Positions 1-64,000 of a stretch of DNA of 64,000 nucleotides are shown in pieces. The notes below the pieces were generated by a model. The model made no database searches. It had not been told where the DNA came from and was given only the letters and a program-made list of their open reading frames with translations. The position numbers and the translations under genes are program-made. Numbering within the stretch: the first letter of the stretch is position 1; every line of letters begins with the position of its first letter. The stretch is from Calditrichota bacterium (GTDB lineage Bacteria > Zhuqueibacterota > Zhuqueibacteria > Zhuqueibacterales > Geothermadaptataceae): NCBI GenBank assembly GCA_008501765.1, contig QQUE01000007.1, positions 856,186-920,185 of the forward strand, given 5' to 3'.

Positions 1-19
1 AAAAATATCCACATTTTCT

Positions 20-445
20 ATGAAAAAAGTAATTTACGTATTTCTTTTCCTCGCATATTTCACACCGCCGCTTCTCTCGCAAGTGGCGGTGATCGCGCAC
101 CGGGACGTTCCTGTGGATCAGATTAAAAAATCCGAACTGTTGGATTTTTTTATTGGTGATATTAAAAAATGGAAAGATGGCACAGCCGTCGTCATCTTTG
201 ACATGAAGGAAAAAAAGGATGTTAAAATAACATTTTACAAATACCTGGGAAAAACGTCCTCGCGGATGAAATCCATTTGGATGAAGAATATGTTAGCAGG
301 GGAGGGTGCGCCGCCCAAAGCTGTTAAAACTCCAAGGCAAATGCTGCTGGAAGTTGCATCAACCCCTGGTGCGATCGGCTTTATCGATGCAAAATATGTC
401 GACAAATCAGTCAAAGTTCTCAAGACCATCCCTATAAAAAAATAA
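20..445 (+). CDS. PstS-like periplasmic substrate-binding domain protein
   Basis: This 141-residue protein has an N-terminal signal peptide (residues 1-20, ending near L-L-S-Q) and a single small domain resembling half of a PstS-like phosphate-binding protein. Visible family features are the V-I-A-H-R-D-V-P start of the mature chain, the F-I-G-D-I-K-K-W motif and a late G-A-I-G-F-I-D turn. It is much shorter than a transport PstS (about 300 residues or more), so it is more likely a sensor or accessory binding protein than a transporter subunit. The sensor kinase at 481 starts 35 bases downstream on the same strand, which suggests that this protein presents a ligand to the kinase. The ligand is not known; phosphate is only a family-level guess. 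Confidence 0.7.
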   Translation: MKKVIYVFLFLAYFTPPLLSQVAVIAHRDVPVDQIKKSELLDFFIGDIKKWKDGTAVVIFDMKEKKDVKITFYKYLGKTSSRMKSIWMKNMLAGEGAPPKAVKTPRQMLLEVASTPGAIGFIDAKYVDKSVKVLKTIPIKK

Positions 446-480
446 AGGCCAAATGCGAAGTAGTTTGGTATCCAATCTGT

Positions 481-2208
481 ATGAGCTATAAAAATTTAAA
501 ATTAGGTACAAAACAAATTTTCGGTTTTGGTTTCATCCTTTTTATCATGGCAAGCCTGAACTTTTTTACCATCCATAAAATGCGGGAAATCAAGAATGAG
601 ATTGATGAGGTAGCTTCAAACTGGCTCCCCCGGATTTCTGCAATTTCCGAGATCAATCTGCACACCTCCAATTTGCGCATTCATCAACTGCAGCATGCTA
701 TCGCCACAGATGAATCGCGCAAGCAGGAACAGCAACGTCAGATGATTACACTCATCGATAAAATAAATGAAAATATAGACACTTACGAACATCTGAAAAC
801 TGAATCGGAAGCCAGGCAGCTCTACTCGTCTCGTGAAAGACGGCTCTATAAACATTTTGATGAAAAATGGGAAGAATACCTCGATCTCTCTTTCAGTTTT
901 ATGGCGCTATCTTCGGAACATAATTCAGATGAAGCCATCGATTTGCTGCACGGGAAAGCACAGGATACGTACAAATTATTGCGAAATGATCTGGAAGGCA
1001 TGGCCCATGTCAATTACGATGAATCCTCGAAAGCAGCGCAGCGGGCAGAATTTGCATTTTTATCCACCCGCAAAGTTATTACCTCACTTTTTATATTGAC
1101 GATCATCTTTTCAGCCGTTATTACAATAGTTTTCATTCGCTACATCACCATTCCGGTGAAAGAACTGGAAAAAGCCGCCCGTCAGGTGACAAAAGGTGAT
1201 CTCAAAGTACGCCTGGCCATCAACAGCAAAGACGAGATTGGCAATATGGCCACCTCGTTCAATTTGATGACAAAAGCGCTGAACGAAGCCCGGGACCAGA
1301 TGGAAGACCAGGCGGCACAGTTAAAAAAACAACAGCTTATTTTGCAAGCAACCAACGAAGAATTGGAAGCAAAATCCCATTTTCTCGAGGAGCAGAAAGA
1401 AGAAATACAAAATAAAAATACCCACTTGCAAAATACGCTCAACGAGCTTCACGAAACCCAGAAACAGCTCCTGATGAAGGAAAAAATGGCAGCTCTGGGT
1501 GATCTGGTCGCCGGCGTTGCTCACGAAATAAATAACCCACTCGGCGTTATTCGCAGCTCAGCCGATGTTTGCGAAAGATGCATCAATACGATTGAAAATA
1601 ACGGCAATGACCAAGGGACATCGCTAAAAACGGTCACAGAACTATTGAAAAAAAATATTGATGTTACTTTCACCGCCAGCGAAAGAATTGGTGTGATTGT
1701 CGATAGCTTGAAAAACTTCGCCCGCCTGGATGAGGCCAATTATCAAGTGGTCGATATTCACGAAGGAATCGATAGCGCTCTCACCCTTTTAACCCGGGAA
1801 ATGCAAGGCCGGGTCAAAGTCGAAAAAAAATATGGGAAAATTCCACCGGTCGCCTGTTACCCTGCTTCCTTAAATCAAGTATTTCTGGCTCTGTCGAAAA
1901 ATGCTATTCAGGCCATGAAGAGTGCAGGCCATTTAACGATTTCAACACGCCTGCAGGGTCAAAATATCAAAATATCGTTTAAAGATGATGGGGTTGGAAT
2001 TGCACCGGACAAACTGGAACATATTTTTGATTTCGGATTTTCACGCAGGAGTGGTGAGCGGGTAAAATTGGGTTCCGGTCTCGCCACCGCATACAATACT
2101 ATCCAAAAGCACAATGGTGAAATTAATATTTCCAGCGAAGAAGGCAAAGGGACACTGGTTGAAATAATTTTACCCATTTCCGGAAATATTCAGCAGAATA
2201 AAGGATAA
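481..2208 (+). CDS. Membrane sensor histidine kinase (4HB-HAMP-HisKA-HATPase)
   Basis: This is a 575-residue two-component sensor kinase. Domain order: transmembrane helix about 12-32, a helical periplasmic sensor region of four-helix-bundle type about 33-195, a second transmembrane helix about 197-220, HAMP about 221-272, a coiled coil about 272-330, then the kinase core. The phospho-acceptor is H348 in the H-E-I-N-N-P motif. The ATP-binding domain shows the N box (L-S-K-N-A-I-Q-A), the G1 box D-D-G-V-G-I and a late G-S-G-L-A-T. No response regulator lies next to it, so its partner is encoded elsewhere. The PstS-like gene immediately upstream probably supplies the sensory input. Kinase assignment is firm; the stimulus is unknown. 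Confidence 0.93.
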   Translation: MSYKNLKLGTKQIFGFGFILFIMASLNFFTIHKMREIKNEIDEVASNWLPRISAISEINLHTSNLRIHQLQHAIATDESRKQEQQRQMITLIDKINENIDTYEHLKTESEARQLYSSRERRLYKHFDEKWEEYLDLSFSFMALSSEHNSDEAIDLLHGKAQDTYKLLRNDLEGMAHVNYDESSKAAQRAEFAFLSTRKVITSLFILTIIFSAVITIVFIRYITIPVKELEKAARQVTKGDLKVRLAINSKDEIGNMATSFNLMTKALNEARDQMEDQAAQLKKQQLILQATNEELEAKSHFLEEQKEEIQNKNTHLQNTLNELHETQKQLLMKEKMAALGDLVAGVAHEINNPLGVIRSSADVCERCINTIENNGNDQGTSLKTVTELLKKNIDVTFTASERIGVIVDSLKNFARLDEANYQVVDIHEGIDSALTLLTREMQGRVKVEKKYGKIPPVACYPASLNQVFLALSKNAIQAMKSAGHLTISTRLQGQNIKISFKDDGVGIAPDKLEHIFDFGFSRRSGERVKLGSGLATAYNTIQKHNGEINISSEEGKGTLVEIILPISGNIQQNKG

Positions 2209-2346
2209 TATCCGCTATTTTCGAAATGTGCACCAGCCTTCGAATTTTACTCTCTTCTAACAGGATTAATCCATTGCCCAAAAATAGAAATTTTCCCCAA
2301 TATTTAAATATTCAGCTTCTATTGTCGCTCAGGTATGCGTTTTTTG

Positions 2347-2422
2347 GCAATACCGGCATCCCTTGAGTCTGAGCCTAATTCAAGGATATCCCGGTATTTC
2401 ACGCTATGAAAACTGGGATGAC
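2347..2422 (+). repeat. Dispersed repeat family B, copy 1
   Basis: This stretch of about 76 bases runs from GCAATACCGG to ACTGGGATGAC and contains TATTTCACGC followed by an ATGAAAA tail. It aligns over its full length with 13538-13615, with scattered substitutions. Both copies are intergenic. The internal CCGGTATT...AATACCGG-like arms suggest a folded REP-type element. No protein is encoded. Confidence 0.6.
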
Positions 2423-2464
2423 TCCCACACAACCTGATTCTTTTATAAGTCGAGGATTCTATTT

Positions 2465-2610
2465 AGCCTGATCTATTTATAAACTGATAAAAATGTGCCT
2501 GGCACTTCTACAAGTTATGAAAGCCCTTAAAAGCTACTTTGTTTAGTTAAACTTATAAAAATCAACTAAGTTCCAGGCACATCCACTGCGCTTTATGAAT
2601 AATTCAGGTT
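2465..2610 (+). repeat. Nested inverted-repeat element, family A, copy 1 (MITE-like)
   Basis: This is a non-coding element of 146 bases. Its inner arms ATGTGCCTGGCACTT (2493-2507) and AAGTTCCAGGCACAT (2568-2582) are inverted with 14 of 15 matches, and each arm contains its own palindrome GTGCCTGGCAC. Its outer ends (AGCCTGATCTATTTATAAA and the complement of the CAGGTT end) also form an inverted pair. A near-identical copy lies in reverse orientation at 10617-10752. Copy 1 carries about 10 extra bases in the middle (around 2523-2532). Two more divergent copies lie at 16612 and 46155. Confidence 0.8.
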
Positions 2611-2670
2611 AATGCAATTTCTATTTATATGCACAAAATTCGATTTTTATGTAAAACAATGTATAAAAAC

Positions 2671-2699
2671 TTGCATTTGATATTTTAAAACAATATAAT
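2671..2699 (+). promoter_or_regulatory. Sigma-70-type promoter of the leuA leader
   Basis: TTGCAT (2671-2676) and TATAAT (2694-2699) are separated by 17 bases, close to the ideal vegetative promoter. The predicted start is near 2706, about 35 bases before the leader-peptide ATG at 2742, leaving room for the attenuator in the transcript. Confidence 0.7.
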
Positions 2700-2741
2700 G
2701 GCTGCAATTATTTTAGCATGGAATTTTTCTGGACAAAAACG

Positions 2742-2825
2742 ATGATTCAATTCAATTTAAATATTTTAATTTTATCACTGTTAGAGCGACTGCTGCTCCT
2801 GGGAAACGTATATCATCCATGGTAG
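2742..2825 (+). CDS. leuL: Leucine operon leader peptide (LeuL-like)
   Basis: This 27-codon open frame starts at ATG 2742 and stops at TAG 2823-2825. Nine of its codons are leucine, including four in a row (CTG CTG CTC CTG, 2790-2801), ten codons before the stop. It sits between a good promoter (2671-2699) and a terminator hairpin (2859-2893) just ahead of leuA. That is the architecture of ribosome-mediated attenuation, as in enterobacterial leuL, which also has four consecutive leucine codons. The ribosome binding site is weak (GGA about 10 bases upstream). Role inferred: stalling at the leucine codons when charged tRNA-Leu is scarce allows read-through into leuA. Confidence 0.8.
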   Translation: MIQFNLNILILSLLERLLLLGNVYHPW

Positions 2826-2858
2826 ATTACTGAAATCAATTTAGACAACTTAAATAAC

Positions 2859-2893
2859 AAAGCCATGGAGATTAGCAATCGCCATGGCTTTTT
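2859..2893 (+). terminator. Intrinsic terminator/attenuator hairpin before leuA
   Basis: AAAGCCATGG (2859-2868) pairs perfectly with CCATGGCTTT (2882-2891), extended inside by GATT/AATC (2870-2873 with 2877-2880) around a three-base loop, and ends in a run of five T (2889-2893). It lies 34 bases after the leader-peptide stop and 63 bases before the leuA ATG. The core CCATGG also occurs at 2817-2822, the last codons of the leader ORF. An alternative anti-terminator pairing is therefore possible when that segment is not covered by a ribosome. Confidence 0.85.
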
Positions 2894-2955
2894 GCATTTA
2901 GAGCTTGTCAGATTGTTCAAACAAAGAATCTGTAGCGTTTAAAAGGAATCAAAAG

Positions 2956-4641
2956 ATGGATGCCGAAAAAGTAAATAAGTACCGCCCTTTTCCACAGGTC
3001 GATTTGCCAGACAGGCAATGGCCAGGCAAACAAATTGAGCATGCGCCAATCTGGTGCAGTGTTGATCTGCGTGATGGGAATCAGGCATTGCAAACCCCGA
3101 TGGATCTGGAAAGAAAGCTCAAACTGTTTAAATTGCTGGTGGAAATCGGCTTCAAAGAAATCGAAGTTGGCTTTCCGTCTGCGTCTGCTGTGGAATTTGC
3201 TTTTGTTCGTGAGCTCATCGAACAAAATCTAATCCCGGATGACGTCACAATTCAGGTTTTAACACAAGCCCGTGAGCATGTAATTCGCAAAACATTTGCT
3301 GCCATTGAAGGGGCAAAAAATGTCATCGTACATCTTTACAATTCGACTTCAACCTTGCAGCGGGATGTTGTCTTCAAAGCCGACAAAGCCGAAATTACAG
3401 CGATCGCCGTTGCGGGTGCAAAGTTGATGCAGGAATTGAAAGAAAAATCGAACAATCCCGGCATACGGTTTCAATATTCTCCCGAAAGTTTCACCCGCAC
3501 TGAACTCGATTTTGCGCTCGACATCTGCCACAATGTTTTGGCTGTCTGGCAACCAACACCCGAAAATAAAGTTATCATCAATTTGCCAGCAACAGTGGAA
3601 TTGTGCTCGCCCAACATTCATGCAGATCAAATTGAATGGATGGGCCGCCATCTCAAAAACCGCGAAAATATAATCATCAGTTTGCACGCCCATAACGACC
3701 GCGGAACAGCGGTGGCAGCCACAGAATTGGCGCTGCTCGCTGGAGCTGACCGGGTTGAAGGCACTTTATTTGGCAATGGTGAACGCACCGGGAACGTGGA
3801 TATCGTAACCACAGCATTGAACCTGTTTTCGCAGGGAATCAACCCCGGTTTGGATTTTTCAGACATCAATTCAATCGTAAAAGTTTATGAATTTTGTACG
3901 CGCATGGGAGTGCACGAACGCCATCCCTACGCCGGAGCGTTGGTTTATACAGCTTTTTCAGGCTCGCATCAGGACGCCATCAACAAGGGCATGGCCGCAC
4001 AGGAAGCCTCCGATTCCCCGGATTGGGCTGTCCCCTATTTGCCCATCGATCCCCGCGATGTCGGCCGAAATTATGAGAAAATAATTCGTATTAATAGCCA
4101 GTCCGGCAAAGGCGGCGTTGCTTATATAATGGAGCAAGAATTTGGTCTCAAACTGCCAAAAGAAATGCAGCCTGACTTTGGGCGTATCATTCAGCAGGTC
4201 ACAGATAAAAAAGGCGAGGAACTCACACCGAAATCAATTCTCGCTATATTTAAAAAGGAATATCTTGAATTGAATGCACCCTATTATTTGCAGCACTGCT
4301 CCATCCACACGGACGCAGATGGTGACAATAAAAACGGCAAAGAAAAAACCTCGATAAACGCTGTGGTCCATTTACAAGGTGTGCAAACCTACATCGCTGG
4401 AAAAGGTAACGGCCCCATCGACGCTTTTGCCAACGGCCTGAAGGAACAACTTGATTTCGATTTCCGCATCGAATCTTACGACGAGCACGCTGTCGAGCAC
4501 GGCTCCGCTTCCCGTGCCGTAACTTATATCAGCCTGAAACACGAAGACAAAACTGTCTTCGGCGCCGGCCTGGATTCGAATATCAGTTTGGCTTCGTTTA
4601 AGGCCTTGCTGAGCGCATTAAACCGGTTGGAAAAGGTTTAA
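2956..4641 (+). CDS. leuA: 2-isopropylmalate synthase
   Basis: LeuA catalyses the first committed step of leucine synthesis, condensing acetyl-CoA with 2-oxoisovalerate. The 562-residue chain is of the long type: TIM-barrel catalytic domain with D-L-R-D-G-N-Q-A-L near the N terminus and the metal-binding H-A-H-N-D-R-G-T motif, then a linker and the C-terminal regulatory domain (about residues 430-562) that binds leucine in this family. ATG 2956 was chosen because AAAAGGAATC at 2941-2950 gives a well-placed ribosome binding site; a TTG at 2905 would add 17 residues but overlaps the terminator region. No other leucine gene is adjacent. Regulation is by the attenuator at 2671-2893. Confidence 0.96.
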   Translation: MDAEKVNKYRPFPQVDLPDRQWPGKQIEHAPIWCSVDLRDGNQALQTPMDLERKLKLFKLLVEIGFKEIEVGFPSASAVEFAFVRELIEQNLIPDDVTIQVLTQAREHVIRKTFAAIEGAKNVIVHLYNSTSTLQRDVVFKADKAEITAIAVAGAKLMQELKEKSNNPGIRFQYSPESFTRTELDFALDICHNVLAVWQPTPENKVIINLPATVELCSPNIHADQIEWMGRHLKNRENIIISLHAHNDRGTAVAATELALLAGADRVEGTLFGNGERTGNVDIVTTALNLFSQGINPGLDFSDINSIVKVYEFCTRMGVHERHPYAGALVYTAFSGSHQDAINKGMAAQEASDSPDWAVPYLPIDPRDVGRNYEKIIRINSQSGKGGVAYIMEQEFGLKLPKEMQPDFGRIIQQVTDKKGEELTPKSILAIFKKEYLELNAPYYLQHCSIHTDADGDNKNGKEKTSINAVVHLQGVQTYIAGKGNGPIDAFANGLKEQLDFDFRIESYDEHAVEHGSASRAVTYISLKHEDKTVFGAGLDSNISLASFKALLSALNRLEKV

Positions 4642-4736
4642 ACGTTTGAAGGTTGGAATGTTTGAAAGTTGGGATGTTTCATAGGATTATTTTTGATGGA
4701 TGTGGGAATTAGTGAACTGGTATTGACATATTAGAT

Positions 4737-4769
4737 CGTGTCGGAGAGGCTTAGATTATCTCCGACACG
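4737..4769. terminator. Hairpin between convergent leuA and a lipoprotein gene
   Basis: CGTGTCGGAGA (4737-4747) and TCTCCGACACG (4759-4769) form a perfect 11-bp stem with an 11-base loop. It lies between the leuA stop (4641) and the stop of the minus-strand gene at 4784. No long T run follows on either strand, so a bidirectional termination role is likely but not certain. Confidence 0.55.
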
Positions 4770-4783
4770 GTCTGGAAATTTAA

Positions 4784-5206
4784 TTATTTAGCGCTTGCAG
4801 TAAATTCATGCCCACTTGTATCGATTGTTGGCCCGGCGCAATAAAACATTCCTGAAATGTTCTTTTTGGTAATCCGCTGATGCTTAATAGAAATAAATTC
4901 AACTGGCCCCAGTTTGCCTTTTGTGTCGACAATAAAGCAATTATCCTCTGTGCAATTTTGAGTAATTGGTAACCAGCCCAGTTTTGCCAACTTAATACTA
5001 CCCAAAATTGGTTCACCAGAATCATAGTCCTCAAAAATTATTTCCAGTGGCCAGTCGTAATCCCGTTCAAATTCTTTGGTTGGTTTTTCATCAATTGTTT
5101 GAACAGAATAGTGGATTGAATCAGGTGAGTTGAAAAATGATTTACAACTGGTGAGCGCAGTATTGGTCATTAGTAGTGCGCAAAGAAAAAATAGTATAAA
5201 TTTCAT
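4784..5206 (-). CDS. Small lipoprotein of unknown function
   Basis: This 140-residue protein has an N-terminal hydrophobic segment ending in the lipobox L-T-S-C (cysteine at residue 21), so it is a predicted lipoprotein. The mature part is about 120 residues, acidic, with two closely spaced cysteines (N-C-T-E-D-N-C) and no motif I recognise. It is transcribed alone, facing leuA. GGGAG upstream of its ATG (around 5215-5219 on the complement) is a good ribosome binding site. Its function cannot be assigned. Confidence 0.6.
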   Translation of the reverse strand: MKFILFFLCALLMTNTALTSCKSFFNSPDSIHYSVQTIDEKPTKEFERDYDWPLEIIFEDYDSGEPILGSIKLAKLGWLPITQNCTEDNCFIVDTKGKLGPVEFISIKHQRITKKNISGMFYCAGPTIDTSGHEFTASAK

Positions 5207-5349
5207 AATTTATCTCCCGGGAATGGTAGTAAAAAATTATGTTTACAATCAGATTGTACCCATATTTATACTCTTTTCAAAGTACATTTGGCAAAGTTAA
5301 TTGAGTGACTTCTCGAAGAATCAACAATAAAATTTGAGTTTGGAAAATC

Positions 5350-5985
5350 GGCCCACAAGGGGCCGGACTACACTCTGAGACCAAACCTTGTAGCACAGGC
5401 CCTTGTGGCCTGCCCGATACCGGAAGCCATTTCACGTGTTTCCGGTATAATCAGAGTTTGGATAAGCGGCCCACAAGGGGCCGGACTACACTCTGAGACC
5501 AAACCTTGTAGCCCAGGCCCTTGTGGCCTGCCCGATGCCGAAAGCCATTTCACCTATTTCCGGCATAATCAGAGTTTGGATAAGCGGCCCACAAGGGGCC
5601 GGACTACACTCTGAGACCAAACCTTGTAGCCCAGGCCCTTGTGGCCTTGCCCGTTGCCGGAAGCCATTTCACCTGTTTCCGGCATAATCAGAGTTTGGAT
5701 AAGCGGCCCACAAGGAGCCGGACTACTTAGACCAAACCTTGTAGCCTGCCCGATGCCGAAAGCCATTTCACCTATTTCCGGCATAATCAGAGTTTGGATA
5801 AGCGGCCCACAAGGGGCCGGACTACACTCTGAGACCAAACCTGGTAGCCCAGGCCCTTGTGGCCTTGCCCGTTGCCGGAAGCCATTTCACCTGTTTCCGG
5901 CATAATCAGAGTTTGGATAAGCGGCCCACAAGGAGCCGGACTACTTAGACCAAACCTTGTAGCACAAGCCCTTGTGGCCTGCCCG
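5350..5985. repeat. Tandem array of ~118-bp palindromic units
   Basis: Six units begin at about 5350, 5468, 5586, 5705, 5804 and 5923 (periods 118, 118, 119, 99 and 119), the last incomplete. Each unit has two palindromic parts: GGCCCACAAGGGGCC with its inverted partner AGGCCCTTGTGGCC, and a CCGGAA...TTCCGG pair flanking CATTTCACC. Copies differ at few positions. The 99-base unit has lost about 20 bases between GTAG and CCTGCCC. The units are not CRISPR-like, since no short repeat alternates with unique spacers. ORFs seen across the array are by-products of the repetition. The flank 5207-5349 holds no gene. Confidence 0.9.
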
Positions 5986-6098
5986 GTTCTAAACCGCACA
6001 GAGACCGTATCACCAACATCAGGTACGATCAGAATTTCCAACCCTCAACCTGAAACTTTCCACCATGCAAACCTTTTAACCTCCAAACGTTAATTCAC

Positions 6099-6136
6099 TT
6101 GCATATTGCCGAGCTTGGTGTAAATTAAACACCAAG
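6099..6136 (+). promoter_or_regulatory. pncB promoter with probable NrtR operator
   Basis: CTTGGTGT (6114-6121) and ACACCAAG (6129-6136) form a perfect inverted repeat with seven bases between, so its centre reads GT-N7-AC, the core described for NrtR operators. A TTGCAT at 6099-6104 with an AT-rich -10 about 16-17 bases later places the palindrome over the -10 region, consistent with repression. The pncB ATG is 17 bases beyond the operator. The regulator gene itself is in the same cluster (9806-10495). Confidence 0.7.
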
Positions 6137-6152
6137 AATAACTGGAGATTAA

Positions 6153-7628
6153 ATGAATACATTAAAATTCCTTTACGGCCATTCATTGGCGCTGCTTACG
6201 GATTTTTATCAACTGACGATGGCCTACAGTTTCTGGAAATCGCCGAAAGCGGATTATGAGGGCACATTCAATTTATATTTTCGCGCTAACCCATTCAAAG
6301 GTGGCTACACAATCGCTTGCGGCTTGCAGACCGCCATCGACTATGTAAAGAATTTTAGCTTTTCAAAGGACGATATCGACTATTTGGCGACGTTAAAAGG
6401 GAATGACGGTCTCGCACTTTTTGAAGCTGACTTTCTCGAATACTTGAAAAATCTGTCCTTCGCTTGCACAATCGACGCGGTTCCTGAAGGCACCGTTGTT
6501 TTCCCCAACCAACCGCTTATCCGTGTTTCCGGGCCTATTATTCAATGCCAGTTGCTGGAAACACCGTTGCTCAATATTATCAACTTCCAATCGCTTATCG
6601 CTTCCAAAGCATCGCGTATTTGCCAGGCAACGCTGGGAGAACCGGTGCTGGAATTTGGTCTGCGCCGTGCTCACGGCATCGACGGTGCCACCACCGCGAG
6701 CCGGGCCGCTTATATCGGTGGTGTGGATGCAACTTCCAACGTTTTAGCCGGCCGACTCTACGGTATTCCAGTGCGCGGAACCCACGCTCACAGCTGGATC
6801 ATGTCCTTCGATTCTGAAACCGAAGCTTTTGAGGAATACGCGAAAGCAATGCCCAATAACTGCATTTTTTTAGTGGACACTTACGATACCATCGAAGGCG
6901 TGCGCAAAGCGGTGCAAGTTGGTAAAAAGTTACAGGAAAAAGGCTTCAAAATGGGTGGCATTCGCCTCGATTCCGGTGACCTCGCCTATCTCAGTATTCA
7001 GGCCCGTGAAATTCTCGATGAGAATGGTTTTCCAGATGCGGTGATAGTTGCCAGCAACGACCTCGATGAAAAGATTATCGTCAGCCTGAAAGATCAGGGT
7101 GCAAAAATCTCGGTTTGGGGGGTCGGCACAAAACTCGCTACTGCGTGGGATCAACCAGCGCTTGGCGGTGTTTATAAATTGGCCGCCCTGCGGCCACCGG
7201 GCGGGAAATGGCAATATAAAATTAAACTCTCCGAGCAGCGGGAAAAAGTTTCCAATCCGGGGATTCACCAGATTCGGCGCTACAAATACAACAACGAATA
7301 CATCGCCGACGCAATCTACGATGTCAACATCAGCGATATGAAAAATCCGGTCATCGTCGATCCGATGGATTACACCCGGCAAAAACTAATATATGCCGGT
7401 GCAATATACGAAGACCTGCTCAAACCAATATTTAAACAGGGTGAATATGTTTATGCAGCACCTTCCATTCATGAATCGCGAGAATATGCCCGGGAGCAAA
7501 TCAATGGATTTCACGCTGGCATAAAACGGTTTGTAAATCCACACCAGTACCCGGTTGGCCTGGAAAGAAAATTGGATCAGCTCAAAACCAAACTTATTTT
7601 CGCGGCGCGTGGTAAAAAACATGCGTAA
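6153..7628 (+). CDS. pncB: Nicotinate phosphoribosyltransferase
   Basis: This enzyme converts nicotinate and PRPP to nicotinate mononucleotide, the entry step of NAD salvage. The 491-residue chain shows L-L-T-D-F-Y-Q-L-T-M-A near the N terminus, the G-T-H-A-H-S-W motif carrying the catalytic histidine, and the phosphate-binding I-R-L-D-S-G-D-L segment, all typical of the long NAPRTase type. The start is supported by CTGGAG seven bases upstream. It is first in a cluster with nadE, nrtR and pncA that together turn nicotinamide or nicotinate into NAD. The NrtR-type palindrome over its promoter suggests repression responsive to NAD-cycle metabolites. Confidence 0.96.
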   Translation: MNTLKFLYGHSLALLTDFYQLTMAYSFWKSPKADYEGTFNLYFRANPFKGGYTIACGLQTAIDYVKNFSFSKDDIDYLATLKGNDGLALFEADFLEYLKNLSFACTIDAVPEGTVVFPNQPLIRVSGPIIQCQLLETPLLNIINFQSLIASKASRICQATLGEPVLEFGLRRAHGIDGATTASRAAYIGGVDATSNVLAGRLYGIPVRGTHAHSWIMSFDSETEAFEEYAKAMPNNCIFLVDTYDTIEGVRKAVQVGKKLQEKGFKMGGIRLDSGDLAYLSIQAREILDENGFPDAVIVASNDLDEKIIVSLKDQGAKISVWGVGTKLATAWDQPALGGVYKLAALRPPGGKWQYKIKLSEQREKVSNPGIHQIRRYKYNNEYIADAIYDVNISDMKNPVIVDPMDYTRQKLIYAGAIYEDLLKPIFKQGEYVYAAPSIHESREYAREQINGFHAGIKRFVNPHQYPVGLERKLDQLKTKLIFAARGKKHA

Positions 7629-7680
7629 TTCTGAGGTACACTAAAATCATAATAAACAGAAAAGATTGAGCAAATAAAAT

Positions 7681-7752
7681 GGCCACTGATTTTCACTGAT
7701 AAACACGGATCTTTTTGAATAAATTAATACAAAAATCTGTGCTTCACCAATG
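7681..7752 (+). repeat. Dispersed repeat family C, copy 1
   Basis: GGCCACTGATTTTCACTGAT...AAACACGGAT and the returning AAAATCTGTGCTTCACCAATG form an imperfect inverted element between pncB and nadE. It resembles 49621-49700 (GGCCACAGATTAACACCGAT...). Both belong to a 'CACGGATTTTT...AAAATCTGTG' palindrome type common in intergenic DNA of several bacterial groups. Confidence 0.55.
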
Positions 7753-7802
7753 CTAATCCATTGCTAAAACGCTTATTCCAATTCCATAAAAAGACAAGAA
7801 AA

Positions 7803-9806
7803 ATGAGACCACTAAAAATTGGCGCTGCTGTTCTCAACCAAACCCCAATGGCATGGGACCGCAACCGGAAAAATATTTTGAAAGCCATAAAGCAGGCGAA
7901 AAAAGAAAAAATATCTATTCTCTGTTTGCCGGAATTATGCATAACCGGATATGGCTGCGAGGATATGTTCCACTCCAGGGGATTGCACGAAAGAGCCATT
8001 TCCGAGCTCTTTGAACTTGCAGCACAATGTACCGGTATCGTCGTTGCAGTGGGTTTGCCAATTTCATTGCACAATGGCATTTATAATACTGCCTGTCTCA
8101 TTGCGGATGGGAAAATTGTGGGTTTTGCTGCGAAACAATTTCTCGCCGGCGACGGCATACATTATGAAAACCGCTGGTTCAAAGCCTGGCCGGCTGGCAT
8201 CAATACCACCGTCCAAATAAACGACCAAACCTTTCCCATCGGTGATATATTTTTCGATTGCGGTGGTATAAAAATCGGATTTGAAATCTGCGAAGATGCC
8301 TGGGTAGGCAACCGTTCGGGTGGGCGACTCGCACAGTTTGGTGTCGATGTCATACTCAATCCCAGCGCCAGCCATTTTGCCTTTGGCAAACATGAAATCC
8401 GGCAAAGGTATGCTTTGGAAGGATCCCGGGCTTTTAATACGAGCTACGTTTATTGCAATTTGCTCGGTAACGAATCCGGCCGAACTATCTACGACGGCGG
8501 CTGTTTAATCGCCAGTGCCGGGAAAATGTTAGCCGCGGGTCCACTGTTTTCCTTTCACGATTTCAAACTCACCTCCGCAGTTATCGATATTGAATTGACG
8601 CGCCTGAATCAAGTAAGAATCAGCAGTTTCCAACCCAAACTCACAGATGTCGCCAACCGAATTTCTGTCGATTATAAAATCCAGGTATCGAAGGAAGCAA
8701 TTAGTCTACCCCTGAAAATTGAGTCGCAAATTAACTCGAAAGAAGAGGAATTTACCAGTTCAGTTACTTTGGGACTTTTTGATTATATGCGGAAAAGCCA
8801 CGCCAACGGTTTTGTAGTTTCCCTCAGCGGCGGGGCAGATTCTTCGGCTGTGGCTTGCCTGATTCACCTCATGATTGAAAGGGCGACTCAGGAGTTGGGT
8901 TTTTCCGGATTGAGCGAGAAACTGGCTTATCTACAAAATTCAAGACAAATTAATTCTATTAAAGAGTTAAAAAACAATCTTTTACTGTGTGTCTATCAGG
9001 CAACTCGCAATAGTTCGTCAATCACCAAAAACGCGGCAAAAAAACTTGCGGAGGCTTTGGATGCTACATTTTATGCGATCGAAATCGATGGATTGGTTGA
9101 AAGTTATAAAGAAATAATAGCAACCAGCATAGGTCGCGAACTTTCATGGGAAAAAGACGATATTGCATTACAGAATATTCAGGCCCGTGTTCGGGCACCC
9201 GGCGTTTGGTTGTTGGCTAATATTCGTGGCGCCCTTTTGCTTTCGACGAGCAACCGTTCCGAAGCGGCCGTCGGGTACGCGACCATGGACGGTGATACCA
9301 GCGGCGGGCTCTCGCCGATCGCCGGAATTGATAAAAATTACCTGCGCGAATGGCTTGTTTGGCTCGAAAAAACCGGCCCGAAAAATTCAGCGCCAATCCC
9401 GGCTCTGCGCTTTGTGAACGAACAGCAACCGACCGCTGAATTGCGTCCGTTAGGAAATAAACAAACCGATGAATCCGACCTCATGCCCTACGAAATTCTT
9501 GATACTATCGAACGGTCCGCCATTCGGGATAAACAAACACCCCTTGAAGCATATCAAATTTTGCGTCAGCGGTTTACTGCTTATACAGATATAAATTTGC
9601 TTTTGTGGACGGAGCGCTTCTTTAAATTGTGGGCGCGAAACCAGTGGAAACGGGAACGCTACGCTCCCTCGTTTCATCTGGATGATGAAAATCTCGATCC
9701 CAAGACCTGGTGCCGATTTCCAATTTTATCTGGAGGATTTGAAAAAGAACTGCAAGAATTGGCAGATTTTGCCGTCAAACCGACTAAAAAAAAGCCGGAG
9801 AAATAA
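7803..9806 (+). CDS. nadE: Glutamine-dependent NAD+ synthetase
   Basis: NadE amidates nicotinate adenine dinucleotide to NAD. This 667-residue version has an N-terminal nitrilase-fold glutaminase domain with the E-K-C triad visible (L-P-E-L-C, A-A-K-Q-F, F-E-I-C-E-D). The C-terminal ammonia-dependent synthetase domain has the ATP-binding loop [10 protein letters not shown] at about residue 340. The two-domain form does not depend on free ammonia. ATG 7803 was preferred over an upstream TTG (7761) because homology-like sequence begins right after it; the ribosome binding site is weak. Its stop codon overlaps the nrtR start by one base (TAATG), indicating translational coupling. Confidence 0.95.
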
Positions 9807-10495
9807 TGCCGTATACCTACGATTTTCCAAGGCCGAGTGTCACGGTGGATTGCATTGTTTTCGGTCTGGATAACAAAGAATTAAAAGTAGTGCTCATTCA
9901 GCGGAAAACATCTCCTTTCATCGATTCGTGGGCGTTGCCGGGAGGGTTTATCGGTGAAAATGAAGCCCTGGACAAAGCAGCAAAGCGGGAACTGGCCGAG
10001 GAAACCGGGCTCAAAAATATATTTCTCGAACAGCTATTTACATTTGGTGATCCGGGCCGCGATCCACGCGGACACACGATAACCGTCGCCTATTTTGGAT
10101 TGGTTTCATTGAATGAACATAATCCACGCGCGGCCTCAGATGCGAAAAAAGCAGGCTGGTTTTCTGTGAACAAGTTACCTGAGCTTGTTTTTGATCATGC
10201 CGCCATCCTGAAAATGGCGCTTGAGCGACTGAAAGGAAAAGTGCGGTATCAGCCGATTGGCTTTGAATTGCTGCCAAAAAGATTCACCCTGACCCAATTG
10301 CAACAACTTTACGAAACCATCCTCGAAAAAACTTTGGACAAGCGCAATTTTCGCAAGAAAATAATCCGGCTCGGCCTGCTTATCGATTTAAATGAAACCC
10401 AGCAGGATGTTGCACACAGGGCCGCACGGCTCTATAGTTTTGATGAAAAACGTTATCTGCAGTTGGTTGAGAACGGATTCATTTTTGAAGTTTAG
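9806..10495 (+). CDS. nrtR: NrtR-type Nudix transcriptional regulator of NAD metabolism
   Basis: This 229-residue protein has an N-terminal Nudix domain (about 1-150) followed by a C-terminal winged-helix segment (about 155-225), the NrtR layout. The Nudix box is intact: G-F-I-G-E-N-E, seven residues, then R-E-L-A-E-E-T-G-L. The domain could therefore still bind or hydrolyse ADP-ribose-like ligands. In characterised NrtRs the ligand releases the repressor from DNA. It is coupled to nadE and sits among pncB, nadE and pncA. The palindrome at 6114-6136 is the likely target. A plain ADP-ribose pyrophosphatase is less likely because of the C-terminal domain and context. Confidence 0.88.
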
Positions 10496-10616
10496 GCACA
10501 GGTATGATTAATTGGGTGAAAATTTTTGAGTAAGTCAACTCATGATTTCCATTTAATTGGTATGAAAGTATTCCCAGTGAAAGCAATTGCGAATGACGAA
10601 AATAATGAACGAACTT

Positions 10617-10752
10617 AACCTGAAATATTCATAAAGCGAAGTGGATGTGCCTGGCACTTAGTTGATTTTTATAAATTTAACTAAACAAAGTAGCTTTCAT
10701 AACTTGTGGAAGTGCCAGGCACATTTTTATCAGTTTATGAATAGACCAGGTT
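10617..10752 (-). repeat. Nested inverted-repeat element, family A, copy 2
   Basis: This 136-base element is in reverse orientation relative to the copy at 2465-2610 and nearly identical to it, lacking about 10 central bases. Inner arms ATGTGCCTGGCACTT and AAGTGCCAGGCACAT match perfectly as an inverted pair. Outer ends begin AACCTGAAATATTCATAAA and end in the complementary CAGGTT. It occupies most of the nrtR-pncA spacer, so the two genes may not be co-transcribed. Confidence 0.82.
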
Positions 10753-10863
10753 AAAAGTTTTACCTAAAACTTGACTAAATTTCTATTCTGCACTATGAGT
10801 TATTTTAGTTTATTTTCCTGATTCCTCGATTTGAAGGTTCTGCAAATAAAAAAGGAAAAACAT

Positions 10864-11478
10864 ATGCATGCACTTTTGCTTATCGATATTCAGAATGATT
10901 TTATTCCCGGCGGTGCTTTGGCGGTAAAAGAGGGTGATCAAATTGTGCCGCTTGCGAATTCACTACAAAAAAGTTTTAAATTAATAATCGCCACCCAGGA
11001 TTGGCACCCGCAAAACCATGGAAGTTTCGCTGCCAATCAGCCGGGAAAAAACATTGGTGAAATTATCCTTTTAAATGGTCTGGATCAAATTTTGTGGCCT
11101 GTCCATTGTGTGCAAAACACGCCGGGCGCAGCATTTCATCCCAATTTGAAGATGGATAAAATTAACCGCATCTTCCCCAAAGGGACGGACCCGGAAATTG
11201 ACAGTTATAGTGGATTTTTCGACAACGGCCATAAAAAGGACACAGGGTTGGCAAAATATCTCCAACAAAATGAGGTAAACGAAGTCTCAATTTGTGGACT
11301 CGCCACTGATTATTGTGTCAAATATACCGCTATCGATGCCGCAAATCTCGGCTTCAAAACCAATGTCATTATTGATGCCTGCCGCGGTGTTGAGCTCAAT
11401 CCCGGCGATATTGAAAAGGCGATTCGTGAAATGAAAGAAACAGGAGTGCAGATTATTGAAAGTAGTGCCGTCTTATAA
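10864..11478 (+). CDS. pncA: Nicotinamidase (pyrazinamidase)
   Basis: PncA deamidates nicotinamide to nicotinate, supplying PncB. The 204-residue isochorismatase-fold protein shows the catalytic D in L-I-D-I-Q-N-D-F, the metal-binding D-W-H-P...N-H-G-S-F segment, a lysine in F-P-K-G-T, and the nucleophilic cysteine in A-T-D-Y-C-V. ATG 10864 follows AAAAGGAAAAA, a good ribosome binding site, and gives the usual N terminus; a TTG at 10831 would add 11 residues. It completes the salvage route nicotinamide to nicotinate to NaMN. The adenylyltransferase (nadD) is not in this window. Confidence 0.94.
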   Translation: MHALLLIDIQNDFIPGGALAVKEGDQIVPLANSLQKSFKLIIATQDWHPQNHGSFAANQPGKNIGEIILLNGLDQILWPVHCVQNTPGAAFHPNLKMDKINRIFPKGTDPEIDSYSGFFDNGHKKDTGLAKYLQQNEVNEVSICGLATDYCVKYTAIDAANLGFKTNVIIDACRGVELNPGDIEKAIREMKETGVQIIESSAVL

Positions 11479-11542
11479 GTTATTGTTTGAAATTTCATGT
11501 GTCAAAGTATAAAAGTTTAATGAATTTAAGGGATGTGTGGCA

Positions 11543-12193
11543 GTGATTAATCGAGTTGCCCGGTGGGTACTGGCGCTAATATTTTTCGTAATCATCTTTA
11601 CTTTAGCAAGCAATATCTGGATTATAAGCCGGACAGATTCGTTGATTTATGAAATCGATGCCTACAATAAACTGCCACAAAACTCGACCGCCCTCGTACT
11701 GGGCACCTCCCGGTACCGTTCCAACGGCTCGCCGAATCCCTATTTTGACAATAGAATTCATGCCGCAGCTGATCTTTTTCAAAAGGGGAAAGTAAAAAAT
11801 TTACTTGTCAGCGGATCATCGGAGGAAATCTACTATAACGAACCGCGAACCATGCGCCAGGCATTGATAAAACAAGGTGTTCCAGACTCTGTTATTATTA
11901 TGGACCCCGGTGGATTTCGCACATTCACTTCCGTTTTGCGCGCACGCGAGGCCTTTAATATTGATACCCTCACTGTCATTTCGAACCGTTTTCACCTTTA
12001 CCGTGCATTATTTATCGCCCAGCAAAATAAAGTTGAAGCCATCGGCTATGCCTGCGAATATGTACCTCTGCGGACTTCATTTCTTACCCGAATACGGGAG
12101 ATTGTGGCGCGTCTGCGTGCAATCATTGATATCTATTTTTTCCACACCTCAGAAATGGATTTGACGAAACCTGAACCAGAAACTACTGAATAG
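11543..12193 (+). CDS. SanA/YdcF-like DUF218 membrane protein
   Basis: This protein of about 216 residues has one N-terminal transmembrane helix (about 8-28) and a DUF218 domain: L-V-L-G-T-S at the start of the domain, L-V-S-G in the middle, E-P-R-T-M and S-N-R-F-H-L-Y-R-A. It is closest in layout to SanA, an inner-membrane protein linked to envelope barrier function in enterobacteria; the biochemical role is not settled. GTG 11543 is spaced better from AAGGGA than the GTG at 11537. It stands alone between pncA and a serine hydrolase gene. Confidence 0.8.
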   Translation: MINRVARWVLALIFFVIIFTLASNIWIISRTDSLIYEIDAYNKLPQNSTALVLGTSRYRSNGSPNPYFDNRIHAAADLFQKGKVKNLLVSGSSEEIYYNEPRTMRQALIKQGVPDSVIIMDPGGFRTFTSVLRAREAFNIDTLTVISNRFHLYRALFIAQQNKVEAIGYACEYVPLRTSFLTRIREIVARLRAIIDIYFFHTSEMDLTKPEPETTE

Positions 12194-12295
12194 TGGTAAG
12201 TTTCGATTTTTAATATAGTTGTTTGTCAAGTCTTAATTTGTAGATTTGCAGTGCAAATTTTTAGCGAAGTAAATCAAAAGGGACGGAAGGTTATT

Positions 12296-13420
12296 ATGTA
12301 TCTAAAGTTCATTTTAAAAATCATGAAAACTACTGCGATTATGAGTTTTCTCACACTCATCGCTTCCAGCATGACAGCCCAAATCATCAAGCCGACGCCT
12401 GAAGCGCTGGCAAGTCTTGACCACCGAATTCAAGTGTACATGCATGAAAACAACATTCCAGGCGGGCTGATAGCCGTGGCTTCAGACGGGCGAATAATTC
12501 ACGTAAAAACCTACGGAATGGCCAATGTTGAGCTGGCCGTTCCCGTAATAGACAGCACTGTTTTTGAAATTGGCTCCATTAGCAAGCAGTTCGTTTCTGC
12601 AGTTATCATGCGGCTTGCGGAAGAAAACAAACTTGTAGTGGATGATCCAATTCATAAATATCTTCCCTATTTGCCAAGCGAATGGATCGGCGTGACAATT
12701 CGCCAACTGCTGACGCACACCTCGGGCATTCCTGATTACGAAGAAATACGCACTTACGATGTTTACCGTTTTCGACTCACACCGGAAGAAATCATTCGCA
12801 TCGCCCACTCCCGACCGATGGATTTTACGCCAGGCATGGGGCGGTATTACAGCAACACAGGCTACTTTTTGCTGAGCATGCTCATCGAGAGGATTGAAGG
12901 ACAACCACTCGGCCAGGTATTTCAAAATCGAATTTTCGGGCCTTTAAAAATGACGCAGACACGTCTCGCTGATCCCGAGGCAATAATTCGTCATCGAGCA
13001 GCGGGTTACTGGGTCAACAAAGCAGGCGAACTTATCAACCGGAACCCAACGGAGACCTCATCCACCCTCGGCGCCGGGGGGCTGCTCTCTTCCGTTTTCG
13101 ATCTGGTAAAATGGGATAAAGCGCTCAATTCCAATGAATTCCTCAATGCAGATTCAAAGAAAACAATGTGGACGCCGGTAATCTTGCCCAACGGTAAAAA
13201 TACGGAGTATGGTTTTGGATGGCGCGTTAGTCCATACAAAGGATTGCTCTCCCAGAGTCACGGTGGGCAAGTGGCTGGTTTCGTGGCCAATTTTGCACGA
13301 TTTCCCGAGCAAAAAGCCGTGATAATTGTATTTCTCAATCGTTACCGTGTTAGCAGCAACAGGATTAAATTAGCCGTACTGCACACTTTTATGCCAAGTT
13401 TGGGGCCTGTTCCGGACTAA
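12296..13420 (+). CDS. Secreted serine hydrolase of the class C beta-lactamase fold
   Basis: This 374-residue protein has a signal peptide (first ~30 residues, ending S-M-T-A-Q). The three family motifs are present: S-I-S-K (S-x-x-K, catalytic serine and lysine), Y-S-N (Y-x-N) and H-G-G (the K-T-G position). This combination is typical of esterase, D-aminopeptidase and penicillin-binding-like members rather than a dedicated antibiotic-hydrolysing enzyme. The start at 12296 follows ACGGAAGG; an upstream GTG (12251) would place the signal peptide internally. The substrate cannot be told from sequence. Confidence 0.88.
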   Translation: MYLKFILKIMKTTAIMSFLTLIASSMTAQIIKPTPEALASLDHRIQVYMHENNIPGGLIAVASDGRIIHVKTYGMANVELAVPVIDSTVFEIGSISKQFVSAVIMRLAEENKLVVDDPIHKYLPYLPSEWIGVTIRQLLTHTSGIPDYEEIRTYDVYRFRLTPEEIIRIAHSRPMDFTPGMGRYYSNTGYFLLSMLIERIEGQPLGQVFQNRIFGPLKMTQTRLADPEAIIRHRAAGYWVNKAGELINRNPTETSSTLGAGGLLSSVFDLVKWDKALNSNEFLNADSKKTMWTPVILPNGKNTEYGFGWRVSPYKGLLSQSHGGQVAGFVANFARFPEQKAVIIVFLNRYRVSSNRIKLAVLHTFMPSLGPVPD

Positions 13421-13537
13421 ATTTTTGTATTTATTTTACCCTCCAAAATAGAACTGCGATTCCGTTGTGCAAAATGAAAGATATTCAAAGATTCTCTATC
13501 GGTCCCGCCGCATTTGTCGCCGCGGTTTGCGTAATTT

Positions 13538-13615
13538 GCAATACTGGAATCTCCCTGAATCTGAGCTAATTGTCAGGAAGATCCGGGTATTTCACGCCGT
13601 GAAAACCAGGGTGAC
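13538..13615 (+). repeat. Dispersed repeat family B, copy 2
   Basis: From GCAATACTGG to CAGGGTGAC, this matches 2347-2422 over its whole length, with TATTTCACGCCGTGAAAA showing the palindrome TTTCACGCCGTGAAA more clearly than copy 1. The rest of the 13421-13883 spacer has no gene I can support; a decayed GC-richer patch lies around 13735-13765. Confidence 0.6.
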
Positions 13616-13883
13616 GCACAGATAAATTGCATAATATTTTGTGTGAGTTTTCTATTTTACACAACGGGTTAAAAAAATATGCTCTCCTCCCGGTTTAATG
13701 AATTTTTTTCTGACCTTCTCAGGGACGCCCTTTTCAGAGTAATTGCGCGGAAGGCAGGTCAAGTGCCATTAAATCAAAGAATTTAGTGCTCGCAAAAATG
13801 AATTTTATACGTACTATTCATTTATTTTTGTATTTTTAATACATACTATCCCATCTCATTATTTTGACCAAAGGAAGAATACA

Positions 13884-14690
13884 ATGGCGAAACATGATGA
13901 AAAACTGTGGGGGCAGCATACTATCCCATATCATAAAATTCAAAAATTTAAACTTGCTGACCTGAATCTCTCACTGTATCTGTCGGAGGATGAGATTAAG
14001 TTAGCGCATCATTATTCGTCCAGCGGTGCGCAGGCAACCACACGCCAGGATTCCGGAGAAAACGTCATCTGGAAACGATGGCCGGTTTCAGGCGAGGTTT
14101 CACATATTCAATTCGACCCGGTTCTCCCTGACCGGCCCCTGCTCGTCAAACCCGAATCATCGCTTTATTTATGGGTTAACTTTAAATCTAAATTCTTTGT
14201 CCGGATTCCAATCGCATTAAAAATATCCATGATTATAGGCAATAAATCAACCGAATTACTCGACATTCCAATCATCAAGTTATCAAATACATGGTTTGGA
14301 ACCTTTCAAAAGGGCGAGGTGTGCTACAGCATTTCATCCGGGTTTGGGGCTGATATTGAACCGGACAAGAGCAGACCATTTCTGGCCATCTGCCCGCTAA
14401 GGTTAAAAAATGATTCAAGAGAAAGCTTGCTGGTCGATAAAATTTGCATGCGTTCGGAACATTTCTCGTTATTTCAGAGTGATTCGCAACTTTGGACAGA
14501 TGAACTCACAATTATCTATAAAGGAAAAAATGAAACGAGCCAAATCAGTGTCTCCGGCAAACCCCCGAAACGCATATCAGGGGCAACTCTTGTCTCCAAA
14601 CCCCAGAAAATATTGAAAAAATCACTTTATGCACCGTCATTCTCATCGCAAAAAGATTTAGCCGGTCCAAAGGTTTTTGTTGATAAATAA
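13884..14690 (+). CDS. DUF432-like protein linked to a mechanosensitive channel
   Basis: This 268-residue soluble protein has no signal peptide and no predicted membrane segment. The middle region (W-K-R-W-P-V, then a long beta-rich stretch with P-E-S-S-L-Y-L-W-V-N) resembles DUF432, a family often found next to MscS channels; this match is from memory. AAGGAAG upstream supports ATG 13884. It ends nine bases before mscS and is the first of three genes transcribed together. A regulatory or assembly role for the channel is inferred from position only. Confidence 0.6.
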   Translation: MAKHDEKLWGQHTIPYHKIQKFKLADLNLSLYLSEDEIKLAHHYSSSGAQATTRQDSGENVIWKRWPVSGEVSHIQFDPVLPDRPLLVKPESSLYLWVNFKSKFFVRIPIALKISMIIGNKSTELLDIPIIKLSNTWFGTFQKGEVCYSISSGFGADIEPDKSRPFLAICPLRLKNDSRESLLVDKICMRSEHFSLFQSDSQLWTDELTIIYKGKNETSQISVSGKPPKRISGATLVSKPQKILKKSLYAPSFSSQKDLAGPKVFVDK

Positions 14691-14699
14691 GGAGCTTTC

Positions 14700-15551
14700 A
14701 TGGATATATTATTAGGAACCGACTTCGAAAAGTATCTAACCCAGGATTACCTGAGCCTGGTTCTGCGAATTCTATTTTGGATAATTATTGGACTGCCACT
14801 CGTGCACATCACGGGTAAATGGGTAAAAAAACTTTCCCTTAAAAACTTTTCAGCACAACAGTCGATGGTGTTTCACAAGATAATTTTATACACCGGTTAT
14901 GTCATAATACTTTTTTCAATTCTGAATATTTTCGGTTTGAAAATCGCGACACTACTTGGTGCTGCTGGCATCGTAGGTATCGCAGTGGGTTTTGCCTCGC
15001 AAACAAGCATATCGAATATTATCAGCGGGTGGTTCCTGATAGCTGAAAAACCATTTGAGGTTGAGGATGTCATTACCGTCGGAAGCACAAGTGGTGTCGT
15101 GCTGTCGATCGACATGCTTTCCATTAAACTCCGAACTTTTGACAATAAATATGTACGTATTCCCAACGAGACCATTATCAAAACCGAGGTAGTTAACATT
15201 ACACGTTTTCCAATTCGCCGTGTCGATCTCGAGATCGGTGTAGCCTATAAGGAAAATATTAGCCATGTGAAGGAAGTTTTAACATGCATTGCGAAAGATG
15301 ATCCACTTTGTTTAAATGAACCTGAACCATCGATCCTTTTTGCACGATTTGGAAACTCCGCTCTCGAATTTAATTTTCGGGTCTGGGCAGTAAAAGATGA
15401 CTGGCTCACTTTAAGAAACTCTATCATGGAAGAAATCAAAAAACGATTCGATGAGGAAGGAATCGAAATTCCATTTCCGCATGTTTCGCTTTATAGCGGC
15501 AGCGTTAGCAAACCCTTTCCCATCAGCATTACAAACCAGGAGAGTCCATAG
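14700..15551 (+). CDS. mscS: MscS-family small-conductance mechanosensitive channel
   Basis: This 283-residue inner-membrane protein has transmembrane helices at about 18-38, 58-80 and a pore-lining TM3 rich in G and A (L-L-G-A-A-G-I-V-G-I-A-V-G-F-A). A cytoplasmic beta domain follows (F-E-V-E-D-V-I-T-V-G, then I-R-R-V-D-L) and an alpha-beta C terminus. It releases solutes on hypo-osmotic shock in the characterised family. AAGGAGC precedes ATG 14700. It lies between DUF432 and corA with gaps of nine and two bases, a clear operon. Confidence 0.95.
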   Translation: MDILLGTDFEKYLTQDYLSLVLRILFWIIIGLPLVHITGKWVKKLSLKNFSAQQSMVFHKIILYTGYVIILFSILNIFGLKIATLLGAAGIVGIAVGFASQTSISNIISGWFLIAEKPFEVEDVITVGSTSGVVLSIDMLSIKLRTFDNKYVRIPNETIIKTEVVNITRFPIRRVDLEIGVAYKENISHVKEVLTCIAKDDPLCLNEPEPSILFARFGNSALEFNFRVWAVKDDWLTLRNSIMEEIKKRFDEEGIEIPFPHVSLYSGSVSKPFPISITNQESP

Positions 15552-15553
15552 AA

Positions 15554-16612
15554 ATGAATTTCAAAAGGAAGCGTTCCGAAAAAACCGGGCTATCTCCCGG
15601 CAGTTATGTATTTCTTGGCGAACAAAAAGTCGAAAAGACGCAATTGACTATTATGGATTATGATAGCCAGGTTTTTGAGTTCCGTGATTGTCAAAATATT
15701 GAAGAAGTATTTCCATATAAAGAAAAAGAAACGATAACATGGGTTAATCTGTATGGCTTGCATGAAACAGACAATTTGAAAAAGATCGGGGAGCACTTTA
15801 ATATTCATCCCTTAATAATCGAGGATATTCTCAACACCAAACACCGACCCAAAGTAGAAATATTTGAGGATTATGTATTCTGCACGATTAAATATATCCG
15901 CTATAACCCGGAAAGCGATGAACTTGAGATCGAACAGGTGAGCATAATTATGCTTGCCAATTTTATTTTCTGCTTCCAGGAACGCAAAGGAGATATATTT
16001 CGCCATCTACGTGAAAGAATACAAAACGCACGTGGCAGAATTCGCAAATCAGGCTCAGATTACCTGTGGTATACAATATTGGATATCATTGTTGATAATT
16101 ATTTTCTGGTGGTTGAGTCCATAAGCGACCGCATCGAAGAGCTCGAAGATGAAGTCGAAGCAGGTGAGACGGAGACGGTTCAATCGATCAACAATTTAAA
16201 ACGTGTGATTATCCGTTTGCGCAAAAATATTTGGCCTGTGAGAGAAATGTTAGGCAGCATATTGCGTGATGAATCGAGTTTTTTTAAAGATTCGACAATT
16301 CCATTTATCCGCGATCTGTATGATCACACAATCCATGTTCTTGAATCGGTTGAAACTTATCGGGAAATGATCACCGGGGTAATGGAGCTCCATAATTCTG
16401 CAATGAGTAATAAAATGAATGAAATAATGAAAGTGCTCACCATCATTGCGACCATTTTCATTCCGCTCACTTTCTTTGCGGGAATCTACGGAATGAACTT
16501 TGAATTTATGCCGGAACTCAAATGGCAGTGGGGCTATTTCGGATTGTTGGGATTTATGCTCATAATATTTTTATCGATGCTTTATTATTTCAAGAGAAAA
16601 AAATGGCTTTAG
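15554..16612 (+). CDS. corA: CorA-family magnesium/cobalt transporter
   Basis: This 352-residue protein has a large N-terminal cytoplasmic domain of alternating strands and long helices, and two C-terminal transmembrane helices (about 290-312 and 325-346). The signature Y-G-M-N-F lies at the end of the first helix. The charged C terminus (K-R-K-K-W-L) is also typical. CorA channels carry Mg2+ (and Co2+ or Ni2+) as pentamers. The start follows an AGGAG 11 bases upstream that lies inside the end of mscS. Co-expression with a mechanosensitive channel fits a role in ion balance under osmotic stress. Confidence 0.95.
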   Translation: MNFKRKRSEKTGLSPGSYVFLGEQKVEKTQLTIMDYDSQVFEFRDCQNIEEVFPYKEKETITWVNLYGLHETDNLKKIGEHFNIHPLIIEDILNTKHRPKVEIFEDYVFCTIKYIRYNPESDELEIEQVSIIMLANFIFCFQERKGDIFRHLRERIQNARGRIRKSGSDYLWYTILDIIVDNYFLVVESISDRIEELEDEVEAGETETVQSINNLKRVIIRLRKNIWPVREMLGSILRDESSFFKDSTIPFIRDLYDHTIHVLESVETYREMITGVMELHNSAMSNKMNEIMKVLTIIATIFIPLTFFAGIYGMNFEFMPELKWQWGYFGLLGFMLIIFLSMLYYFKRKKWL

Positions 16613-16748
16613 TCTGAACTATTTATAACTGGCAATAAATGCCTTGCACTTATACAATCTGGTTAATAATATCAAAAGTTCATTTATTTATTTATTTGCT
16701 TGCTTTGAGAGAATCAGCCAAGTGCCAGGGACATTGCTTTTACTTTAA
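16612..16748 (+). repeat. Nested inverted-repeat element, family A, divergent copy 3
   Basis: CTGAACTATTTATAAC, then ATGCCTTGCACTTATACAA and, after an AT-rich centre, AAGTGCCAGGGACAT correspond in order to the ends and arms of copies 1 and 2, with substitutions. It starts directly at the corA stop codon, so it may serve as that operon's 3' end structure. Confidence 0.6.
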
Positions 16749-17244
16749 TAAAAATGCGTAATAGTTATTTCGGTTGAAAATAATGTTTTGCATTACAGAA
16801 TATTGCAGGCAATGTACGAGTCCCGGTCAATTGATTGATCCTTGAAAGAAGTTGATTTTTGCCGGCTCAATTTTGCTGAAATTACCAAAGAAAAAAAATC
16901 GCAAACCGGCATCAGGTATGCTATATAAAACACAGTAACAATATTTATCTCATTATTGAACTGGCAGACTTCGAAATTCACCGGATATGCCATTTCAAAG
17001 TATCATACACCGCTAATCTTTAAAAGAGAAGTTGATTCACAACGTGAGTAACCGTGCTAATTGAGTTTGGTTTTTCTTTTTTAAATTCATTTTTTTTCAT
17101 AATTATAATTAATATTTTTTAATTCTGACAATCGAGAAAAAACCGTCGATTATCAATCACTGAAATTTTGTTTCTTCAGTGGATTCCATAAGAAATCTGG
17201 ATTCATTATTCATCTCACTTTAATCACTTTTACGAGGAGTTATT
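16749..17244. other. Gene-free AT-rich spacer
   Basis: No credible gene or RNA is seen in about 500 bases. A loose inverted pair GCCGG...CCGGC (16861-16915) flanks an AT-rich stretch. The last 30 bases contain ACGAGGAGT, the ribosome binding site of the following gene. Confidence 0.5.
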
Positions 17245-20200
17245 ATGAAAAAATTTAAAGGAAAAATTTTGGTAATGGCGTTGGTTTCCAGCCTTGCTGC
17301 AGGGGCATCGCTGCCTGCACAGGCGCAATCCGACCTAATAATCAGTGGCGTGGTTGATGGGCCATTAACTGGCGGCATTCCAAAAGCTATTGAACTTTTT
17401 GTGGTAAATAATATAAGCGATCTTAGTATTTACGGAGTTGGCTCTGCGAACAATGGCGGTGGAACAGATGGCGAAGAATTCACATTTCCTGCTGTTGCAG
17501 CCACTGCCGGAGATTACATCTACGTGGCTTCTGAAGAAACAGGATTCATCAGTTTCTTCGGATTTTCACCGGATTACACCAGTGGAGCAGCAAGCATTAA
17601 TGGCGACGACGCCATCGAACTATTTAAAAATGGCACGGTTGTAGATGTTTTTGGCGACATCGCTGTTGATGGCAGCGGGCAGCCATGGGAATATCTGGAC
17701 GGTTGGGCAAAACGAATCAGCGGAACGGGACCCGATGGCGCTACTTTTATTCTGTCAAACTGGACTTTCAGTGGGCCAAATGCCCTGGATGGTGAAACTA
17801 CAAATGCTACGGCCGCAACTCCTTTTCCGATTATAGTTCCGGTGAGTGTTGATTTGCTTATCAGCGGTGTCGTTGATGGCCCGTTAAGTGGAGGTGTTCC
17901 TAAAACTGTCGAATTTTTTGTTATAAACAATATTAGCGATCTCAGTATTTACGGATTTGGTTCCGCCAACAATGGAGGCGGAACAGACGGTGAAGAATAT
18001 ACTTTTCCAGCAGTCGCAGCGAGTGCTGGTGATTTCATTTACGTGGCTTCTGAGGTAACAGGATTCACCAGCTTCTTTGGCTTCGCTCCAAATTTTACCA
18101 GCAGTGCAGCAAATATTAACGGCGACGATGCCATCGAATTATTTAAAAATGGCGATGTGGTGGATGTTTTTGGCGACATTGCGGTCGATGGCAGCGGACA
18201 GCCATGGGAATATCTGGATGGTTGGGCGAAACGAATCAATGGAACGGGACCCGATGGCGCTTCTTTTATTCTGGCAAATTGGACTTTCAGTGGGCCCAAT
18301 GCTTTAGACGGGGAATCAACAAATGCCACAGCGGCAACTCCTTTTCCAATTGATGGAGGCAGTCTACCGACAAATTTAGTCATCAACGAAGTGGACGCAG
18401 ACACACCTGGATCCGATGCTTTGGAATTTGTTGAGCTTTTTGACGGAGGCGTCGGCAATACCGATTTAACAGGCCTGGTTCTGGTTTTTTTTAATGGTAG
18501 TGATGATGCATCTTATGCCGCGTATGACCTGGACGGTTTTAGCACAGACAACGATGGCTATTTTCTTATGGGAAATGCCGGTGTAACGCCAACACCTGCA
18601 TTAATTACCAGCAATGGCAGTCTACAAAATGGCCCCGATGCCGTGGCTTTGTTTGCAGGAGACGCCTCTGACTTTCCCAACGACACGCCGGTAACAACGA
18701 CAAATCTGCTCGATGCCATCGTTTATGATACCAACGATGCTGACGACGCAGCCTTACTCGTTTTGTTGAATAGTGGCCAACCCCAGGTAAATGAAGGCGG
18801 GGACGGCGATAGCGCGGGTGATTCCAATCAACGCATTCCGAATGGTTCAGGTGGTGCATTGAATACAGACACCTATACCCAGCTGCCACCAACACCAGGA
18901 ACTGAAAATACAGAGCCACCTGTGGTCATGGCTGAAATTTTTGAAATACAAGGCTCCGGTTTGACGAGTCCATTTGTTGGGCAAACTGTCATAACAGAAG
19001 ATAATGTTGTAACTGCTGTGAGCACAAACGGATTTTTCATGCAGACACCTGCAGCACGTACAGACGGGAATCCTGAGACATCTGACGGCATATTAGTCTT
19101 TACCGGCAGTGCACCAACCGTCGCCGTGGGAGACCAGGTCGATGTAACGGGTCCGGTTGTGGAATTTTTTGATTTGACTGAAATTAGCAATCCCACATCT
19201 GTTTCGATTGACGGCTCAGGAAATCCGCTCCCGGCAGTCGTGACCCTTGATGAGAATACGCCTTCTCCATTTCAGCCACAACCGGCAAATGAACTTGAAC
19301 GCTTCGAAGGCATGATTGTCGCATTTAACGGCATTGCAACCGGCCCAACAGATAGATTTGGTGATGTGAGCGTTGTGGCCAACAATCAGCGTGCCTACCG
19401 CGAACCAGGCATTGCTTTTCCCGGCCTCTCCGGATTGCCGGTTTGGGATGGAAATCCAGAAATTTTCGAGATAAATCCGAATGGACTGGGACTGCCTGAA
19501 GCCGCCTTATTTGTCGATCAAACCGTGCAGGTTCAAGGGCCTTTAAGCTACAGTTTTGGTGATTATCAGGTATTACCCAGCAGTCTATCATTGGGTTCAC
19601 CACCATCACTTCCCGTTGCCGTGCGCTCGCGAACGAGCGAAGAAGTTACCATTGGCACGCTCAATATGTTTCGCTTATTTGAAGGCACGAGTGATTTCCA
19701 GGACCGTTTAAATAAATTTTCTCTTTATATTCGCAATGTCATGCGGGCTCCCGAGATATTGGCTGTTCAAGAAGTCGAAAATATCGGCGCTTTGCAATCC
19801 CTGGCAAACAAAATTCAAAGTGATGATACAAATCTAAATTATTCTGCCTATTTGATAGAAGGCAATGATATCGGTGGCATCGACGTAGGATTTCTGGTGC
19901 AAAACTCCATTCAAGTGAATAGCGTTACGCAATTAGGGAAGGATGAAATCTTTTCTTATGACGGCTCTTTACTGAATGACCGGCCAGCACTGTTGCTCGA
20001 AGCAGAAGCACCTACAGGCGATATTATAAAAGTTTTAAATGTTCACTTGCGCTCGTTGAGTGGGATTGAGGGCAGTAGTGCAACCAGGGTGCGGTTGAAA
20101 CGTGATGCCCAGGCAACCTCCGTCTCCCTGATTGTCGATAGTTTACAGACCAGTGATCCCGAGGTAAAATTAGTTGTGACAGGTGATTTTAATGCCTATC

Positions 20201-21276
20201 AATTCACCGATGGTTACGTTCATGTTTTGGGACAAATTATGGGTGCACCTGCCGACGCATCGCAGGCGCTGATACCCGGCACGGATCAGGTTGACCCGAA
20301 TTTAACCAATGAAATCTTATCACTGCCATCCCAACAACAATACTCGTTTAACTTTGGCGGCAGCTCACAAGTGCTCGATCATATGCTAACTTCGGTTGAC
20401 CTGAATACCAAAGTGACGTACATCCAATATGCCAGGGGCAATTCTGACGCGCCACATAGTTTTGGTGCGAATGCCACGACTCCACTGCGGGCCTCCGACC
20501 ATGATGGATTGGTATTATACCTCGATCTTGTACCACCACAAATTACTGTCTCAGCAACCCCGGGTCAACTCTGGCCGGTAAATCACAAGTATAATACTTT
20601 TTCTATTTCTGATTTTGTTCAGTCAGTTACAGATGCAGGTGCGCCGGGTTTGACGCTTGCTGATGTCTATATTACTTCTGTCAGCAGTGATGAACCGGAA
20701 ATCGGATCAGGCGATGGCAATACACTGGATGATATCGTCATTGTAGACTGTCAAACGGTTGACCTCAGAGCTGAGAGATCGGGAAATGGCAACGGACGTG
20801 TTTATACAATTAATGTTAGTGCAGAAGATTTGAACGGGAATATCGGAAATGCCGCGTTTCAAGTTCATGTTCCCAAGAGTAAAAATGGAAGCCCATCTAT
20901 AGATGATGGTCCGGTATACGTAGTCAATAGTGATTGCAATGGCCCAAGCGGTCAGAATCTCGCTAAATCCGGATATGCAGAAACTCTTGAACTACCGACG
21001 AAATTTGCACTAAACCAGAACTATCCGAATCCCTTTAATCCGGAAACAGAAATTAGTTTTCAATTGCCGGTTGAAAGTGAAGTGACCATTAAAATATATA
21101 ACGCGCTTGGACAGGAAGTCAGAACATTGGTTAATCAGGTGTATTCTGCAGGAGTGCATCGAGCCTTGTGGAATGCCAGAGATAACCATAATAATAAAGT
21201 TACAAGCGGCATCTATATCTATCAAATTAATGTGGGCACATTTCAACGGTTTAAGAAAATGATGTTCCTTCAGTAA
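17245..21276 (+). CDS. Large secreted multidomain nuclease with sorting tail
   Basis: This 1343-residue protein carries a signal peptide (1-28, ...P-A-Q-A-Q). Two tandem lamin-tail-like domains of 173-residue period (about 30-202 and 203-375) are followed by a third, diverged one (about 384-560), an ExeM-like OB region (about 565-790), and an endonuclease/exonuclease/phosphatase domain (about 795-1090). The nuclease domain has L-N-M-F-R, Q-E-V-E-N, G-D-F-N-A and S-D-H-D-G, so the catalytic set looks complete. Then come an L-W-P-V-N-H-K domain (about 1097-1210) and a C-terminal sorting domain with N-Q-N-Y-P-N-P-F-N-P at about 1258. It is most likely a cell-surface or released DNase for nutrient or biofilm DNA; specificity is unknown. 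AGGAG precedes the ATG. Confidence 0.88.
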   Translation: MKKFKGKILVMALVSSLAAGASLPAQAQSDLIISGVVDGPLTGGIPKAIELFVVNNISDLSIYGVGSANNGGGTDGEEFTFPAVAATAGDYIYVASEETGFISFFGFSPDYTSGAASINGDDAIELFKNGTVVDVFGDIAVDGSGQPWEYLDGWAKRISGTGPDGATFILSNWTFSGPNALDGETTNATAATPFPIIVPVSVDLLISGVVDGPLSGGVPKTVEFFVINNISDLSIYGFGSANNGGGTDGEEYTFPAVAASAGDFIYVASEVTGFTSFFGFAPNFTSSAANINGDDAIELFKNGDVVDVFGDIAVDGSGQPWEYLDGWAKRINGTGPDGASFILANWTFSGPNALDGESTNATAATPFPIDGGSLPTNLVINEVDADTPGSDALEFVELFDGGVGNTDLTGLVLVFFNGSDDASYAAYDLDGFSTDNDGYFLMGNAGVTPTPALITSNGSLQNGPDAVALFAGDASDFPNDTPVTTTNLLDAIVYDTNDADDAALLVLLNSGQPQVNEGGDGDSAGDSNQRIPNGSGGALNTDTYTQLPPTPGTENTEPPVVMAEIFEIQGSGLTSPFVGQTVITEDNVVTAVSTNGFFMQTPAARTDGNPETSDGILVFTGSAPTVAVGDQVDVTGPVVEFFDLTEISNPTSVSIDGSGNPLPAVVTLDENTPSPFQPQPANELERFEGMIVAFNGIATGPTDRFGDVSVVANNQRAYREPGIAFPGLSGLPVWDGNPEIFEINPNGLGLPEAALFVDQTVQVQGPLSYSFGDYQVLPSSLSLGSPPSLPVAVRSRTSEEVTIGTLNMFRLFEGTSDFQDRLNKFSLYIRNVMRAPEILAVQEVENIGALQSLANKIQSDDTNLNYSAYLIEGNDIGGIDVGFLVQNSIQVNSVTQLGKDEIFSYDGSLLNDRPALLLEAEAPTGDIIKVLNVHLRSLSGIEGSSATRVRLKRDAQATSVSLIVDSLQTSDPEVKLVVTGDFNAYQFTDGYVHVLGQIMGAPADASQALIPGTDQVDPNLTNEILSLPSQQQYSFNFGGSSQVLDHMLTSVDLNTKVTYIQYARGNSDAPHSFGANATTPLRASDHDGLVLYLDLVPPQITVSATPGQLWPVNHKYNTFSISDFVQSVTDAGAPGLTLADVYITSVSSDEPEIGSGDGNTLDDIVIVDCQTVDLRAERSGNGNGRVYTINVSAEDLNGNIGNAAFQVHVPKSKNGSPSIDDGPVYVVNSDCNGPSGQNLAKSGYAETLELPTKFALNQNYPNPFNPETEISFQLPVESEVTIKIYNALGQEVRTLVNQVYSAGVHRALWNARDNHNNKVTSGIYIYQINVGTFQRFKKMMFLQ
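17332..18351 (+). repeat. Intragenic tandem duplication (519-bp period)
   Basis: Segments beginning at 17332 and 17851 encode two copies of the first domain of the secreted nuclease and remain highly similar at the DNA level, including long identical runs around the N-N-G-G-G-T-D-G and D-G-S-G-Q-P-W-E-Y-L-D-G-W-A-K-R coding parts. The duplication is in frame and fairly recent compared with the third, diverged domain. Confidence 0.85.
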
Positions 21277-21309
21277 AAAATCCAACTTGATTTGTGATGT
21301 AGTTTAAAA

Positions 21310-21352
21310 AACGGTTATTTTGTGTGAGGACGTGCAGAATAACCGTTGTTTT
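21310..21352 (+). terminator. Intrinsic terminator after the secreted nuclease gene
   Basis: AACGGTTATT (21310-21319) and AATAACCGTT (21338-21347) form a perfect 10-bp stem followed by GTTTT, 34 bases after the stop codon. The remaining spacer to 21661 has no gene. Confidence 0.75.
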
Positions 21353-21661
21353 AAAAACACATCACCATCAATCTAAGTGCAAATTCTTCTTTTCAACTTC
21401 TGAAAAATTTAAATAAGCAAACTAAACTCATTGCAAATTATGCTCATCTATGTTCAATTTATAAAACCCGGCCAGTTTTTCTTGCATTAATTTTATAATT
21501 TCCATAAAATAACATAATGTTTTATATTGCTAACGTAAATGCCTGTTTCCATACTTTTCACGATCTTTTCACAATGTTGGGTATGAAGATTATCTAAATT
21601 CTTCAGGATTCGAGCAATCAAATTCCAAGGTTGGTTAAACTCAAATTGATGAGGCTATTTG

Positions 21662-22996
21662 ATGAAATCTCACTTTAAAATATTGTGTTTGCTACTTTTC
21701 ACTTTTGAATTGCATGCGGCCGTTTTCGTGCAGAGTAATACAACTCCACTTGTTTCGGGGCAACGAGTGCGAGTTAAAAAGCTTACCCGCGATATGGCCG
21801 GAGTTCGATCAGCAATCGTTACCGGCGGGCCGTCCATTTTTCAAGATGCCAAACAGGTGGAAGCAAAAAAACAACGACTACAGCAATTCAGAGATGCCCT
21901 GATGCGTTATCCGCAAGTCATGGATCCCGATGTAAAAGCTGCCCGCAGCGAATTCGACGCTCTTCGCCAGGCGCTCGCTGCAGAATTTAAACGGGCCGGT
22001 GATCAATTGTCAAAAATTGGCAACGTGCAGCAAGCCATGGCCACGATGGAAAAAAACAGTAAAACCTATGCTGTACCCGCACATCTTTCGATTCCATTTA
22101 CCGAGACACAGGCCAAAGCATGGGTTCAAGCTGCTGGCAACGCCCGTACTGTGGCCGAACACAATCAAAAACAACTTGCGCTCATCGCTCAAATGGCCTA
22201 CCTGCCTCGAAATATCGGCACCCCCCAAAGCGGCGCCCCCTACGATGACCAGGATGTGAGTCGTCTACAAAGAAATGCAGCAACTATGCTAAATTTAGTT
22301 CAATCGAGTTATGAAAAGATTTCTGGAGATTTAAAAAGTCACATGCAACAGATGGAATCCGATGTTTTTTCACGCTGGCAAGAGGATCCGAGTGGCGAGA
22401 AAAAATGGTTATTTATCCAAGATGGCAGTGCAATCGAAGCAAGAGAATTATTTACCAGGAGTCGTGCTATCGCCCAATCATCAGTTTATCTCGAGCGCGC
22501 GTTAAATCGCGAGCCGCAACTGGCTTTGGCCACATTAGCCAAAATAGAAAAAGCAGAACAGGCATTTGAGCACAATACCAAATCTGCCCTTTCATCTTCC
22601 CGTTTACCGGCGCCCAAATCCACAGACCAAGCGAGAATTGAGATAGCAAAAAAGATTCTAATGAATCCCAAATATAAATTTGGTGAATATGGAACCATCG
22701 TCCTGACAACCGAAAATATCGTTCCGCGGGAAAGAAAAGACAGTGAGCTGGAAATTGACAACGCCGAATTGACTTTGAGCGGTAACTTAAAAATGTCGGG
22801 TACTGAAACGACCTGGACTTACAAATGGGACGAATTCAAATTTGCGGTACCCCTGAAAGAGCAAAATTCTGGGCAATGGCATATCTGGTGGATCACAGCC
22901 AAGAAATTTTCATCGGGTGGGCCGAACACACCCATTAACACGTGGATATCAGGAAAAGCGACAAAAGGCAATCCCATTCCAAGGGGGAATTTTTAA
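21662..22996 (+). CDS. Secreted protein of unknown function, helical
   Basis: This protein of about 444 residues starts with a signal peptide (first ~20 residues, ...E-L-H-A-A). The mature chain is largely alpha-helical and coiled-coil-like with many Q, A, K and E residues (about 60-330). It ends in a shorter beta-rich part (about 340-440) with W-T-Y-K-W-D-E-F and Q-W-H-I-W-W. I do not recognise a family. ATG 21662 follows GATGAGG. The next gene starts at or just after its 3' end, so the two are probably co-expressed. An envelope-associated role is inferred from the signal peptide only. Confidence 0.6.
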   Translation: MKSHFKILCLLLFTFELHAAVFVQSNTTPLVSGQRVRVKKLTRDMAGVRSAIVTGGPSIFQDAKQVEAKKQRLQQFRDALMRYPQVMDPDVKAARSEFDALRQALAAEFKRAGDQLSKIGNVQQAMATMEKNSKTYAVPAHLSIPFTETQAKAWVQAAGNARTVAEHNQKQLALIAQMAYLPRNIGTPQSGAPYDDQDVSRLQRNAATMLNLVQSSYEKISGDLKSHMQQMESDVFSRWQEDPSGEKKWLFIQDGSAIEARELFTRSRAIAQSSVYLERALNREPQLALATLAKIEKAEQAFEHNTKSALSSSRLPAPKSTDQARIEIAKKILMNPKYKFGEYGTIVLTTENIVPRERKDSELEIDNAELTLSGNLKMSGTETTWTYKWDEFKFAVPLKEQNSGQWHIWWITAKKFSSGGPNTPINTWISGKATKGNPIPRGNF

Positions 22997-23067
22997 AAAA
23001 ATGCACCGCTATTTCACAGCATCCCCGATACTACGAAAATCCAGAAATATATGAAAAAGGAAAAATA

Positions 23068-23598
23068 TTGGAGAAATCACAAAATTTCCATAACGAATTC
23101 GCGAAGATCGAGTTTGAACAAACACTCATTACTTTTCGTTCCATGTTGACTTTGGCTGTGCAGCTTTCAACCCTGATGATGCTGGCCAATGTTACCCTCA
23201 TTGGTTACGCCTTCAAAGAACATAAATCCGCTATTTTCCTGATCGGCGCCTTCCTGCCAGTCGTGCTTATTATCGGTATTCGAGAAACGGGAAAAGTGAT
23301 TACACCGCTGTTTTTTTCTGCCTTTTTCATCGAAAAGGAAAATGATTTCAGTAGCACACCCTGGCATATAACCTTCACAGCGCTGCTCATTTTACCCGAG
23401 AATCTGCAGAAAAAATTTGACCAAATTCACTCCGAATGCACGAATTCCAAAGAAATGGCCGCACAATTAAAAGGCATTGTTACACCATTTTTGGGAACAA
23501 AACAATCTCTCACTTTTGCTGGACTCCTTCTTTTTTCTCTTGGGCAGCTCGCAATTTCAGTCTATTTGTATTATTATCAAGGCTGGCAATTTATTTGA
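23068..23598 (+). CDS. Membrane protein of unknown function
   Basis: The predicted product is 176 residues from TTG 23068, chosen because AAAAAGG lies seven bases upstream; an in-frame GTG at 22942 would add 42 residues but overlaps the previous gene by 55 bases and has no ribosome binding site. Three hydrophobic helices are visible (about residues 30-50, 55-72 and 150-170) with a hydrophilic stretch between the second and third. No family is recognised. The pairing with the secreted protein upstream suggests a common envelope function. Confidence 0.55.
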   Translation: MEKSQNFHNEFAKIEFEQTLITFRSMLTLAVQLSTLMMLANVTLIGYAFKEHKSAIFLIGAFLPVVLIIGIRETGKVITPLFFSAFFIEKENDFSSTPWHITFTALLILPENLQKKFDQIHSECTNSKEMAAQLKGIVTPFLGTKQSLTFAGLLLFSLGQLAISVYLYYYQGWQFI

Positions 23599-23645
23599 AA
23601 ATTATCAGTCGACTCTTTAAAAACATCATTTGAAAGGTTTAAACA

Positions 23646-24713
23646 ATGCCCTTATACATGGACATCCACACAGTAGATTCCGAAACTTTTACCGTCGAGG
23701 ATGTTGTTAAAGCACATATGCAAGATTTGGCCATACAGGAACGATTTGGTGTTACGCAGATAAAATATTGGGTAAATGTCGAAGCCAAAACTTTATTCTG
23801 TCTCATGGATGGTCCAAATAAAAAAGCCTGCAATATGGTCCACAAAGAATCGCACGGAAATACGGCATGCAATATTATTGAGGTATCGGATGATGAATTC
23901 AATTTGTTCTTAGGCGAGGGAAAAAGTGAGAACGATTTAGCGCATACGAATCATGGCGAGCTTGACACCGGTTATCGCACCATTCTTTTAATAAATGCAG
24001 TTGATTTGAATGGCAAACATGGGAACATCTACCGAGAGATTCATCGGTCGATTAAAGAACATCAGGGGACTGTCATTATACAACCGGAAGAAGAAATTAT
24101 GGTCTCATTTATTTTTTCATCGCAAGCGATAGATTGCGCTTCGGGATTGTACAAATATCTGAAATCTGCTTCTGATGATATTGAATTTACTTTAGCTTTA
24201 GTAAGTGGCAGGCCTGTTGATGAACAGGGTGAAAACTTGTTTGAAGAATCGAAAAGAAAAGTCAGGTGTTTGTGTGAATTAGGCCTAATGAACACCGTTT
24301 ACATCGATTCCGCAACCCTGGCACTCTACGAAAAAGAGCGTATTTCACAGAATAAAATACCCGGTACGTTTCATGTTATTCATAGCGCCGATTTTCTATT
24401 TTTACATAAACTGTATGATATATTAAATGCCCGATTATCAGATCCAGAATTTAAAAGTGAAGATTTATATACACTCCTCAGGCTAAGTAAATCACAGGCC
24501 TATCGGCAAATTAAATCACATATCGGCCTTGCTCCTAACCAGCTAATTCATGAACTACGGCTACGAAATTCCCTGAAAATTCTTAAAAACAATAAACAAA
24601 CAATTTCCGAAACTGCCTTCGATTCGGGTTTTAACAGTCCTCCCTACTTTGCGAAAGCCTTCAAAAAACGATTTAAAATCACCCCCACATCTTTCATCAA
24701 AATCCCAAATTAA
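23646..24713 (+). CDS. DUF4242 - cyclase-like - AraC fusion regulator
   Basis: This 355-residue protein has three parts. Residues 1-80 match DUF4242 (P-L-Y-M-D-I-H, A-H-M-Q-D-L, F-C-L-M-D-G-P-N, K-E-S-H-G). Residues about 95-235 look like a class III nucleotidyl cyclase domain that has lost its catalytic acidic residues (the usual metal-binding D positions read N-A-V-D and P-E-E-E). Residues about 255-355 are an AraC-type double helix-turn-helix with the family end F-N-S-P-P-Y-F-A-K-A-F-K-K-R-F. It probably binds a small ligand or metal and activates the nitrilase genes downstream. GAAAGG precedes ATG 23646. Confidence 0.8.
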   Translation: MPLYMDIHTVDSETFTVEDVVKAHMQDLAIQERFGVTQIKYWVNVEAKTLFCLMDGPNKKACNMVHKESHGNTACNIIEVSDDEFNLFLGEGKSENDLAHTNHGELDTGYRTILLINAVDLNGKHGNIYREIHRSIKEHQGTVIIQPEEEIMVSFIFSSQAIDCASGLYKYLKSASDDIEFTLALVSGRPVDEQGENLFEESKRKVRCLCELGLMNTVYIDSATLALYEKERISQNKIPGTFHVIHSADFLFLHKLYDILNARLSDPEFKSEDLYTLLRLSKSQAYRQIKSHIGLAPNQLIHELRLRNSLKILKNNKQTISETAFDSGFNSPPYFAKAFKKRFKITPTSFIKIPN

Positions 24714-24741
24714 GACTGCATTTAAAACCCTCCTTTTGAAT

Positions 24742-24781
24742 CGATTGTTACAGACTTTGAATCAATCGTGATTTTCTTTTC
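24742..24781 (+). terminator. Weak hairpin after the AraC-type gene
   Basis: CGATTG (24742-24747) and CAATCG (24763-24768) can pair, followed by the T-rich GTGATTTTCTTTT. The stem is only six base pairs, so it is a modest terminator candidate. Confidence 0.35.
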
Positions 24782-24790
24782 ACTGTCAAA

Positions 24791-24883
24791 TCCCTATTAT
24801 TTCACTAAATAATTATTATAAAATTTGCTAAAAATTATTAGCCGTTGATTAATAATTCAAGTCATCGACACAAATAATAGGGA
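24791..24883 (+). promoter_or_regulatory. 12-bp inverted repeat reaching into the nitrilase ribosome binding site
   Basis: TCCCTATTATTT (24791-24802) and AAATAATAGGGA (24872-24883) are perfect inverted copies 69 bases apart. The right copy contains most of the nitrilase ribosome binding site (AGGGAG, 24879-24884). A TATAAA-like -10 lies between them (about 24817). The pair may be AraC-type operator half-sites, or a stem masking the ribosome binding site if transcription starts further upstream. Confidence 0.5.
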
Positions 24884-24889
24884 GATTGT

Positions 24890-25804
24890 ATGGATCAAAT
24901 TTCAAAAGTAGCTGCGGCTCAACTCACACCCGTATTCCTGAACAAAGAAAAAACCGTTAAAAAAGCCTGCGATGCCATTGCCGAAGCGGGTGAAAAGGGT
25001 TGCAAATTGATCGTTTTTCCGGAAGCATTCATCTCTGGATATCCGGATTGGGTATGGCTGGTTCCGAATAGCAACGGAGGAATTTTAAACGAACTCTATG
25101 TCAAACTTGTTGAAAATGCCGTTTCGATTCCTGACGACACAACAGCTAAACTGTGTAAGGCAGCGCAGTCAGCAAAAATAAATGTAGTGATTGGCATGCA
25201 TGAAAGAAATGCTGAAACCAGCAATACCAGTCTTTACAATAGCTTGCTGTTTATAAGTGAGCAGGGTGAAATTCTGGGAAAACATCGAAAATTAATTCCA
25301 ACGGGCGGAGAACGGCTTATCTGGGCTCAAGGAGACGGCACAACACTCAAATCATATCCGACATCTGCCGGGAAAATTGCAGGATTGATTTGCTGGGAAA
25401 ACTTTATGCCACTCGCGAGAAATGCCATTTATGAAGCTGGTACACAGATTCTTGCCTCGCCGACCTGGGACAAAAGTCCCAATTGGTTGCAATCGATGCA
25501 ACACGTTGCACGAGAAGGTGGATTATTTGTGATAAATACCTGCATGGCTCTAAGAATGGATGATATTCCTGCAGAGTATGAGTTCAAAAAGCTCTATCCG
25601 GCAGGCAGAGAGTGGATAAATATTGGGAACAGCGCCATAATTGCCCCCAATGGCCAATTTTTAGCCGGGCCGCTCGAGGCAGAAGAGGGCATCCTCTATG
25701 CAGATATAGATTTGCAACAAATCACTGCTGCAAAACGCATGTTTGATGTCGTTGGGCACTATGCCCGGCCGGATGTTTTTAATTTTGGGATAAAACAAAA
25801 ATAA
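24890..25804 (+). CDS. Nitrilase
   Basis: This 304-residue member of the carbon-nitrogen hydrolase superfamily has catalytic E in F-P-E-A-F, K in G-K-H-R-K-L and C in I-C-W-E-N-F-M-P-L. The C-W-E-N-x-M-P-L signature and P-D-W-V-W are those of true nitrilases, which hydrolyse R-CN to the acid and ammonia, rather than amidases. The N terminus (V-A-A-A-Q-L-T-P-V) supports ATG 24890 after AATAGGGAG. A DinB-like gene follows, and an AraC-type regulator precedes it, so this is probably an inducible nitrile- or cyanide-detoxifying unit. The substrate is not predictable. Confidence 0.92.
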   Translation: MDQISKVAAAQLTPVFLNKEKTVKKACDAIAEAGEKGCKLIVFPEAFISGYPDWVWLVPNSNGGILNELYVKLVENAVSIPDDTTAKLCKAAQSAKINVVIGMHERNAETSNTSLYNSLLFISEQGEILGKHRKLIPTGGERLIWAQGDGTTLKSYPTSAGKIAGLICWENFMPLARNAIYEAGTQILASPTWDKSPNWLQSMQHVAREGGLFVINTCMALRMDDIPAEYEFKKLYPAGREWINIGNSAIIAPNGQFLAGPLEAEEGILYADIDLQQITAAKRMFDVVGHYARPDVFNFGIKQK

Positions 25805-25846
25805 CAGTTGATCAAAAAAATATTCACACTAAAAAGGAGAATACCG

Positions 25847-26350
25847 ATGAGAAATTCACAAACAGCCCCGAGTAAAAGAGCACATTCGCTCGCAGATCGC
25901 ATTCTTCAAGGCGCACAAGCTCTTGAAGCGCTAACGAAAGAATTATCTGATTCTGAATGGAAAATGCCTGTTGCAGGTGATGGTCGTACAATTGGTGTCG
26001 TGGTTCATCATGTTGCAAGTTCGTATCCATTGGAAATTGAACTGGCCCAGCTTCTTGTTTCCGGCAAAGCAATTTCGGAAGCCACGATGGAAGTAGTGGA
26101 TCAAATTAACGCAAAACATGCTTTGGATTATGCCGCAGTGAAAAAACAAGAAGCGATAGAATTATTGCAGCAGAATAGCAAAGCGGCATCAAACATTGTG
26201 AGAAAATTAACGGATGCAGAACTGGAAAATGCGGCTCCGGTGTCCCTCAATGCCAATGCACCCCTCACCGCACAGTTTTTCATCGAAGATCATGCCCTTC
26301 GCCACAGCTTTCATCATCTGGCACGGATACGAGCAACGTTAAAACAGTGA
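25847..26350 (+). CDS. DinB-like four-helix metal-binding protein
   Basis: This 167-residue protein belongs by pattern to the DinB/YfiT-like superfamily: a four-helix bundle with three spaced histidines (V-V-H-H-V in helix 2, D-H-A-L-R-H-S-F-H-H in helix 4) that would bind a metal. Such proteins act as thiol-dependent transferases or isomerases, or have unknown roles. AAAAGGAGA supports ATG 25847; an upstream TTG at 25808 would add 13 residues with no signal. It lies 42 bases after the nitrilase and is followed by a strong terminator, so the two genes form one transcription unit. Confidence 0.75.
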   Translation: MRNSQTAPSKRAHSLADRILQGAQALEALTKELSDSEWKMPVAGDGRTIGVVVHHVASSYPLEIELAQLLVSGKAISEATMEVVDQINAKHALDYAAVKKQEAIELLQQNSKAASNIVRKLTDAELENAAPVSLNANAPLTAQFFIEDHALRHSFHHLARIRATLKQ

Positions 26351-26366
26351 TTTTTCCTCGCCTGGT

Positions 26367-26407
26367 CGACTGTATGACTGTTTTTTGCTTCATACAGTCG
26401 TTTTTTT
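26367..26407 (+). terminator. Strong intrinsic terminator of the nitrilase operon
   Basis: CGACTGTATGA (26367-26377) and TCATACAGTCG (26390-26400) form a perfect 11-bp stem followed by seven T (26401-26407), 16 bases after the DinB-like stop codon. Confidence 0.92.
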
Positions 26408-26973
26408 GAATTATCAGTATTGTTTAATTTCAATATTTATAAGGTCTATCCAGTCAAAGCTCTGCCTTCCTACCACCACACAACTTCCTCTATCCCGACA
26501 GGTTAAGCTCCCGACAGAGTCCCGTACAATATTGGGAGCAATTTCGAAAAAACCGGTTATTGTTTAACAGATGGTGCAAACTATATTAAAAGTGAATCAA
26601 TGCTCTGGAAAAATGGTCGATTCAATTGCTTATTTTCTAGATACTTATGGCAACACAATAGAAGTTTATCGAATATTTCAACTTTGCCAAGTAATCGAAA
26701 AAGTGAATCAAAGCTCAACTTAGGGAGCAATTGGTACGAAATTTCTTGAAAAATTGCATAAACTCCTCTATCCTATTCTTGTATGGTAAGGAGAAACCAC
26801 TGTCTAACTTTTAATAATTTTAATCATTAAAATTCTTTCTTGCTTTGAGTAGATGTGGTCGTATAAATCATAAAAAATCAACCATCACGTGAACTTTAAT
26901 TTAGTCATTTCTAATCGACAATGAACTGGTTATTATTAGTAATAGTTTGTGAATCAGGAGAGGTTTAAACGAA
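26408..26973. other. Gene-free spacer before the AT-rich cassette
   Basis: No convincing gene is seen in about 565 bases. GGGAGCAATT occurs twice (about 26536 and 26724). A CTCCTCTATCC string near 26763 recurs near 29402 beyond the cassette, and a near match, TTCCTCTATCC, lies near 26489. The match is short and may be chance. The end contains AGGAGAGG, the ribosome binding site of the next gene. Confidence 0.4.
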
Positions 26974-27702
26974 ATGTTCGAGAATATAGTTCTGGGAATA
27001 GTGGCAAGTTTTATTTGGTTTATTTTTGGAATAATAACTGTAAAGTTATCAAAATTTTATCTATTAAAAAATCCTGTTAAAAGACTTTGGAAAATTAGTG
27101 ATCCGAAGAAACTAATAATTTGCGCATCAACATCAACAAAAACTGATACTGGAGAATACTATCGCCCAGCAACAGGCATTGGGCAACTAAGATCTCTTGG
27201 TCAAATTATCGAATCTTTAGCGAAAGTTTATGATGTCAGAATTCAAAATATTCTTCTTTCAATTAACCAAATTCAACAACAGATTGAAAATGACTTAATT
27301 CTACTTGGTGGACCAAAAAACAATGAGATAGCCAAGTTGTTTTTGGATAAAATTGAACCTTTTAAAATTGTGCACCAAATTGATTCTACAATATATTGGA
27401 AAACTAGTGGGACAGATGTCGTATATTGTGGGGTTACAAAAGATAAAAAAGTAGTTAAAGATTATGGCATAGCCATAAGAATGAAAAATCCATTTGACAC
27501 TAAAAAACAAACGTACATAAGTTTATTTTCAGGTTGTCATACCTACGGAACTATCGCCTCAGCTCAATACTTCACGGAACATTATGTAAAAAAAACGAAA
27601 GGCTTAAAAAAGGTAAAAGAAAATATATTTTTTTTAGTCGAATGTGACGTTATTGATGGTTTCCCAATAGATATAAAAATAAAGGAATTTTATGAGTTTT
27701 AA
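26974..27702 (+). CDS. Membrane-anchored protein of an accessory cassette
   Basis: This 242-residue protein has one N-terminal transmembrane helix (about 5-25) and a cytoplasmic or periplasmic domain with three conserved-looking blocks: L-G-G-P-K-N-N (111-117), D-Y-G-I-A-I-R-M-K-N-P-F (163-174) and S-G-C-H-T-Y-G-T (186-193). The glycine-rich blocks resemble a nucleotide- or sugar-nucleotide-handling fold, but I cannot name a family. Base composition is clearly more AT-rich than the flanks. The end overlaps the PP2C-like gene by 11 bases. An effector or sensor role at the membrane is inferred only. Confidence 0.65.
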   Translation: MFENIVLGIVASFIWFIFGIITVKLSKFYLLKNPVKRLWKISDPKKLIICASTSTKTDTGEYYRPATGIGQLRSLGQIIESLAKVYDVRIQNILLSINQIQQQIENDLILLGGPKNNEIAKLFLDKIEPFKIVHQIDSTIYWKTSGTDVVYCGVTKDKKVVKDYGIAIRMKNPFDTKKQTYISLFSGCHTYGTIASAQYFTEHYVKKTKGLKKVKENIFFLVECDVIDGFPIDIKIKEFYEF

Positions 27703-28522
27703 AATCATAGAAAAAAACAGAGTCTCTAAGCACAAGTCAATTGAATATTGTGAGGATAAAATAGTTTACAATGAATATTTTGCGAGTGTAATTGATGGTG
27801 CAACTACAAAATCGCCTACTTTATACGAAAGTAAGACAAGCGGATTGCTGGTTTCTGATATTTTAGAAAAAACTATATTATCACTAGAAGAAAAAACCAG
27901 CCTCCCACAAGCTCTTGATATTCTAACAAACTCTGTTCGTGCCTTTTATATTGCCAATGATTTAACTGAGAATATGAAAAAAAATCCGGTGGATCGACTA
28001 ACTGCGTCTATTGTGATTTTTAGTAAATACTATGACCAGATTTGGATGATCGGTGACTGTCAATGTATTGTTGATAATAAATTACATACGAACGAAAAAT
28101 TAGTTGACAAGCTGTTATCAGAAATAAGAGCTTTTTACATCACAAAAGAGCTGGTTTCCCAAAAAAGTATTGAAGAACTTCAAAAAACGGATACCGGGAG
28201 ACAATATATATTGCCTTTGTTAATTAGTCAATCCTACTTCCAGAACAGTAATTTTGAAAGTGAATATTCTTATTGTGTTGTTGATGGATTTTCAATTAAT
28301 ATTTCACAAGTAAAAGTCGTAGATACAAGTTCTTCAAAAACAATTATTTTAGCAAGCGATGGCTATCCAAAACTATTTAACAGTTTGGAAGAATCTGAAA
28401 ACTATTTAAGCTATATTTTAGAAAAAGATCCTTTATGTTATCATCTTTACAAATCCACAAAAGGAAAAAACCTAAATATGAATTCATTTGATGATAGAGC
28501 CTATCTAAAATTAGAAAAATAA
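27692..28522 (+). CDS. PP2C-like protein phosphatase of the cassette
   Basis: This 276-residue protein carries the metal-binding acidic motifs of the PP2C fold in order: D35-G36 (V-I-D-G-A-T), G121-D122 (M-I-G-D-C), D223-G224 (A-S-D-G-Y) and D267-D268 (F-D-D-R-A). It is therefore probably an active Ser/Thr phosphatase or a related metal-dependent phosphohydrolase. No serine/threonine kinase is adjacent; the next gene is an amino-acid-kinase-like protein. It overlaps the first cassette gene by 11 bases and ends three bases before the third gene's start, so the three are made as a unit. Confidence 0.78.
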   Translation: MSFKIIEKNRVSKHKSIEYCEDKIVYNEYFASVIDGATTKSPTLYESKTSGLLVSDILEKTILSLEEKTSLPQALDILTNSVRAFYIANDLTENMKKNPVDRLTASIVIFSKYYDQIWMIGDCQCIVDNKLHTNEKLVDKLLSEIRAFYITKELVSQKSIEELQKTDTGRQYILPLLISQSYFQNSNFESEYSYCVVDGFSINISQVKVVDTSSSKTIILASDGYPKLFNSLEESENYLSYILEKDPLCYHLYKSTKGKNLNMNSFDDRAYLKLEK

Positions 28523-28525
28523 AAA

Positions 28526-29200
28526 ATGGATTTCGTATTTATTAAAGCAGGGGGAAGTGGTAATATTATCAAAAATGACAAGATCAATATTAAACATAAA
28601 TGGTTATTTTATAGACAAATAAATATTGATGCTGATTTTTATAACATCTTAATTGATGAAATTTGTCATTTAACAATAAATAAAAAAGTCGGATTTATGC
28701 TCGGCGGAGTTGGTGTATTTTTATATATCGATTTTGCCAAAAAACTGGAAATAAAGAGTGAGGGTGTACATAAGGTTGGTTCCGATATTATAAATATAGC
28801 ATCGGCAATTCTTTTAAATGTATTCTTACAAAAAAAAATAAAAGTTTATCCTAAACTTGTTGATCCCGACAGCAATTTTAAAAAATTATATAGATGTTAT
28901 GACCTCGTACTATTCCAGGCAAATGAAAAATACTATTCAACAGATTCAATAGTTGCCTGTGCCGCTGCAAAATTCATTAATTCAAAATTGATCCTTTTTA
29001 AAACAAACTTGGCATCGCGAATTAAGAATTACGATTCATCACCAAGCGTTAGCTCTCTCAAATCAATAGCAATCAACACACAGCGAATTCCAGGCGAAAG
29101 TTCATTAATAGATTTGCAAGCCTTAGAAATCATTGAAAATAATAACATTAAAACGATCATCTGTGAGAAAGAATTAATAAAAAAAACTTTCAATAATTAG
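28526..29200 (+). CDS. Amino-acid-kinase-fold protein of the cassette
   Basis: This 224-residue protein has the signs of the amino acid kinase superfamily: an N-terminal K-A-G-G-S-G (7-12), a second glycine turn G-F-M-L-G-G-V-G-V-F (56-65) in the place of the G-G-G-S-F-G-H of isopentenyl-phosphate-kinase-like members, T-D-S-I-V-A-C-A-A-A-K-F (139-150), and a final helix-strand I-D-L-Q-A-L-E-I-I (195-203). It is shorter than typical members (about 250 residues). The substrate is unknown and several catalytic positions differ, so it may be a small-molecule kinase or a nucleotide-binding sensor. It is the last gene of the cassette. Confidence 0.6.
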   Translation: MDFVFIKAGGSGNIIKNDKINIKHKWLFYRQINIDADFYNILIDEICHLTINKKVGFMLGGVGVFLYIDFAKKLEIKSEGVHKVGSDIINIASAILLNVFLQKKIKVYPKLVDPDSNFKKLYRCYDLVLFQANEKYYSTDSIVACAAAKFINSKLILFKTNLASRIKNYDSSPSVSSLKSIAINTQRIPGESSLIDLQALEIIENNNIKTIICEKELIKKTFNN

Positions 29201-29598
29201 TAATCGGAATAATCACAATACCTTAGAAATTATTTTCTAATCCATTCCGTGGTTATGCACTATCAGTATTATCACCATATTCCAATCAAATAGAGGTCTC
29301 ATCATCTACCCTATTGTACTCAAATATATAAAAATATAGCGACCTTCGCAGAATTGATTTTTATCGATCTAACAGGATGAATTCCATTTTATTGGGTTGA
29401 AGCTCCTCTATCCATCCGCCCCCACACCAATATTTTTAATTAATTTTTAAACATGGATCAATCGATGGCTGCAGAGTATCCAACAACAGCGCAAAGATAT
29501 AAATTTGGGTAGCTTTACTCAATATATTGATGCATATTATGCACAATCATTTGGACGAAAGATTACTTTTTTCCACTAAATATAGAAAGGAGCGAATA
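29201..29598. other. Gene-free spacer after the cassette
   Basis: No gene or clear terminator is seen in about 400 bases. A CTCCTCTATCC string at about 29402-29412 also occurs at about 26763, on the other side of the cassette. GAAAGGAG at 29585-29592 is the ribosome binding site of the next gene. Confidence 0.4.
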
Positions 29599-30531
29599 AT
29601 GTCAAAAGATATTACGCGTCGGTCCTTTATTAAAAAAAGTGCGAAAATTGGTGTCGGTTCAGTCTTGCCACGAAACCTTCTCCCCGAATTCCGAACTCGT
29701 GAGTCAGTGAGTGAAATCGCAGTGGTCACAGGCAGTGATTATCTCGCCAACACGAAAAAGGCAGTGGAATTAATTGGTGGGATGGCAAAATTCGTCCCCC
29801 AAAACGCCAAGGTTGCTATACTGGCCAATCCACAGAGTAATAATCCGGGAACTTATACCAAACCTGCAGTCGTACGAGCAGCCATCCAAATGTGCAAGGC
29901 CGCAAGGGCCAGTGAGATTAGTTGTATTGGTTGGCTGACGCTGCGTGATTGGCGCACTACAGGATTGAAAGATGTTATTGATTCTGAAGGCATCAGGCTG
30001 GAAATCACCAATCTGAGAGATGAGTCGTTGTTTAAAAAAGTCGCTGTACCGCAAGGAAAAGCCCTGAAAGAAGCACGCATCATAACAACATTCTACAACT
30101 ATGATATCCTGATCGATATAAATATCTCCAAAGAGCATTCTGGCAACAACTACTCCGGCGCCTTAAAAAACTTGATGGGCATAAATTCTCCTGCGTCAGA
30201 TCAAACGTTTCACCGGCGCAAATGGAATATGATTTCAGAGGATATTGAGCATCTTGATCAGTGTATTGCCGATTTGAATACCATAATTCACTCACATTTA
30301 TGCATAATGGACTCTACCGAGTTTGTCATCACGAATGGACCGATGGGGCCTGGGAAACTGCTTAAACCACAAAAAGTAGTTGCCGGAACGGACCGGGTCG
30401 CTGTTGATGCCTATTGTGCCACATTATTTGGTTACGATCCGCGAGCAATTCTGGCAATAAAAAAGGCCCACGAACACGGATTGGGTGAAATCGATCTCAA
30501 TAAAGTCAGGATTAAAGAACTTACCTTGTAA
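29599..30531 (+). CDS. DUF362 protein with Tat signal
   Basis: This 310-residue protein has a twin-arginine signal (T-R-R-S-F-I-K-K) at its N terminus, so it is exported folded, and a DUF362 domain. That domain's conserved parts include D-I-L-I-D-I-N-I-S-K-E-H, L-K-N-L-M-G-I and the late A-G-T-D-R-V-A-V-D-A-Y. DUF362 proteins occur with iron-sulphur or redox partners; a biochemical role is not established. ATG 29599 follows GAAAGGAG; the upstream TTG at 29527 lacks one. The DUF6599 lipoprotein gene downstream is probably its partner, since both products reach the periplasmic side. Confidence 0.85.
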   Translation: MSKDITRRSFIKKSAKIGVGSVLPRNLLPEFRTRESVSEIAVVTGSDYLANTKKAVELIGGMAKFVPQNAKVAILANPQSNNPGTYTKPAVVRAAIQMCKAARASEISCIGWLTLRDWRTTGLKDVIDSEGIRLEITNLRDESLFKKVAVPQGKALKEARIITTFYNYDILIDINISKEHSGNNYSGALKNLMGINSPASDQTFHRRKWNMISEDIEHLDQCIADLNTIIHSHLCIMDSTEFVITNGPMGPGKLLKPQKVVAGTDRVAVDAYCATLFGYDPRAILAIKKAHEHGLGEIDLNKVRIKELTL

Positions 30532-30635
30532 TTGAATAGTCTCCATTTGATCTTGGATAGTAGTATGCAAGTATCTTGGTCAATAACAAATATTTTCAGG
30601 ATCAATTTGGATTACACAACAAAAGGATTAATCCG

Positions 30636-31565
30636 ATGAAATATTCTATTCAGCCTCAAATCCTTTTTTGCGTGTTTATAACTTATTTAGCCAGTTGTAC
30701 AACTGAAAAAAGTGAAATCTCGCAATCTTTAGAAAATTTACTCCCCCGCAATGATGAACTTGCAGGTTGGACTCTGGATGGTGATCCGGAAGTCGCAACC
30801 GGGGAGGATCTGTATTTGCTGATAAACGGTGGTGCCGAAATATATCATGAATATGGATTTAAACGTGTTGTTTTCCAAAGATATACTCATGAGATAGCAG
30901 GAGACTTAAATGTAGAGATTTACGAAATGGACAGTCCCCAGGCTGCATATGGTATCTACACTTTTAAAACTGGCGATGAAGGCAAATCCATCAAATTTGG
31001 TAATGCTGGCTGGCTGGAAAGCTATTTTTTGAATTATTGGAAAGGGAATTTTCTCGTAACAATTATTGGAATGACTCCAGAATCTGATATGGCAGATTTT
31101 ATTTCGGAGATGGGAATAATCATTGATTTAAAAATTTCAGGCCAAACCAAAAAACCGGAGATCATTTCCTATCTGCCAGATGAAAATCTTCCAGAAAATG
31201 GGATAACTTATCTTAAAGGCAGCTTAGCTTTATACAATAACTACTTTTTTGATACGAAAAACATATTTGATTTTTCGGATGGCGTAATTGGTCAGTATCA
31301 GGAATACTCATTTTTCATTTTCCGCTATAAAAGTGAAAAAAAACAGCGAACCCAGTACGAAATAGCTAAATCAAGCCTGCAACAGAACTCGCAGTTTAGC
31401 GGTTTCGTTGATAGCGATTCCCTTTTTGGACTGCGCGATCCAAATGGCAAACAGCTGAAAATAAAATCGTTTAAAAATTTTATAATGATTTTCCTGAGGA
31501 AATCAAGGAATCAAGATGATCAAATATTCCAACAAATCGAGGCCAGGATTAACCAAGCTAAATAG
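30636..31565 (+). CDS. DUF6599-like lipoprotein
   Basis: This 309-residue protein has a lipobox L-A-S-C (cysteine at about residue 21) after a short hydrophobic stretch. The mature part (I-Y-E-M-D-S-P-Q-A-A-Y-G-I-Y, then F-L-V-T-I-I-G, then Y-L-P-D-E-N-L-P-E-N-G) matches my memory of DUF6599, a family seen beside DUF362 genes. AAAAGGATT supports ATG 30636 over the earlier GTG-like start at 30576. It is likely in an operon with the DUF362 gene 104 bases upstream. Function unknown. Confidence 0.65.
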   Translation: MKYSIQPQILFCVFITYLASCTTEKSEISQSLENLLPRNDELAGWTLDGDPEVATGEDLYLLINGGAEIYHEYGFKRVVFQRYTHEIAGDLNVEIYEMDSPQAAYGIYTFKTGDEGKSIKFGNAGWLESYFLNYWKGNFLVTIIGMTPESDMADFISEMGIIIDLKISGQTKKPEIISYLPDENLPENGITYLKGSLALYNNYFFDTKNIFDFSDGVIGQYQEYSFFIFRYKSEKKQRTQYEIAKSSLQQNSQFSGFVDSDSLFGLRDPNGKQLKIKSFKNFIMIFLRKSRNQDDQIFQQIEARINQAK

Positions 31566-31588
31566 TTCAAGCTTTCTCTATATTTGAT

Positions 31589-32065
31589 TTACAACAAATT
31601 CGCCCACCCATTTTCATCGACGCGGCAGGTCGTCCATTCGTCCATCATTTCGGCGCCGAGACTTTTGTAGAATTTTATGGCACGTTCGTTCCAGTTCAGC
31701 ACAGCCCATTCGACGCGGCCACAGTTTTCATCAGCTGCGATTTTAATTAAATGGCGGATCATTTGCTCACCAAAACCCCGGCTACGAAATTCGGGTTGGA
31801 TAAATAAATCTTCCAGATAGATTCCGGGGCGTGCAAGAAATGTAGAAAAACTATAGAAATACAAGGCCATGCCAACCGGTTTATCTTCAAATTCTCCGAT
31901 TAGTGCATTTGCCACATTTTTATCCCCGAACAGGTTTGCCAAAAGCAATTCTTCAGTGGCGATGACTTCATTTTCCAACTTTTCAAAAACCGCCAGATCG
32001 TTAATAAATTGCAAAATGATTGGAACGTCCTGCGGTGTGGCTTTTCTTATTTTCAGGGGATTCAC
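31589..32065 (-). CDS. GNAT-family N-acetyltransferase (diamine-type)
   Basis: This 158-residue single-domain GNAT protein has the acetyl-CoA-binding motif A in P-E-F-R-S-R-G-F-G-E-Q-M and a preceding beta strand I-Y-L-E-D-L-F-I. The overall pattern (I-R-K-A-T-P-Q-D, L-A-V-F-E-K-L, W-A-V-L-N-W-N-E-R-A-I-K-F-Y) is that of the spermidine/diamine acetyltransferase-like group, so a small amine substrate is likely but not certain. GTG 32065 follows AAGGA by eight bases; a TTG at 32083 is the alternative. It is convergent with the DUF6599 gene. Confidence 0.85.
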   Translation of the reverse strand: MNPLKIRKATPQDVPIILQFINDLAVFEKLENEVIATEELLLANLFGDKNVANALIGEFEDKPVGMALYFYSFSTFLARPGIYLEDLFIQPEFRSRGFGEQMIRHLIKIAADENCGRVEWAVLNWNERAIKFYKSLGAEMMDEWTTCRVDENGWANLL

Positions 32066-32279
32066 TTTAAAATTCCTTGCCAATTTCAGTTTTATACTAT
32101 TACTACCTTGGCAAATTCAATTTTTTCAAAAAGCCAGGTAAACGAAAAAATCAACCCTGCCTTAGTACTCGCCCAAATAACTTATCACAAATTCCATGAT
32201 ATCCGACCAATCCATACACTACTCATAATCAGGCACACAACTTTGATAAGTGTTTAATCTTACTCATTTTTAGAGTTTT

Positions 32280-33239
32280 CTACATGCCGGTGGATGAATT
32301 ATTTGCTGGAAGTTTTGTTACCCGGGTCAAAAACCGGTCCACCCTTTCGACAAAACCGGTGGGATCAACTTCGTAGGCGCGGCCGTGGCGGGCATCCGGA
32401 ACAATATAGAGCTGCTTTTCGCCCTGGCAATGACTGTACAATTCCTCCGCAATCTCAGGCGGCATGCGTGTATCAGCTTCGCCGGCGATCACAAAAATCG
32501 GGCGTGCCCCGATTTTGTCGATGGCGACACGCATATCAAATTGTTCATCGGTGAAACCAATACGCCATTTGGCGAGAACCGTGATAATCGAACCGATCGG
32601 GAATCGCGGCCACCCTAACCATAGTTTTAAATGATGGCTAACCGTGTGATCAAAGGAACGGAAAGAAGAATCGATGATAATGGCATCAACCTGGGTTGAC
32701 TCAGAATTTGCCAGCAGCGTTGCCGCCGCGCCCATTGAAACCCCATACGTGACAATCGGTATTTGTAAATTGAGTGAATCTTTTGCATATGCTATAGCGC
32801 CGAGCACATCCTGCCGCTCGAGATATCCCATGGAGGTTTTTCCATCGCCACTTTTTCCGTGGCGACGAAAATCGAGGAGCAGTCCGGCGTATCCGCTGTG
32901 CCACAAATCGACGGCACGTTGCAAAACTTCCTGCCGCGACCGGAAAAGGCCGTGCGAATAAATTATCAGACCCTTCGGATTCTCATGCGGCATATACCAG
33001 GCAGAAATCTGCAAACTGTCGTGCACATCTGGTGTTTTTGAGGGGAAAATAATATCCTGGAATGGCGCTCCCAAATCCTGTGGTGTGGTTGTTATGCGCA
33101 AATCCATTGGGCGACTGCCCGCATGTGTCATAAAATGGGTAACAAACAGGGGAATGAAAACAAGAAAAAACAGAAGGATCAATGAGATTAGAATGAACAA
33201 AATCCTTAAAATCCACTTTCGTAAACGGCTTTTCGGCAC
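32280..33239 (-). CDS. Membrane-anchored alpha/beta hydrolase
   Basis: This protein of about 319 residues has an N-terminal transmembrane anchor and an alpha/beta-hydrolase domain: oxyanion region Y-S-H-G-L, nucleophile elbow G-V-S-M-G, acid D in G-E-A-D-T and histidine in D-A-R-H-G. The S33/BAAT-like order suggests a peptidase or esterase; the substrate is unknown. GTG 33239 was chosen because GCGAGGA lies six bases upstream, which also places the gene 14 bases after the MFS stop. An earlier ATG at 33281 would overlap the MFS gene by 29 bases. It is third in an operon with a carboxymuconolactone-decarboxylase-like protein and an MFS transporter. Confidence 0.82.
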   Translation of the reverse strand: MPKSRLRKWILRILFILISLILLFFLVFIPLFVTHFMTHAGSRPMDLRITTTPQDLGAPFQDIIFPSKTPDVHDSLQISAWYMPHENPKGLIIYSHGLFRSRQEVLQRAVDLWHSGYAGLLLDFRRHGKSGDGKTSMGYLERQDVLGAIAYAKDSLNLQIPIVTYGVSMGAAATLLANSESTQVDAIIIDSSFRSFDHTVSHHLKLWLGWPRFPIGSIITVLAKWRIGFTDEQFDMRVAIDKIGARPIFVIAGEADTRMPPEIAEELYSHCQGEKQLYIVPDARHGRAYEVDPTGFVERVDRFLTRVTKLPANNSSTGM

Positions 33240-33252
33240 AGAAATTCCTCGC

Positions 33253-34476
33253 TTATTTAACTCCTTGCACAATGGCATCATCAGCTTGCAAGCTGGACAT
33301 TTTCAGGGCTCGGAAAACGATGAGTCCCGCTATCAAACTACAAATTCCAGCAAAATTTGCAACAGCAAAAAATCCAAATCGTTCAAAAAGGAATCCACCA
33401 ATGGATGCAGCTACAGCAATTCCAGTTTTTGCAGCCGTGCTCTTCAGGGCAATATAAGCACCTCTTTCTTCTGATTTCACGAGCTCAGTTATCAGCGCTT
33501 GATATGGCCCTTCCCGCATGGCAATCACCAGCCCACCGCTGATACAAAATCCATAAATTCCAATAATGTTGGATACGAAAATGGTACAAAAGAGCACCAC
33601 AGCAAGGAAAATACTGGTTGTGCCCACGAGTACTTGCTTGCCTACTTTGTCGGAAAACCATCCTCCAAAAAGGGAGCCGGCAATTGTTGAAACGCCAAGG
33701 GATAAATAAACAGGCGCCATTTGCCCGGGTTGCATGGAAAAGTCGGCTGCCAGCCAGGCGCCGAGATACGTGACAACCGCCGTTGCTGTTGCCGAAATCA
33801 AAACTGCCAGAATTAATCCATTGCGGGTGTTCGATTGGCTAATAAAATTTCGGTATTCCTTAAGCGGGTTTGCTATCTTTGGTGATAATCGCGGCGTACC
33901 ATCCGGGTTTGTAGTCGTATTTCGTGGCCCCATTTGCTTGCCGGTTGTAAAATACATCGAGGCTGCTAAAAACAAAGCGATGAAAAAGGCGACGGCATAG
34001 AGCATCGACCAGCCAAACTGCCCTGCAATCAGTGCTCCCACAGGCGCTCCACCAACTGCTGCAATTGCATAAACAGCACCGACAAGCCCCATCGCTTTTC
34101 CCCGTTTTTCAAAGGGAAACATATCGGCGATTTGTGCAATTATACAAACAGAAATCGTCGCTCCGGCGATACCCGCAATAGCACGGGAGAGGAGAAACAT
34201 AGAGAAAAATTGTGTTAAATAGGCAAGGGCACAAGCCCCCGCTAATACGACCGCCGCGAGTTGCAAAAATATGAGCCGGCCAAAGCGGTCGGACAAAGGC
34301 CCGATGACAAGCGCCCAGATTGCCCCAACGACGGAGTAAACAGTTACAGCCACACCTGCTGTGGCAATATTGACATCAAAAAATTTGCTTAACTCAGGGA
34401 TTATTGGAGAGATAATCTGTACATCGACCTGCCCGAGCAGCAATAATGTGAGCAGTGCTCCTAAAACCAATTTCAT
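33253..34476 (-). CDS. MFS transporter
   Basis: This 407-residue inner-membrane protein has about 12 hydrophobic segments and the cytoplasmic loop 2-3 motif G-P-L-S-D-R-F-G-R, repeated in weaker form in the second half (G-G-W-F-S-D-K-V-G-K). It is of the drug/proton antiporter or sugar efflux type. No soluble domain is present. It is transcribed after the AhpD-like gene and just before the hydrolase gene, so the three may export or detoxify a common compound. The substrate cannot be read from sequence. Confidence 0.9.
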   Translation of the reverse strand: MKLVLGALLTLLLLGQVDVQIISPIIPELSKFFDVNIATAGVAVTVYSVVGAIWALVIGPLSDRFGRLIFLQLAAVVLAGACALAYLTQFFSMFLLSRAIAGIAGATISVCIIAQIADMFPFEKRGKAMGLVGAVYAIAAVGGAPVGALIAGQFGWSMLYAVAFFIALFLAASMYFTTGKQMGPRNTTTNPDGTPRLSPKIANPLKEYRNFISQSNTRNGLILAVLISATATAVVTYLGAWLAADFSMQPGQMAPVYLSLGVSTIAGSLFGGWFSDKVGKQVLVGTTSIFLAVVLFCTIFVSNIIGIYGFCISGGLVIAMREGPYQALITELVKSEERGAYIALKSTAAKTGIAVAASIGGFLFERFGFFAVANFAGICSLIAGLIVFRALKMSSLQADDAIVQGVK

Positions 34477-34572
34477 TGTTGATAAAATTCCTGTATCAAG
34501 GATATTATTTTTGGACGAGTTTCAGTCATACTTAAGAAGAATGACCAGGTTCGAAATATGGGCTCCGGTAGC

Positions 34573-34941
34573 TTATTTTTTGCCGTTGATTCCGTCCGAT
34601 TTTTCGTCTTCAGGCTCACCCCAGATTTCACGAACAAGATTAAATTCTTTATTTACAATATCAGTCTGATCAACGATTGCCGCCGCATTTATTCCCACAG
34701 CAACTGCGATTGCCTCCCCGATCTCTTCACGCGTTGCGCCGTGTTTCACTGCTTTGAGCACATGGCCTTGCAGGCAACCCTTGCACCCCGCAGCGAGTGA
34801 GGCTGCAATGGAAATCAATTCTTTGGTTTTAATATCGAGCACGCTGCGCTCGGGATGGTAAAGCTCTTCGTAGAAAGTGAAATAACGCTGTTTGAAACGA
34901 TCCGGGATCATTTCATAGGATTGCATAACTTTTTTGGGCAT
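34573..34941 (-). CDS. Carboxymuconolactone decarboxylase/AhpD-like protein
   Basis: This 122-residue alpha-helical protein has the C-K-G-C-L-Q-G-H motif (C-x-x-C then H) of the AhpD/CMD family, which supports thiol redox or peroxide-defence activity rather than ring decarboxylation. ATG 34941 is preferred because GGAG lies six bases before it; four more residues are possible from an upstream ATG. It is first in the MFS-hydrolase operon. Confidence 0.88.
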   Translation of the reverse strand: MPKKVMQSYEMIPDRFKQRYFTFYEELYHPERSVLDIKTKELISIAASLAAGCKGCLQGHVLKAVKHGATREEIGEAIAVAVGINAAAIVDQTDIVNKEFNLVREIWGEPEDEKSDGINGKK

Positions 34942-35057
34942 TCTCTTCTCCATTTATCTAATTAATTAAATGTAATTCGGTCCGTGAGGGCAACTTCAAT
35001 ATAAACCAATTCAAGTACTCGCACATTCCAAAAATGAGCGAGTACCCGAAAAATAAA

Positions 35058-36308
35058 TTAATTTGTGCCTAACTTGGCAAGCATTTTTTGTGCTTCAGGG
35101 TAGGCAAGCGCGCGCTCAACACTATTGCGTTTATTATCAGCGACCTTTTGGTAAGCTGTTCGCGCATTATCCGAATCACCCACTTTATAATAAGCACGCG
35201 CCAGCAAAACACCGTGGAACGCGTTATTTTTATCCGATTGCTTCAACAGGCTAATCGCATCTTTGTAGTCGCCAGCTTCAAGCTTTACGTAACCGGCAAG
35301 ATAGTAGTAACGCGGCCAATATTGTTCGGCTTGTTCACCGCCATCTTCGATCATCTTTTTCAAATTTTCTGCGATGCTCCATGCTTCATCGGTTTTGCCC
35401 ATTTTGGCCAAAGTGCGTGCACGGCCGTGGTGCAGGCGTCCCAAATATAGTAACTTCTGGGTGGAATCAATCTGGCTTGGCTGCACTGATTTGTACCCGG
35501 TTTCGTAGCAGCGCATTGCTTCATCGAGATTTCCCGATTCCAGATTAATCCGGCCTTTGTGGTTCCAAATCCACACGGGAGGAAATCCCTGTGCAGCACC
35601 GTTGCGATTGTAACGGGCAAGATATTCGTCGATCATTTCCAATGCAGCTGCAGGTTCATCTTCATAAAGATAAGTCCAGGCGGTTCCAAAAAATGGCAAG
35701 AATGGCGACGCATCAGCATCCATATTTTTAATCAATTTCTTGTAATTATCGCGGGCATCTGCATATTTTCCATCTGTGATCAAAATGCCAGCTTTGTTTT
35801 GAACGGCGTACGGAAGACCGGGAACAATTTTTTCGGCCTTGGTGAAATTTGCGAGTGCGCCTTCATAATCGCCTTCCTGCAATTGCAATGCAGCCAAAAA
35901 TGTGAGTACGCGCTCATCATCAGGAACTTTTGTGGCTAATTTTTGCAACACCGCGATCGCACTATTATTGTTCTGCTTGCGACTCATAACGCATGCTTTC
36001 AGGTAGTGCGTTTCTTCTTTTGTTACTTTCTGTTCCGTTGCTTTGGTGAGAATTTCCATACCAGCATCGCCGGCCGTGGTGACAGATTTCATCATCAGTG
36101 CCATGGCAAAATTGGGATCGGCGGCCAGCGCCTTGTCAGCCGCAGCAGCGATTTGTTGATTGCGTAAGTTAAGGAAATGATCATAGGATTCATTAAAGGC
36201 AGCAAGCGCCTCTTTTGAATTCGTGGTGATCGTCATTTTCTGGGCAAAAAGAGTGTTAATAAATAATAGAGATAGAATCAGTACGAGAGCTGTGTGTGAT
36301 TTTTTCAA
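35058..36308 (-). CDS. Secreted TPR protein, paralogue 1
   Basis: This protein of about 416 residues has a signal peptide (...N-T-L-F-A-Q) and TPR-like helical repeats across most of its length, with segments such as A-L-A-A-D-P-N-F-A-M-A-L-M-M-K-S and D-E-A-W-S-I-A-E-N-L-K-K. It is a close paralogue of the gene immediately upstream (36362-37636); they share G-A-A-Q-G-F-P-P-V-W-I-W-N and C-Y-E-T-G-Y-K-S-V-Q-P. TTG 36308 follows GAGGA by nine bases. A periplasmic scaffold or binding role is probable; the partner is unknown. Confidence 0.75.
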   Translation of the reverse strand: MKKSHTALVLILSLLFINTLFAQKMTITTNSKEALAAFNESYDHFLNLRNQQIAAAADKALAADPNFAMALMMKSVTTAGDAGMEILTKATEQKVTKEETHYLKACVMSRKQNNNSAIAVLQKLATKVPDDERVLTFLAALQLQEGDYEGALANFTKAEKIVPGLPYAVQNKAGILITDGKYADARDNYKKLIKNMDADASPFLPFFGTAWTYLYEDEPAAALEMIDEYLARYNRNGAAQGFPPVWIWNHKGRINLESGNLDEAMRCYETGYKSVQPSQIDSTQKLLYLGRLHHGRARTLAKMGKTDEAWSIAENLKKMIEDGGEQAEQYWPRYYYLAGYVKLEAGDYKDAISLLKQSDKNNAFHGVLLARAYYKVGDSDNARTAYQKVADNKRNSVERALAYPEAQKMLAKLGTN

Positions 36309-36361
36309 AATATTTGTCCTCAAAATTAATTGCGTGAAAGATGTTTTACTAAAAAACTCAG

Positions 36362-37636
36362 TTATTTTGCTGCCAATTTATGCAACATTTTATATGAAGT
36401 GGGATAAGATAGCGCTCTCTCCACGTTATTGTTATTTGAATCAACCACGGCCTGAAATTTCTCTCTGGCTTGTGTTTCCTGGCCATTTTTGTAATAGGCT
36501 TTTGCAAGCAGATAGGTTTGGAAAGCATCGCTTTGATCAGATTTCTCGAGATGTTCAACTGCCGCGGGGTAATTTTTCTTTTCCAGCATGATGTAGCCGA
36601 CGAGATAATGATAGGCCGGGATGTATTGTTCCGCCTGTTCGCCGCCTTCATCAATCATTTTTTTCACCTCGGCGATAATGGCATCGGCTTCTTCGAATCG
36701 ACTCAGCTTGGCAAGCGAACGGGCTTTGCCATGTTTCATTCTCCCAAGCCACACCAGTTTTTGGGTCGAATCCACTTGTGAGTCCGGGGTTGGCTGAACG
36801 GATTTATATCCTGTTTCGTAGCACCGCAATGCTTCCGCTGGGTCGCCAAGTTCGAGATGAACGCGCGCAATTTGGTTCCATATCCACACTGGCGGAAAGC
36901 CCTGCGCAGCGCCATTGCGATTATACCGCGCCAAATATTCATCATAAATTTTAAATGCGTTCTGGTGATTTCCCTGATAAATATCAGCCCACGCCATGCC
37001 AAAAAATGGAATAAATGGCGATGCATCCGGATCGGTCATCGACAACACTTTTTTATAAACAGTGCGTGCCTCATCATAGTTGCCGGTTAAAAGATAACAG
37101 GAACCTGTCAACGATTTTGCACGGGTGGTGGAAGCGTCGATATTTTCCGCAAACTTGAAACCTTGAATTGCTTCAGCGAAATTACCCTGCCCCATTTGCA
37201 ATTGGGCGTACATCATTTGCACCATGCGGTCACCGGGATAGGTTTTGCGCAACGCTGTAAATTCATCGAGTGATTCCTGGTTTTTGCCCTGCCGCAGCAC
37301 GAGCATGGCATGAATGTACATTCGCTCACCATCGCTCATTTTTTTAGTCAAAGCTTTTTCGAGCAGCGGAATGCGTTGGGCTTGCGGAACAAAGGAAGAT
37401 TGCAGCATTAGTGCCATCGCAAAATTGGAATCTGCAGCGATTGCTTTTTGTGCTTCCGGCAGCACTTGCTGAAATTGCTGATTTTCGAGCAACTGTACTG
37501 CGTCGACAAAGGCTGATTTTGCCGCTTGTGATTTGGTACTCAAATGCAGTTTGTTGCCTGCCAATCCGGTATCGATAAAGAGAAGACAAACACCGCAAAC
37601 CAATGATAGCATTGATAAAAGTCGAGAGAACTTCAT
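36362..37636 (-). CDS. Secreted TPR protein, paralogue 2
   Basis: This 424-residue protein has a signal peptide (first ~26 residues) and TPR-like repeats, and is the tandem paralogue of 35058-36308, which it precedes by 53 bases. AAGGAGAAATT supports the ATG. Both copies share the stretch A-R-Y-N-R-N-G-A-A-Q-G-F and the ending E-R-A-L-(S/A)-Y-P...M-L. The duplication is old enough for many substitutions. Function is unknown, but retention of two copies suggests distinct partners or dosage. Confidence 0.75.
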   Translation of the reverse strand: MKFSRLLSMLSLVCGVCLLFIDTGLAGNKLHLSTKSQAAKSAFVDAVQLLENQQFQQVLPEAQKAIAADSNFAMALMLQSSFVPQAQRIPLLEKALTKKMSDGERMYIHAMLVLRQGKNQESLDEFTALRKTYPGDRMVQMMYAQLQMGQGNFAEAIQGFKFAENIDASTTRAKSLTGSCYLLTGNYDEARTVYKKVLSMTDPDASPFIPFFGMAWADIYQGNHQNAFKIYDEYLARYNRNGAAQGFPPVWIWNQIARVHLELGDPAEALRCYETGYKSVQPTPDSQVDSTQKLVWLGRMKHGKARSLAKLSRFEEADAIIAEVKKMIDEGGEQAEQYIPAYHYLVGYIMLEKKNYPAAVEHLEKSDQSDAFQTYLLAKAYYKNGQETQAREKFQAVVDSNNNNVERALSYPTSYKMLHKLAAK

Positions 37637-38260
37637 AATTTCTCCTTTTTTTGTAATCCTGATTCATGATTTTTTCTGATCGCCGAATTAGACCACCGAC
37701 AAAAAAAACTGTTCAAATAAAAATAGGATTTCACAAAAAAAACTCATCTCAAGCTATTATTTTTAATAAATTTCATCAATAGAAATATTTTGCCCAAAAC
37801 AGGAATAGACTACTTATTTTAAAAAGCGTTAAAAATAATTTGTATTAAAATAATTAAACTACACAACTGTACGCTGTAAGCGCATAATTATAAAATAGCG
37901 TGGCGGAACAAGCAAAACACGTTATTCATTTTACACGCAGGTGTTTTTGAACAACCCTGAAATTATTCAACCGGTGAACAACCGAATCTGTCAATCGTAG
38001 AACGCCTTTTTACAATTGTTTACACTTAATCATACAGTTATTGACAATTACAGTTAAACTTTTATGTATTATCAAGATATCAAATAAATCGACCCGGTTT
38101 AGAGAAAGAATTATCCAATCGTAAAATATGATATTGGGCAATTTTTCCACTATGCGCTGGGGATATATTTTTCTGAGTAGAATACGGCAGTACCATTTTT
38201 GCATCAGGTTTACATGGAATATTTCTGTATTTCGGTTGATACCAAATAATTGGATAAAAA
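37637..38260. other. Gene-free spacer with repeat family D copy
   Basis: No gene is supported. ACGCTGTAAGCGCATAATT, then AAATAGCG, GGCGGAACAA (37871-37912) resembles 49764-49803 (GCGCTGGAAGCGCATAGTT, AACTAGCG, GCAGAAACAA), a short dispersed element of about 42 bases with internal GCGC palindromes. Confidence 0.4.
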
Positions 38261-39256
38261 TTGATAAAACCAATTTTGATTTTGTTGTTAATTTTGGCTC
38301 CACTTCAACAAGATCAACACTTACAAATTAAACTACCAGATCAATGGCGCTATGAAATCGGGGACAATCCTGCATTCGCCCTGCCAACCCATGATGAGAG
38401 CCAATGGAGAAAAATTAAAGTGCCATCTTTGTGGGAAAATGCCGGGTTCCCAGGCTACGATGGGTTTGCCTGGTACCGTGTCTGGTTTCTGATGCCGGAG
38501 GAAATGCCAACAGACAATCTTTACCTCAAGCTGGGCCGCATTGATGATGTTGATGAAGTATTTTTAAATGGACACTTCTTTGCATCATCAGGCCATTTTC
38601 CTCCAGAGTATGAAACCGCGTGGGACCAGCAGCGTCTTTACAAGATTCCCGCCAAATTGCTTCTTATGGGCAAAAAAAATCTCTTGGCTGTCCGGGTATA
38701 TGATTTTAGCATCAGCGGTGGGATTTATGAAGGACCAATTGGGATTTACAATTTTCCCGGGATCCTTGATTTGAAAATAAATTGTTCCGGTACCTGGAAA
38801 TTCTGCACCGGAGATTCACTCAACTGGAAAGAAAGTGATTTTGCAGATTCAAAATGGAGCAGCGCGAAAATTCCCGGAGAAAAAGAAATAAAAAATCAAA
38901 AAAATCCATCAGGTATTGCATGGTATCGAAAAAAGATAAAAATCCCCTCCACCCTTGCCGGCGAAAACTTGGTTTTTGCCCTTGGTAAAATCAAAGATTG
39001 TGATCGCGTATACTTTAATGGCCAACTCATTGGATCAACCGGATTTCGGGAAAAAAATCATCAGCAAAACAATTTCAATGGATTTAAAAATATCGAACGA
39101 TTTTACTCAATACCCACCCGGTTAGTCCATTTTGATGCCTACAACACTGTTGCCATTCGTGTATCAACATCTTTCCGAAAGGGTGGAATTTATCGTGGTC
39201 AAGTTGGAATCACAACTGCGAGCCTGGTAGAAAAATACAAGCGGGGAAAAAATTAA
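38261..39256 (+). CDS. Protein with two GH2-type sugar-binding domains
   Basis: This 331-residue protein has a short hydrophobic N terminus (probable signal peptide) and two successive jelly-roll domains. Each has the sequence pattern W-Y-R-x-W/K...L-x-L-G-x-I-D/K-D...V-F/Y-x-N-G, typical of the N-terminal galactose-binding-like domain of glycoside hydrolase family 2. No catalytic TIM barrel is present, so it is a carbohydrate-binding or truncated relative rather than a complete glycosidase. TTG 38261 is weakly supported (GGAT upstream). It is alone on its strand here. Confidence 0.65.
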   Translation: MIKPILILLLILAPLQQDQHLQIKLPDQWRYEIGDNPAFALPTHDESQWRKIKVPSLWENAGFPGYDGFAWYRVWFLMPEEMPTDNLYLKLGRIDDVDEVFLNGHFFASSGHFPPEYETAWDQQRLYKIPAKLLLMGKKNLLAVRVYDFSISGGIYEGPIGIYNFPGILDLKINCSGTWKFCTGDSLNWKESDFADSKWSSAKIPGEKEIKNQKNPSGIAWYRKKIKIPSTLAGENLVFALGKIKDCDRVYFNGQLIGSTGFREKNHQQNNFNGFKNIERFYSIPTRLVHFDAYNTVAIRVSTSFRKGGIYRGQVGITTASLVEKYKRGKN

Positions 39257-39335
39257 TACCACCGAAATTTAAATCAAATTCCAGCAAGATGTCTCACCAC
39301 AAAAGTAATCTTGCAATAGAAAAATGGACTATTAG

Positions 39336-39740
39336 TTAAGTTATGCAGCGATTTTTTTGTTTAGTGAATTCAATAGGACTCATATAATCCAGTGAAGAAT
39401 GCAATCTTTCACGATTATAAAAGACTTCAATGTATTCGAAAATACTGCGTCCCGCATCTTGTTGATTTTCATATTTTTTGAAATAAACCCATTCTGTTTT
39501 TAATGAATGGAAAAAACTTTCATTGACAGCATTATCATAGCAAGTGCCTTTGCTGCTCATACTTTGAATCATTTTGTTCTTTCTTAAGCTTGCTCGAAAT
39601 TCATGACAAGCGTATTGGCAACCTCGATCAGAATGAAAGATAACGCCAACAGGCGGTTTTTTCTGCAACCAGGCATTTTCTAAAGCACGAAAAAATGTCC
39701 TACGAAATCCGACCATCTCTGTATACCACCCAGGACCCAT
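39336..39740 (-). pseudogene. IS3-family transposase OrfB, C-terminal remnant
   Basis: This is the last ~125 residues of an IS3-type OrfB integrase: F-H-S-D-R-G-C-Q-Y (catalytic D), [12 protein letters not shown] (catalytic E) and the end [12 protein letters not shown]. Full OrfB is about 270-290 residues, so the N-terminal half with the first catalytic D and the whole of OrfA are missing; homology stops near 39725. It is inactive and marks an old insertion. Confidence 0.88.
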
Positions 39741-39761
39741 TCAGCATTTGTTGAAATTGAC

Positions 39762-39808
39762 AAAAAAAAGAGGCTGTAACTTGCTTTAATTCAAAAAATT
39801 ACAGTCTC
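39762..39808 (-). terminator. Terminator downstream of the truncated tRNA
   Basis: On the minus strand GAGACTGTAA and TTACAGCCTC form a stem with one mismatch, followed by eight T (complement of 39762-39769). It lies directly after the 3' end of the tRNA fragment, as expected for that tRNA's own terminator. Confidence 0.7.
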
Positions 39809-39819
39809 CAAGCATTAAA

Positions 39820-39868
<49 letters not shown>

Positions 39869-39957
39869 TTTTTAAAATTACTTTTTCAAATTATCCTATT
39901 TATTGTGAAGTGGCATTTAAATACTCCTGTTTCCACGGCAATCTATAAATAGCCAAT

Positions 39958-39999
39958 AAAAAAAGCAGCTCAATATATTAAGAAAAAGCTGCTTTTTTT
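39958..39999. terminator. Bidirectional A/T-flanked hairpin
   Basis: AAAAAAAGCAGCT (39958-39970) and AGCTGCTTTTTTT (39987-39999) are perfect inverted copies giving a terminator on both strands. It lies between tRNA-Gly and the truncated tRNA and would end the tRNA-Gly transcript. Confidence 0.75.
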
Positions 40000-40159
40000 G
40001 AGATGGATTATGTCTGTAAAATTTAAACCTATTTTAAACTTTTTGGTTTAAAAACAATAGAAATAACGCGAGATAATGGAAAATTCGCACCAAATTTACA
40101 CAGTCCTTATTGACATAAATTTACAGTTTTTTTGTATGGTTTAGGCACAAAATAAAAAG

Positions 40160-40232
40160 AGCGAATGACGAGACTCGAACTCGCGACCCCCGGCTTGGGA
40201 AGCCGATGCTCTACCAGCTGAGCTACATTCGC
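40160..40232 (-). tRNA. tRNA-Gly (CCC)
   Basis: The minus strand folds as a complete cloverleaf: acceptor GCGAATG with CATTCGC, D arm GCTC/GAGC, anticodon arm TCGGC-TTCCCAA-GCCGG with anticodon CCC (reads GGG, glycine), five-base variable loop, T arm GCGAG-TTCGAGT-CTCGT. CCA is not encoded. Confidence 0.95.
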
Positions 40233-40394
40233 TTGATAAATGATACGCATACAAACTATATTTTCATTGCTAAAAATCAAGGAAAAAGAGGGCGCCGAGA
40301 AAATTGGCAGAAAAGTTTTATCTGGGATTATCTCCCACATATGAGTTGAAACGAGACAAGCATGGCAATCCAGGCCGAATTCAGTTTTTCAATT

Positions 40395-41264
40395 TCACTC
40401 AGCGGTCAATCGACATGAAATAATTTCCGGTGCGGAGTTGATTCGAAATGGCACCGAACCAAAGCCCACGCCCTTGCTGACTATCAGTGTTTTTTGCATT
40501 TTCTCTCCCAAACGGAACAGGCCAAAGTTGAATTGCCGTGATAATGGTCCCGATCCAGCCCGGAGCGGTGAACCGTCTGCGAAGGCAATTTGCCCACCGT
40601 GGGTGTGGCCGCAAAAAGCCAAATCAAACTCGGTATTCTGCAGATCGAGATAATTGGATGGCGAATGCATGAGCACAATTTTTATTGCGGCTTGTCGTTC
40701 GAACGCTGATTCGACGTCTGGTGTACCCGAAAGCCAATCATCAAGGCCATGCAGGCTGATGAAATCATAAGGGGGTGCCAGTATTTCAAATCGATTGCAC
40801 AGCATTTTTATGCCATATTTTTCCAATGCAGCAGAAATATATTTTGCATCAAGATGGTTGTCGTGATTTCCCAACACTGCATATTTTTTCATCGATTCCG
40901 GTAATTTCTGAGCAATAATTTTCAACCATGAATCGATATAATCGGTTTTTAAATAAACAAAATCTCCACCCAAAAGAAGTATGTCCGGCTTTAAATCACT
41001 AATTTTATCAATTGATTGTGTGATGTGTTTTGCATGAGTTGTCGGTCCCATATGAAAATCTGAGGCAAATACAATTTTCAACTGTGGAATATCGCTGGGG
41101 AATTTGTTTAATCGAATTCTGTACCGGGTAATCAAAATGGTGCCCTGAAAACCGACCAAGATTCCCAGTTTCGCGGGCCAACTCCCCATAAACAATATTT
41201 TCTCCACTTTTTCCCGCAAAAACCGGATAAACGCATGTTTTGAAAATCGTGGGAATTTTCCCAT
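40395..41264 (-). CDS. Calcineurin-like metallophosphoesterase
   Basis: This 289-residue protein has all the blocks of the metallophosphoesterase fold: D-F-H-M-G, G-G-D-F-V, G-N-H-D, and G-H-T-H-G-G-Q. It resembles YkuE/YaeI-type phosphohydrolases. A hydrophobic segment at about 30-47 suggests membrane association. ATG 41264 follows GCGGGGAAG; a TTG at 41282 is the alternative. It is downstream of miaA with a 67-base gap and could be read from the mutL-miaA unit. The substrate is unknown; some relatives act on lipid A precursors or UDP-sugars. Confidence 0.88.
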   Translation of the reverse strand: MGKFPRFSKHAFIRFLREKVEKILFMGSWPAKLGILVGFQGTILITRYRIRLNKFPSDIPQLKIVFASDFHMGPTTHAKHITQSIDKISDLKPDILLLGGDFVYLKTDYIDSWLKIIAQKLPESMKKYAVLGNHDNHLDAKYISAALEKYGIKMLCNRFEILAPPYDFISLHGLDDWLSGTPDVESAFERQAAIKIVLMHSPSNYLDLQNTEFDLAFCGHTHGGQIAFADGSPLRAGSGPLSRQFNFGLFRLGEKMQKTLIVSKGVGFGSVPFRINSAPEIISCRLTAE

Positions 41265-41331
41265 AGTTACACTTCCCCGCAAAAACCAGGTTTGGTAATT
41301 TTATGGCATAAATATTTAATTTCAGCACAAA

Positions 41332-42276
41332 TCATGGGATATTCAACGCATTCAAAATTTCATCAACAATCTGATGCGCTGATTTTTCATTACAATCAAT
41401 CCACTGAATCCGCTTGTCACGTTTGAACCACGTCATCTGGCGTTTGGCATAATTCCGCGTATGTTGCTTGATTTTATCGACCATGGCATCGTAACTTAAT
41501 TCATTGTCAAGGTATTGAACAACTTCACGGTAACCAACTGTTAACAGAGAATTTGTATCCCGCGTAATACCGCTTCCCAGTACAGATTCCACTTCGGCGA
41601 TCAACCCTTGCTCAAGCATTCGATCAACCCTTTTTTCAATTCTTTCATATAAAACCGGCCGCGGCCAGTTGAGCGCAAATAGAATAAATGGAAAATCTGC
41701 AGCGATCCGCGGTTGCTTGAGCCATTCGCTATGCTTCTTTCCGGTCTCGTAATAAATTTCCAGCGACCGCACAATGCGATGGGAATCGAGTAGTTGAAGT
41801 TCAGCGGCACGTTCCGGATCTACATTCTGAAGCTCTGTATGCAAAACTTCACTGCCCTCAATTTGCGCACGATCCTTCAGTTGTTGCTGTATCCGTTTAT
41901 TGCTAATTTCAGGTTCAAAAAAACCATCCAGCAACGATTCGATGTACATTCCGGAGCCACCAGTCACGACCACATTTATATTTTGGCTGCGCAAATTATT
42001 TATTTGCCGCCGTGCTTGCCGGGAAAATTGCCCCGCACTGAATTCTTCTGAGGGGTGTAAAATATCAACAAAATGATGGGATACCCTGTTTAATTGTTCG
42101 CTTGTTGGTTTGGCTGTTCCGATAGTCAGATTTTTGTAAATTTGCCTGCTATCGGCTGATATGATTTCAGCGCCAATTTTCATTGCCAGTTCAATAGCGA
42201 CTTCCGTTTTTCCCGATGCTGTAGGGCCGGTAATGACGATAACGGGTACTGTGTTTTCAGAACCACTAACTTTCAA
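41332..42276 (-). CDS. miaA: tRNA dimethylallyltransferase
   Basis: MiaA adds the dimethylallyl group to A37 of tRNAs reading U-starting codons. The 314-residue protein shows the P-loop G-P-T-A-S-G-K-T, the S-A-D-S-R-Q-I-Y motif and T-G-G-S-G-M-Y in order, and the C-terminal R-N-Y-A-K-R-Q-M-T-W-F signature. It lies 26 bases after mutL on the same strand; mutL-miaA linkage is common in bacteria. Confidence 0.97.
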   Translation of the reverse strand: MKVSGSENTVPVIVITGPTASGKTEVAIELAMKIGAEIISADSRQIYKNLTIGTAKPTSEQLNRVSHHFVDILHPSEEFSAGQFSRQARRQINNLRSQNINVVVTGGSGMYIESLLDGFFEPEISNKRIQQQLKDRAQIEGSEVLHTELQNVDPERAAELQLLDSHRIVRSLEIYYETGKKHSEWLKQPRIAADFPFILFALNWPRPVLYERIEKRVDRMLEQGLIAEVESVLGSGITRDTNSLLTVGYREVVQYLDNELSYDAMVDKIKQHTRNYAKRQMTWFKRDKRIQWIDCNEKSAHQIVDEILNALNIP

Positions 42277-42302
42277 CTTTCAACTTTCAACTTATTGTAT
42301 AA

Positions 42303-44141
42303 TCATGTTCTGTTAAACCGGATGTCCAGCTCATCAACAGAAATTTTAACGATAACAGGGCGGCCGTGGGGGCAAAAATAGGGCGTGTCTGCCTCGAAAA
42401 GCTGGGCGATAAGTGCATTTATTTCCTCAAAAGTCAACGCGTCACCGGAGCGAATTGAGCCATGACAGGCCCATGTTTTTGCAACATTATCCCGGATTTC
42501 GAGATTATTGCGTTTCCCGCGCCGAAAGTCATCAATCATATTTTGCAGCAAAGAATCGTAATTTTTAACGCGCAGGCGTGCGGGGATTCCATCGATGACA
42601 ACCGTATTTTTGCCAAAGTCACCAAGCATGAAACCGAGTTTTTCCAGGAACGAAACCATCTCCTGCAATGTATCAAAATCTTCTGCGGACAATTCAATCA
42701 TTTTAGGAAAAAGGAGTTTTTGAGAATGCGGTTGCAGATTTTCAAAATTTTTTAATGCACGTTCGTATAAAATTCTTTCATGCGCGGCATGTTGATCGAT
42801 TATAACTAACCCGGAATTTGTCTGGGAAAGAATGTATTTCTTGTGCAGTTGGAATACGTTTGATTTCTCAAACGCCATCGTCGATTGCCCAGAATCCGGT
42901 GTATCCGGCATCGGTTCAAATCCATCTTTTTTATTGGCAGGCAAATCAAAATGAAGCTGTTGCCGATCTTCCTGCCGGGATGGCGGGCTGAAAAAATTTT
43001 GTTTGGTGATGGGCATGGAAGCTGGATCGAGAAAATCTTTGTTGCTGGAAAAATCGGTCGGTAGTTGCGACATTGATCCCGGGGACAAACGATTCTGCTG
43101 TGCGGCCTGAATTGTATCCCGCCTCGGTGATCCCAGGTCTGGAATACTGTGCGTCGACATTAACCGGCGCCGAACAGCACCACGTAAAAGTGAATAAATC
43201 ATGCGGTCATCAAGAAATTTTACTTCCATTTTCGTGGGATGTACGTTGACGTCGACGCGTGCTGGATCAATACTGAGATTGAGCACGTAAAGTGGGTAGC
43301 CGCCATGGTGTAAAATTTCACCGTAAGCCGAGCTGACTGCGTGATTTAGAGAGCGGTCGGTTATATAGCGGCTGTTGAGAAACAGGTATTGTTCCCCGCT
43401 GGTTTTTCGCAGCGTTTCGGCCGTGCCGATGACGCCGGAAATTTGCACAGCCCCTTCATCCTCATTAATTTCGATGAGTTTGTCTTTGACTCGCTTGCCT
43501 AAAATTGTGCAAACGCGATCGAGCATCGACTGTTTTTTTACTTCCCAGATAACAACGCCGTTGTGGACGAGGGTAAATTGAATTTCGGGAAAAGAAAGAG
43601 CCATTCTGTTTGCCATCACCAGACAACGGCGGTATTCGGTCGAGGTAGCACGTAAAAACTTACGGCGTGCCGGTGTGTTAAAAAAAATATTTTTAACTGC
43701 GATTGTCGTACCACTTGTGCCGCCAGCGGGTTTTTCCTCGACGATAAATCCGCCTTCCAATTGGAGTTCAGAGCCCGATGTCTGTCCATGTTCGATTGAT
43801 TTTGTTTCGATACGAGCAACGGATGCAATACTCGCTAATGCCTCTCCGCGAAAGCCGAGCGTGCCAATTGACTCCAGGTCTTCGGCAGAAATAATTTTAC
43901 TGGTAGCGTGCCGTTCAAATGCTAATTTCAGGTCATTTGCACTCATTCCGCTACCATTATCCGCCACCTGTATCAGATCTTTTCCGCCTTCTTTTAAAAT
44001 GATTGTAATCTCATTTGCTCCGGCATCGATGGCATTCTCAACCATTTCTTTAACGACCGACGCCGGCCTTTCCACAACTTCGCCGGCTGCAATTTTGTTC
44101 GCAACATCGACCGGCAAGATTTTGATTTTTTCGTCTGACAT
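42303..44141 (-). CDS. mutL: DNA mismatch repair protein MutL
   Basis: This 612-residue GHKL ATPase has N-K-I-A-A-G-E-V-V-E-R-P and E-N-A-I-D-A-G-A at the N terminus, a variable linker (about 340-430), and a C-terminal dimerisation domain. The endonuclease motif D-Q-H-A-A-H-E-R-I-L-Y-E is intact, together with A-C-H-G-S-I and C-P-H-G-R-P, so it is a nicking MutL as in bacteria without MutH. ATG 44141 is used; a TTG at 44165 would add eight residues and neither has a strong ribosome binding site. It is first of mutL-miaA-metallophosphoesterase. Confidence 0.96.
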   Translation of the reverse strand: MSDEKIKILPVDVANKIAAGEVVERPASVVKEMVENAIDAGANEITIILKEGGKDLIQVADNGSGMSANDLKLAFERHATSKIISAEDLESIGTLGFRGEALASIASVARIETKSIEHGQTSGSELQLEGGFIVEEKPAGGTSGTTIAVKNIFFNTPARRKFLRATSTEYRRCLVMANRMALSFPEIQFTLVHNGVVIWEVKKQSMLDRVCTILGKRVKDKLIEINEDEGAVQISGVIGTAETLRKTSGEQYLFLNSRYITDRSLNHAVSSAYGEILHHGGYPLYVLNLSIDPARVDVNVHPTKMEVKFLDDRMIYSLLRGAVRRRLMSTHSIPDLGSPRRDTIQAAQQNRLSPGSMSQLPTDFSSNKDFLDPASMPITKQNFFSPPSRQEDRQQLHFDLPANKKDGFEPMPDTPDSGQSTMAFEKSNVFQLHKKYILSQTNSGLVIIDQHAAHERILYERALKNFENLQPHSQKLLFPKMIELSAEDFDTLQEMVSFLEKLGFMLGDFGKNTVVIDGIPARLRVKNYDSLLQNMIDDFRRGKRNNLEIRDNVAKTWACHGSIRSGDALTFEEINALIAQLFEADTPYFCPHGRPVIVKISVDELDIRFNRT

Positions 44142-44397
44142 GATTGTTTGAAATCCACGTATCAAATTATGGGCTCAATGAGCCATTTGTTTTCCACTAA
44201 ATGATGAACTAATTCCTGGAATTCACGTTTGGCATTCATTAATTCGACGAATAAAATAGATAAGATTCCTCCATATTGCAAGTCAATAAATAATCTCCTG
44301 GTGTAACCACACCCTTGGAATCGATGGCTATTTTCCTATTAATTTCATTTAATAATTATGCTTTTTTAAAGAAACGGTACGAACCCTCGGCTCATTT

Positions 44398-44490
44398 GCT
44401 TGACAAAACCTGCACCGGTGGTGATGAAGTTAAGCACAGCGGTCCCTGTCACACGCCCTTGCGGAAACTGCGGTGCTAATTTCCACAACA
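44398..44490. other. GC-richer patch in the mutL-pfkA spacer
   Basis: The divergent spacer 44142-44700 is AT-rich except here. GCACCG (44412-44417) and CGGTGC (44470-44475) can pair around a 52-base interior. It could be a structured RNA, leader or remnant of a lost gene. I cannot assign it; the rest of the spacer shows only AT-rich sequence and the pfkA ribosome binding site region (AAAGGAG, about 44685-44691). Confidence 0.3.
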
Positions 44491-44700
44491 ATCTTTCTGG
44501 ATAATTAGGACTTTAGATCAACTCGTTTATTAAACTGAGCCAAAAAAAATTATTCATTTTACCGGCAAATATACCAATCGATCAAGAAGCCAAAAAAAAC
44601 CATGGTAAAAGGGCATAGAAATTATATTTTAATAGCTTCAATGCCGAACTTTAAAACCAGGTGATCAGGATATAAGCTATAAATAAAGGAGTTAAAATAG

Positions 44701-46071
44701 ATGAGCCCTAGTAAATATTCTCAGGAAGATTATATTGTAAAAACCCTGGGTCAATGCCGCTTCGATTCCCCCTTAAATCTGAAAGCCAGCAAAGACGGGC
44801 GCAGCGCCGGCTTTACCCCGGATAATGTGCGCATTTACTCAGAAATAGAGAATACGCGTGATCCCTCGTGCCCAACCATCGAACGGGCAGGACCCCGTGA
44901 AAAAATCTACTTTCGTCCGGCTTACACAAAAGCTGCACTTGTCACTTGTGGCGGACTGTCGCCAGGCTTAAATCATGTTATTCGTTCACTTTTCATGCAG
45001 CTCTATTACCGATACGGTGTTAAAAATATTATCGGAATACCATACGGCTACGCAGGTTTGAACCCAGACAGCAATTTAAAGCCGATTCAACTCACACCGG
45101 AAAACGTTGCAAATATTCAACGAACACCGGGAACGTTTCTCGGATCCTCGCGCGGTAGCACAGATCCAGAGGTTATGACGCAAACGCTGGAAAATGAAGG
45201 GGTCAATATTCTGTTCACCATCGGTGGCGACGGCACGTTAAGAGCAGCCCATGCCATTTGTGAAGAAGTACAAAAGCGCGGGCTCGATCTCGCCGTTGTT
45301 GGCGTGCCCAAAACAATTGACAACGACATCAATTTTGTCTACAAAACTTTTGGATTTGATACAGCAGTCGAGGAAGTACGTAAAGTCCTGGAATGTGCAC
45401 ATGCCGAAGCCCACAGCCATCAAAACGGCATCGGATTGGTGAAAGTTATGGGGCGTGATGCCGGTTTTATCGCTGCCAATGCAACAATCGCCAGCAGGGA
45501 AGTTAACTTCTGCCTTGTACCCGAAATTCCGTTTGAAATGTTAGGCGCCAATGGATTTTTGCGTCGGCTTCAGGAACGGCTGATAAAACGCAACCACGCT
45601 GTTATTGTGGTTTCCGAGGGAGCCGGGCAGGATTTAATTCAGGGTGAACGCTCTAAACGCGATGCTTCCGGGAACTTGCTCCACAAAGATATTGGTACAT
45701 TTCTACGCGACGGTATTGAAGAATTTTTTAAGGAGCAGGAAATCGGCATCAACTTAAAATACATCACGCCGACCTATCAGATCCGCAGCGTATTGCCAAC
45801 AGCAAACGACAGTGTGTTTTGTGATAATTTGAGCCGTAATGCGGTTCATGCGGCCATGGCTGGCAAAACAGACGTGGTAATTGGATTGTGGCACAATGTT
45901 TTCACCCATATTCCGATTTCAATTGCAACGTCCGAGCGTAAAAGAATTAGTCCATCAAGTAAACTATGGTTTGGTGTTTTAGAAGCCACGGGGCAGGCAG
46001 AATCATTGCTGAATGACCGGGATTTTGTCATTGATCACTCGGAAGAAATCATGTCAGGAATCGATCAATAG
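44701..46071 (+). CDS. pfkA: ATP-dependent 6-phosphofructokinase
   Basis: This 456-residue enzyme phosphorylates fructose 6-phosphate. The nucleotide site has G-G-D-G-T (glycine, not aspartate, at the position that separates ATP- from pyrophosphate-using enzymes), and the catalytic loop reads P-K-T-I-D-N-D; M-G-R-D-A-G-F and P-E-I-P-F follow. The N-terminal extension of about 75 residues and overall length fit the long TP0108-like group rather than the 320-residue E. coli type. AAAGGAG about nine bases upstream supports the start. It is transcribed alone. Confidence 0.93.
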   Translation: MSPSKYSQEDYIVKTLGQCRFDSPLNLKASKDGRSAGFTPDNVRIYSEIENTRDPSCPTIERAGPREKIYFRPAYTKAALVTCGGLSPGLNHVIRSLFMQLYYRYGVKNIIGIPYGYAGLNPDSNLKPIQLTPENVANIQRTPGTFLGSSRGSTDPEVMTQTLENEGVNILFTIGGDGTLRAAHAICEEVQKRGLDLAVVGVPKTIDNDINFVYKTFGFDTAVEEVRKVLECAHAEAHSHQNGIGLVKVMGRDAGFIAANATIASREVNFCLVPEIPFEMLGANGFLRRLQERLIKRNHAVIVVSEGAGQDLIQGERSKRDASGNLLHKDIGTFLRDGIEEFFKEQEIGINLKYITPTYQIRSVLPTANDSVFCDNLSRNAVHAAMAGKTDVVIGLWHNVFTHIPISIATSERKRISPSSKLWFGVLEATGQAESLLNDRDFVIDHSEEIMSGIDQ

Positions 46072-46154
46072 GTTCAATCCAATAATCGATTGTTTATGGA
46101 AATTAATGAAAACACTGTTTTCTTTGGTAATCGCCGTTCAATAACAACGGTTTT

Positions 46155-46290
46155 GACCTGTTTATCTATAACTATCACCGGATGTGCCGTGCACTTCTAT
46201 ACACTTTGTGGAGAATGAGAATTATTTACCTCTTCTTAATTTTCATCAATTCAAATAAGTGTGCGACACATTTTCACTGAGTATAATAAA
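46155..46290 (+). repeat. Nested inverted-repeat element, family A, divergent copy 4
   Basis: GACCTGTTTATCTATAACT, then GGATGTGCCGTGCACTTCTATAC and, after about 55 bases, AAGTGTGCGACACATTTTCACT follow the order of copy 1. It is the most diverged copy, placed after pfkA, where it may act as a transcript-end structure. Confidence 0.5.
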
Positions 46291-46327
46291 TCAAAGCTGG
46301 CAGCATGAATCAGTAAAAACAAGGGGT

Positions 46328-46810
46328 TTATAATTTTAAAACCAGCTCAGCGAGTTGATCTGTACATTGTGACCAGCCTTCGTGAAAACCCATTTTTTCA
46401 TGTTCTTTGCGGTCTTTAACATTCCAATGGCGGGCACGCGCTGTATATTTTGTATTGCCATCGGCCTCCTCAAAAGTGAGGATTGTGGTCATAAAAGGCT
46501 TCTCCGAGGGCAGCCACGCTTCGGTGTACGCATCCGTAATCACCAACAATTCGTTTCTCACCACCTCAAGATAAACCCCGGATGCAGGGAATTCTTCCCC
46601 ATCCGGATTTTGCATGACTATCAAGTTGCTACCCCCTGGCCGTACATCAGTTTTTGCGCGAGCGACCGTCCATGGGCGGGGAGCAAACCACTGTTTGATC
46701 AATTCAGGTTCTGTCCACGCTCGAAATACTTTTTCCCGAGGCGCTTTGATAAGCCGCGAAAGTGTGAGTTCCCTGTCCGAAATGTGTGGTTGTGTGCTGA
46801 ATTTTTGCAT
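46328..46810 (-). CDS. SRPBCC/AHSA1-domain protein
   Basis: This 160-residue START-like fold protein of the AHSA1 type shows L-S-R-L-I-K-A-P-R-E-K-V-F-R-A-W-T-E-P at its start and the C-terminal H-E-K-M-G-F-H-E-G-W. Such proteins bind small hydrophobic ligands and often stand beside an ArsR-type regulator, which is not present here. GAGGAGC before ATG 46810 supports that start. Its ligand is unknown. Confidence 0.85.
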   Translation of the reverse strand: MQKFSTQPHISDRELTLSRLIKAPREKVFRAWTEPELIKQWFAPRPWTVARAKTDVRPGGSNLIVMQNPDGEEFPASGVYLEVVRNELLVITDAYTEAWLPSEKPFMTTILTFEEADGNTKYTARARHWNVKDRKEHEKMGFHEGWSQCTDQLAELVLKL

Positions 46811-47086
46811 AATTTTGCTCCTCAAAGATATGTCATTGAACCAAAATCGAGATCCCCGTGGAAAATATTTGTCGGATTGAAATTTAATAAATCATCGAAA
46901 AAATTATTTTGGCTCTGTTTAAATAATAAGTTGATTTATAGCCTGATATAATTCTCTCATAAAGAGCCGCAGAGAATGACTTAAAGATATTAAAAATAAA
47001 GCTCCGTGGCTTTGTGAGAGTATTTGCCTGAATAATATTTCATTCCAAACAGTTGGATAATTCTTACCGTTTCTTAAACAGAGCGA

Positions 47087-47998
47087 TTATTTTTTATTTG
47101 CCAATTCCGAACGTACTTTTTCAAGTAATTTTTTTGTTGCCCGAACGCCATCATATTCGCTGAGCTCGCTCCCTTCGTATTCGATGCCAATATAACCATG
47201 GTATCCGGCGGAGAGCACAATATTTATCAGGCGATAAAAGTCACTGTCGATCTCATTGCCCTTCTCATCAAAACGGTTTGATTTGGCACTGACGGCTTTG
47301 GCAAAAGGCATAAGTTCGGCAACACCTTTGTAGCGATCATACCATTCGTCATCTCTGATTCTAAAATTGCCGAAATCGGGTAATGTACCGCAGTTTGGTT
47401 TGTCGACTAATTTCATCACTCCTGCCAACCATTCCCCGTTGCTGGACCAGCCACCGTGGTTTTCCACTATCACGTTAAGTTTGAACGGTGTCGCAAAATC
47501 AGTCAACTGCGCCAAACCGTCCGCAGCACGTTTTTGCTGCTCGGCAAATGTACCTTCACTTGCTGCATTCACCCGGATGGAATGGCAGCCCAGCATTTTC
47601 GCTGCTTCAATCCATTTAAAATGATTTTCCACTGCCTTGCGTCGCTCTTTTTTATCCGGATCGCCGAGACGTCCCTCCCCATCACACATAATCAGCAGGC
47701 TTTTGACACCTTCACTTTGTGCCCGATTTTTCATTTCAGCGATGTACCTTTTGTCGTTTGCTTTATCCTTAAAAAATTGATTCACGTATTCGATCGCATG
47801 AATTTCGAACTCACTTTTGGAAATTCGGGCAAAATCCAGATTATCAATTTTTTTCGCACGGAAAGCCCGGTGCAACGACCATTGCGCCAATGAAATTTTG
47901 AATAATTGGCGTTCTGAGTACAGTAGTCTATTAAAAAAGGAAGCTGGAGTGATGGCAAATATCGAAATATTTTTTAAAAACTCACGACGTTCTTGCAT
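47087..47998 (-). CDS. Xylose-isomerase-like TIM-barrel protein
   Basis: This 303-residue sugar phosphate isomerase/epimerase-family protein has V-E-N-H-G-G-W, P-D-F-G-N-F and G-I-E-Y-E-G at metal-site positions. The N terminus has R-R-E-F-L-K-N followed by a hydrophobic stretch, a twin-arginine-like export signal, so it probably acts outside the cytoplasm, as is common for members in FCB and planctomycete genomes. TGGAG seven bases before ATG 47998 supports the start. Substrate unknown. Confidence 0.82.
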
Positions 47999-48178
47999 TT
48001 TTGGACTCCACATTGTAAAATTAAACTTATCTTATCCTATCCGGAAACAAAAACCTTTTTTCAACGAACATAAAATAATGGTTTCCAAAAGTTTAATGCA
48101 ATAGAAAACAAATGTGCAATCCGATTTATGCCCTGAGCGTGCCAACCGGTTCAATTGCACACCTAAAGTGAGAAAACG

Positions 48179-49300
48179 ATGAAGTCAAAGAATTCGCACG
48201 AGGCCAAACTTAGCGAGGCGTTTAAAGAAGGATTTAAGCAGGAAAATTTTTTTCAGTCGGTTAAAAGAGAATTCAAAGAACTGCAGGATTTTTACCTTGA
48301 TGAAGATCGAAAAGCACGTCTCGTTGACATGAATATGGCCAAACGCAGTTTTTGGACATTCGTTTGGCTGCTTAAGTTGATGTTCCTCAAATTGAATCCG
48401 CTTCGCCGATTAATTTTACTCATCGGACTCCTTCTTTCCATATCCTCTACTTTTACTGGTGCGGAAGGAAGTTCCGGTAGTTTCGGAATCAATTCACATA
48501 TTCTCGGTCCGCTTATTTTATTGTTTGTTCTGATGTTGGAACTAAAAGACAAATTGCTCGCCCGCGATGAACTTGAAGCGGGCCGGAGAGTGCAAATTGC
48601 TCTGATGCCCGACCGAATGCCACAAGTTCAAGGTTGGGATATCTGGCTTTATACGCGTCCGGCGAATGACGTCGGAGGTGATTTGGTCGATTTTTATTGC
48701 ATCGATGAAGAGACCTGCGGTGTGGCTCTTGGCGATGTTTCCGGAAAAGGACTGGAAGCAGCCCTGTTTATGGCGAAATTGCAAGCCACAATTCGAGCTT
48801 TTCTAACGGAATTTTCGACTTTATCAAAACTGGCTGAGAAAATTAACAGCATTTTTCACAGAGATAGCTTACCGAACAAATTTGCCTCGATTATTTTCAC
48901 CGAGTTTCAAAAAAATTCAAATAGTGTAAAATTGCTGAATGCCGGCCATATGCCGCCGTTGATAATTCGCGGGAAAAACATCGAGGAGCTGGATTCCCAC
49001 GCTCCAGCTTTTGGATTGATGTCTGAGGCGAGTTTCGAAACCAGGGAAGTGTTGATTAATGAACAAGATTTTTTAATCCTGTATTCGGATGGCGTCACCG
49101 AAACAATGAACGAGGACGGCGTCTTTTTCGGGGATGATCGACTGAGAGAGATTTTATTAAAACACCACGATGCCAACGCACAAAATATGGGTGAATCAAT
49201 CATTCGTGAAATTGCACAGTTTAAAAAAGAAGCCCCGTTTTTTGATGATATCTCATTGGCTGTTCTGCAACGAAAACAGCACCATGGTCATGGCGATTAA
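48179..49300 (+). CDS. SpoIIE/RsbU-type PP2C serine phosphatase, membrane-bound
   Basis: This 373-residue protein has a cytoplasmic N-terminal part, two transmembrane helices (about 60-82 and 105-122) and a C-terminal SpoIIE phosphatase domain: A-L-M-P, D-V-G-G-D-L, G-D-V-S-G-K-G, L-Y-S-D-G-V-T-E and F-D-D-I-S, all metal-binding acids present. Such enzymes dephosphorylate anti-sigma-factor antagonists in partner-switching. No anti-sigma or STAS partner is adjacent, so the target is encoded elsewhere. Confidence 0.92.
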   Translation: MKSKNSHEAKLSEAFKEGFKQENFFQSVKREFKELQDFYLDEDRKARLVDMNMAKRSFWTFVWLLKLMFLKLNPLRRLILLIGLLLSISSTFTGAEGSSGSFGINSHILGPLILLFVLMLELKDKLLARDELEAGRRVQIALMPDRMPQVQGWDIWLYTRPANDVGGDLVDFYCIDEETCGVALGDVSGKGLEAALFMAKLQATIRAFLTEFSTLSKLAEKINSIFHRDSLPNKFASIIFTEFQKNSNSVKLLNAGHMPPLIIRGKNIEELDSHAPAFGLMSEASFETREVLINEQDFLILYSDGVTETMNEDGVFFGDDRLREILLKHHDANAQNMGESIIREIAQFKKEAPFFDDISLAVLQRKQHHGHGD

Positions 49301-49620
49301 AATTAAGGCATACAAATAATTGTATTCAAAAACCATTCGGATATTTCTCAACCCTGTTGTCCATAATTATTCACCCTGACTGTTTGTTCGCAAACTATTT
49401 ACAACGAGATAAAGCCCAAGCAGAAATCCGCCGCAATATAATCCAAGTATTATCACCGAGACTGTCACCCCAAACAATTTATTTATGGAACTAAACCAGC
49501 CAGGACTGAAAGTCCATTATTCAAGCATTAAATTTTCATAATTTGTAAGCCATCTTTTTCAATTGGTCATTAAAATGATCTTTCGCCCAGCGCCTACGCC
49601 AAACAGGAAATGCTTTTATT

Positions 49621-49700
49621 GGCCACAGATTAACACCGATGAAACACGGATTTTTTAAACCCGATAAAATCTGTGTTCAATCAGTGTAAATCAGTGGCTG
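49621..49700. repeat. Dispersed repeat family C, copy 2
   Basis: GGCCACAGATTAACACCGAT, AAACACGGATTTTTT and the returning AAAATCTGTGTTCAATCAGTG, ATCAGTGGC form an imperfect palindrome. It matches 7681-7752. It lies in the 49301-49822 spacer, where no gene is seen. Confidence 0.65.
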
Positions 49701-49763
49701 AAGTTTCTTCAATTCAATATTTGCATTGCATCTTTATTTTTTAAGGCATTAACGGAAAGTCTT

Positions 49764-49803
49764 GCGCTGGAAGCGCATAGTTTTAAACTAGCGCGCAGAA
49801 ACA
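49764..49803. repeat. Short dispersed repeat family D, copy 2
   Basis: GCGCTGGAAGCGCATAGTT, AACTAGCG and CAGAAACAA correspond in order to 37872-37912. It lies just downstream of galK. The similarity is partial and the family is small in this window. Confidence 0.4.
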
Positions 49804-49822
49804 ATAAAATTAACAATCCACT

Positions 49823-51121
49823 TTAAAGCTTCACCTCTAAAGTTCCATTGTTGCGAACTGCCAATTTCTGAACGCAGCCCGGACCAAAAACAGGTTCCAT
49901 CAGCGCTTGATAGTCCGGCACTTTTTCATTTGGCAGAAAAACTATAATCGTCCCGGCAAAACCTCCTCCGTGTACGCGGCAGGCGCTTTGGGGAATATTT
50001 TGCAGAAATTGCTCCGTCATCGACAGGCCCAATGCGACACCTTGATTTTCCGGACATTTTGCCGCAAAAATATTCTGTACCTGTTTCCAGGAGGAAGTGC
50101 CTGATTCGGCCATCAAATTCAAAAACGAGGTTAAATCGTCCTTTTCCAACGCGATCATCTGCTGACGCACGCGCTCATTCTCCTGAAAAAAATGCATGGC
50201 CCGCAACACAGCCCTGTCCCCTGTTTTTTTTCGCAACTCGGGGATTTTTCTCCGAAATTCAGGCCAACTCAATTCGCGACAAGATTGTTTTTGAAAATAA
50301 GCGGCCACCATTCTCATTTCGTTGCCGACATGCGCATAATCGTCCGTTAGATCCGTATGTGTTCCACCTGTGTCTGCAACAAGAATGCTGGTTTTTCCGG
50401 ATAAAAGATCGGTACGGATGCGTTTGACTTCCGGAGATTGTGGCTTCTTAAAATCGATAGCAACAATGCCGCCAAGCGAACAAGCAATCTGATCCATTAA
50501 TCCGCACGGTTTGCCAAAAAAATTGTTTTCAGCGAACTGACCAAATTGCGCAAGCTGCAATCGTGCAAGCACACCTTTGTTATAAAATCGATTGAAAATG
50601 GTTGCAATAAGAACTTCAAATGCCGCTGATGAACTGAGCCCGGAGCCGATACCCACATCGCTGGTCAAAACAGCTTTAATTCCACCAATTTTTAAACCTT
50701 CACTGTGAAATTTGGCTGCGATACCACGCACAAGCGCATTTGTTGTGCCTTTCTCATTTTCATCAATTTTGAGACGCGCTAAATCGATGATGAAGGGATC
50801 GGCAACACCATCAGAATAAAGGGTAACAATATTATCACTCGTTGTTGCTGCGGCAGACAAAATATCGATATTTACTGCACTTGCCAGCACACATCCATTG
50901 TTATGATCTGTGTGGTTACCCGCCAGTTCGATTCGCCCCGGAGTCGAAAAGAAACGAATATCGTCGGTCGCAGCGAAAATGCCCGGGTATCGTGTAGCCA
51001 GGCTATTGTACCTCTTGATCTGGTGGAGAATTTCTGTTTCGGTCGCTGAGTACATGCGCTGAAAAAGACTGCGCACGGATTCCTGATTTAACCGGTCCGG
51101 GATTTCGTTAAGTGATGCCAT
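49823..51121 (-). CDS. galK: Galactokinase
   Basis: GalK makes galactose 1-phosphate from galactose and ATP. The 432-residue GHMP kinase has the substrate motif G-R-I-E-L-A-G-N-H-T-D-H-N-N-G, the ATP loop G-I-G-S-G-L-S-S-S-A-A-F and the third motif R-V-H-G-G-G-F-A-G-T. The N-H-T-D-H form differs from the enterobacterial E-H-T-D-Y, as in several gut and environmental anaerobes. Last gene of galT-galM-galK on the minus strand. Confidence 0.95.
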   Translation of the reverse strand: MASLNEIPDRLNQESVRSLFQRMYSATETEILHQIKRYNSLATRYPGIFAATDDIRFFSTPGRIELAGNHTDHNNGCVLASAVNIDILSAAATTSDNIVTLYSDGVADPFIIDLARLKIDENEKGTTNALVRGIAAKFHSEGLKIGGIKAVLTSDVGIGSGLSSSAAFEVLIATIFNRFYNKGVLARLQLAQFGQFAENNFFGKPCGLMDQIACSLGGIVAIDFKKPQSPEVKRIRTDLLSGKTSILVADTGGTHTDLTDDYAHVGNEMRMVAAYFQKQSCRELSWPEFRRKIPELRKKTGDRAVLRAMHFFQENERVRQQMIALEKDDLTSFLNLMAESGTSSWKQVQNIFAAKCPENQGVALGLSMTEQFLQNIPQSACRVHGGGFAGTIIVFLPNEKVPDYQALMEPVFGPGCVQKLAVRNNGTLEVKL

Positions 51122-51166
51122 CGAGGTTTTCCGTCATTTAATTTATAGACTAAAAATGAACGTGAG

Positions 51167-52117
51167 CTACGACAATTTTACACCCCAGGATGCGTGATAT
51201 TTTTCATCAGGCGCCAAAACTTGCAGTCCGGATTTATTGTTGAACGAATCCGTCATCGAGGTCATTGGTTCGATGGCGACAGACCTCCGGGATGGCGGGA
51301 CAAAGACCTGCATAAAATTGTACTTTCCTTTCCCCGATTCCTGCCAAACTTCAATCGAAACATTCTGTTCAGGGTCGAATAATCGAGCTACAGCCTTTTC
51401 TGAAACGATCCCAAGTTTAAATCCACTATCTAAAAAGCCGTCCCCAATCTTGGTTAATTGCAAAAATGAGTGATCCAGCTTTTCTTCACCGGTTGGAATG
51501 CCTCGATGGTCAACAACTATTGAATTTCTGGCAGGCAAGCAAAGGTGCAAATTGTCTGCTGATTCTCCTAACTGAAAATAGCAATGCCAGCCATCGCCAA
51601 AGGGCATATTTTCGTGCCCTGTATTCGTCGCTTTTGTGGTAACGATGACTTCAGAGTGCGCCGTAATTTTATACTGTATTTCCAGCAAAAAAGGAAATGG
51701 ATATCCGGGAAATTGGCCATCAAATTCATAACTCAGGCTAATTGCACAATAATCCTCGGTAATTTCCTCCTGCGCAATGGCAAAAACTTTATCACGCACA
51801 AAACCGTGGATAGCATGGCCTTCCTGCGGCCAATTGATTGGCAATTGATAATTTTCTCCACCGAATGCGTAGCACCCATCGTTTATTCTGTTGGCGAATG
51901 GAAAAAGTTTTGCACCTTTGGCCTTGTCATTTATTTTTAACTCGGCTTCATCACGGCAGGCATCGAGAATTTGATAATTCGTTTCATTTTTCCGCAGGCA
52001 AATTTGGTGAAGCATGCCTCCCAATTGCGGGAAAATGGAAACGAATTCACCATTCTTATTATTCGTCAATTGAATTTTATCGTATGCTCCACTGGGGATA
52101 GATTTTATGTCGAACAT
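51167..52117 (-). CDS. galM: Aldose 1-epimerase
   Basis: This 316-residue mutarotase-fold protein has H-A-I-H-G-F (first catalytic histidine), a later G-D-G-W-H-C-Y-F (second histidine), and the C-terminal V-A-I-E-P-M-T segment with the catalytic glutamate. It interconverts alpha and beta galactose so that GalK can use it. It is 45 bases upstream of galK on the same strand. The 52118-52352 gap to galT holds no gene. Confidence 0.9.
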   Translation of the reverse strand: MFDIKSIPSGAYDKIQLTNNKNGEFVSIFPQLGGMLHQICLRKNETNYQILDACRDEAELKINDKAKGAKLFPFANRINDGCYAFGGENYQLPINWPQEGHAIHGFVRDKVFAIAQEEITEDYCAISLSYEFDGQFPGYPFPFLLEIQYKITAHSEVIVTTKATNTGHENMPFGDGWHCYFQLGESADNLHLCLPARNSIVVDHRGIPTGEEKLDHSFLQLTKIGDGFLDSGFKLGIVSEKAVARLFDPEQNVSIEVWQESGKGKYNFMQVFVPPSRRSVAIEPMTSMTDSFNNKSGLQVLAPDEKYHASWGVKLS

Positions 52118-52352
52118 TGGTGAAATCCTAATGGGGTGTCAAGTTTAAACATGTGGATGTCGCGCTAAGTCGATGAGGTCATTTCAACAGGCAAACATCC
52201 TGAGTAGTCCCTTTGCTTTTTGCGGGGCATATCTTCCCAAGCCGCTTTTAATATCAATCGCATATAATATCTTAAGGAATTACCCGTGTCTGCACATGTC
52301 TTAATTACGGATGTTAAATTTTTATATTTTAGAAATGGATTGCACGATTTTT

Positions 52353-53399
52353 TTAGCGCGGCTCTTGAATTTTGTAGTGAATTTCCGAACAATTTCGCAA
52401 GCGTTCTGCGGCTTCTTCAGCCGTAATATCCCGCTGAGATTCTGCCAATAGTTCGAAGCCAACCATGAACTTTTTAACAGCACTTGACCGCAACAGTGGC
52501 GGATAAAAATGAGCGTGCAACTGCCAGTGAGAATTATCAGATTTATCCATAGGGGCGCCATGCCAACCCATTGTATACGGAAACGAAATATTAAAAAGAT
52601 TATCGTATTTGGTGAGCATTCGTTTTAATATATCAGCTAAATTAGCCATTTGTATGGCATGCAATTCAGGAATTCTCAGAACTGATTTTTTAGGCAGCAA
52701 GATTGTTTCGAATGGCCAGACAGCCCAAAAAGGAACCAGAACAGCCCAATCTTCATTTTCGATGACCAGTCGGTCTTTTTTCTCCAGCTCTACCGCAAGA
52801 TAATCCAGCAAAAGCACGGAACCATTTTCAATGTAATAATCCGCCTGTCTGCTATTTTCTTTGAATACCTCATTTGGTAAAGTGTTTACAGCCCAGACTT
52901 GCCCGTGTGGATGGGGATTGGAACACCCCATGATATCCCCTTTATTTTCAAAAATTTGCACCCAACGATAATCGACTCCGAGATCGAGTATTTGATCGGA
53001 CCAGATTTCAACTACCTGGCGGACTTCTTCAACCGACAATTCCGGCAATGTTATATTGTGTTTCGGTGAATAGCAAATGACGCGGCTCGTTCCGCGAACG
53101 CTTTCTATTTGAAAAAGCGGGTGGTCAAAGTCACGTATTTTGGGTATATCATTAATCAAGGCAGGAAAATCATTTTCAAAGACGTATGTGCTCTCGTACG
53201 CATCATTGACTTTACCATTGGACCGCATATTACCGGGGCAAAGATAGCATCCGGGATCATATTCCGGCTGATTGTTGACATTAAAACTTTCTGTTTTCCC
53301 GTGCCATGGTCGTTTAGTTCGGTGAGGGGAGACCAGGAGCCATTCTCCTGTAAGCGGATTGTAGCGTCTGTGAGGGTGATTGGATGAATCAAATTCCAT
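52353..53399 (-). CDS. galT: Galactose-1-phosphate uridylyltransferase
   Basis: GalT exchanges UMP between UDP-glucose and galactose 1-phosphate. The 348-residue protein has the metal site C-Y-L-C-P-G-N, the nucleophile motif N-P-H-P-H-G-Q-V-W, and the C-terminal H-A-H-F-Y-P-P. First gene of the minus-strand gal cluster. The epimerase GalE is not present here. Confidence 0.96.
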   Translation of the reverse strand: MEFDSSNHPHRRYNPLTGEWLLVSPHRTKRPWHGKTESFNVNNQPEYDPGCYLCPGNMRSNGKVNDAYESTYVFENDFPALINDIPKIRDFDHPLFQIESVRGTSRVICYSPKHNITLPELSVEEVRQVVEIWSDQILDLGVDYRWVQIFENKGDIMGCSNPHPHGQVWAVNTLPNEVFKENSRQADYYIENGSVLLLDYLAVELEKKDRLVIENEDWAVLVPFWAVWPFETILLPKKSVLRIPELHAIQMANLADILKRMLTKYDNLFNISFPYTMGWHGAPMDKSDNSHWQLHAHFYPPLLRSSAVKKFMVGFELLAESQRDITAEEAAERLRNCSEIHYKIQEPR

Positions 53400-53911
53400 C
53401 GTAATCCTGTATTATCCGAAAACAATTATTTATAAATTATTATAAAACGAACTTGAGATTAAATAACCAGTTGGGAGCAAGCAAAAAGCAGAATCCTGTT
53501 CGATTCATTCGATATTACCACAACAAAGCTTTTTGTAATCTTTTCAAATCTATGCTTAGAAATTTTTCATTTTCATTTTTTCTCCTGAATTACGCAGGAA
53601 TACCCGGACACCCGGTCTTGTTTTATTCCGCGAAAATCAAGCATTTTATAACGGACAGACAGTACACAACGCCAGTCAAAATTGCAAGGGATTTTTAATT
53701 TTCAAATTAGAAATCACACATACGGTTACTTTTGTAGACAACATTTTAACATTTCCTTCGTCTCTAAATCGAATTGTAAAAACAAATAGAAATCAGCGCT
53801 TGAGGAAAATTCTGGTTATCTAGTTAACTCAGCATTTTCAACTTCTTGTAAAAATATAATGTTACCTATATTGCAAAAATTAGCCTTTTCAAAAAGTCTA
53901 CAAAACTATGC

Positions 53912-54073
53912 CACCCCTCCGGGGTTTAAATATTGGGATTTTCAGTTGTTATAATCACGTCATCCCTCCAGGATTAAAAAAATAAATCTGTTTTGTAATG
54001 CTGCAAAACCCCGGAGGGGTGCAATGATTATAACTCGGTGAACTCAAAAAAACCGGAGAACCCCGGAGGGGTG
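53912..54073. repeat. CCCCTCCGGGG palindromic repeats (family E), three arms
   Basis: CACCCCTCCGGGGTT (53912-53926), AAAACCCCGGAGGGGTG (54005-54021) and AACCCCGGAGGGGTG (54058-54072), plus a degenerate CATCCCTCCAGGATT (53970-53984), form inverted pairs in the galT-peptidase spacer. This is a widespread intergenic hairpin type. The rest of 53400-54121 shows no gene. Confidence 0.8.
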
Positions 54074-54121
54074 ACATATTCACCGATTGCTGAGTTAATT
54101 GGATAGCCAGAGAGGAAAATT

Positions 54122-55957
54122 ATGAAGAACAGATTTTACATAGTTGTACTATTTTTATTATTGAGCTCGGCCTGCACAAAACACCCGCTATTTTCAACAT
54201 CAAAAGAGGTCACCACCTTTCAAATTAACCTGAATGACCGGGTAGATGATCTGTTTAAAGTCACAGTTTTCAACAGAAAGCTGACAGCGGCAAATTCATA
54301 TTTTCAATTTGCAGCCACCGCACCCGGCACCTATCAAACCATGGACATGGGTCGATTTGTGCGTTCTTTTAATGCTTTTGATGATGAAAACAATCCTGTG
54401 GAAACCAGGCAAATTTCAACCAACCGCTGGCGTTTGTTGCAGCCGGAAAAAATTGCCCGAATCGAGTACGAAATCGCAGAAACATGGGACACGCCTGTCG
54501 ACAGCAACCGTATTTATAATATGTGCGGCACTTCCCTGGAAAACGATCACGCACTCATCAACGGCCAGGCTGTTTTTGGCTATTTTGAGGGCACACAAGC
54601 TGAAGAAATCCATGTCGATCTAAAATATCCAGCCGAATGGCTCGTTGGCACTGCTTTGGCTCAAAATGAGGCCGGAAGGTACGTGGCACAGAGTTATGAC
54701 CATTTGGTAGATTCACCGATTCAACTCGGAAGAATGACCAAAGCTTCGACGCAAATTAGTGACACAAAAATTGAAGTGTACACCTACTCGAAAACCGATG
54801 TTGTGAATTCTGCTGAAATATTGGCCGCGATGGAAGAAATGTTAATCGCCGCCGAAAAGTTTATCGGTGATCTTCCAGTTGACCACTATACTTTTCTTTA
54901 TCACTTTGAGGACGCGAGTTACGGAGCCTGGGAGCATTCTTACAGCTCAGGTTATGTCTATCAGGAAAAAGAGTTTGAAAAGTTGAAAGAATCACTTATC
55001 AAAACATCTGCGCATGAATTTTTTCATATTATCACGCCCCTGAATATCCATAGTGAAATCATCGATAATTTTAATTTTTCCGAGCCGACAGTTTCAAAAC
55101 ATTTGTGGCTCTACGAAGGCACCACAGAATGGGCCGCACAAATTATGCTTCTGCGTGGACAATCCCGTTCGTTGGACGACTATTTCAATGTCTTGCGGCG
55201 CAAGATCGCCATCGATAAATTGTACTACCGTCAGGACTATTCGTTGACTGATTTGGCAAAACATTCCTTTTCCTCAACAGGTGCACGGCAGTATGGTAAT
55301 ATTTATATGCGTGGCGCCATGGTCGCAGGTTTGTTGGATATTTTACTGCTCGATTTATCGGATGGCAAAAAAGGCTGGCAGGATGTTCTTCAAGAATTGA
55401 CCCACGAATATGGTCCGTCACGGCCATTTTCTGAGGAGACTTTTTTCCAGGATATTGCTGACAAAACCTATCCCCAGGTTGCAGACTTCTTTGAGAGTTA
55501 TGTTGAGAATGCCAATCCATTGCCTTTAACAGAATATTATCAGAAAATTGGCATCACCTACAACGAGCAAAAAGAATTTGAAGATTTAGAAAAAGGTATT
55601 GGCGGCAAAGACGGGCGCTTTTACATCGCTAAACTTCCTGCGGATTTACCGGAACTCGACCTACAGGCTGGCGATGTTTTTATGAAAATCAATGGCAAAG
55701 AAATCAAAAGAACCAGCATGCGCCGTCTCGAGAAGAAATTGGAAAAAGAAACCAATGGCCAGACTTATAAAGTTGAATTTGAACGAAACGGGGAAGTAGT
55801 TGAAGTTGAATCTGCAAACCCTGAATTTAAAAAGCTGGTTGAGAATTTTGTGTTTAATTACCGCGATCTAACGCGCAACTCTTCTTTCGTTTTTGAGCTG
55901 AATCCTGCGGCCACACCGAGACAATTGAAGTTGCGGCAGAAGTGGTTGCAAAACTAA
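54122..55957 (+). CDS. M61-family lipoprotein peptidase with PDZ domain
   Basis: This 611-residue protein has a lipobox (S-S-A-C, cysteine about residue 18). The zinc site is H-E-F-F-H, and the downstream L-Y-E-G-T-T-E-W supplies the third ligand, as in glycyl-aminopeptidase-like M61 enzymes. A PDZ domain follows (about 500-570, A-G-D-V-F-M-K-I-N-G). It is anchored on the periplasmic side and probably trims peptides. AGAGAGGAAA precedes the ATG. Confidence 0.92.
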   Translation: MKNRFYIVVLFLLLSSACTKHPLFSTSKEVTTFQINLNDRVDDLFKVTVFNRKLTAANSYFQFAATAPGTYQTMDMGRFVRSFNAFDDENNPVETRQISTNRWRLLQPEKIARIEYEIAETWDTPVDSNRIYNMCGTSLENDHALINGQAVFGYFEGTQAEEIHVDLKYPAEWLVGTALAQNEAGRYVAQSYDHLVDSPIQLGRMTKASTQISDTKIEVYTYSKTDVVNSAEILAAMEEMLIAAEKFIGDLPVDHYTFLYHFEDASYGAWEHSYSSGYVYQEKEFEKLKESLIKTSAHEFFHIITPLNIHSEIIDNFNFSEPTVSKHLWLYEGTTEWAAQIMLLRGQSRSLDDYFNVLRRKIAIDKLYYRQDYSLTDLAKHSFSSTGARQYGNIYMRGAMVAGLLDILLLDLSDGKKGWQDVLQELTHEYGPSRPFSEETFFQDIADKTYPQVADFFESYVENANPLPLTEYYQKIGITYNEQKEFEDLEKGIGGKDGRFYIAKLPADLPELDLQAGDVFMKINGKEIKRTSMRRLEKKLEKETNGQTYKVEFERNGEVVEVESANPEFKKLVENFVFNYRDLTRNSSFVFELNPAATPRQLKLRQKWLQN

Positions 55958-56216
55958 AAAATACTATTTCGCAAGCTGGGATTGTGGGAACGGTTGTTTT
56001 CACTGTTACGGATTGTTCGGCTGCCAGCGAAACTGCCGGACAGGCCGGATTTTTAGTCGGCGCGATTCAGTCTGGTGTAGTACAGCCAGCCTGAACTCTT
56101 TGCTCTGCTGAGAGCGTGGTCTATTTCGGACTTCACAGAAAGCACTGCCCGTCGGCCTACCGGAGATTTCGAGACTGGCAATAGAACAGAGCAAATCAGC
56201 AGCACCAAATTGTAAT
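55958..56216. other. GC-rich gene-free patch
   Basis: This 259-base spacer is much richer in G+C than the AT-rich island beginning at 56217. CTCTGCTGAGAGCG and neighbouring inverted fragments suggest folding. A 62-codon minus-strand frame spans it but has no ribosome binding site or recognisable product, so I do not call it. Confidence 0.4.
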
Positions 56217-57848
56217 TTAATTTATGTGTTTTCTTAATCTATCTATCGCTAATTTAAGCTCTTTGTCCTGATATGCTCTTCCGAGCTGTTTTGGATGATT
56301 TTTAGTTAAATTATTTAATAAAACCTCTCCAAAATTTTTACCATCAGAATCTACACCCTCAGTCATGCTATCTATCAGTTTTGGCTCAACTTTATTTATC
56401 AGCCTTGCAGCATTTGTAAAATTTTCTTGTACTATATGATATTTAATTAAACCAACAAAATTTCCCATAAATGTGCTGTCTTTTCTTGTTCCTATGGTAT
56501 ATATAATTTTAGCTGAATCTATTTGTCCAGTTGAAAGTAATAAATCACCTAAATTATAATATGAAGAAGGTAGATTTGGATCAATGATAATTGCCTTTTT
56601 GTAGTTTATAATTGCTAATGATGTATCTCGTTTTTGTTGGTAAGTAGTGCCAAGGTTGTTGTAGGCTATTGCATAATCTGGATTTAAAAAAATCGCTTTA
56701 TTGGTATAGTAAATAGCGCTATCAAGAAATCGAGTTTTATTTACACTATCCGTATATGCCTTAATAGAAAAACAAAACCCTGCATTGCAACATGCACCGT
56801 AAAGAGATGGAGCTTTTTTAAAGTAGTAAAGCGCAGAATCAATTTCGCCTAGTTGGCCATAAAGGACGCCTATATTGTTATATGTGGTGTCTTTACCAGT
56901 GGAGTCAACTTGTAAAAGTTTATTGTAAAGAAATTTTGCTTTCTCAATTAAAGATATATCATCAGTTTGTACGCCAAAATCAGCATATGTCATTGCTAGG
57001 TCATTGATATTACCAAAAGAAAGAGGATTGATGCTATCATATTTTGTAAAGTATGTTAATGCATTCGTATAATTTCGCAGTTTATAGAAAATTTTCCCCA
57101 AACTTCTGTGTGCATCTGCATTATTTGCATTCAGTTTAATTGCATTTTTATATGCTTTAACAGCAGAATTAAACTTATACTGTAGTGTCTCAGAGTTGCC
57201 AAGATTTAAATATTTTTCTGATAATTTAGATTTCGAGCTCTCTATGGATTGCACAAACAAAGAACTAGCTTGTTTGTAATTTTGTTTATGAAACTCAATA
57301 AGACCTTTCTCATAGGGATTTCTAATTTCCAGAATCCAATTATTTATAGCATTCTGAAGTTCTTTGTCTGTAATATTTAATCTTTTTGCTTCTAAACTAA
57401 ATAGGCTGTCATACAATGAATTGATAAATTTAGTAGAATTATTAAAATTTGCCTTATTTTCTAAAAATGATATTGTTACTTGATTTCCAATTTTTTCAAT
57501 TGTTTCTTCTGCTAATAATACAGGTGGATTAGATTTTGTTATTTTAATATAAACAAAATCAATGAATGTTATAATTGAAATGATAGGCAACAGAATACTA
57601 ACAGTTTTTACTATTAGTGTAGATGAATAAAACATTCTATTTGGGAATGGTGCGATAATCCTTTTTAAATATTTTGCAGGAATAATTTTTTCTATTTCAT
57701 CTTTTTCATCTTCATTTTGTAGTCTAGCTTTTAATTCACTAATTTTAGTTATTCCAATCTTTTCAAGAGCATCCAATCGTTTTTTACCAAGGCCTAATTT
57801 TTTATTTTTATAAAAATTAAGACTATTTCTTTTTGAAAGAAAAGACAT
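56217..57848 (-). CDS. HhH - transmembrane - TPR protein
   Basis: This 543-residue protein has an N-terminal helix-hairpin-helix-like unit (about 15-45, L-G-K-K-R-L-D-A-L-E-K-I-G-I) similar to alpha-CTD-type HhH. One transmembrane helix follows (about 80-110), then TPR repeats (about 190-520; repeated A-Y-K-N-A-I-K-L-N-A-N-N-A-D-A and G-T-T-Y-Q-Q patterns). Strongly AT-rich, like the two genes upstream in the same direction. Function unknown. The layout (nucleic-acid-binding-like tip, membrane anchor, protein-binding repeats) fits a scaffold. Confidence 0.65.
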   Translation of the reverse strand: MSFLSKRNSLNFYKNKKLGLGKKRLDALEKIGITKISELKARLQNEDEKDEIEKIIPAKYLKRIIAPFPNRMFYSSTLIVKTVSILLPIISIITFIDFVYIKITKSNPPVLLAEETIEKIGNQVTISFLENKANFNNSTKFINSLYDSLFSLEAKRLNITDKELQNAINNWILEIRNPYEKGLIEFHKQNYKQASSLFVQSIESSKSKLSEKYLNLGNSETLQYKFNSAVKAYKNAIKLNANNADAHRSLGKIFYKLRNYTNALTYFTKYDSINPLSFGNINDLAMTYADFGVQTDDISLIEKAKFLYNKLLQVDSTGKDTTYNNIGVLYGQLGEIDSALYYFKKAPSLYGACCNAGFCFSIKAYTDSVNKTRFLDSAIYYTNKAIFLNPDYAIAYNNLGTTYQQKRDTSLAIINYKKAIIIDPNLPSSYYNLGDLLLSTGQIDSAKIIYTIGTRKDSTFMGNFVGLIKYHIVQENFTNAARLINKVEPKLIDSMTEGVDSDGKNFGEVLLNNLTKNHPKQLGRAYQDKELKLAIDRLRKHIN

Positions 57849-57957
57849 AAAATACCATGTTTTGAATAACCGTGGATGAAAATAAATATAGACTTGAATT
57901 AAGACGGCAATTTAACCATTAACCTGTGTTTTGCCAAAATATTATGAATTTAATTTG

Positions 57958-58740
57958 TTATTTTTCAAAACCTTCCACTCTACCTCCACCTTGGATAACA
58001 ATATCATAGAAACTTGGTTTGACCAATTCCCTTCCAGAAACAATTATGTTCCCAGTAAGCTGCCCAGTCAAAAGGTCAGAAACTCTAGTCAACCGCCCAT
58101 GTGGAGGAACTTCCTCAAATCCCTTACTACTTCGACTATTAATACCACATACAAATCCGCATGCACTCACAGTTGGGCCACCACTACTTCCAGACGGAAA
58201 ATATGAGTTAGTAAAATGATGAGGCCAAGGAGCAGTAGGATCTCCAGGACAAAAACCTTCATAACGACCTTTATAACCTCGTAGAGATATTCTTCCCTGT
58301 AATTCCAGCCACTCATCATCAATTTTCTTAAATAAGTCAAAACGAGTTTGATTGCAACCAAAATGAAATAGTTCTTCATTTTCATCCGGTGTACGATTAG
58401 TAAGGCTTATAATTCGATGATTTGTACATTCTTTACAATCATAATCTCCTTTTTCAAAAATCCCTACAGCTACATCAACTTCTTCGTGTAGTATAACGAT
58501 ATCAACACGACGCATATGTCCATGAGCCATTAGTCCCATCAACCAAGGTAACTTATTCCCAGAGTTATCTGTAAGACAATGTTTTGCAGTAACAAAAACA
58601 CCTTTCTTGAGAATTAAAAAACCAGTTCCAATAAGGCGATAGCCAGTTTGCCCACCTTGTGTGAATAGTGGAAAAACAACCTCATTTCCAGATACTAGTT
58701 TACCTTTTTCATTCCGAAATTCGAGCAACTTCAAGCTCAC
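57958..58740 (-). CDS. Trypsin-like serine protease of the accessory island
   Basis: This 260-residue chymotrypsin-fold protease has the catalytic triad visible as H54 (V-T-A-K-H-C), D89 (V-D-V-A-V) and S186 (G-S-S-G-G-P). No signal peptide is seen, so it is probably cytoplasmic, which is unusual for housekeeping trypsins but common for proteases in bacterial conflict systems. The GTG at 58740 has AAAGG directly against it; a TTG at 58728 (R-N-E-K following) has better spacing. It begins just beyond the attC-like site of the preceding gene. Confidence 0.82.
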   Translation of the reverse strand: MSLKLLEFRNEKGKLVSGNEVVFPLFTQGGQTGYRLIGTGFLILKKGVFVTAKHCLTDNSGNKLPWLMGLMAHGHMRRVDIVILHEEVDVAVGIFEKGDYDCKECTNHRIISLTNRTPDENEELFHFGCNQTRFDLFKKIDDEWLELQGRISLRGYKGRYEGFCPGDPTAPWPHHFTNSYFPSGSSGGPTVSACGFVCGINSRSSKGFEEVPPHGRLTRVSDLLTGQLTGNIIVSGRELVKPSFYDIVIQGGGRVEGFEK

Positions 58741-58759
58741 CTTTCATTAAGAGTAAAAA

Positions 58760-58856
58760 TCATAACGGACAAGCATAAGCTGATTTGCCACTAAAAAAAC
58801 TTACAAACTGAAATCATGCTCCGAGTGGCAAATTCAGTTTAATGCGATTGTTAGCT
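58760..58856 (-). repeat. Probable integron attC recombination site
   Basis: On the minus strand this 97-base site starts AGCTAACAA, with the TAA stop codon of the 58851 gene inside it, and ends CCGTTATGA. The outer TAAC pairs with GTTA. Inside, GCATTAA and CTTATGC pair partly, then CTGAATTTGCCACT pairs with AGTGGCAAATCAG, with one extra A as an extrahelical base. These are the R'', L'', L' and R' elements of an attC. Its overlap with the stop codon is a cassette hallmark. No integrase gene is in the window. Confidence 0.68.
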
Positions 58857-59579
58857 TAATTTATTTGATACTAATAATTTTTCAAGTGCCATTTCTGCAG
58901 TATTTAACATATTTTTTATTTCATTATAATTTGGTTGTAATGAAGAATGTGAAGCCCCTTGTAATTCATCATTTATTGCTAATACAAGATCACATGCTTT
59001 CTCAATAACTTTTAATTTATTTTTAGATATTTTTCCGTGTCTCTCTTTCAAAATATAGTTTATTCGCTGTCGCCGAGTTATTCCAGATTTAGAAGAAATA
59101 TCTTTCTGGAAATTATTTTGTTCAGTGACACTATCATCTGAAGCTGCACTATGCAACACATGTGTTATTAATTCACGGCCAGAATGTGCTGCCTGGCGTA
59201 AAGAGTCCGCCGTTTTTGCTTCCAATGCTACCCAAGCGCCATCTCTTATTTCAAGAAGGCTTTTATCTAAAGATAAGAGTGCTTCATCTAGAGCATCAAG
59301 AGTTTGATTCATATAACATTTGCGACCCCTATCAGTTATTTCAATCCAATTTTCAGGTTCGATTAAGTCACTATAAGTGGGATGGATAAGACCTGCATTT
59401 TTCAATTCTTCAAAAGCTTTATCAGCATGATGTCTCTCTTCATTATCAAATTCGATATTCAAATAAATTTCAAGATTCCCTTTACCACTGGAACGACCAA
59501 GAATATTTGTCTTATTTTGTTTATTTACAGTGCTTAAATAAGCTAATATTGAAAATTTTAATTTACGAATAGACTTCAA
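58851..59579 (-). CDS. Winged-helix plus HEPN-like protein, attC-linked
   Basis: This 242-residue protein has an N-terminal part (1-90) with a winged-helix look (A-F-E-E-L-K-N-A-G-L-I-H-P then W-I-E-I-T-D-R-G-R). The helical C-terminal part (about 115-235) has R-Q-A-A-H-S-G-R-E-L-I-T-H-V-L, recalling uncharacterised HEPN-like or pPIWI-associated nuclease families; that resemblance is from memory. The TTG start follows AAAGGAAAAAA. Its stop codon lies inside the attC-like site, so gene and site together form a probable mobile cassette. Base composition is AT-rich. Confidence 0.65.
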   Translation of the reverse strand: MKSIRKLKFSILAYLSTVNKQNKTNILGRSSGKGNLEIYLNIEFDNEERHHADKAFEELKNAGLIHPTYSDLIEPENWIEITDRGRKCYMNQTLDALDEALLSLDKSLLEIRDGAWVALEAKTADSLRQAAHSGRELITHVLHSAASDDSVTEQNNFQKDISSKSGITRRQRINYILKERHGKISKNKLKVIEKACDLVLAINDELQGASHSSLQPNYNEIKNMLNTAEMALEKLLVSNKLS

Positions 59580-59985
59580 TTTTTTCCTTTATTGCAGACT
59601 TTAGAAATTAAGCTAACAAGTAATTCTACAGTTTTCCCAATAATATACCAATGTCACAATCTTTTTATTGACAAGCAAGAAAAATTGGTCTGAAATACTT
59701 GAAATTTGACTGTATAACGCGCTCATACAGATGTTATGAAGAAATTGATTCAGATCCAACTATTTGTGCAAATCCAAATAGTGAGAAAACATTTTACCCC
59801 AATCATTTGCTAATCGTGCTCACTATCCCTTATGATAATTTTCGATTTTAATAAAAAGGGGACTTCTTTATTTGTCTTTTTAAAATGAAAATGATAAATT
59901 AAACCTTTTTAAAATAATCTTACGCAGAACGATAAATTATCCCGACTTGACTGTGAAGCCGAAAATATTTGAACAAAATTAAGAC
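59580..59985. other. Spacer upstream of the cassette with imperfect hairpins
   Basis: No gene is seen. GCTAACAAGT (59622-59631), followed by imperfect inverted fragments to about 59740 (ACAG/CTGT, ACCAAT/ATTGGT, TGTCA/TGACA), could be a decayed second attC bounding the cassette, but spacing of the ends is unequal. CTGTAT-N9-ATACAG (59710-59730) is a separate small hairpin. Confidence 0.35.
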
Positions 59986-61188
59986 ATGAATCCGAAGACT
60001 AATAAAATTGCTGCCGGAATCCCGGATGATCGCATAATTGCCAAATTTCAGGGGCAGAAAAAGGGCCGGACTGTCTGTTGCATTTGCGGCATTCATGGTA
60101 ATGAGCAGGCCAGTATTCATGCCGTACGCCGGGTATTCAATACACTTGCTGCCCGGAAAAAATATTTTTCAGGCAGACTGATCGCTGTTGCCGGAAACCT
60201 GCCCGCACTCAAAGAGAATTTACGCTTCATCGACGAAGATATGAATCGCTTGTGGCACCCTCACAAAGTTGATATTTTCCGCCAGGGATTTAACTCAAAT
60301 CCCATCAGCAACGAAGAAAAAGAAGCTACGGCGCTAATCAAATTATTGGATGCCGAAATTGATCACGCAAGCGGCTCTTCAATTTTTCTCGATATGCACA
60401 CCACTTCATCGAAAAGCAAACCTTTCATTATTTTTGGTGACACACTGCGCAACCGGCGCATTGCGGCAAAATTTGGGGTGCCTTACGTTCTCGGGCTCGA
60501 AGAGGCAATCCCGGGCACACTGATGGAATATATCACCGATCGTGGTCATATCGGAATAGTATTCGAGGCAGGAAAACATGACGACCCGGCTTCAATAGAT
60601 ATTCATGAGGCTGCACTTTGGGTTTTGCTGCACGGAACCGGCTGTATTCGACGCAGCGATTTCGCTGAAGAAATTGACCGGAGCACCAAACTTATTTCAG
60701 CGCCTTCCGCTTCCCTGCCATCTGTTTTGGAGGTGAGGTACCGCCACGCCCTTGTAAATGATGATCATTTTAAAATGAATCCGGGCTATATTAATTTTCA
60801 GCCGGTCCGGCGGGGAGAAGTGCTCGCCGAGGACAAAAATGGCCATATTATCGCCAATGAGATGGGACATATTTTGATGCCGCTTTATCAGGGCCTTGGC
60901 AATGACGGCTTTTTTCTAACGCGGCAGATTAATAAATTTTGGCTAACCGTTTCCACAGTAATGCGTTACCTGCATTTTTCCAAAATCGTCCATTTTTTAC
61001 CGGGAGTCAAACTGCACCCCGGCCGCAAAGATACACTCATCGTAGATACACACACCGCGAAATGGTTCGTGCTGGAAATCTTTCACTTGCTTGGCTACCG
61101 CCGCATTACCCAATTGAACAACCGCGCTATGATTCTTGCACGACGCCAGTATGATATTATCGGTCCCCACCATCACTATCGATTGTAA
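59986..61188 (+). CDS. Succinylglutamate desuccinylase/aspartoacylase-family protein
   Basis: This 400-residue M14-like zinc enzyme has G-I-H-G-N-E (zinc H and E), D-M-H-T-T-S (zinc H) and F-E-A-G-K-H (catalytic E). The family removes acyl groups from amino acids such as N-succinylglutamate or N-acetylaspartate. The C-terminal part is longer than in AstE and may have another domain. No arginine-degradation genes lie nearby, so the substrate is open. Confidence 0.85.
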   Translation: MNPKTNKIAAGIPDDRIIAKFQGQKKGRTVCCICGIHGNEQASIHAVRRVFNTLAARKKYFSGRLIAVAGNLPALKENLRFIDEDMNRLWHPHKVDIFRQGFNSNPISNEEKEATALIKLLDAEIDHASGSSIFLDMHTTSSKSKPFIIFGDTLRNRRIAAKFGVPYVLGLEEAIPGTLMEYITDRGHIGIVFEAGKHDDPASIDIHEAALWVLLHGTGCIRRSDFAEEIDRSTKLISAPSASLPSVLEVRYRHALVNDDHFKMNPGYINFQPVRRGEVLAEDKNGHIIANEMGHILMPLYQGLGNDGFFLTRQINKFWLTVSTVMRYLHFSKIVHFLPGVKLHPGRKDTLIVDTHTAKWFVLEIFHLLGYRRITQLNNRAMILARRQYDIIGPHHHYRL

Positions 61189-61424
61189 TTTCAATATTTA
61201 TAATGTATACCCGGACAGCGCAGCCGGACAACTTAACCATTTTGCAGTTATCAGGAATATCGTTTGTAATTAAAAAGTTATGTTCGATGACAGCCGTAAC
61301 TATTGATACTATTTGACAGAAAATTATTTCATAGAATTACACATTTTTATTCCGCACCCAATTTATTTAAAAGGGAATCAGAATCAATTCTCAGTTTCTA
61401 CGAAAATCGGCACCCACTTCCAAT

Positions 61425-62891
61425 TTGATATTTTATTCCTTAATGGTATGTGCGTTTTCGCTCCGATTTTCATTATTTCTTCTACCGGCTCCAGGCAGAG
61501 ATGAAGCGACATACTTTTATTGGTCGCAACATTTTGAGCCTGCATATTCCCTTCTGCTGCAGCTTCTGGTGAAGTTTGCCGCCTTGCTGCCAATTTCCGC
61601 ACTTGTAAGCCTGCGTCTGCCCTCCTTAATCGGAGGCGTAATCGTGCTGGTTTTATTAAACAAAATTTTAAAACAACATGGATTCGACCGATCGCTACGT
61701 CAGATAGTTTTAACAGCCGTGGCATTCACACCGTGGCAGATTTATGTCGGCAGTATTTTACACCCGGACAATATTTTTCTTATAGCCCTGCTTCTCGCGG
61801 TCATCGCAGAATCATCAAACCGGTATTTACTTTTTTCCCTTTTTATCGGGCTAGCTGTTTTGGCGAAACCGACGGGGCTGGTCATCCTTGCCACTGGAAT
61901 TTTATATATTTTATTCTTAAAAAAGCTCCCCACATCACAGAAATTAGGGCTGATAGCGATTTGCCTGTTTGTAGCATTACCGGTTTTATTAAATCTGAAT
62001 TCCGAGATGCTCGCCGCGATGGCCGAGTTTGGCCGTGTCTCCGAAAGTATCTCGACGACGGAAGTCATCGTCATTGCTTTATTCTCTCTGATCGGATTGG
62101 GCGGACTCTTGCTGCCTTTTTCCGCGGGTCATGTGATTAAATCCAAATGGAAAAATGCAATCCGCCATTTATTGAATCCCGGGAAAAACAGTTTACTGCT
62201 TTGGTTTGCGGGGGCGTTACTCATCACTTTCATCCTGGCGGCGCTGGTGCGCAATCAAATCAAAGGCAACTGGATTCTACCCGCTTTTGTGTTGCTAATT
62301 CCACTATACAGGTCGGAACCGTGGCGAAAATTTGTTTGGACGAATCTGCTATTTTCCATCGTTTTAAGCGCAGGGATGACACTTTTCTTTATTTTTCCGG
62401 GTACACTGAAAGATTTTGAACATTCCTTTAAATTTGTAAACAAAACCTATGTTGCCCAGGCTGGCGTGCGGGAGAATAAAATTTCAACAACTTCGTCATG
62501 GGAAAACAGGGTGGCTGAATATCAATCGTTGCATCATTTTCAAAATGAGGTACAATCGTTTTGGATGCTTCATTCAAAAAATACAGTACATCCGCAATGG
62601 CTAATCTGTGATGATTACGGTCTCGCCGCGCAACTTATTTTTGCCTGGAATAAATGTGCCACCCGATTGGTTATCCCAGCCGATGGCATATTTTTTAGCT
62701 CACAGATGCTGGCGAAAAAAGAGATGCGTGGGCATGTTCTCGTTCTGGCAGTTCACACATCAGCAAACGAAATTTGGAGCCAATTACCGGCTATCGCCGA
62801 TAAAAAATTAGTGCACCACCCGGTCACGGGTTCAGCCATTGAAATAGCGGTCATGGATATTCCAATAACATGGCCTGAAAATTACGAGTAA
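61425..62891 (+). CDS. GT39/ArnT-like membrane glycosyltransferase
   Basis: This 488-residue protein has about ten hydrophobic segments in the first 320 residues. P-G-R-D-E-A-T-Y-F-Y-W-S (about 24-35) carries the conserved acidic pair of the GT-C fold, dolichyl-phosphate-mannosyltransferase-like. A soluble C-terminal part of about 150 residues follows. It would transfer a sugar from a polyprenyl carrier on the periplasmic side. The start is uncertain: TTG 61425 or ATG 61443, neither with a clear ribosome binding site. Confidence 0.8.
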   Translation: MIFYSLMVCAFSLRFSLFLLPAPGRDEATYFYWSQHFEPAYSLLLQLLVKFAALLPISALVSLRLPSLIGGVIVLVLLNKILKQHGFDRSLRQIVLTAVAFTPWQIYVGSILHPDNIFLIALLLAVIAESSNRYLLFSLFIGLAVLAKPTGLVILATGILYILFLKKLPTSQKLGLIAICLFVALPVLLNLNSEMLAAMAEFGRVSESISTTEVIVIALFSLIGLGGLLLPFSAGHVIKSKWKNAIRHLLNPGKNSLLLWFAGALLITFILAALVRNQIKGNWILPAFVLLIPLYRSEPWRKFVWTNLLFSIVLSAGMTLFFIFPGTLKDFEHSFKFVNKTYVAQAGVRENKISTTSSWENRVAEYQSLHHFQNEVQSFWMLHSKNTVHPQWLICDDYGLAAQLIFAWNKCATRLVIPADGIFFSSQMLAKKEMRGHVLVLAVHTSANEIWSQLPAIADKKLVHHPVTGSAIEIAVMDIPITWPENYE

Positions 62892-62968
62892 ATTTATAAA
62901 TCTTTTGCCAATCAAAGTCATATTTCAGGATGCAATTGATAAACAATCTTTTTAAACAGGGAGTTAAA

Positions 62969-63718
62969 ATGAATTCGAAAACAAGCATAATCCTGATTTC
63001 ATTTTTTCTATTTTTTACCGCCAACCACATTTCGGCTTCGGAAAAAATCCATCAAACCTATGATCAACTTTTGCAAAAATTCGTCGCCGAAAACCTGGTT
63101 AAATACAATCAATTTCATCGCTCAAAAGAAGATATTTCCACCCTTAAAAAATATATCGTTTCCCTTGAAAAAATTGATCCGGACAAGTTACCGAAAAAGG
63201 ATGCGCTTGCCTATTGGATAAATCTGTATAATGCAGTGACCCTGCAGTTGATTCTCGACAATTATCCTGTCGAAAGTATTAAAGATATCGGTGGATTGCT
63301 ATCAAGTCCGTGGAAGAAAAAACTAGTGACTGTGAATGGTGAGCAACTGACTTTAAATCAGATTGAAAATGAAATAATTCGCCCCAAATTTAAAGACGCG
63401 CGCATACATTTTGCATTAAATTGTGCATCGATTGGCTGCCCGCCATTAGCCGCAAATGCCTACGAGGGAAGGACTCTGGATGAACAACTGGATCGAGCTT
63501 CAAAATTGGCGTTGTCGAACGATGAGTGGGTAAAAATCAGCGATAAAATATATATCAGCAAAATATTCGATTGGTACGGTCAGGATTTTATCGAATATTC
63601 AGGTTCAGTTCGAAAATATATCGCCAATTACAGGCCGGATATGGCGGAGACAATTCTCGATGAAAATAAAGAAATCAAATTTCTGGATTACAACTGGAAA
63701 CTAAATATTTTGCAGTAA
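62969..63718 (+). CDS. DUF547 secreted protein
   Basis: This 249-residue protein has a signal peptide (first ~24 residues, ...H-I-S-A-S) and a DUF547 domain. It shows A-Y-W-I-N-L-Y-N-A-V-T, H-F-A-L-N-C-A-S-I-G-C-P-P-L and the late K-I-F-D-W-Y-G-Q-D-F, all typical. CAGGGAG before ATG 62969 supports that start over the upstream ATG at 62930. The biochemical role of DUF547 is not established; the N-C-x-S-I-G-C cysteines hint at thiol chemistry. Confidence 0.88.
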   Translation: MNSKTSIILISFFLFFTANHISASEKIHQTYDQLLQKFVAENLVKYNQFHRSKEDISTLKKYIVSLEKIDPDKLPKKDALAYWINLYNAVTLQLILDNYPVESIKDIGGLLSSPWKKKLVTVNGEQLTLNQIENEIIRPKFKDARIHFALNCASIGCPPLAANAYEGRTLDEQLDRASKLALSNDEWVKISDKIYISKIFDWYGQDFIEYSGSVRKYIANYRPDMAETILDENKEIKFLDYNWKLNILQ

Positions 63719-63783
63719 TGCCACAGCAATTTGACGATTCCTTTTCTTGCCTACATTTTACATGTAAGTATGAATAATTGCAG

Positions 63784-64000
63784 TTAGACTTTTGCCGCAA
63801 TCCGTTTGATCAGCACAATCACCACGGCGGCAAAACCAATCAGCATCAAAAAAGAAATGATGATTAAAGCAACCATAACGATGCTTGGATTTTTAAAAAA
63901 ATCCTGCGGTTTCATGCTGGAAATAACTTCAATATTCATTCCTGGATTGCGGTAATTCTCTGGCACATCCGGGATATTGTTATTGTCGATATCCGGGAAG
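63784..64000 (-). CDS. Partial membrane protein, cut by the window edge
   Basis: The minus-strand frame stays open to the right edge, so the gene continues beyond the window; a GTG at 63966 is probably internal. What is visible ends with one transmembrane helix (V-A-L-I-I-I-S-F-L-M-L-I) and a short basic tail. It is preceded by an N/D/P-rich, proline-containing linker. A C-terminally anchored protein is likely; the family cannot be told. Confidence 0.5.
   Translation of the reverse strand, partial: FPDIDNNNIPDVPENYRNPGMNIEVISSMKPQDFFKNPSIVMVALIIISFLMLIGFAAVVIVLIKRIAAKV

Follow-up and report, generated by a model that had tools for sequence, protein, structure and literature searches.

A predicted ribosome-mediated leucine attenuator ahead of a stand-alone leuA gene in an uncultured FCB-type genus

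How might a leuA gene that stands apart from the rest of its pathway be adjusted to the leucine supply of the cell? The gene in question lies on the forward strand at positions 2956–4641 of the window (the whole 64,000-nucleotide stretch of Calditrichota DNA analysed here, to which all coordinates refer) and encodes a 561-residue 2-isopropylmalate synthase of the TIGR00970/PRK03739 type, with scores of 872 bits to NF002991 and 764.3 to TIGR00970, both above cut-off. The other branched-chain amino-acid genes form an ilvD-ilvB-ilvC-cimA-leuC-leuD-leuB cluster on another contig (C3), which includes citramalate synthase and no leuA; the original prediction, made from the sequence of the window, had already described leuA as standing alone. 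We propose, with a probability of about 0.9, that the region ahead of this gene is a ribosome-mediated (leader-peptide) transcription attenuator, which would tune leuA expression to the availability of charged tRNA-Leu. Promoter activity, leader translation, ribosome stalling, termination and a response to leucine are all events that we infer from the sequence. In the same window, positions 5368–6041 hold repeated sequence with similar ORFs on both strands, marked by GPQGAGL and SPAPCGPLIQT motifs; this is probably an array of intergenic repeats.

The putative promoter (2671–2699, forward strand) consists of TTGCAT at 2671, a 17-nt spacer and TATAAT at 2694. Since the −35 hexamer matches the consensus at three of six positions only, its initial description as near-consensus was an overstatement, which nevertheless stands for the perfect −10 hexamer and for the spacing. 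This weak −35 notwithstanding, the promoter is conserved within the genus, as TTGC(A/T)T...TATAAT in L003 and L005. The same poor match explains why a generic scan missed it, and the terminator described below was missed because the terminator scan limited loops to 8 nt. The leader ORF (2742–2825, forward strand) has equivalents in L003 and L005 and comprises 27 codons encoding MIQFNLNILILSLLERLLLLGNVYHPW followed by a stop. It contains the nine leucine codons first reported, a number (at least nine in 26 codons) expected by chance with P ∼5e-4 at the local leucine frequency. Four of them are consecutive (CTG CTG CTC CTG, 2790–2801, forward strand) and would act as control codons; CTG and CTC are not rare, at ∼22% each in four genes of the window. 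A strong Shine-Dalgarno sequence is absent upstream of 2742. An alternative in-frame ATG at 2718 would give a 35-codon ORF; 2742 is the better start, since L003 has no ATG at the equivalent of 2718.

The motif CCATGG occurs at 2817, 2863 and 2882, each copy within a segment of the predicted switch on the forward strand. The first (2817–2822) belongs to segment 2, at the leader end (2810–2824), which provides the 5′ strand of the antiterminator and is supported by covariation. The second (2863–2868) belongs to segment 3 (2860–2872), at once the terminator 5′ arm and the antiterminator 3′ strand, and the third (2882–2887) to segment 4, the terminator 3′ arm. The two copies on which the original prediction was built are thus in place, as is its intrinsic terminator with a 10-bp stem ahead of leuA, complete with a U run. 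This terminator, AAAGCCATGG...CCATGGCTTTTT with the bases that follow (2859–2896), has a stem AAAGCCATGG/CCATGGCTTT of 10 bp plus four inner pairs, then the T run, and folds with about −17 to −18 kcal/mol. The antiterminator has seven or eight continuous pairs (TCCATGG/CCATGGA with a G-U style extension) plus ATC/GAT across a bulge, and is longer than the pairing first noticed. Besides, positions 2712–2722 form a possible segment 1 (protector), which could pair with segment 2 if the leader is untranslated. The transcript 5′ end and segment 2 can form such a pairing in each of the three genomes of the genus (p against shuffles 0.02 for the window, 0.013 for L003 and <0.0005 for L005), which would tentatively produce the classical four-segment arrangement. 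A genome-wide search for more CCATGG terminators gave no match, which is not informative because the pattern demanded an additional T that the copy in the window itself lacks.

Of the 82 genomes of the phylum, three contain the same LeuA, with 80–85% identity, and these belong to a single genus; the 80% relative, L005, is isolate Dive96_bin3.88. Promoter, leader and CCATGG terminator are kept in all three, while the rest of the region drifts. Their leader peptides (MIQFNLNILILSLLERLLLLGNVYHPW, MINLNLLFLLPYLAGRLLLLGDLRHPW and MVNLYLHILIISLLERLLLPGKVHIPW) share R-L-L-L-(L/P)-G followed by a P-W-stop end, which places CCATGG directly before the stop codon, and the first leucine codon of the run invariably lies 27 nt before this CCATGG. 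The terminator retains its 10-bp stem and U run (−17 to −19 kcal/mol), and the duplex between the leader 3′ end and the terminator 5′ arm reaches −15.3 kcal/mol in the window and −15.9 and −14.3 kcal/mol in its relatives, with respective z-scores of −3.7, −3.5 and −3.3 versus shuffles.

The comparison was extended to a wider set of 80 leuA loci from public genomes. A blind automated search requiring a leucine-dense ORF, a terminator and an antiterminator detected all three parts in 21 of 82 leuA upstream regions, versus none of 82 reverse complements and none of 410 first-order Markov shuffles. The layout seen in the window recurs upstream of leuA genes of its type in many Desulfobulbales and some Nitrospirota, where CCGTGG/CCACGG replaces CCATGG through compensatory changes. 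In most Desulfobulbales the leader is leucine-rich and has ...TVA... close to the end, the terminator reads GCCACGGT...ACCGTGGC, and the leader's ACCGTGGC is able to pair with the 5′ arm of this terminator, the part played by CCATGG in the window. Across 22 distinct segment triples (leader segment, terminator 5′ arm and 3′ arm), two-sided compensatory changes affect four pairs of the antiterminator and five of the terminator, and neither covariation score was reached by any of 500 shuffles. Sliding the partner destroys the pairing, and slid controls score far lower. The percentage of paired positions is inflated because leader segments were picked for best complementarity; the distance from leader segment to leader stop was not selected for and is near-constant, mostly 24–27 nt in the other phyla. 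By eye, the layout also fits two Omnitrophota loci (L029, with GAAGAG.AGGTG and CACC..CTCTTC, and the similar L028) and the chloroflexote Thermosporothrix (L030, GTCGCCCAC with GTGGGCGAC). The duplex test was failed by L025 (z=+0.5) and was not significant for L006, L010 and L044 (p 0.06–0.09), and a leader with terminator was not found upstream of leuA in L012, L024 and L034.

Two variants of the layout were observed in passing. In Thermosporothrix hazakensis (L030), a leucine-rich leader carries GTCGCCCAC, perfectly complementary to the 5′ arm of the following hairpin, and a second hairpin, GCCGTGG/CCACGGC, comes after the first. The Nitrospirota loci L023 and L026 possess the switch helices and a conserved CGACTTA (Arg-Leu), ∼24–27 nt upstream of the switch segment, with few leucine codons.

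These comparisons bear on whether the hairpin could be an ordinary intergenic terminator for upstream transcription, the leucine-rich ORF being incidental. Intergenic terminators are common, and a run of four leucines occurs in five of the 1490 short ORFs of the 64-kb window. However, the upstream gene ends at 2208, ∼650 nt away and with a conserved promoter in between, and the joint retention of leader, run and hairpin in the genus, their recurrence before leuA in other phyla and absence in controls, and the covariation of both helices make such a coincidence very unlikely. The original prediction had proposed the alignment of orthologous upstream regions as a check on the leader, the leucine run and the stems; this alignment shows the parts kept in the genus and compensatory changes in both helices.

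The locus combines the features of an attenuator, namely a leader rich in codons for the pathway product, a terminator, an antiterminator sharing the terminator 5′ arm, and an appropriate stall/stop geometry. Parts, conservation, geometry and covariation all argue for the classical ribosome-mediated attenuation initially put forward. A ribosome would translate the 27-codon leader behind RNA polymerase. When Leu-tRNA is ample, it would proceed to the stop at 2823 and cover segment 2, leaving segments 3 and 4 to form the terminator, and transcription would end at about 2892–2896. When Leu-tRNA is short, the ribosome would stall at 2790–2801 and segment 2, 15–27 nt downstream, would stay free to pair with segment 3 (2860–2872) before segment 4 is made, allowing the polymerase to read into leuA. 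The 5′-end pairing with segment 2 may tentatively represent the usual 1:2 protector, which would keep the terminator formed in the absence of leader translation. Piecewise folding is consistent with this scheme: with a stalled ribosome and the last arm unmade, the antiterminator comes out as the optimal structure (−11.8 to −18.0), whereas a ribosome that has reached the stop hides segment 2, and the terminator then folds (−17.2 to −20.7). For the full-length transcript, the equilibrium structure is in every case the terminator, which is more stable even with segment 2 free, and the switch must consequently be kinetic, as it is in other attenuators.

Terminator/antiterminator switches before amino-acid genes are often T-boxes in Firmicutes, and the terminator here might likewise be under the control of a tRNA-binding T-box or of a metabolite riboswitch, with the short ORF left untranslated. 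Around leuA, no Rfam family reached its gathering score and no T-box or leucine family appeared even at E up to 10. Moreover, reading frame, leucine run and stop position are all conserved, as would be needed only in a leader that is translated, and control by such an RNA is barely credible. Rfam searches of the leader and its relatives also returned nothing relevant, with no match to Leu_leader (RF00512) or T-boxes, relaxed threshold included. A close classical counterpart of the proposed attenuator is the enterobacterial leu operon attenuator (leuL), with its short leader, consecutive leucine codons, intrinsic terminator and alternative helices. The window element has the same parts, but leuL (Rfam RF00512 Leu_leader) precedes leuABCD whereas the window element precedes a lone TIGR00970-type leuA and does not match RF00512.

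As of 2010, leader-peptide systems were described as demonstrated only in Proteobacteria and Actinobacteria, with Firmicutes then added (PMC2965389). The statement accompanying the original prediction, that such attenuation is best known from the former two groups, undersells later work in Staphylococcus aureus (PMC5794164) and inference in Flavobacterium (PMC9723704). The S. aureus ilv-leu operon has an experimentally supported leucine-rich attenuator with leucine-dependent promoter activity (PMC5794164). It shares a leucine-rich leader and a poly-U terminator with the window element but precedes ilvD in a Firmicute, and its regulation is demonstrated whereas that of the window is predicted (PMC5794164). 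In Campylobacter jejuni and other Epsilonproteobacteria, LeuL is a 28-residue leader with five leucine codons before leuA, and in C. jejuni the RNA ends shortly after the leader stop (PMC3847290). That leader belongs to a leuABCD operon of a different phylum and uses rare leucine codons, in contrast to the common ones of the window (PMC3847290). In Flavobacterium psychrophilum, leader-peptide attenuation has been inferred ahead of amino-acid operons; this FCB member would share its superphylum with the genus if the FCB assignment holds (PMC9723704).

The actinobacterial LEU element also places a run of leucine codons in a leader before leuA, and is proposed to form a pseudoknot between this run and the leuA Shine-Dalgarno, with no classical terminator described (PMC1262725). 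Such a leucine-rich leader ahead of leuA in both cases could suggest that the window leader acts translationally rather than via termination. Yet in all three genomes of the genus the leader is separated from leuA by a U-tailed terminator, and it is this terminator, not the leuA start, that takes part in the alternative helix. The leucine run itself matches the leuA start region AAAGGAATC at only ∼4 bases, a complementarity that is weak by eye. Translational action of the LEU type is thus most unlikely. Also close to the window attenuator are the Desulfobulbales and Nitrospirota leaders (e.g. L007–L017, L023, L026, L031 and L032), which have the same gene type, part order and complementary leader segment, with a terminator 5′ arm GCC(A/G)(T/C)GG likewise present in the window; they differ in the distance from segment 2 to the leader stop (24–36 nt versus 7 nt in the window). 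The portions of the literature consulted contain no description of this leuA-type leader design in other phyla, and the Lopatovskaya 2010 survey (cited in PMC4833913) may hold a Desulfobulbales case. By its predicted mechanism, the window element resembles a classical leucine attenuator; it falls outside Rfam Leu_leader, T-boxes and the LEU element, and is a further example of a known device, not a new kind of switch.

Where did the gene and its switch come from? LeuA of the common type (TIGR00973) is above cut-off in 31 of 82 genomes of the phylum, and the TIGR00970 cut-off is passed by this genus only. In the order (15 genomes), the ilvD cut-off is likewise passed only by this genus. The restriction of this leuA type within the phylum and of ilvD within the order points to a probable horizontal acquisition of the gene, and perhaps of the switch along with it. 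The LeuA tree (quick maximum likelihood) also suggests that leuA was acquired horizontally, as the genus joins Auribacterota, Omnitrophota, Planctomycetota and the L024 MAG (SH-aLRT 96), separate from Desulfobulbales and Nitrospirota. A direct Desulfobulbales donor was considered and is not supported, the LeuA of the genus falling outside the Desulfobulbales clade in this short quick-search tree. One scenario, which we favour a little less than its negation, is that an old switch family accompanies TIGR00970-type leuA across phyla (Thermodesulfobacteriota, Nitrospirota and this FCB-type genus, possibly also Auribacterota, Omnitrophota and Chloroflexota), often keeping the GCC(A/G)(T/C)GG helix. 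This family would have travelled horizontally and given the genus, in an order otherwise without full ilvD, leucine synthesis together with a ready-made sensor. The FCB affiliation, originally given as probable, receives indirect support from 150 type-IX-secretion C-terminal (sorting) domains in the genome. MAGs of KSB1, Calditrichota and other FCB groups have been reported from a Southwest Indian Ridge black smoker (PMC9769843).

Two further observations concern ilvD. Among the other genomes of the order, matches are partial and below threshold in three relatives and absent from nine; the genomes suggest branched-chain amino-acid auxotrophy in much of the order. Upstream of the ilvD operon itself (G000 contig C3, L096:912–1139; matching stretch L101, G069), a conserved 75-codon leader ORF rich in Ile, Leu and Val ends in ...LIIGLIVNTTLISVVGIIISPVVLHIIGILLLSLIIISR and a stop; a long hairpin that lacks a U run comes next. 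Immediately after this stop, a segment pairs with the distal arm ATCGCTTCT, which has the ilvD start region as an alternative partner (9 bp, AGAAGCGAT, in G069; imperfectly in G000). This leader is possibly a translational rather than a transcriptional branched-chain amino-acid attenuator.

To conclude, our analysis yields a well-supported prediction of a leucine attenuator for an uncultured genus of FCB type, in a design that recurs upstream of the same kind of leuA in other phyla. What is less ordinary is its context, a leuA type confined to this genus within its phylum. Since attenuators of the leader type function without a regulatory protein, a new host could use them immediately, and the locus offers a concrete case for asking whether biosynthetic genes are transferred along with their RNA sensors.
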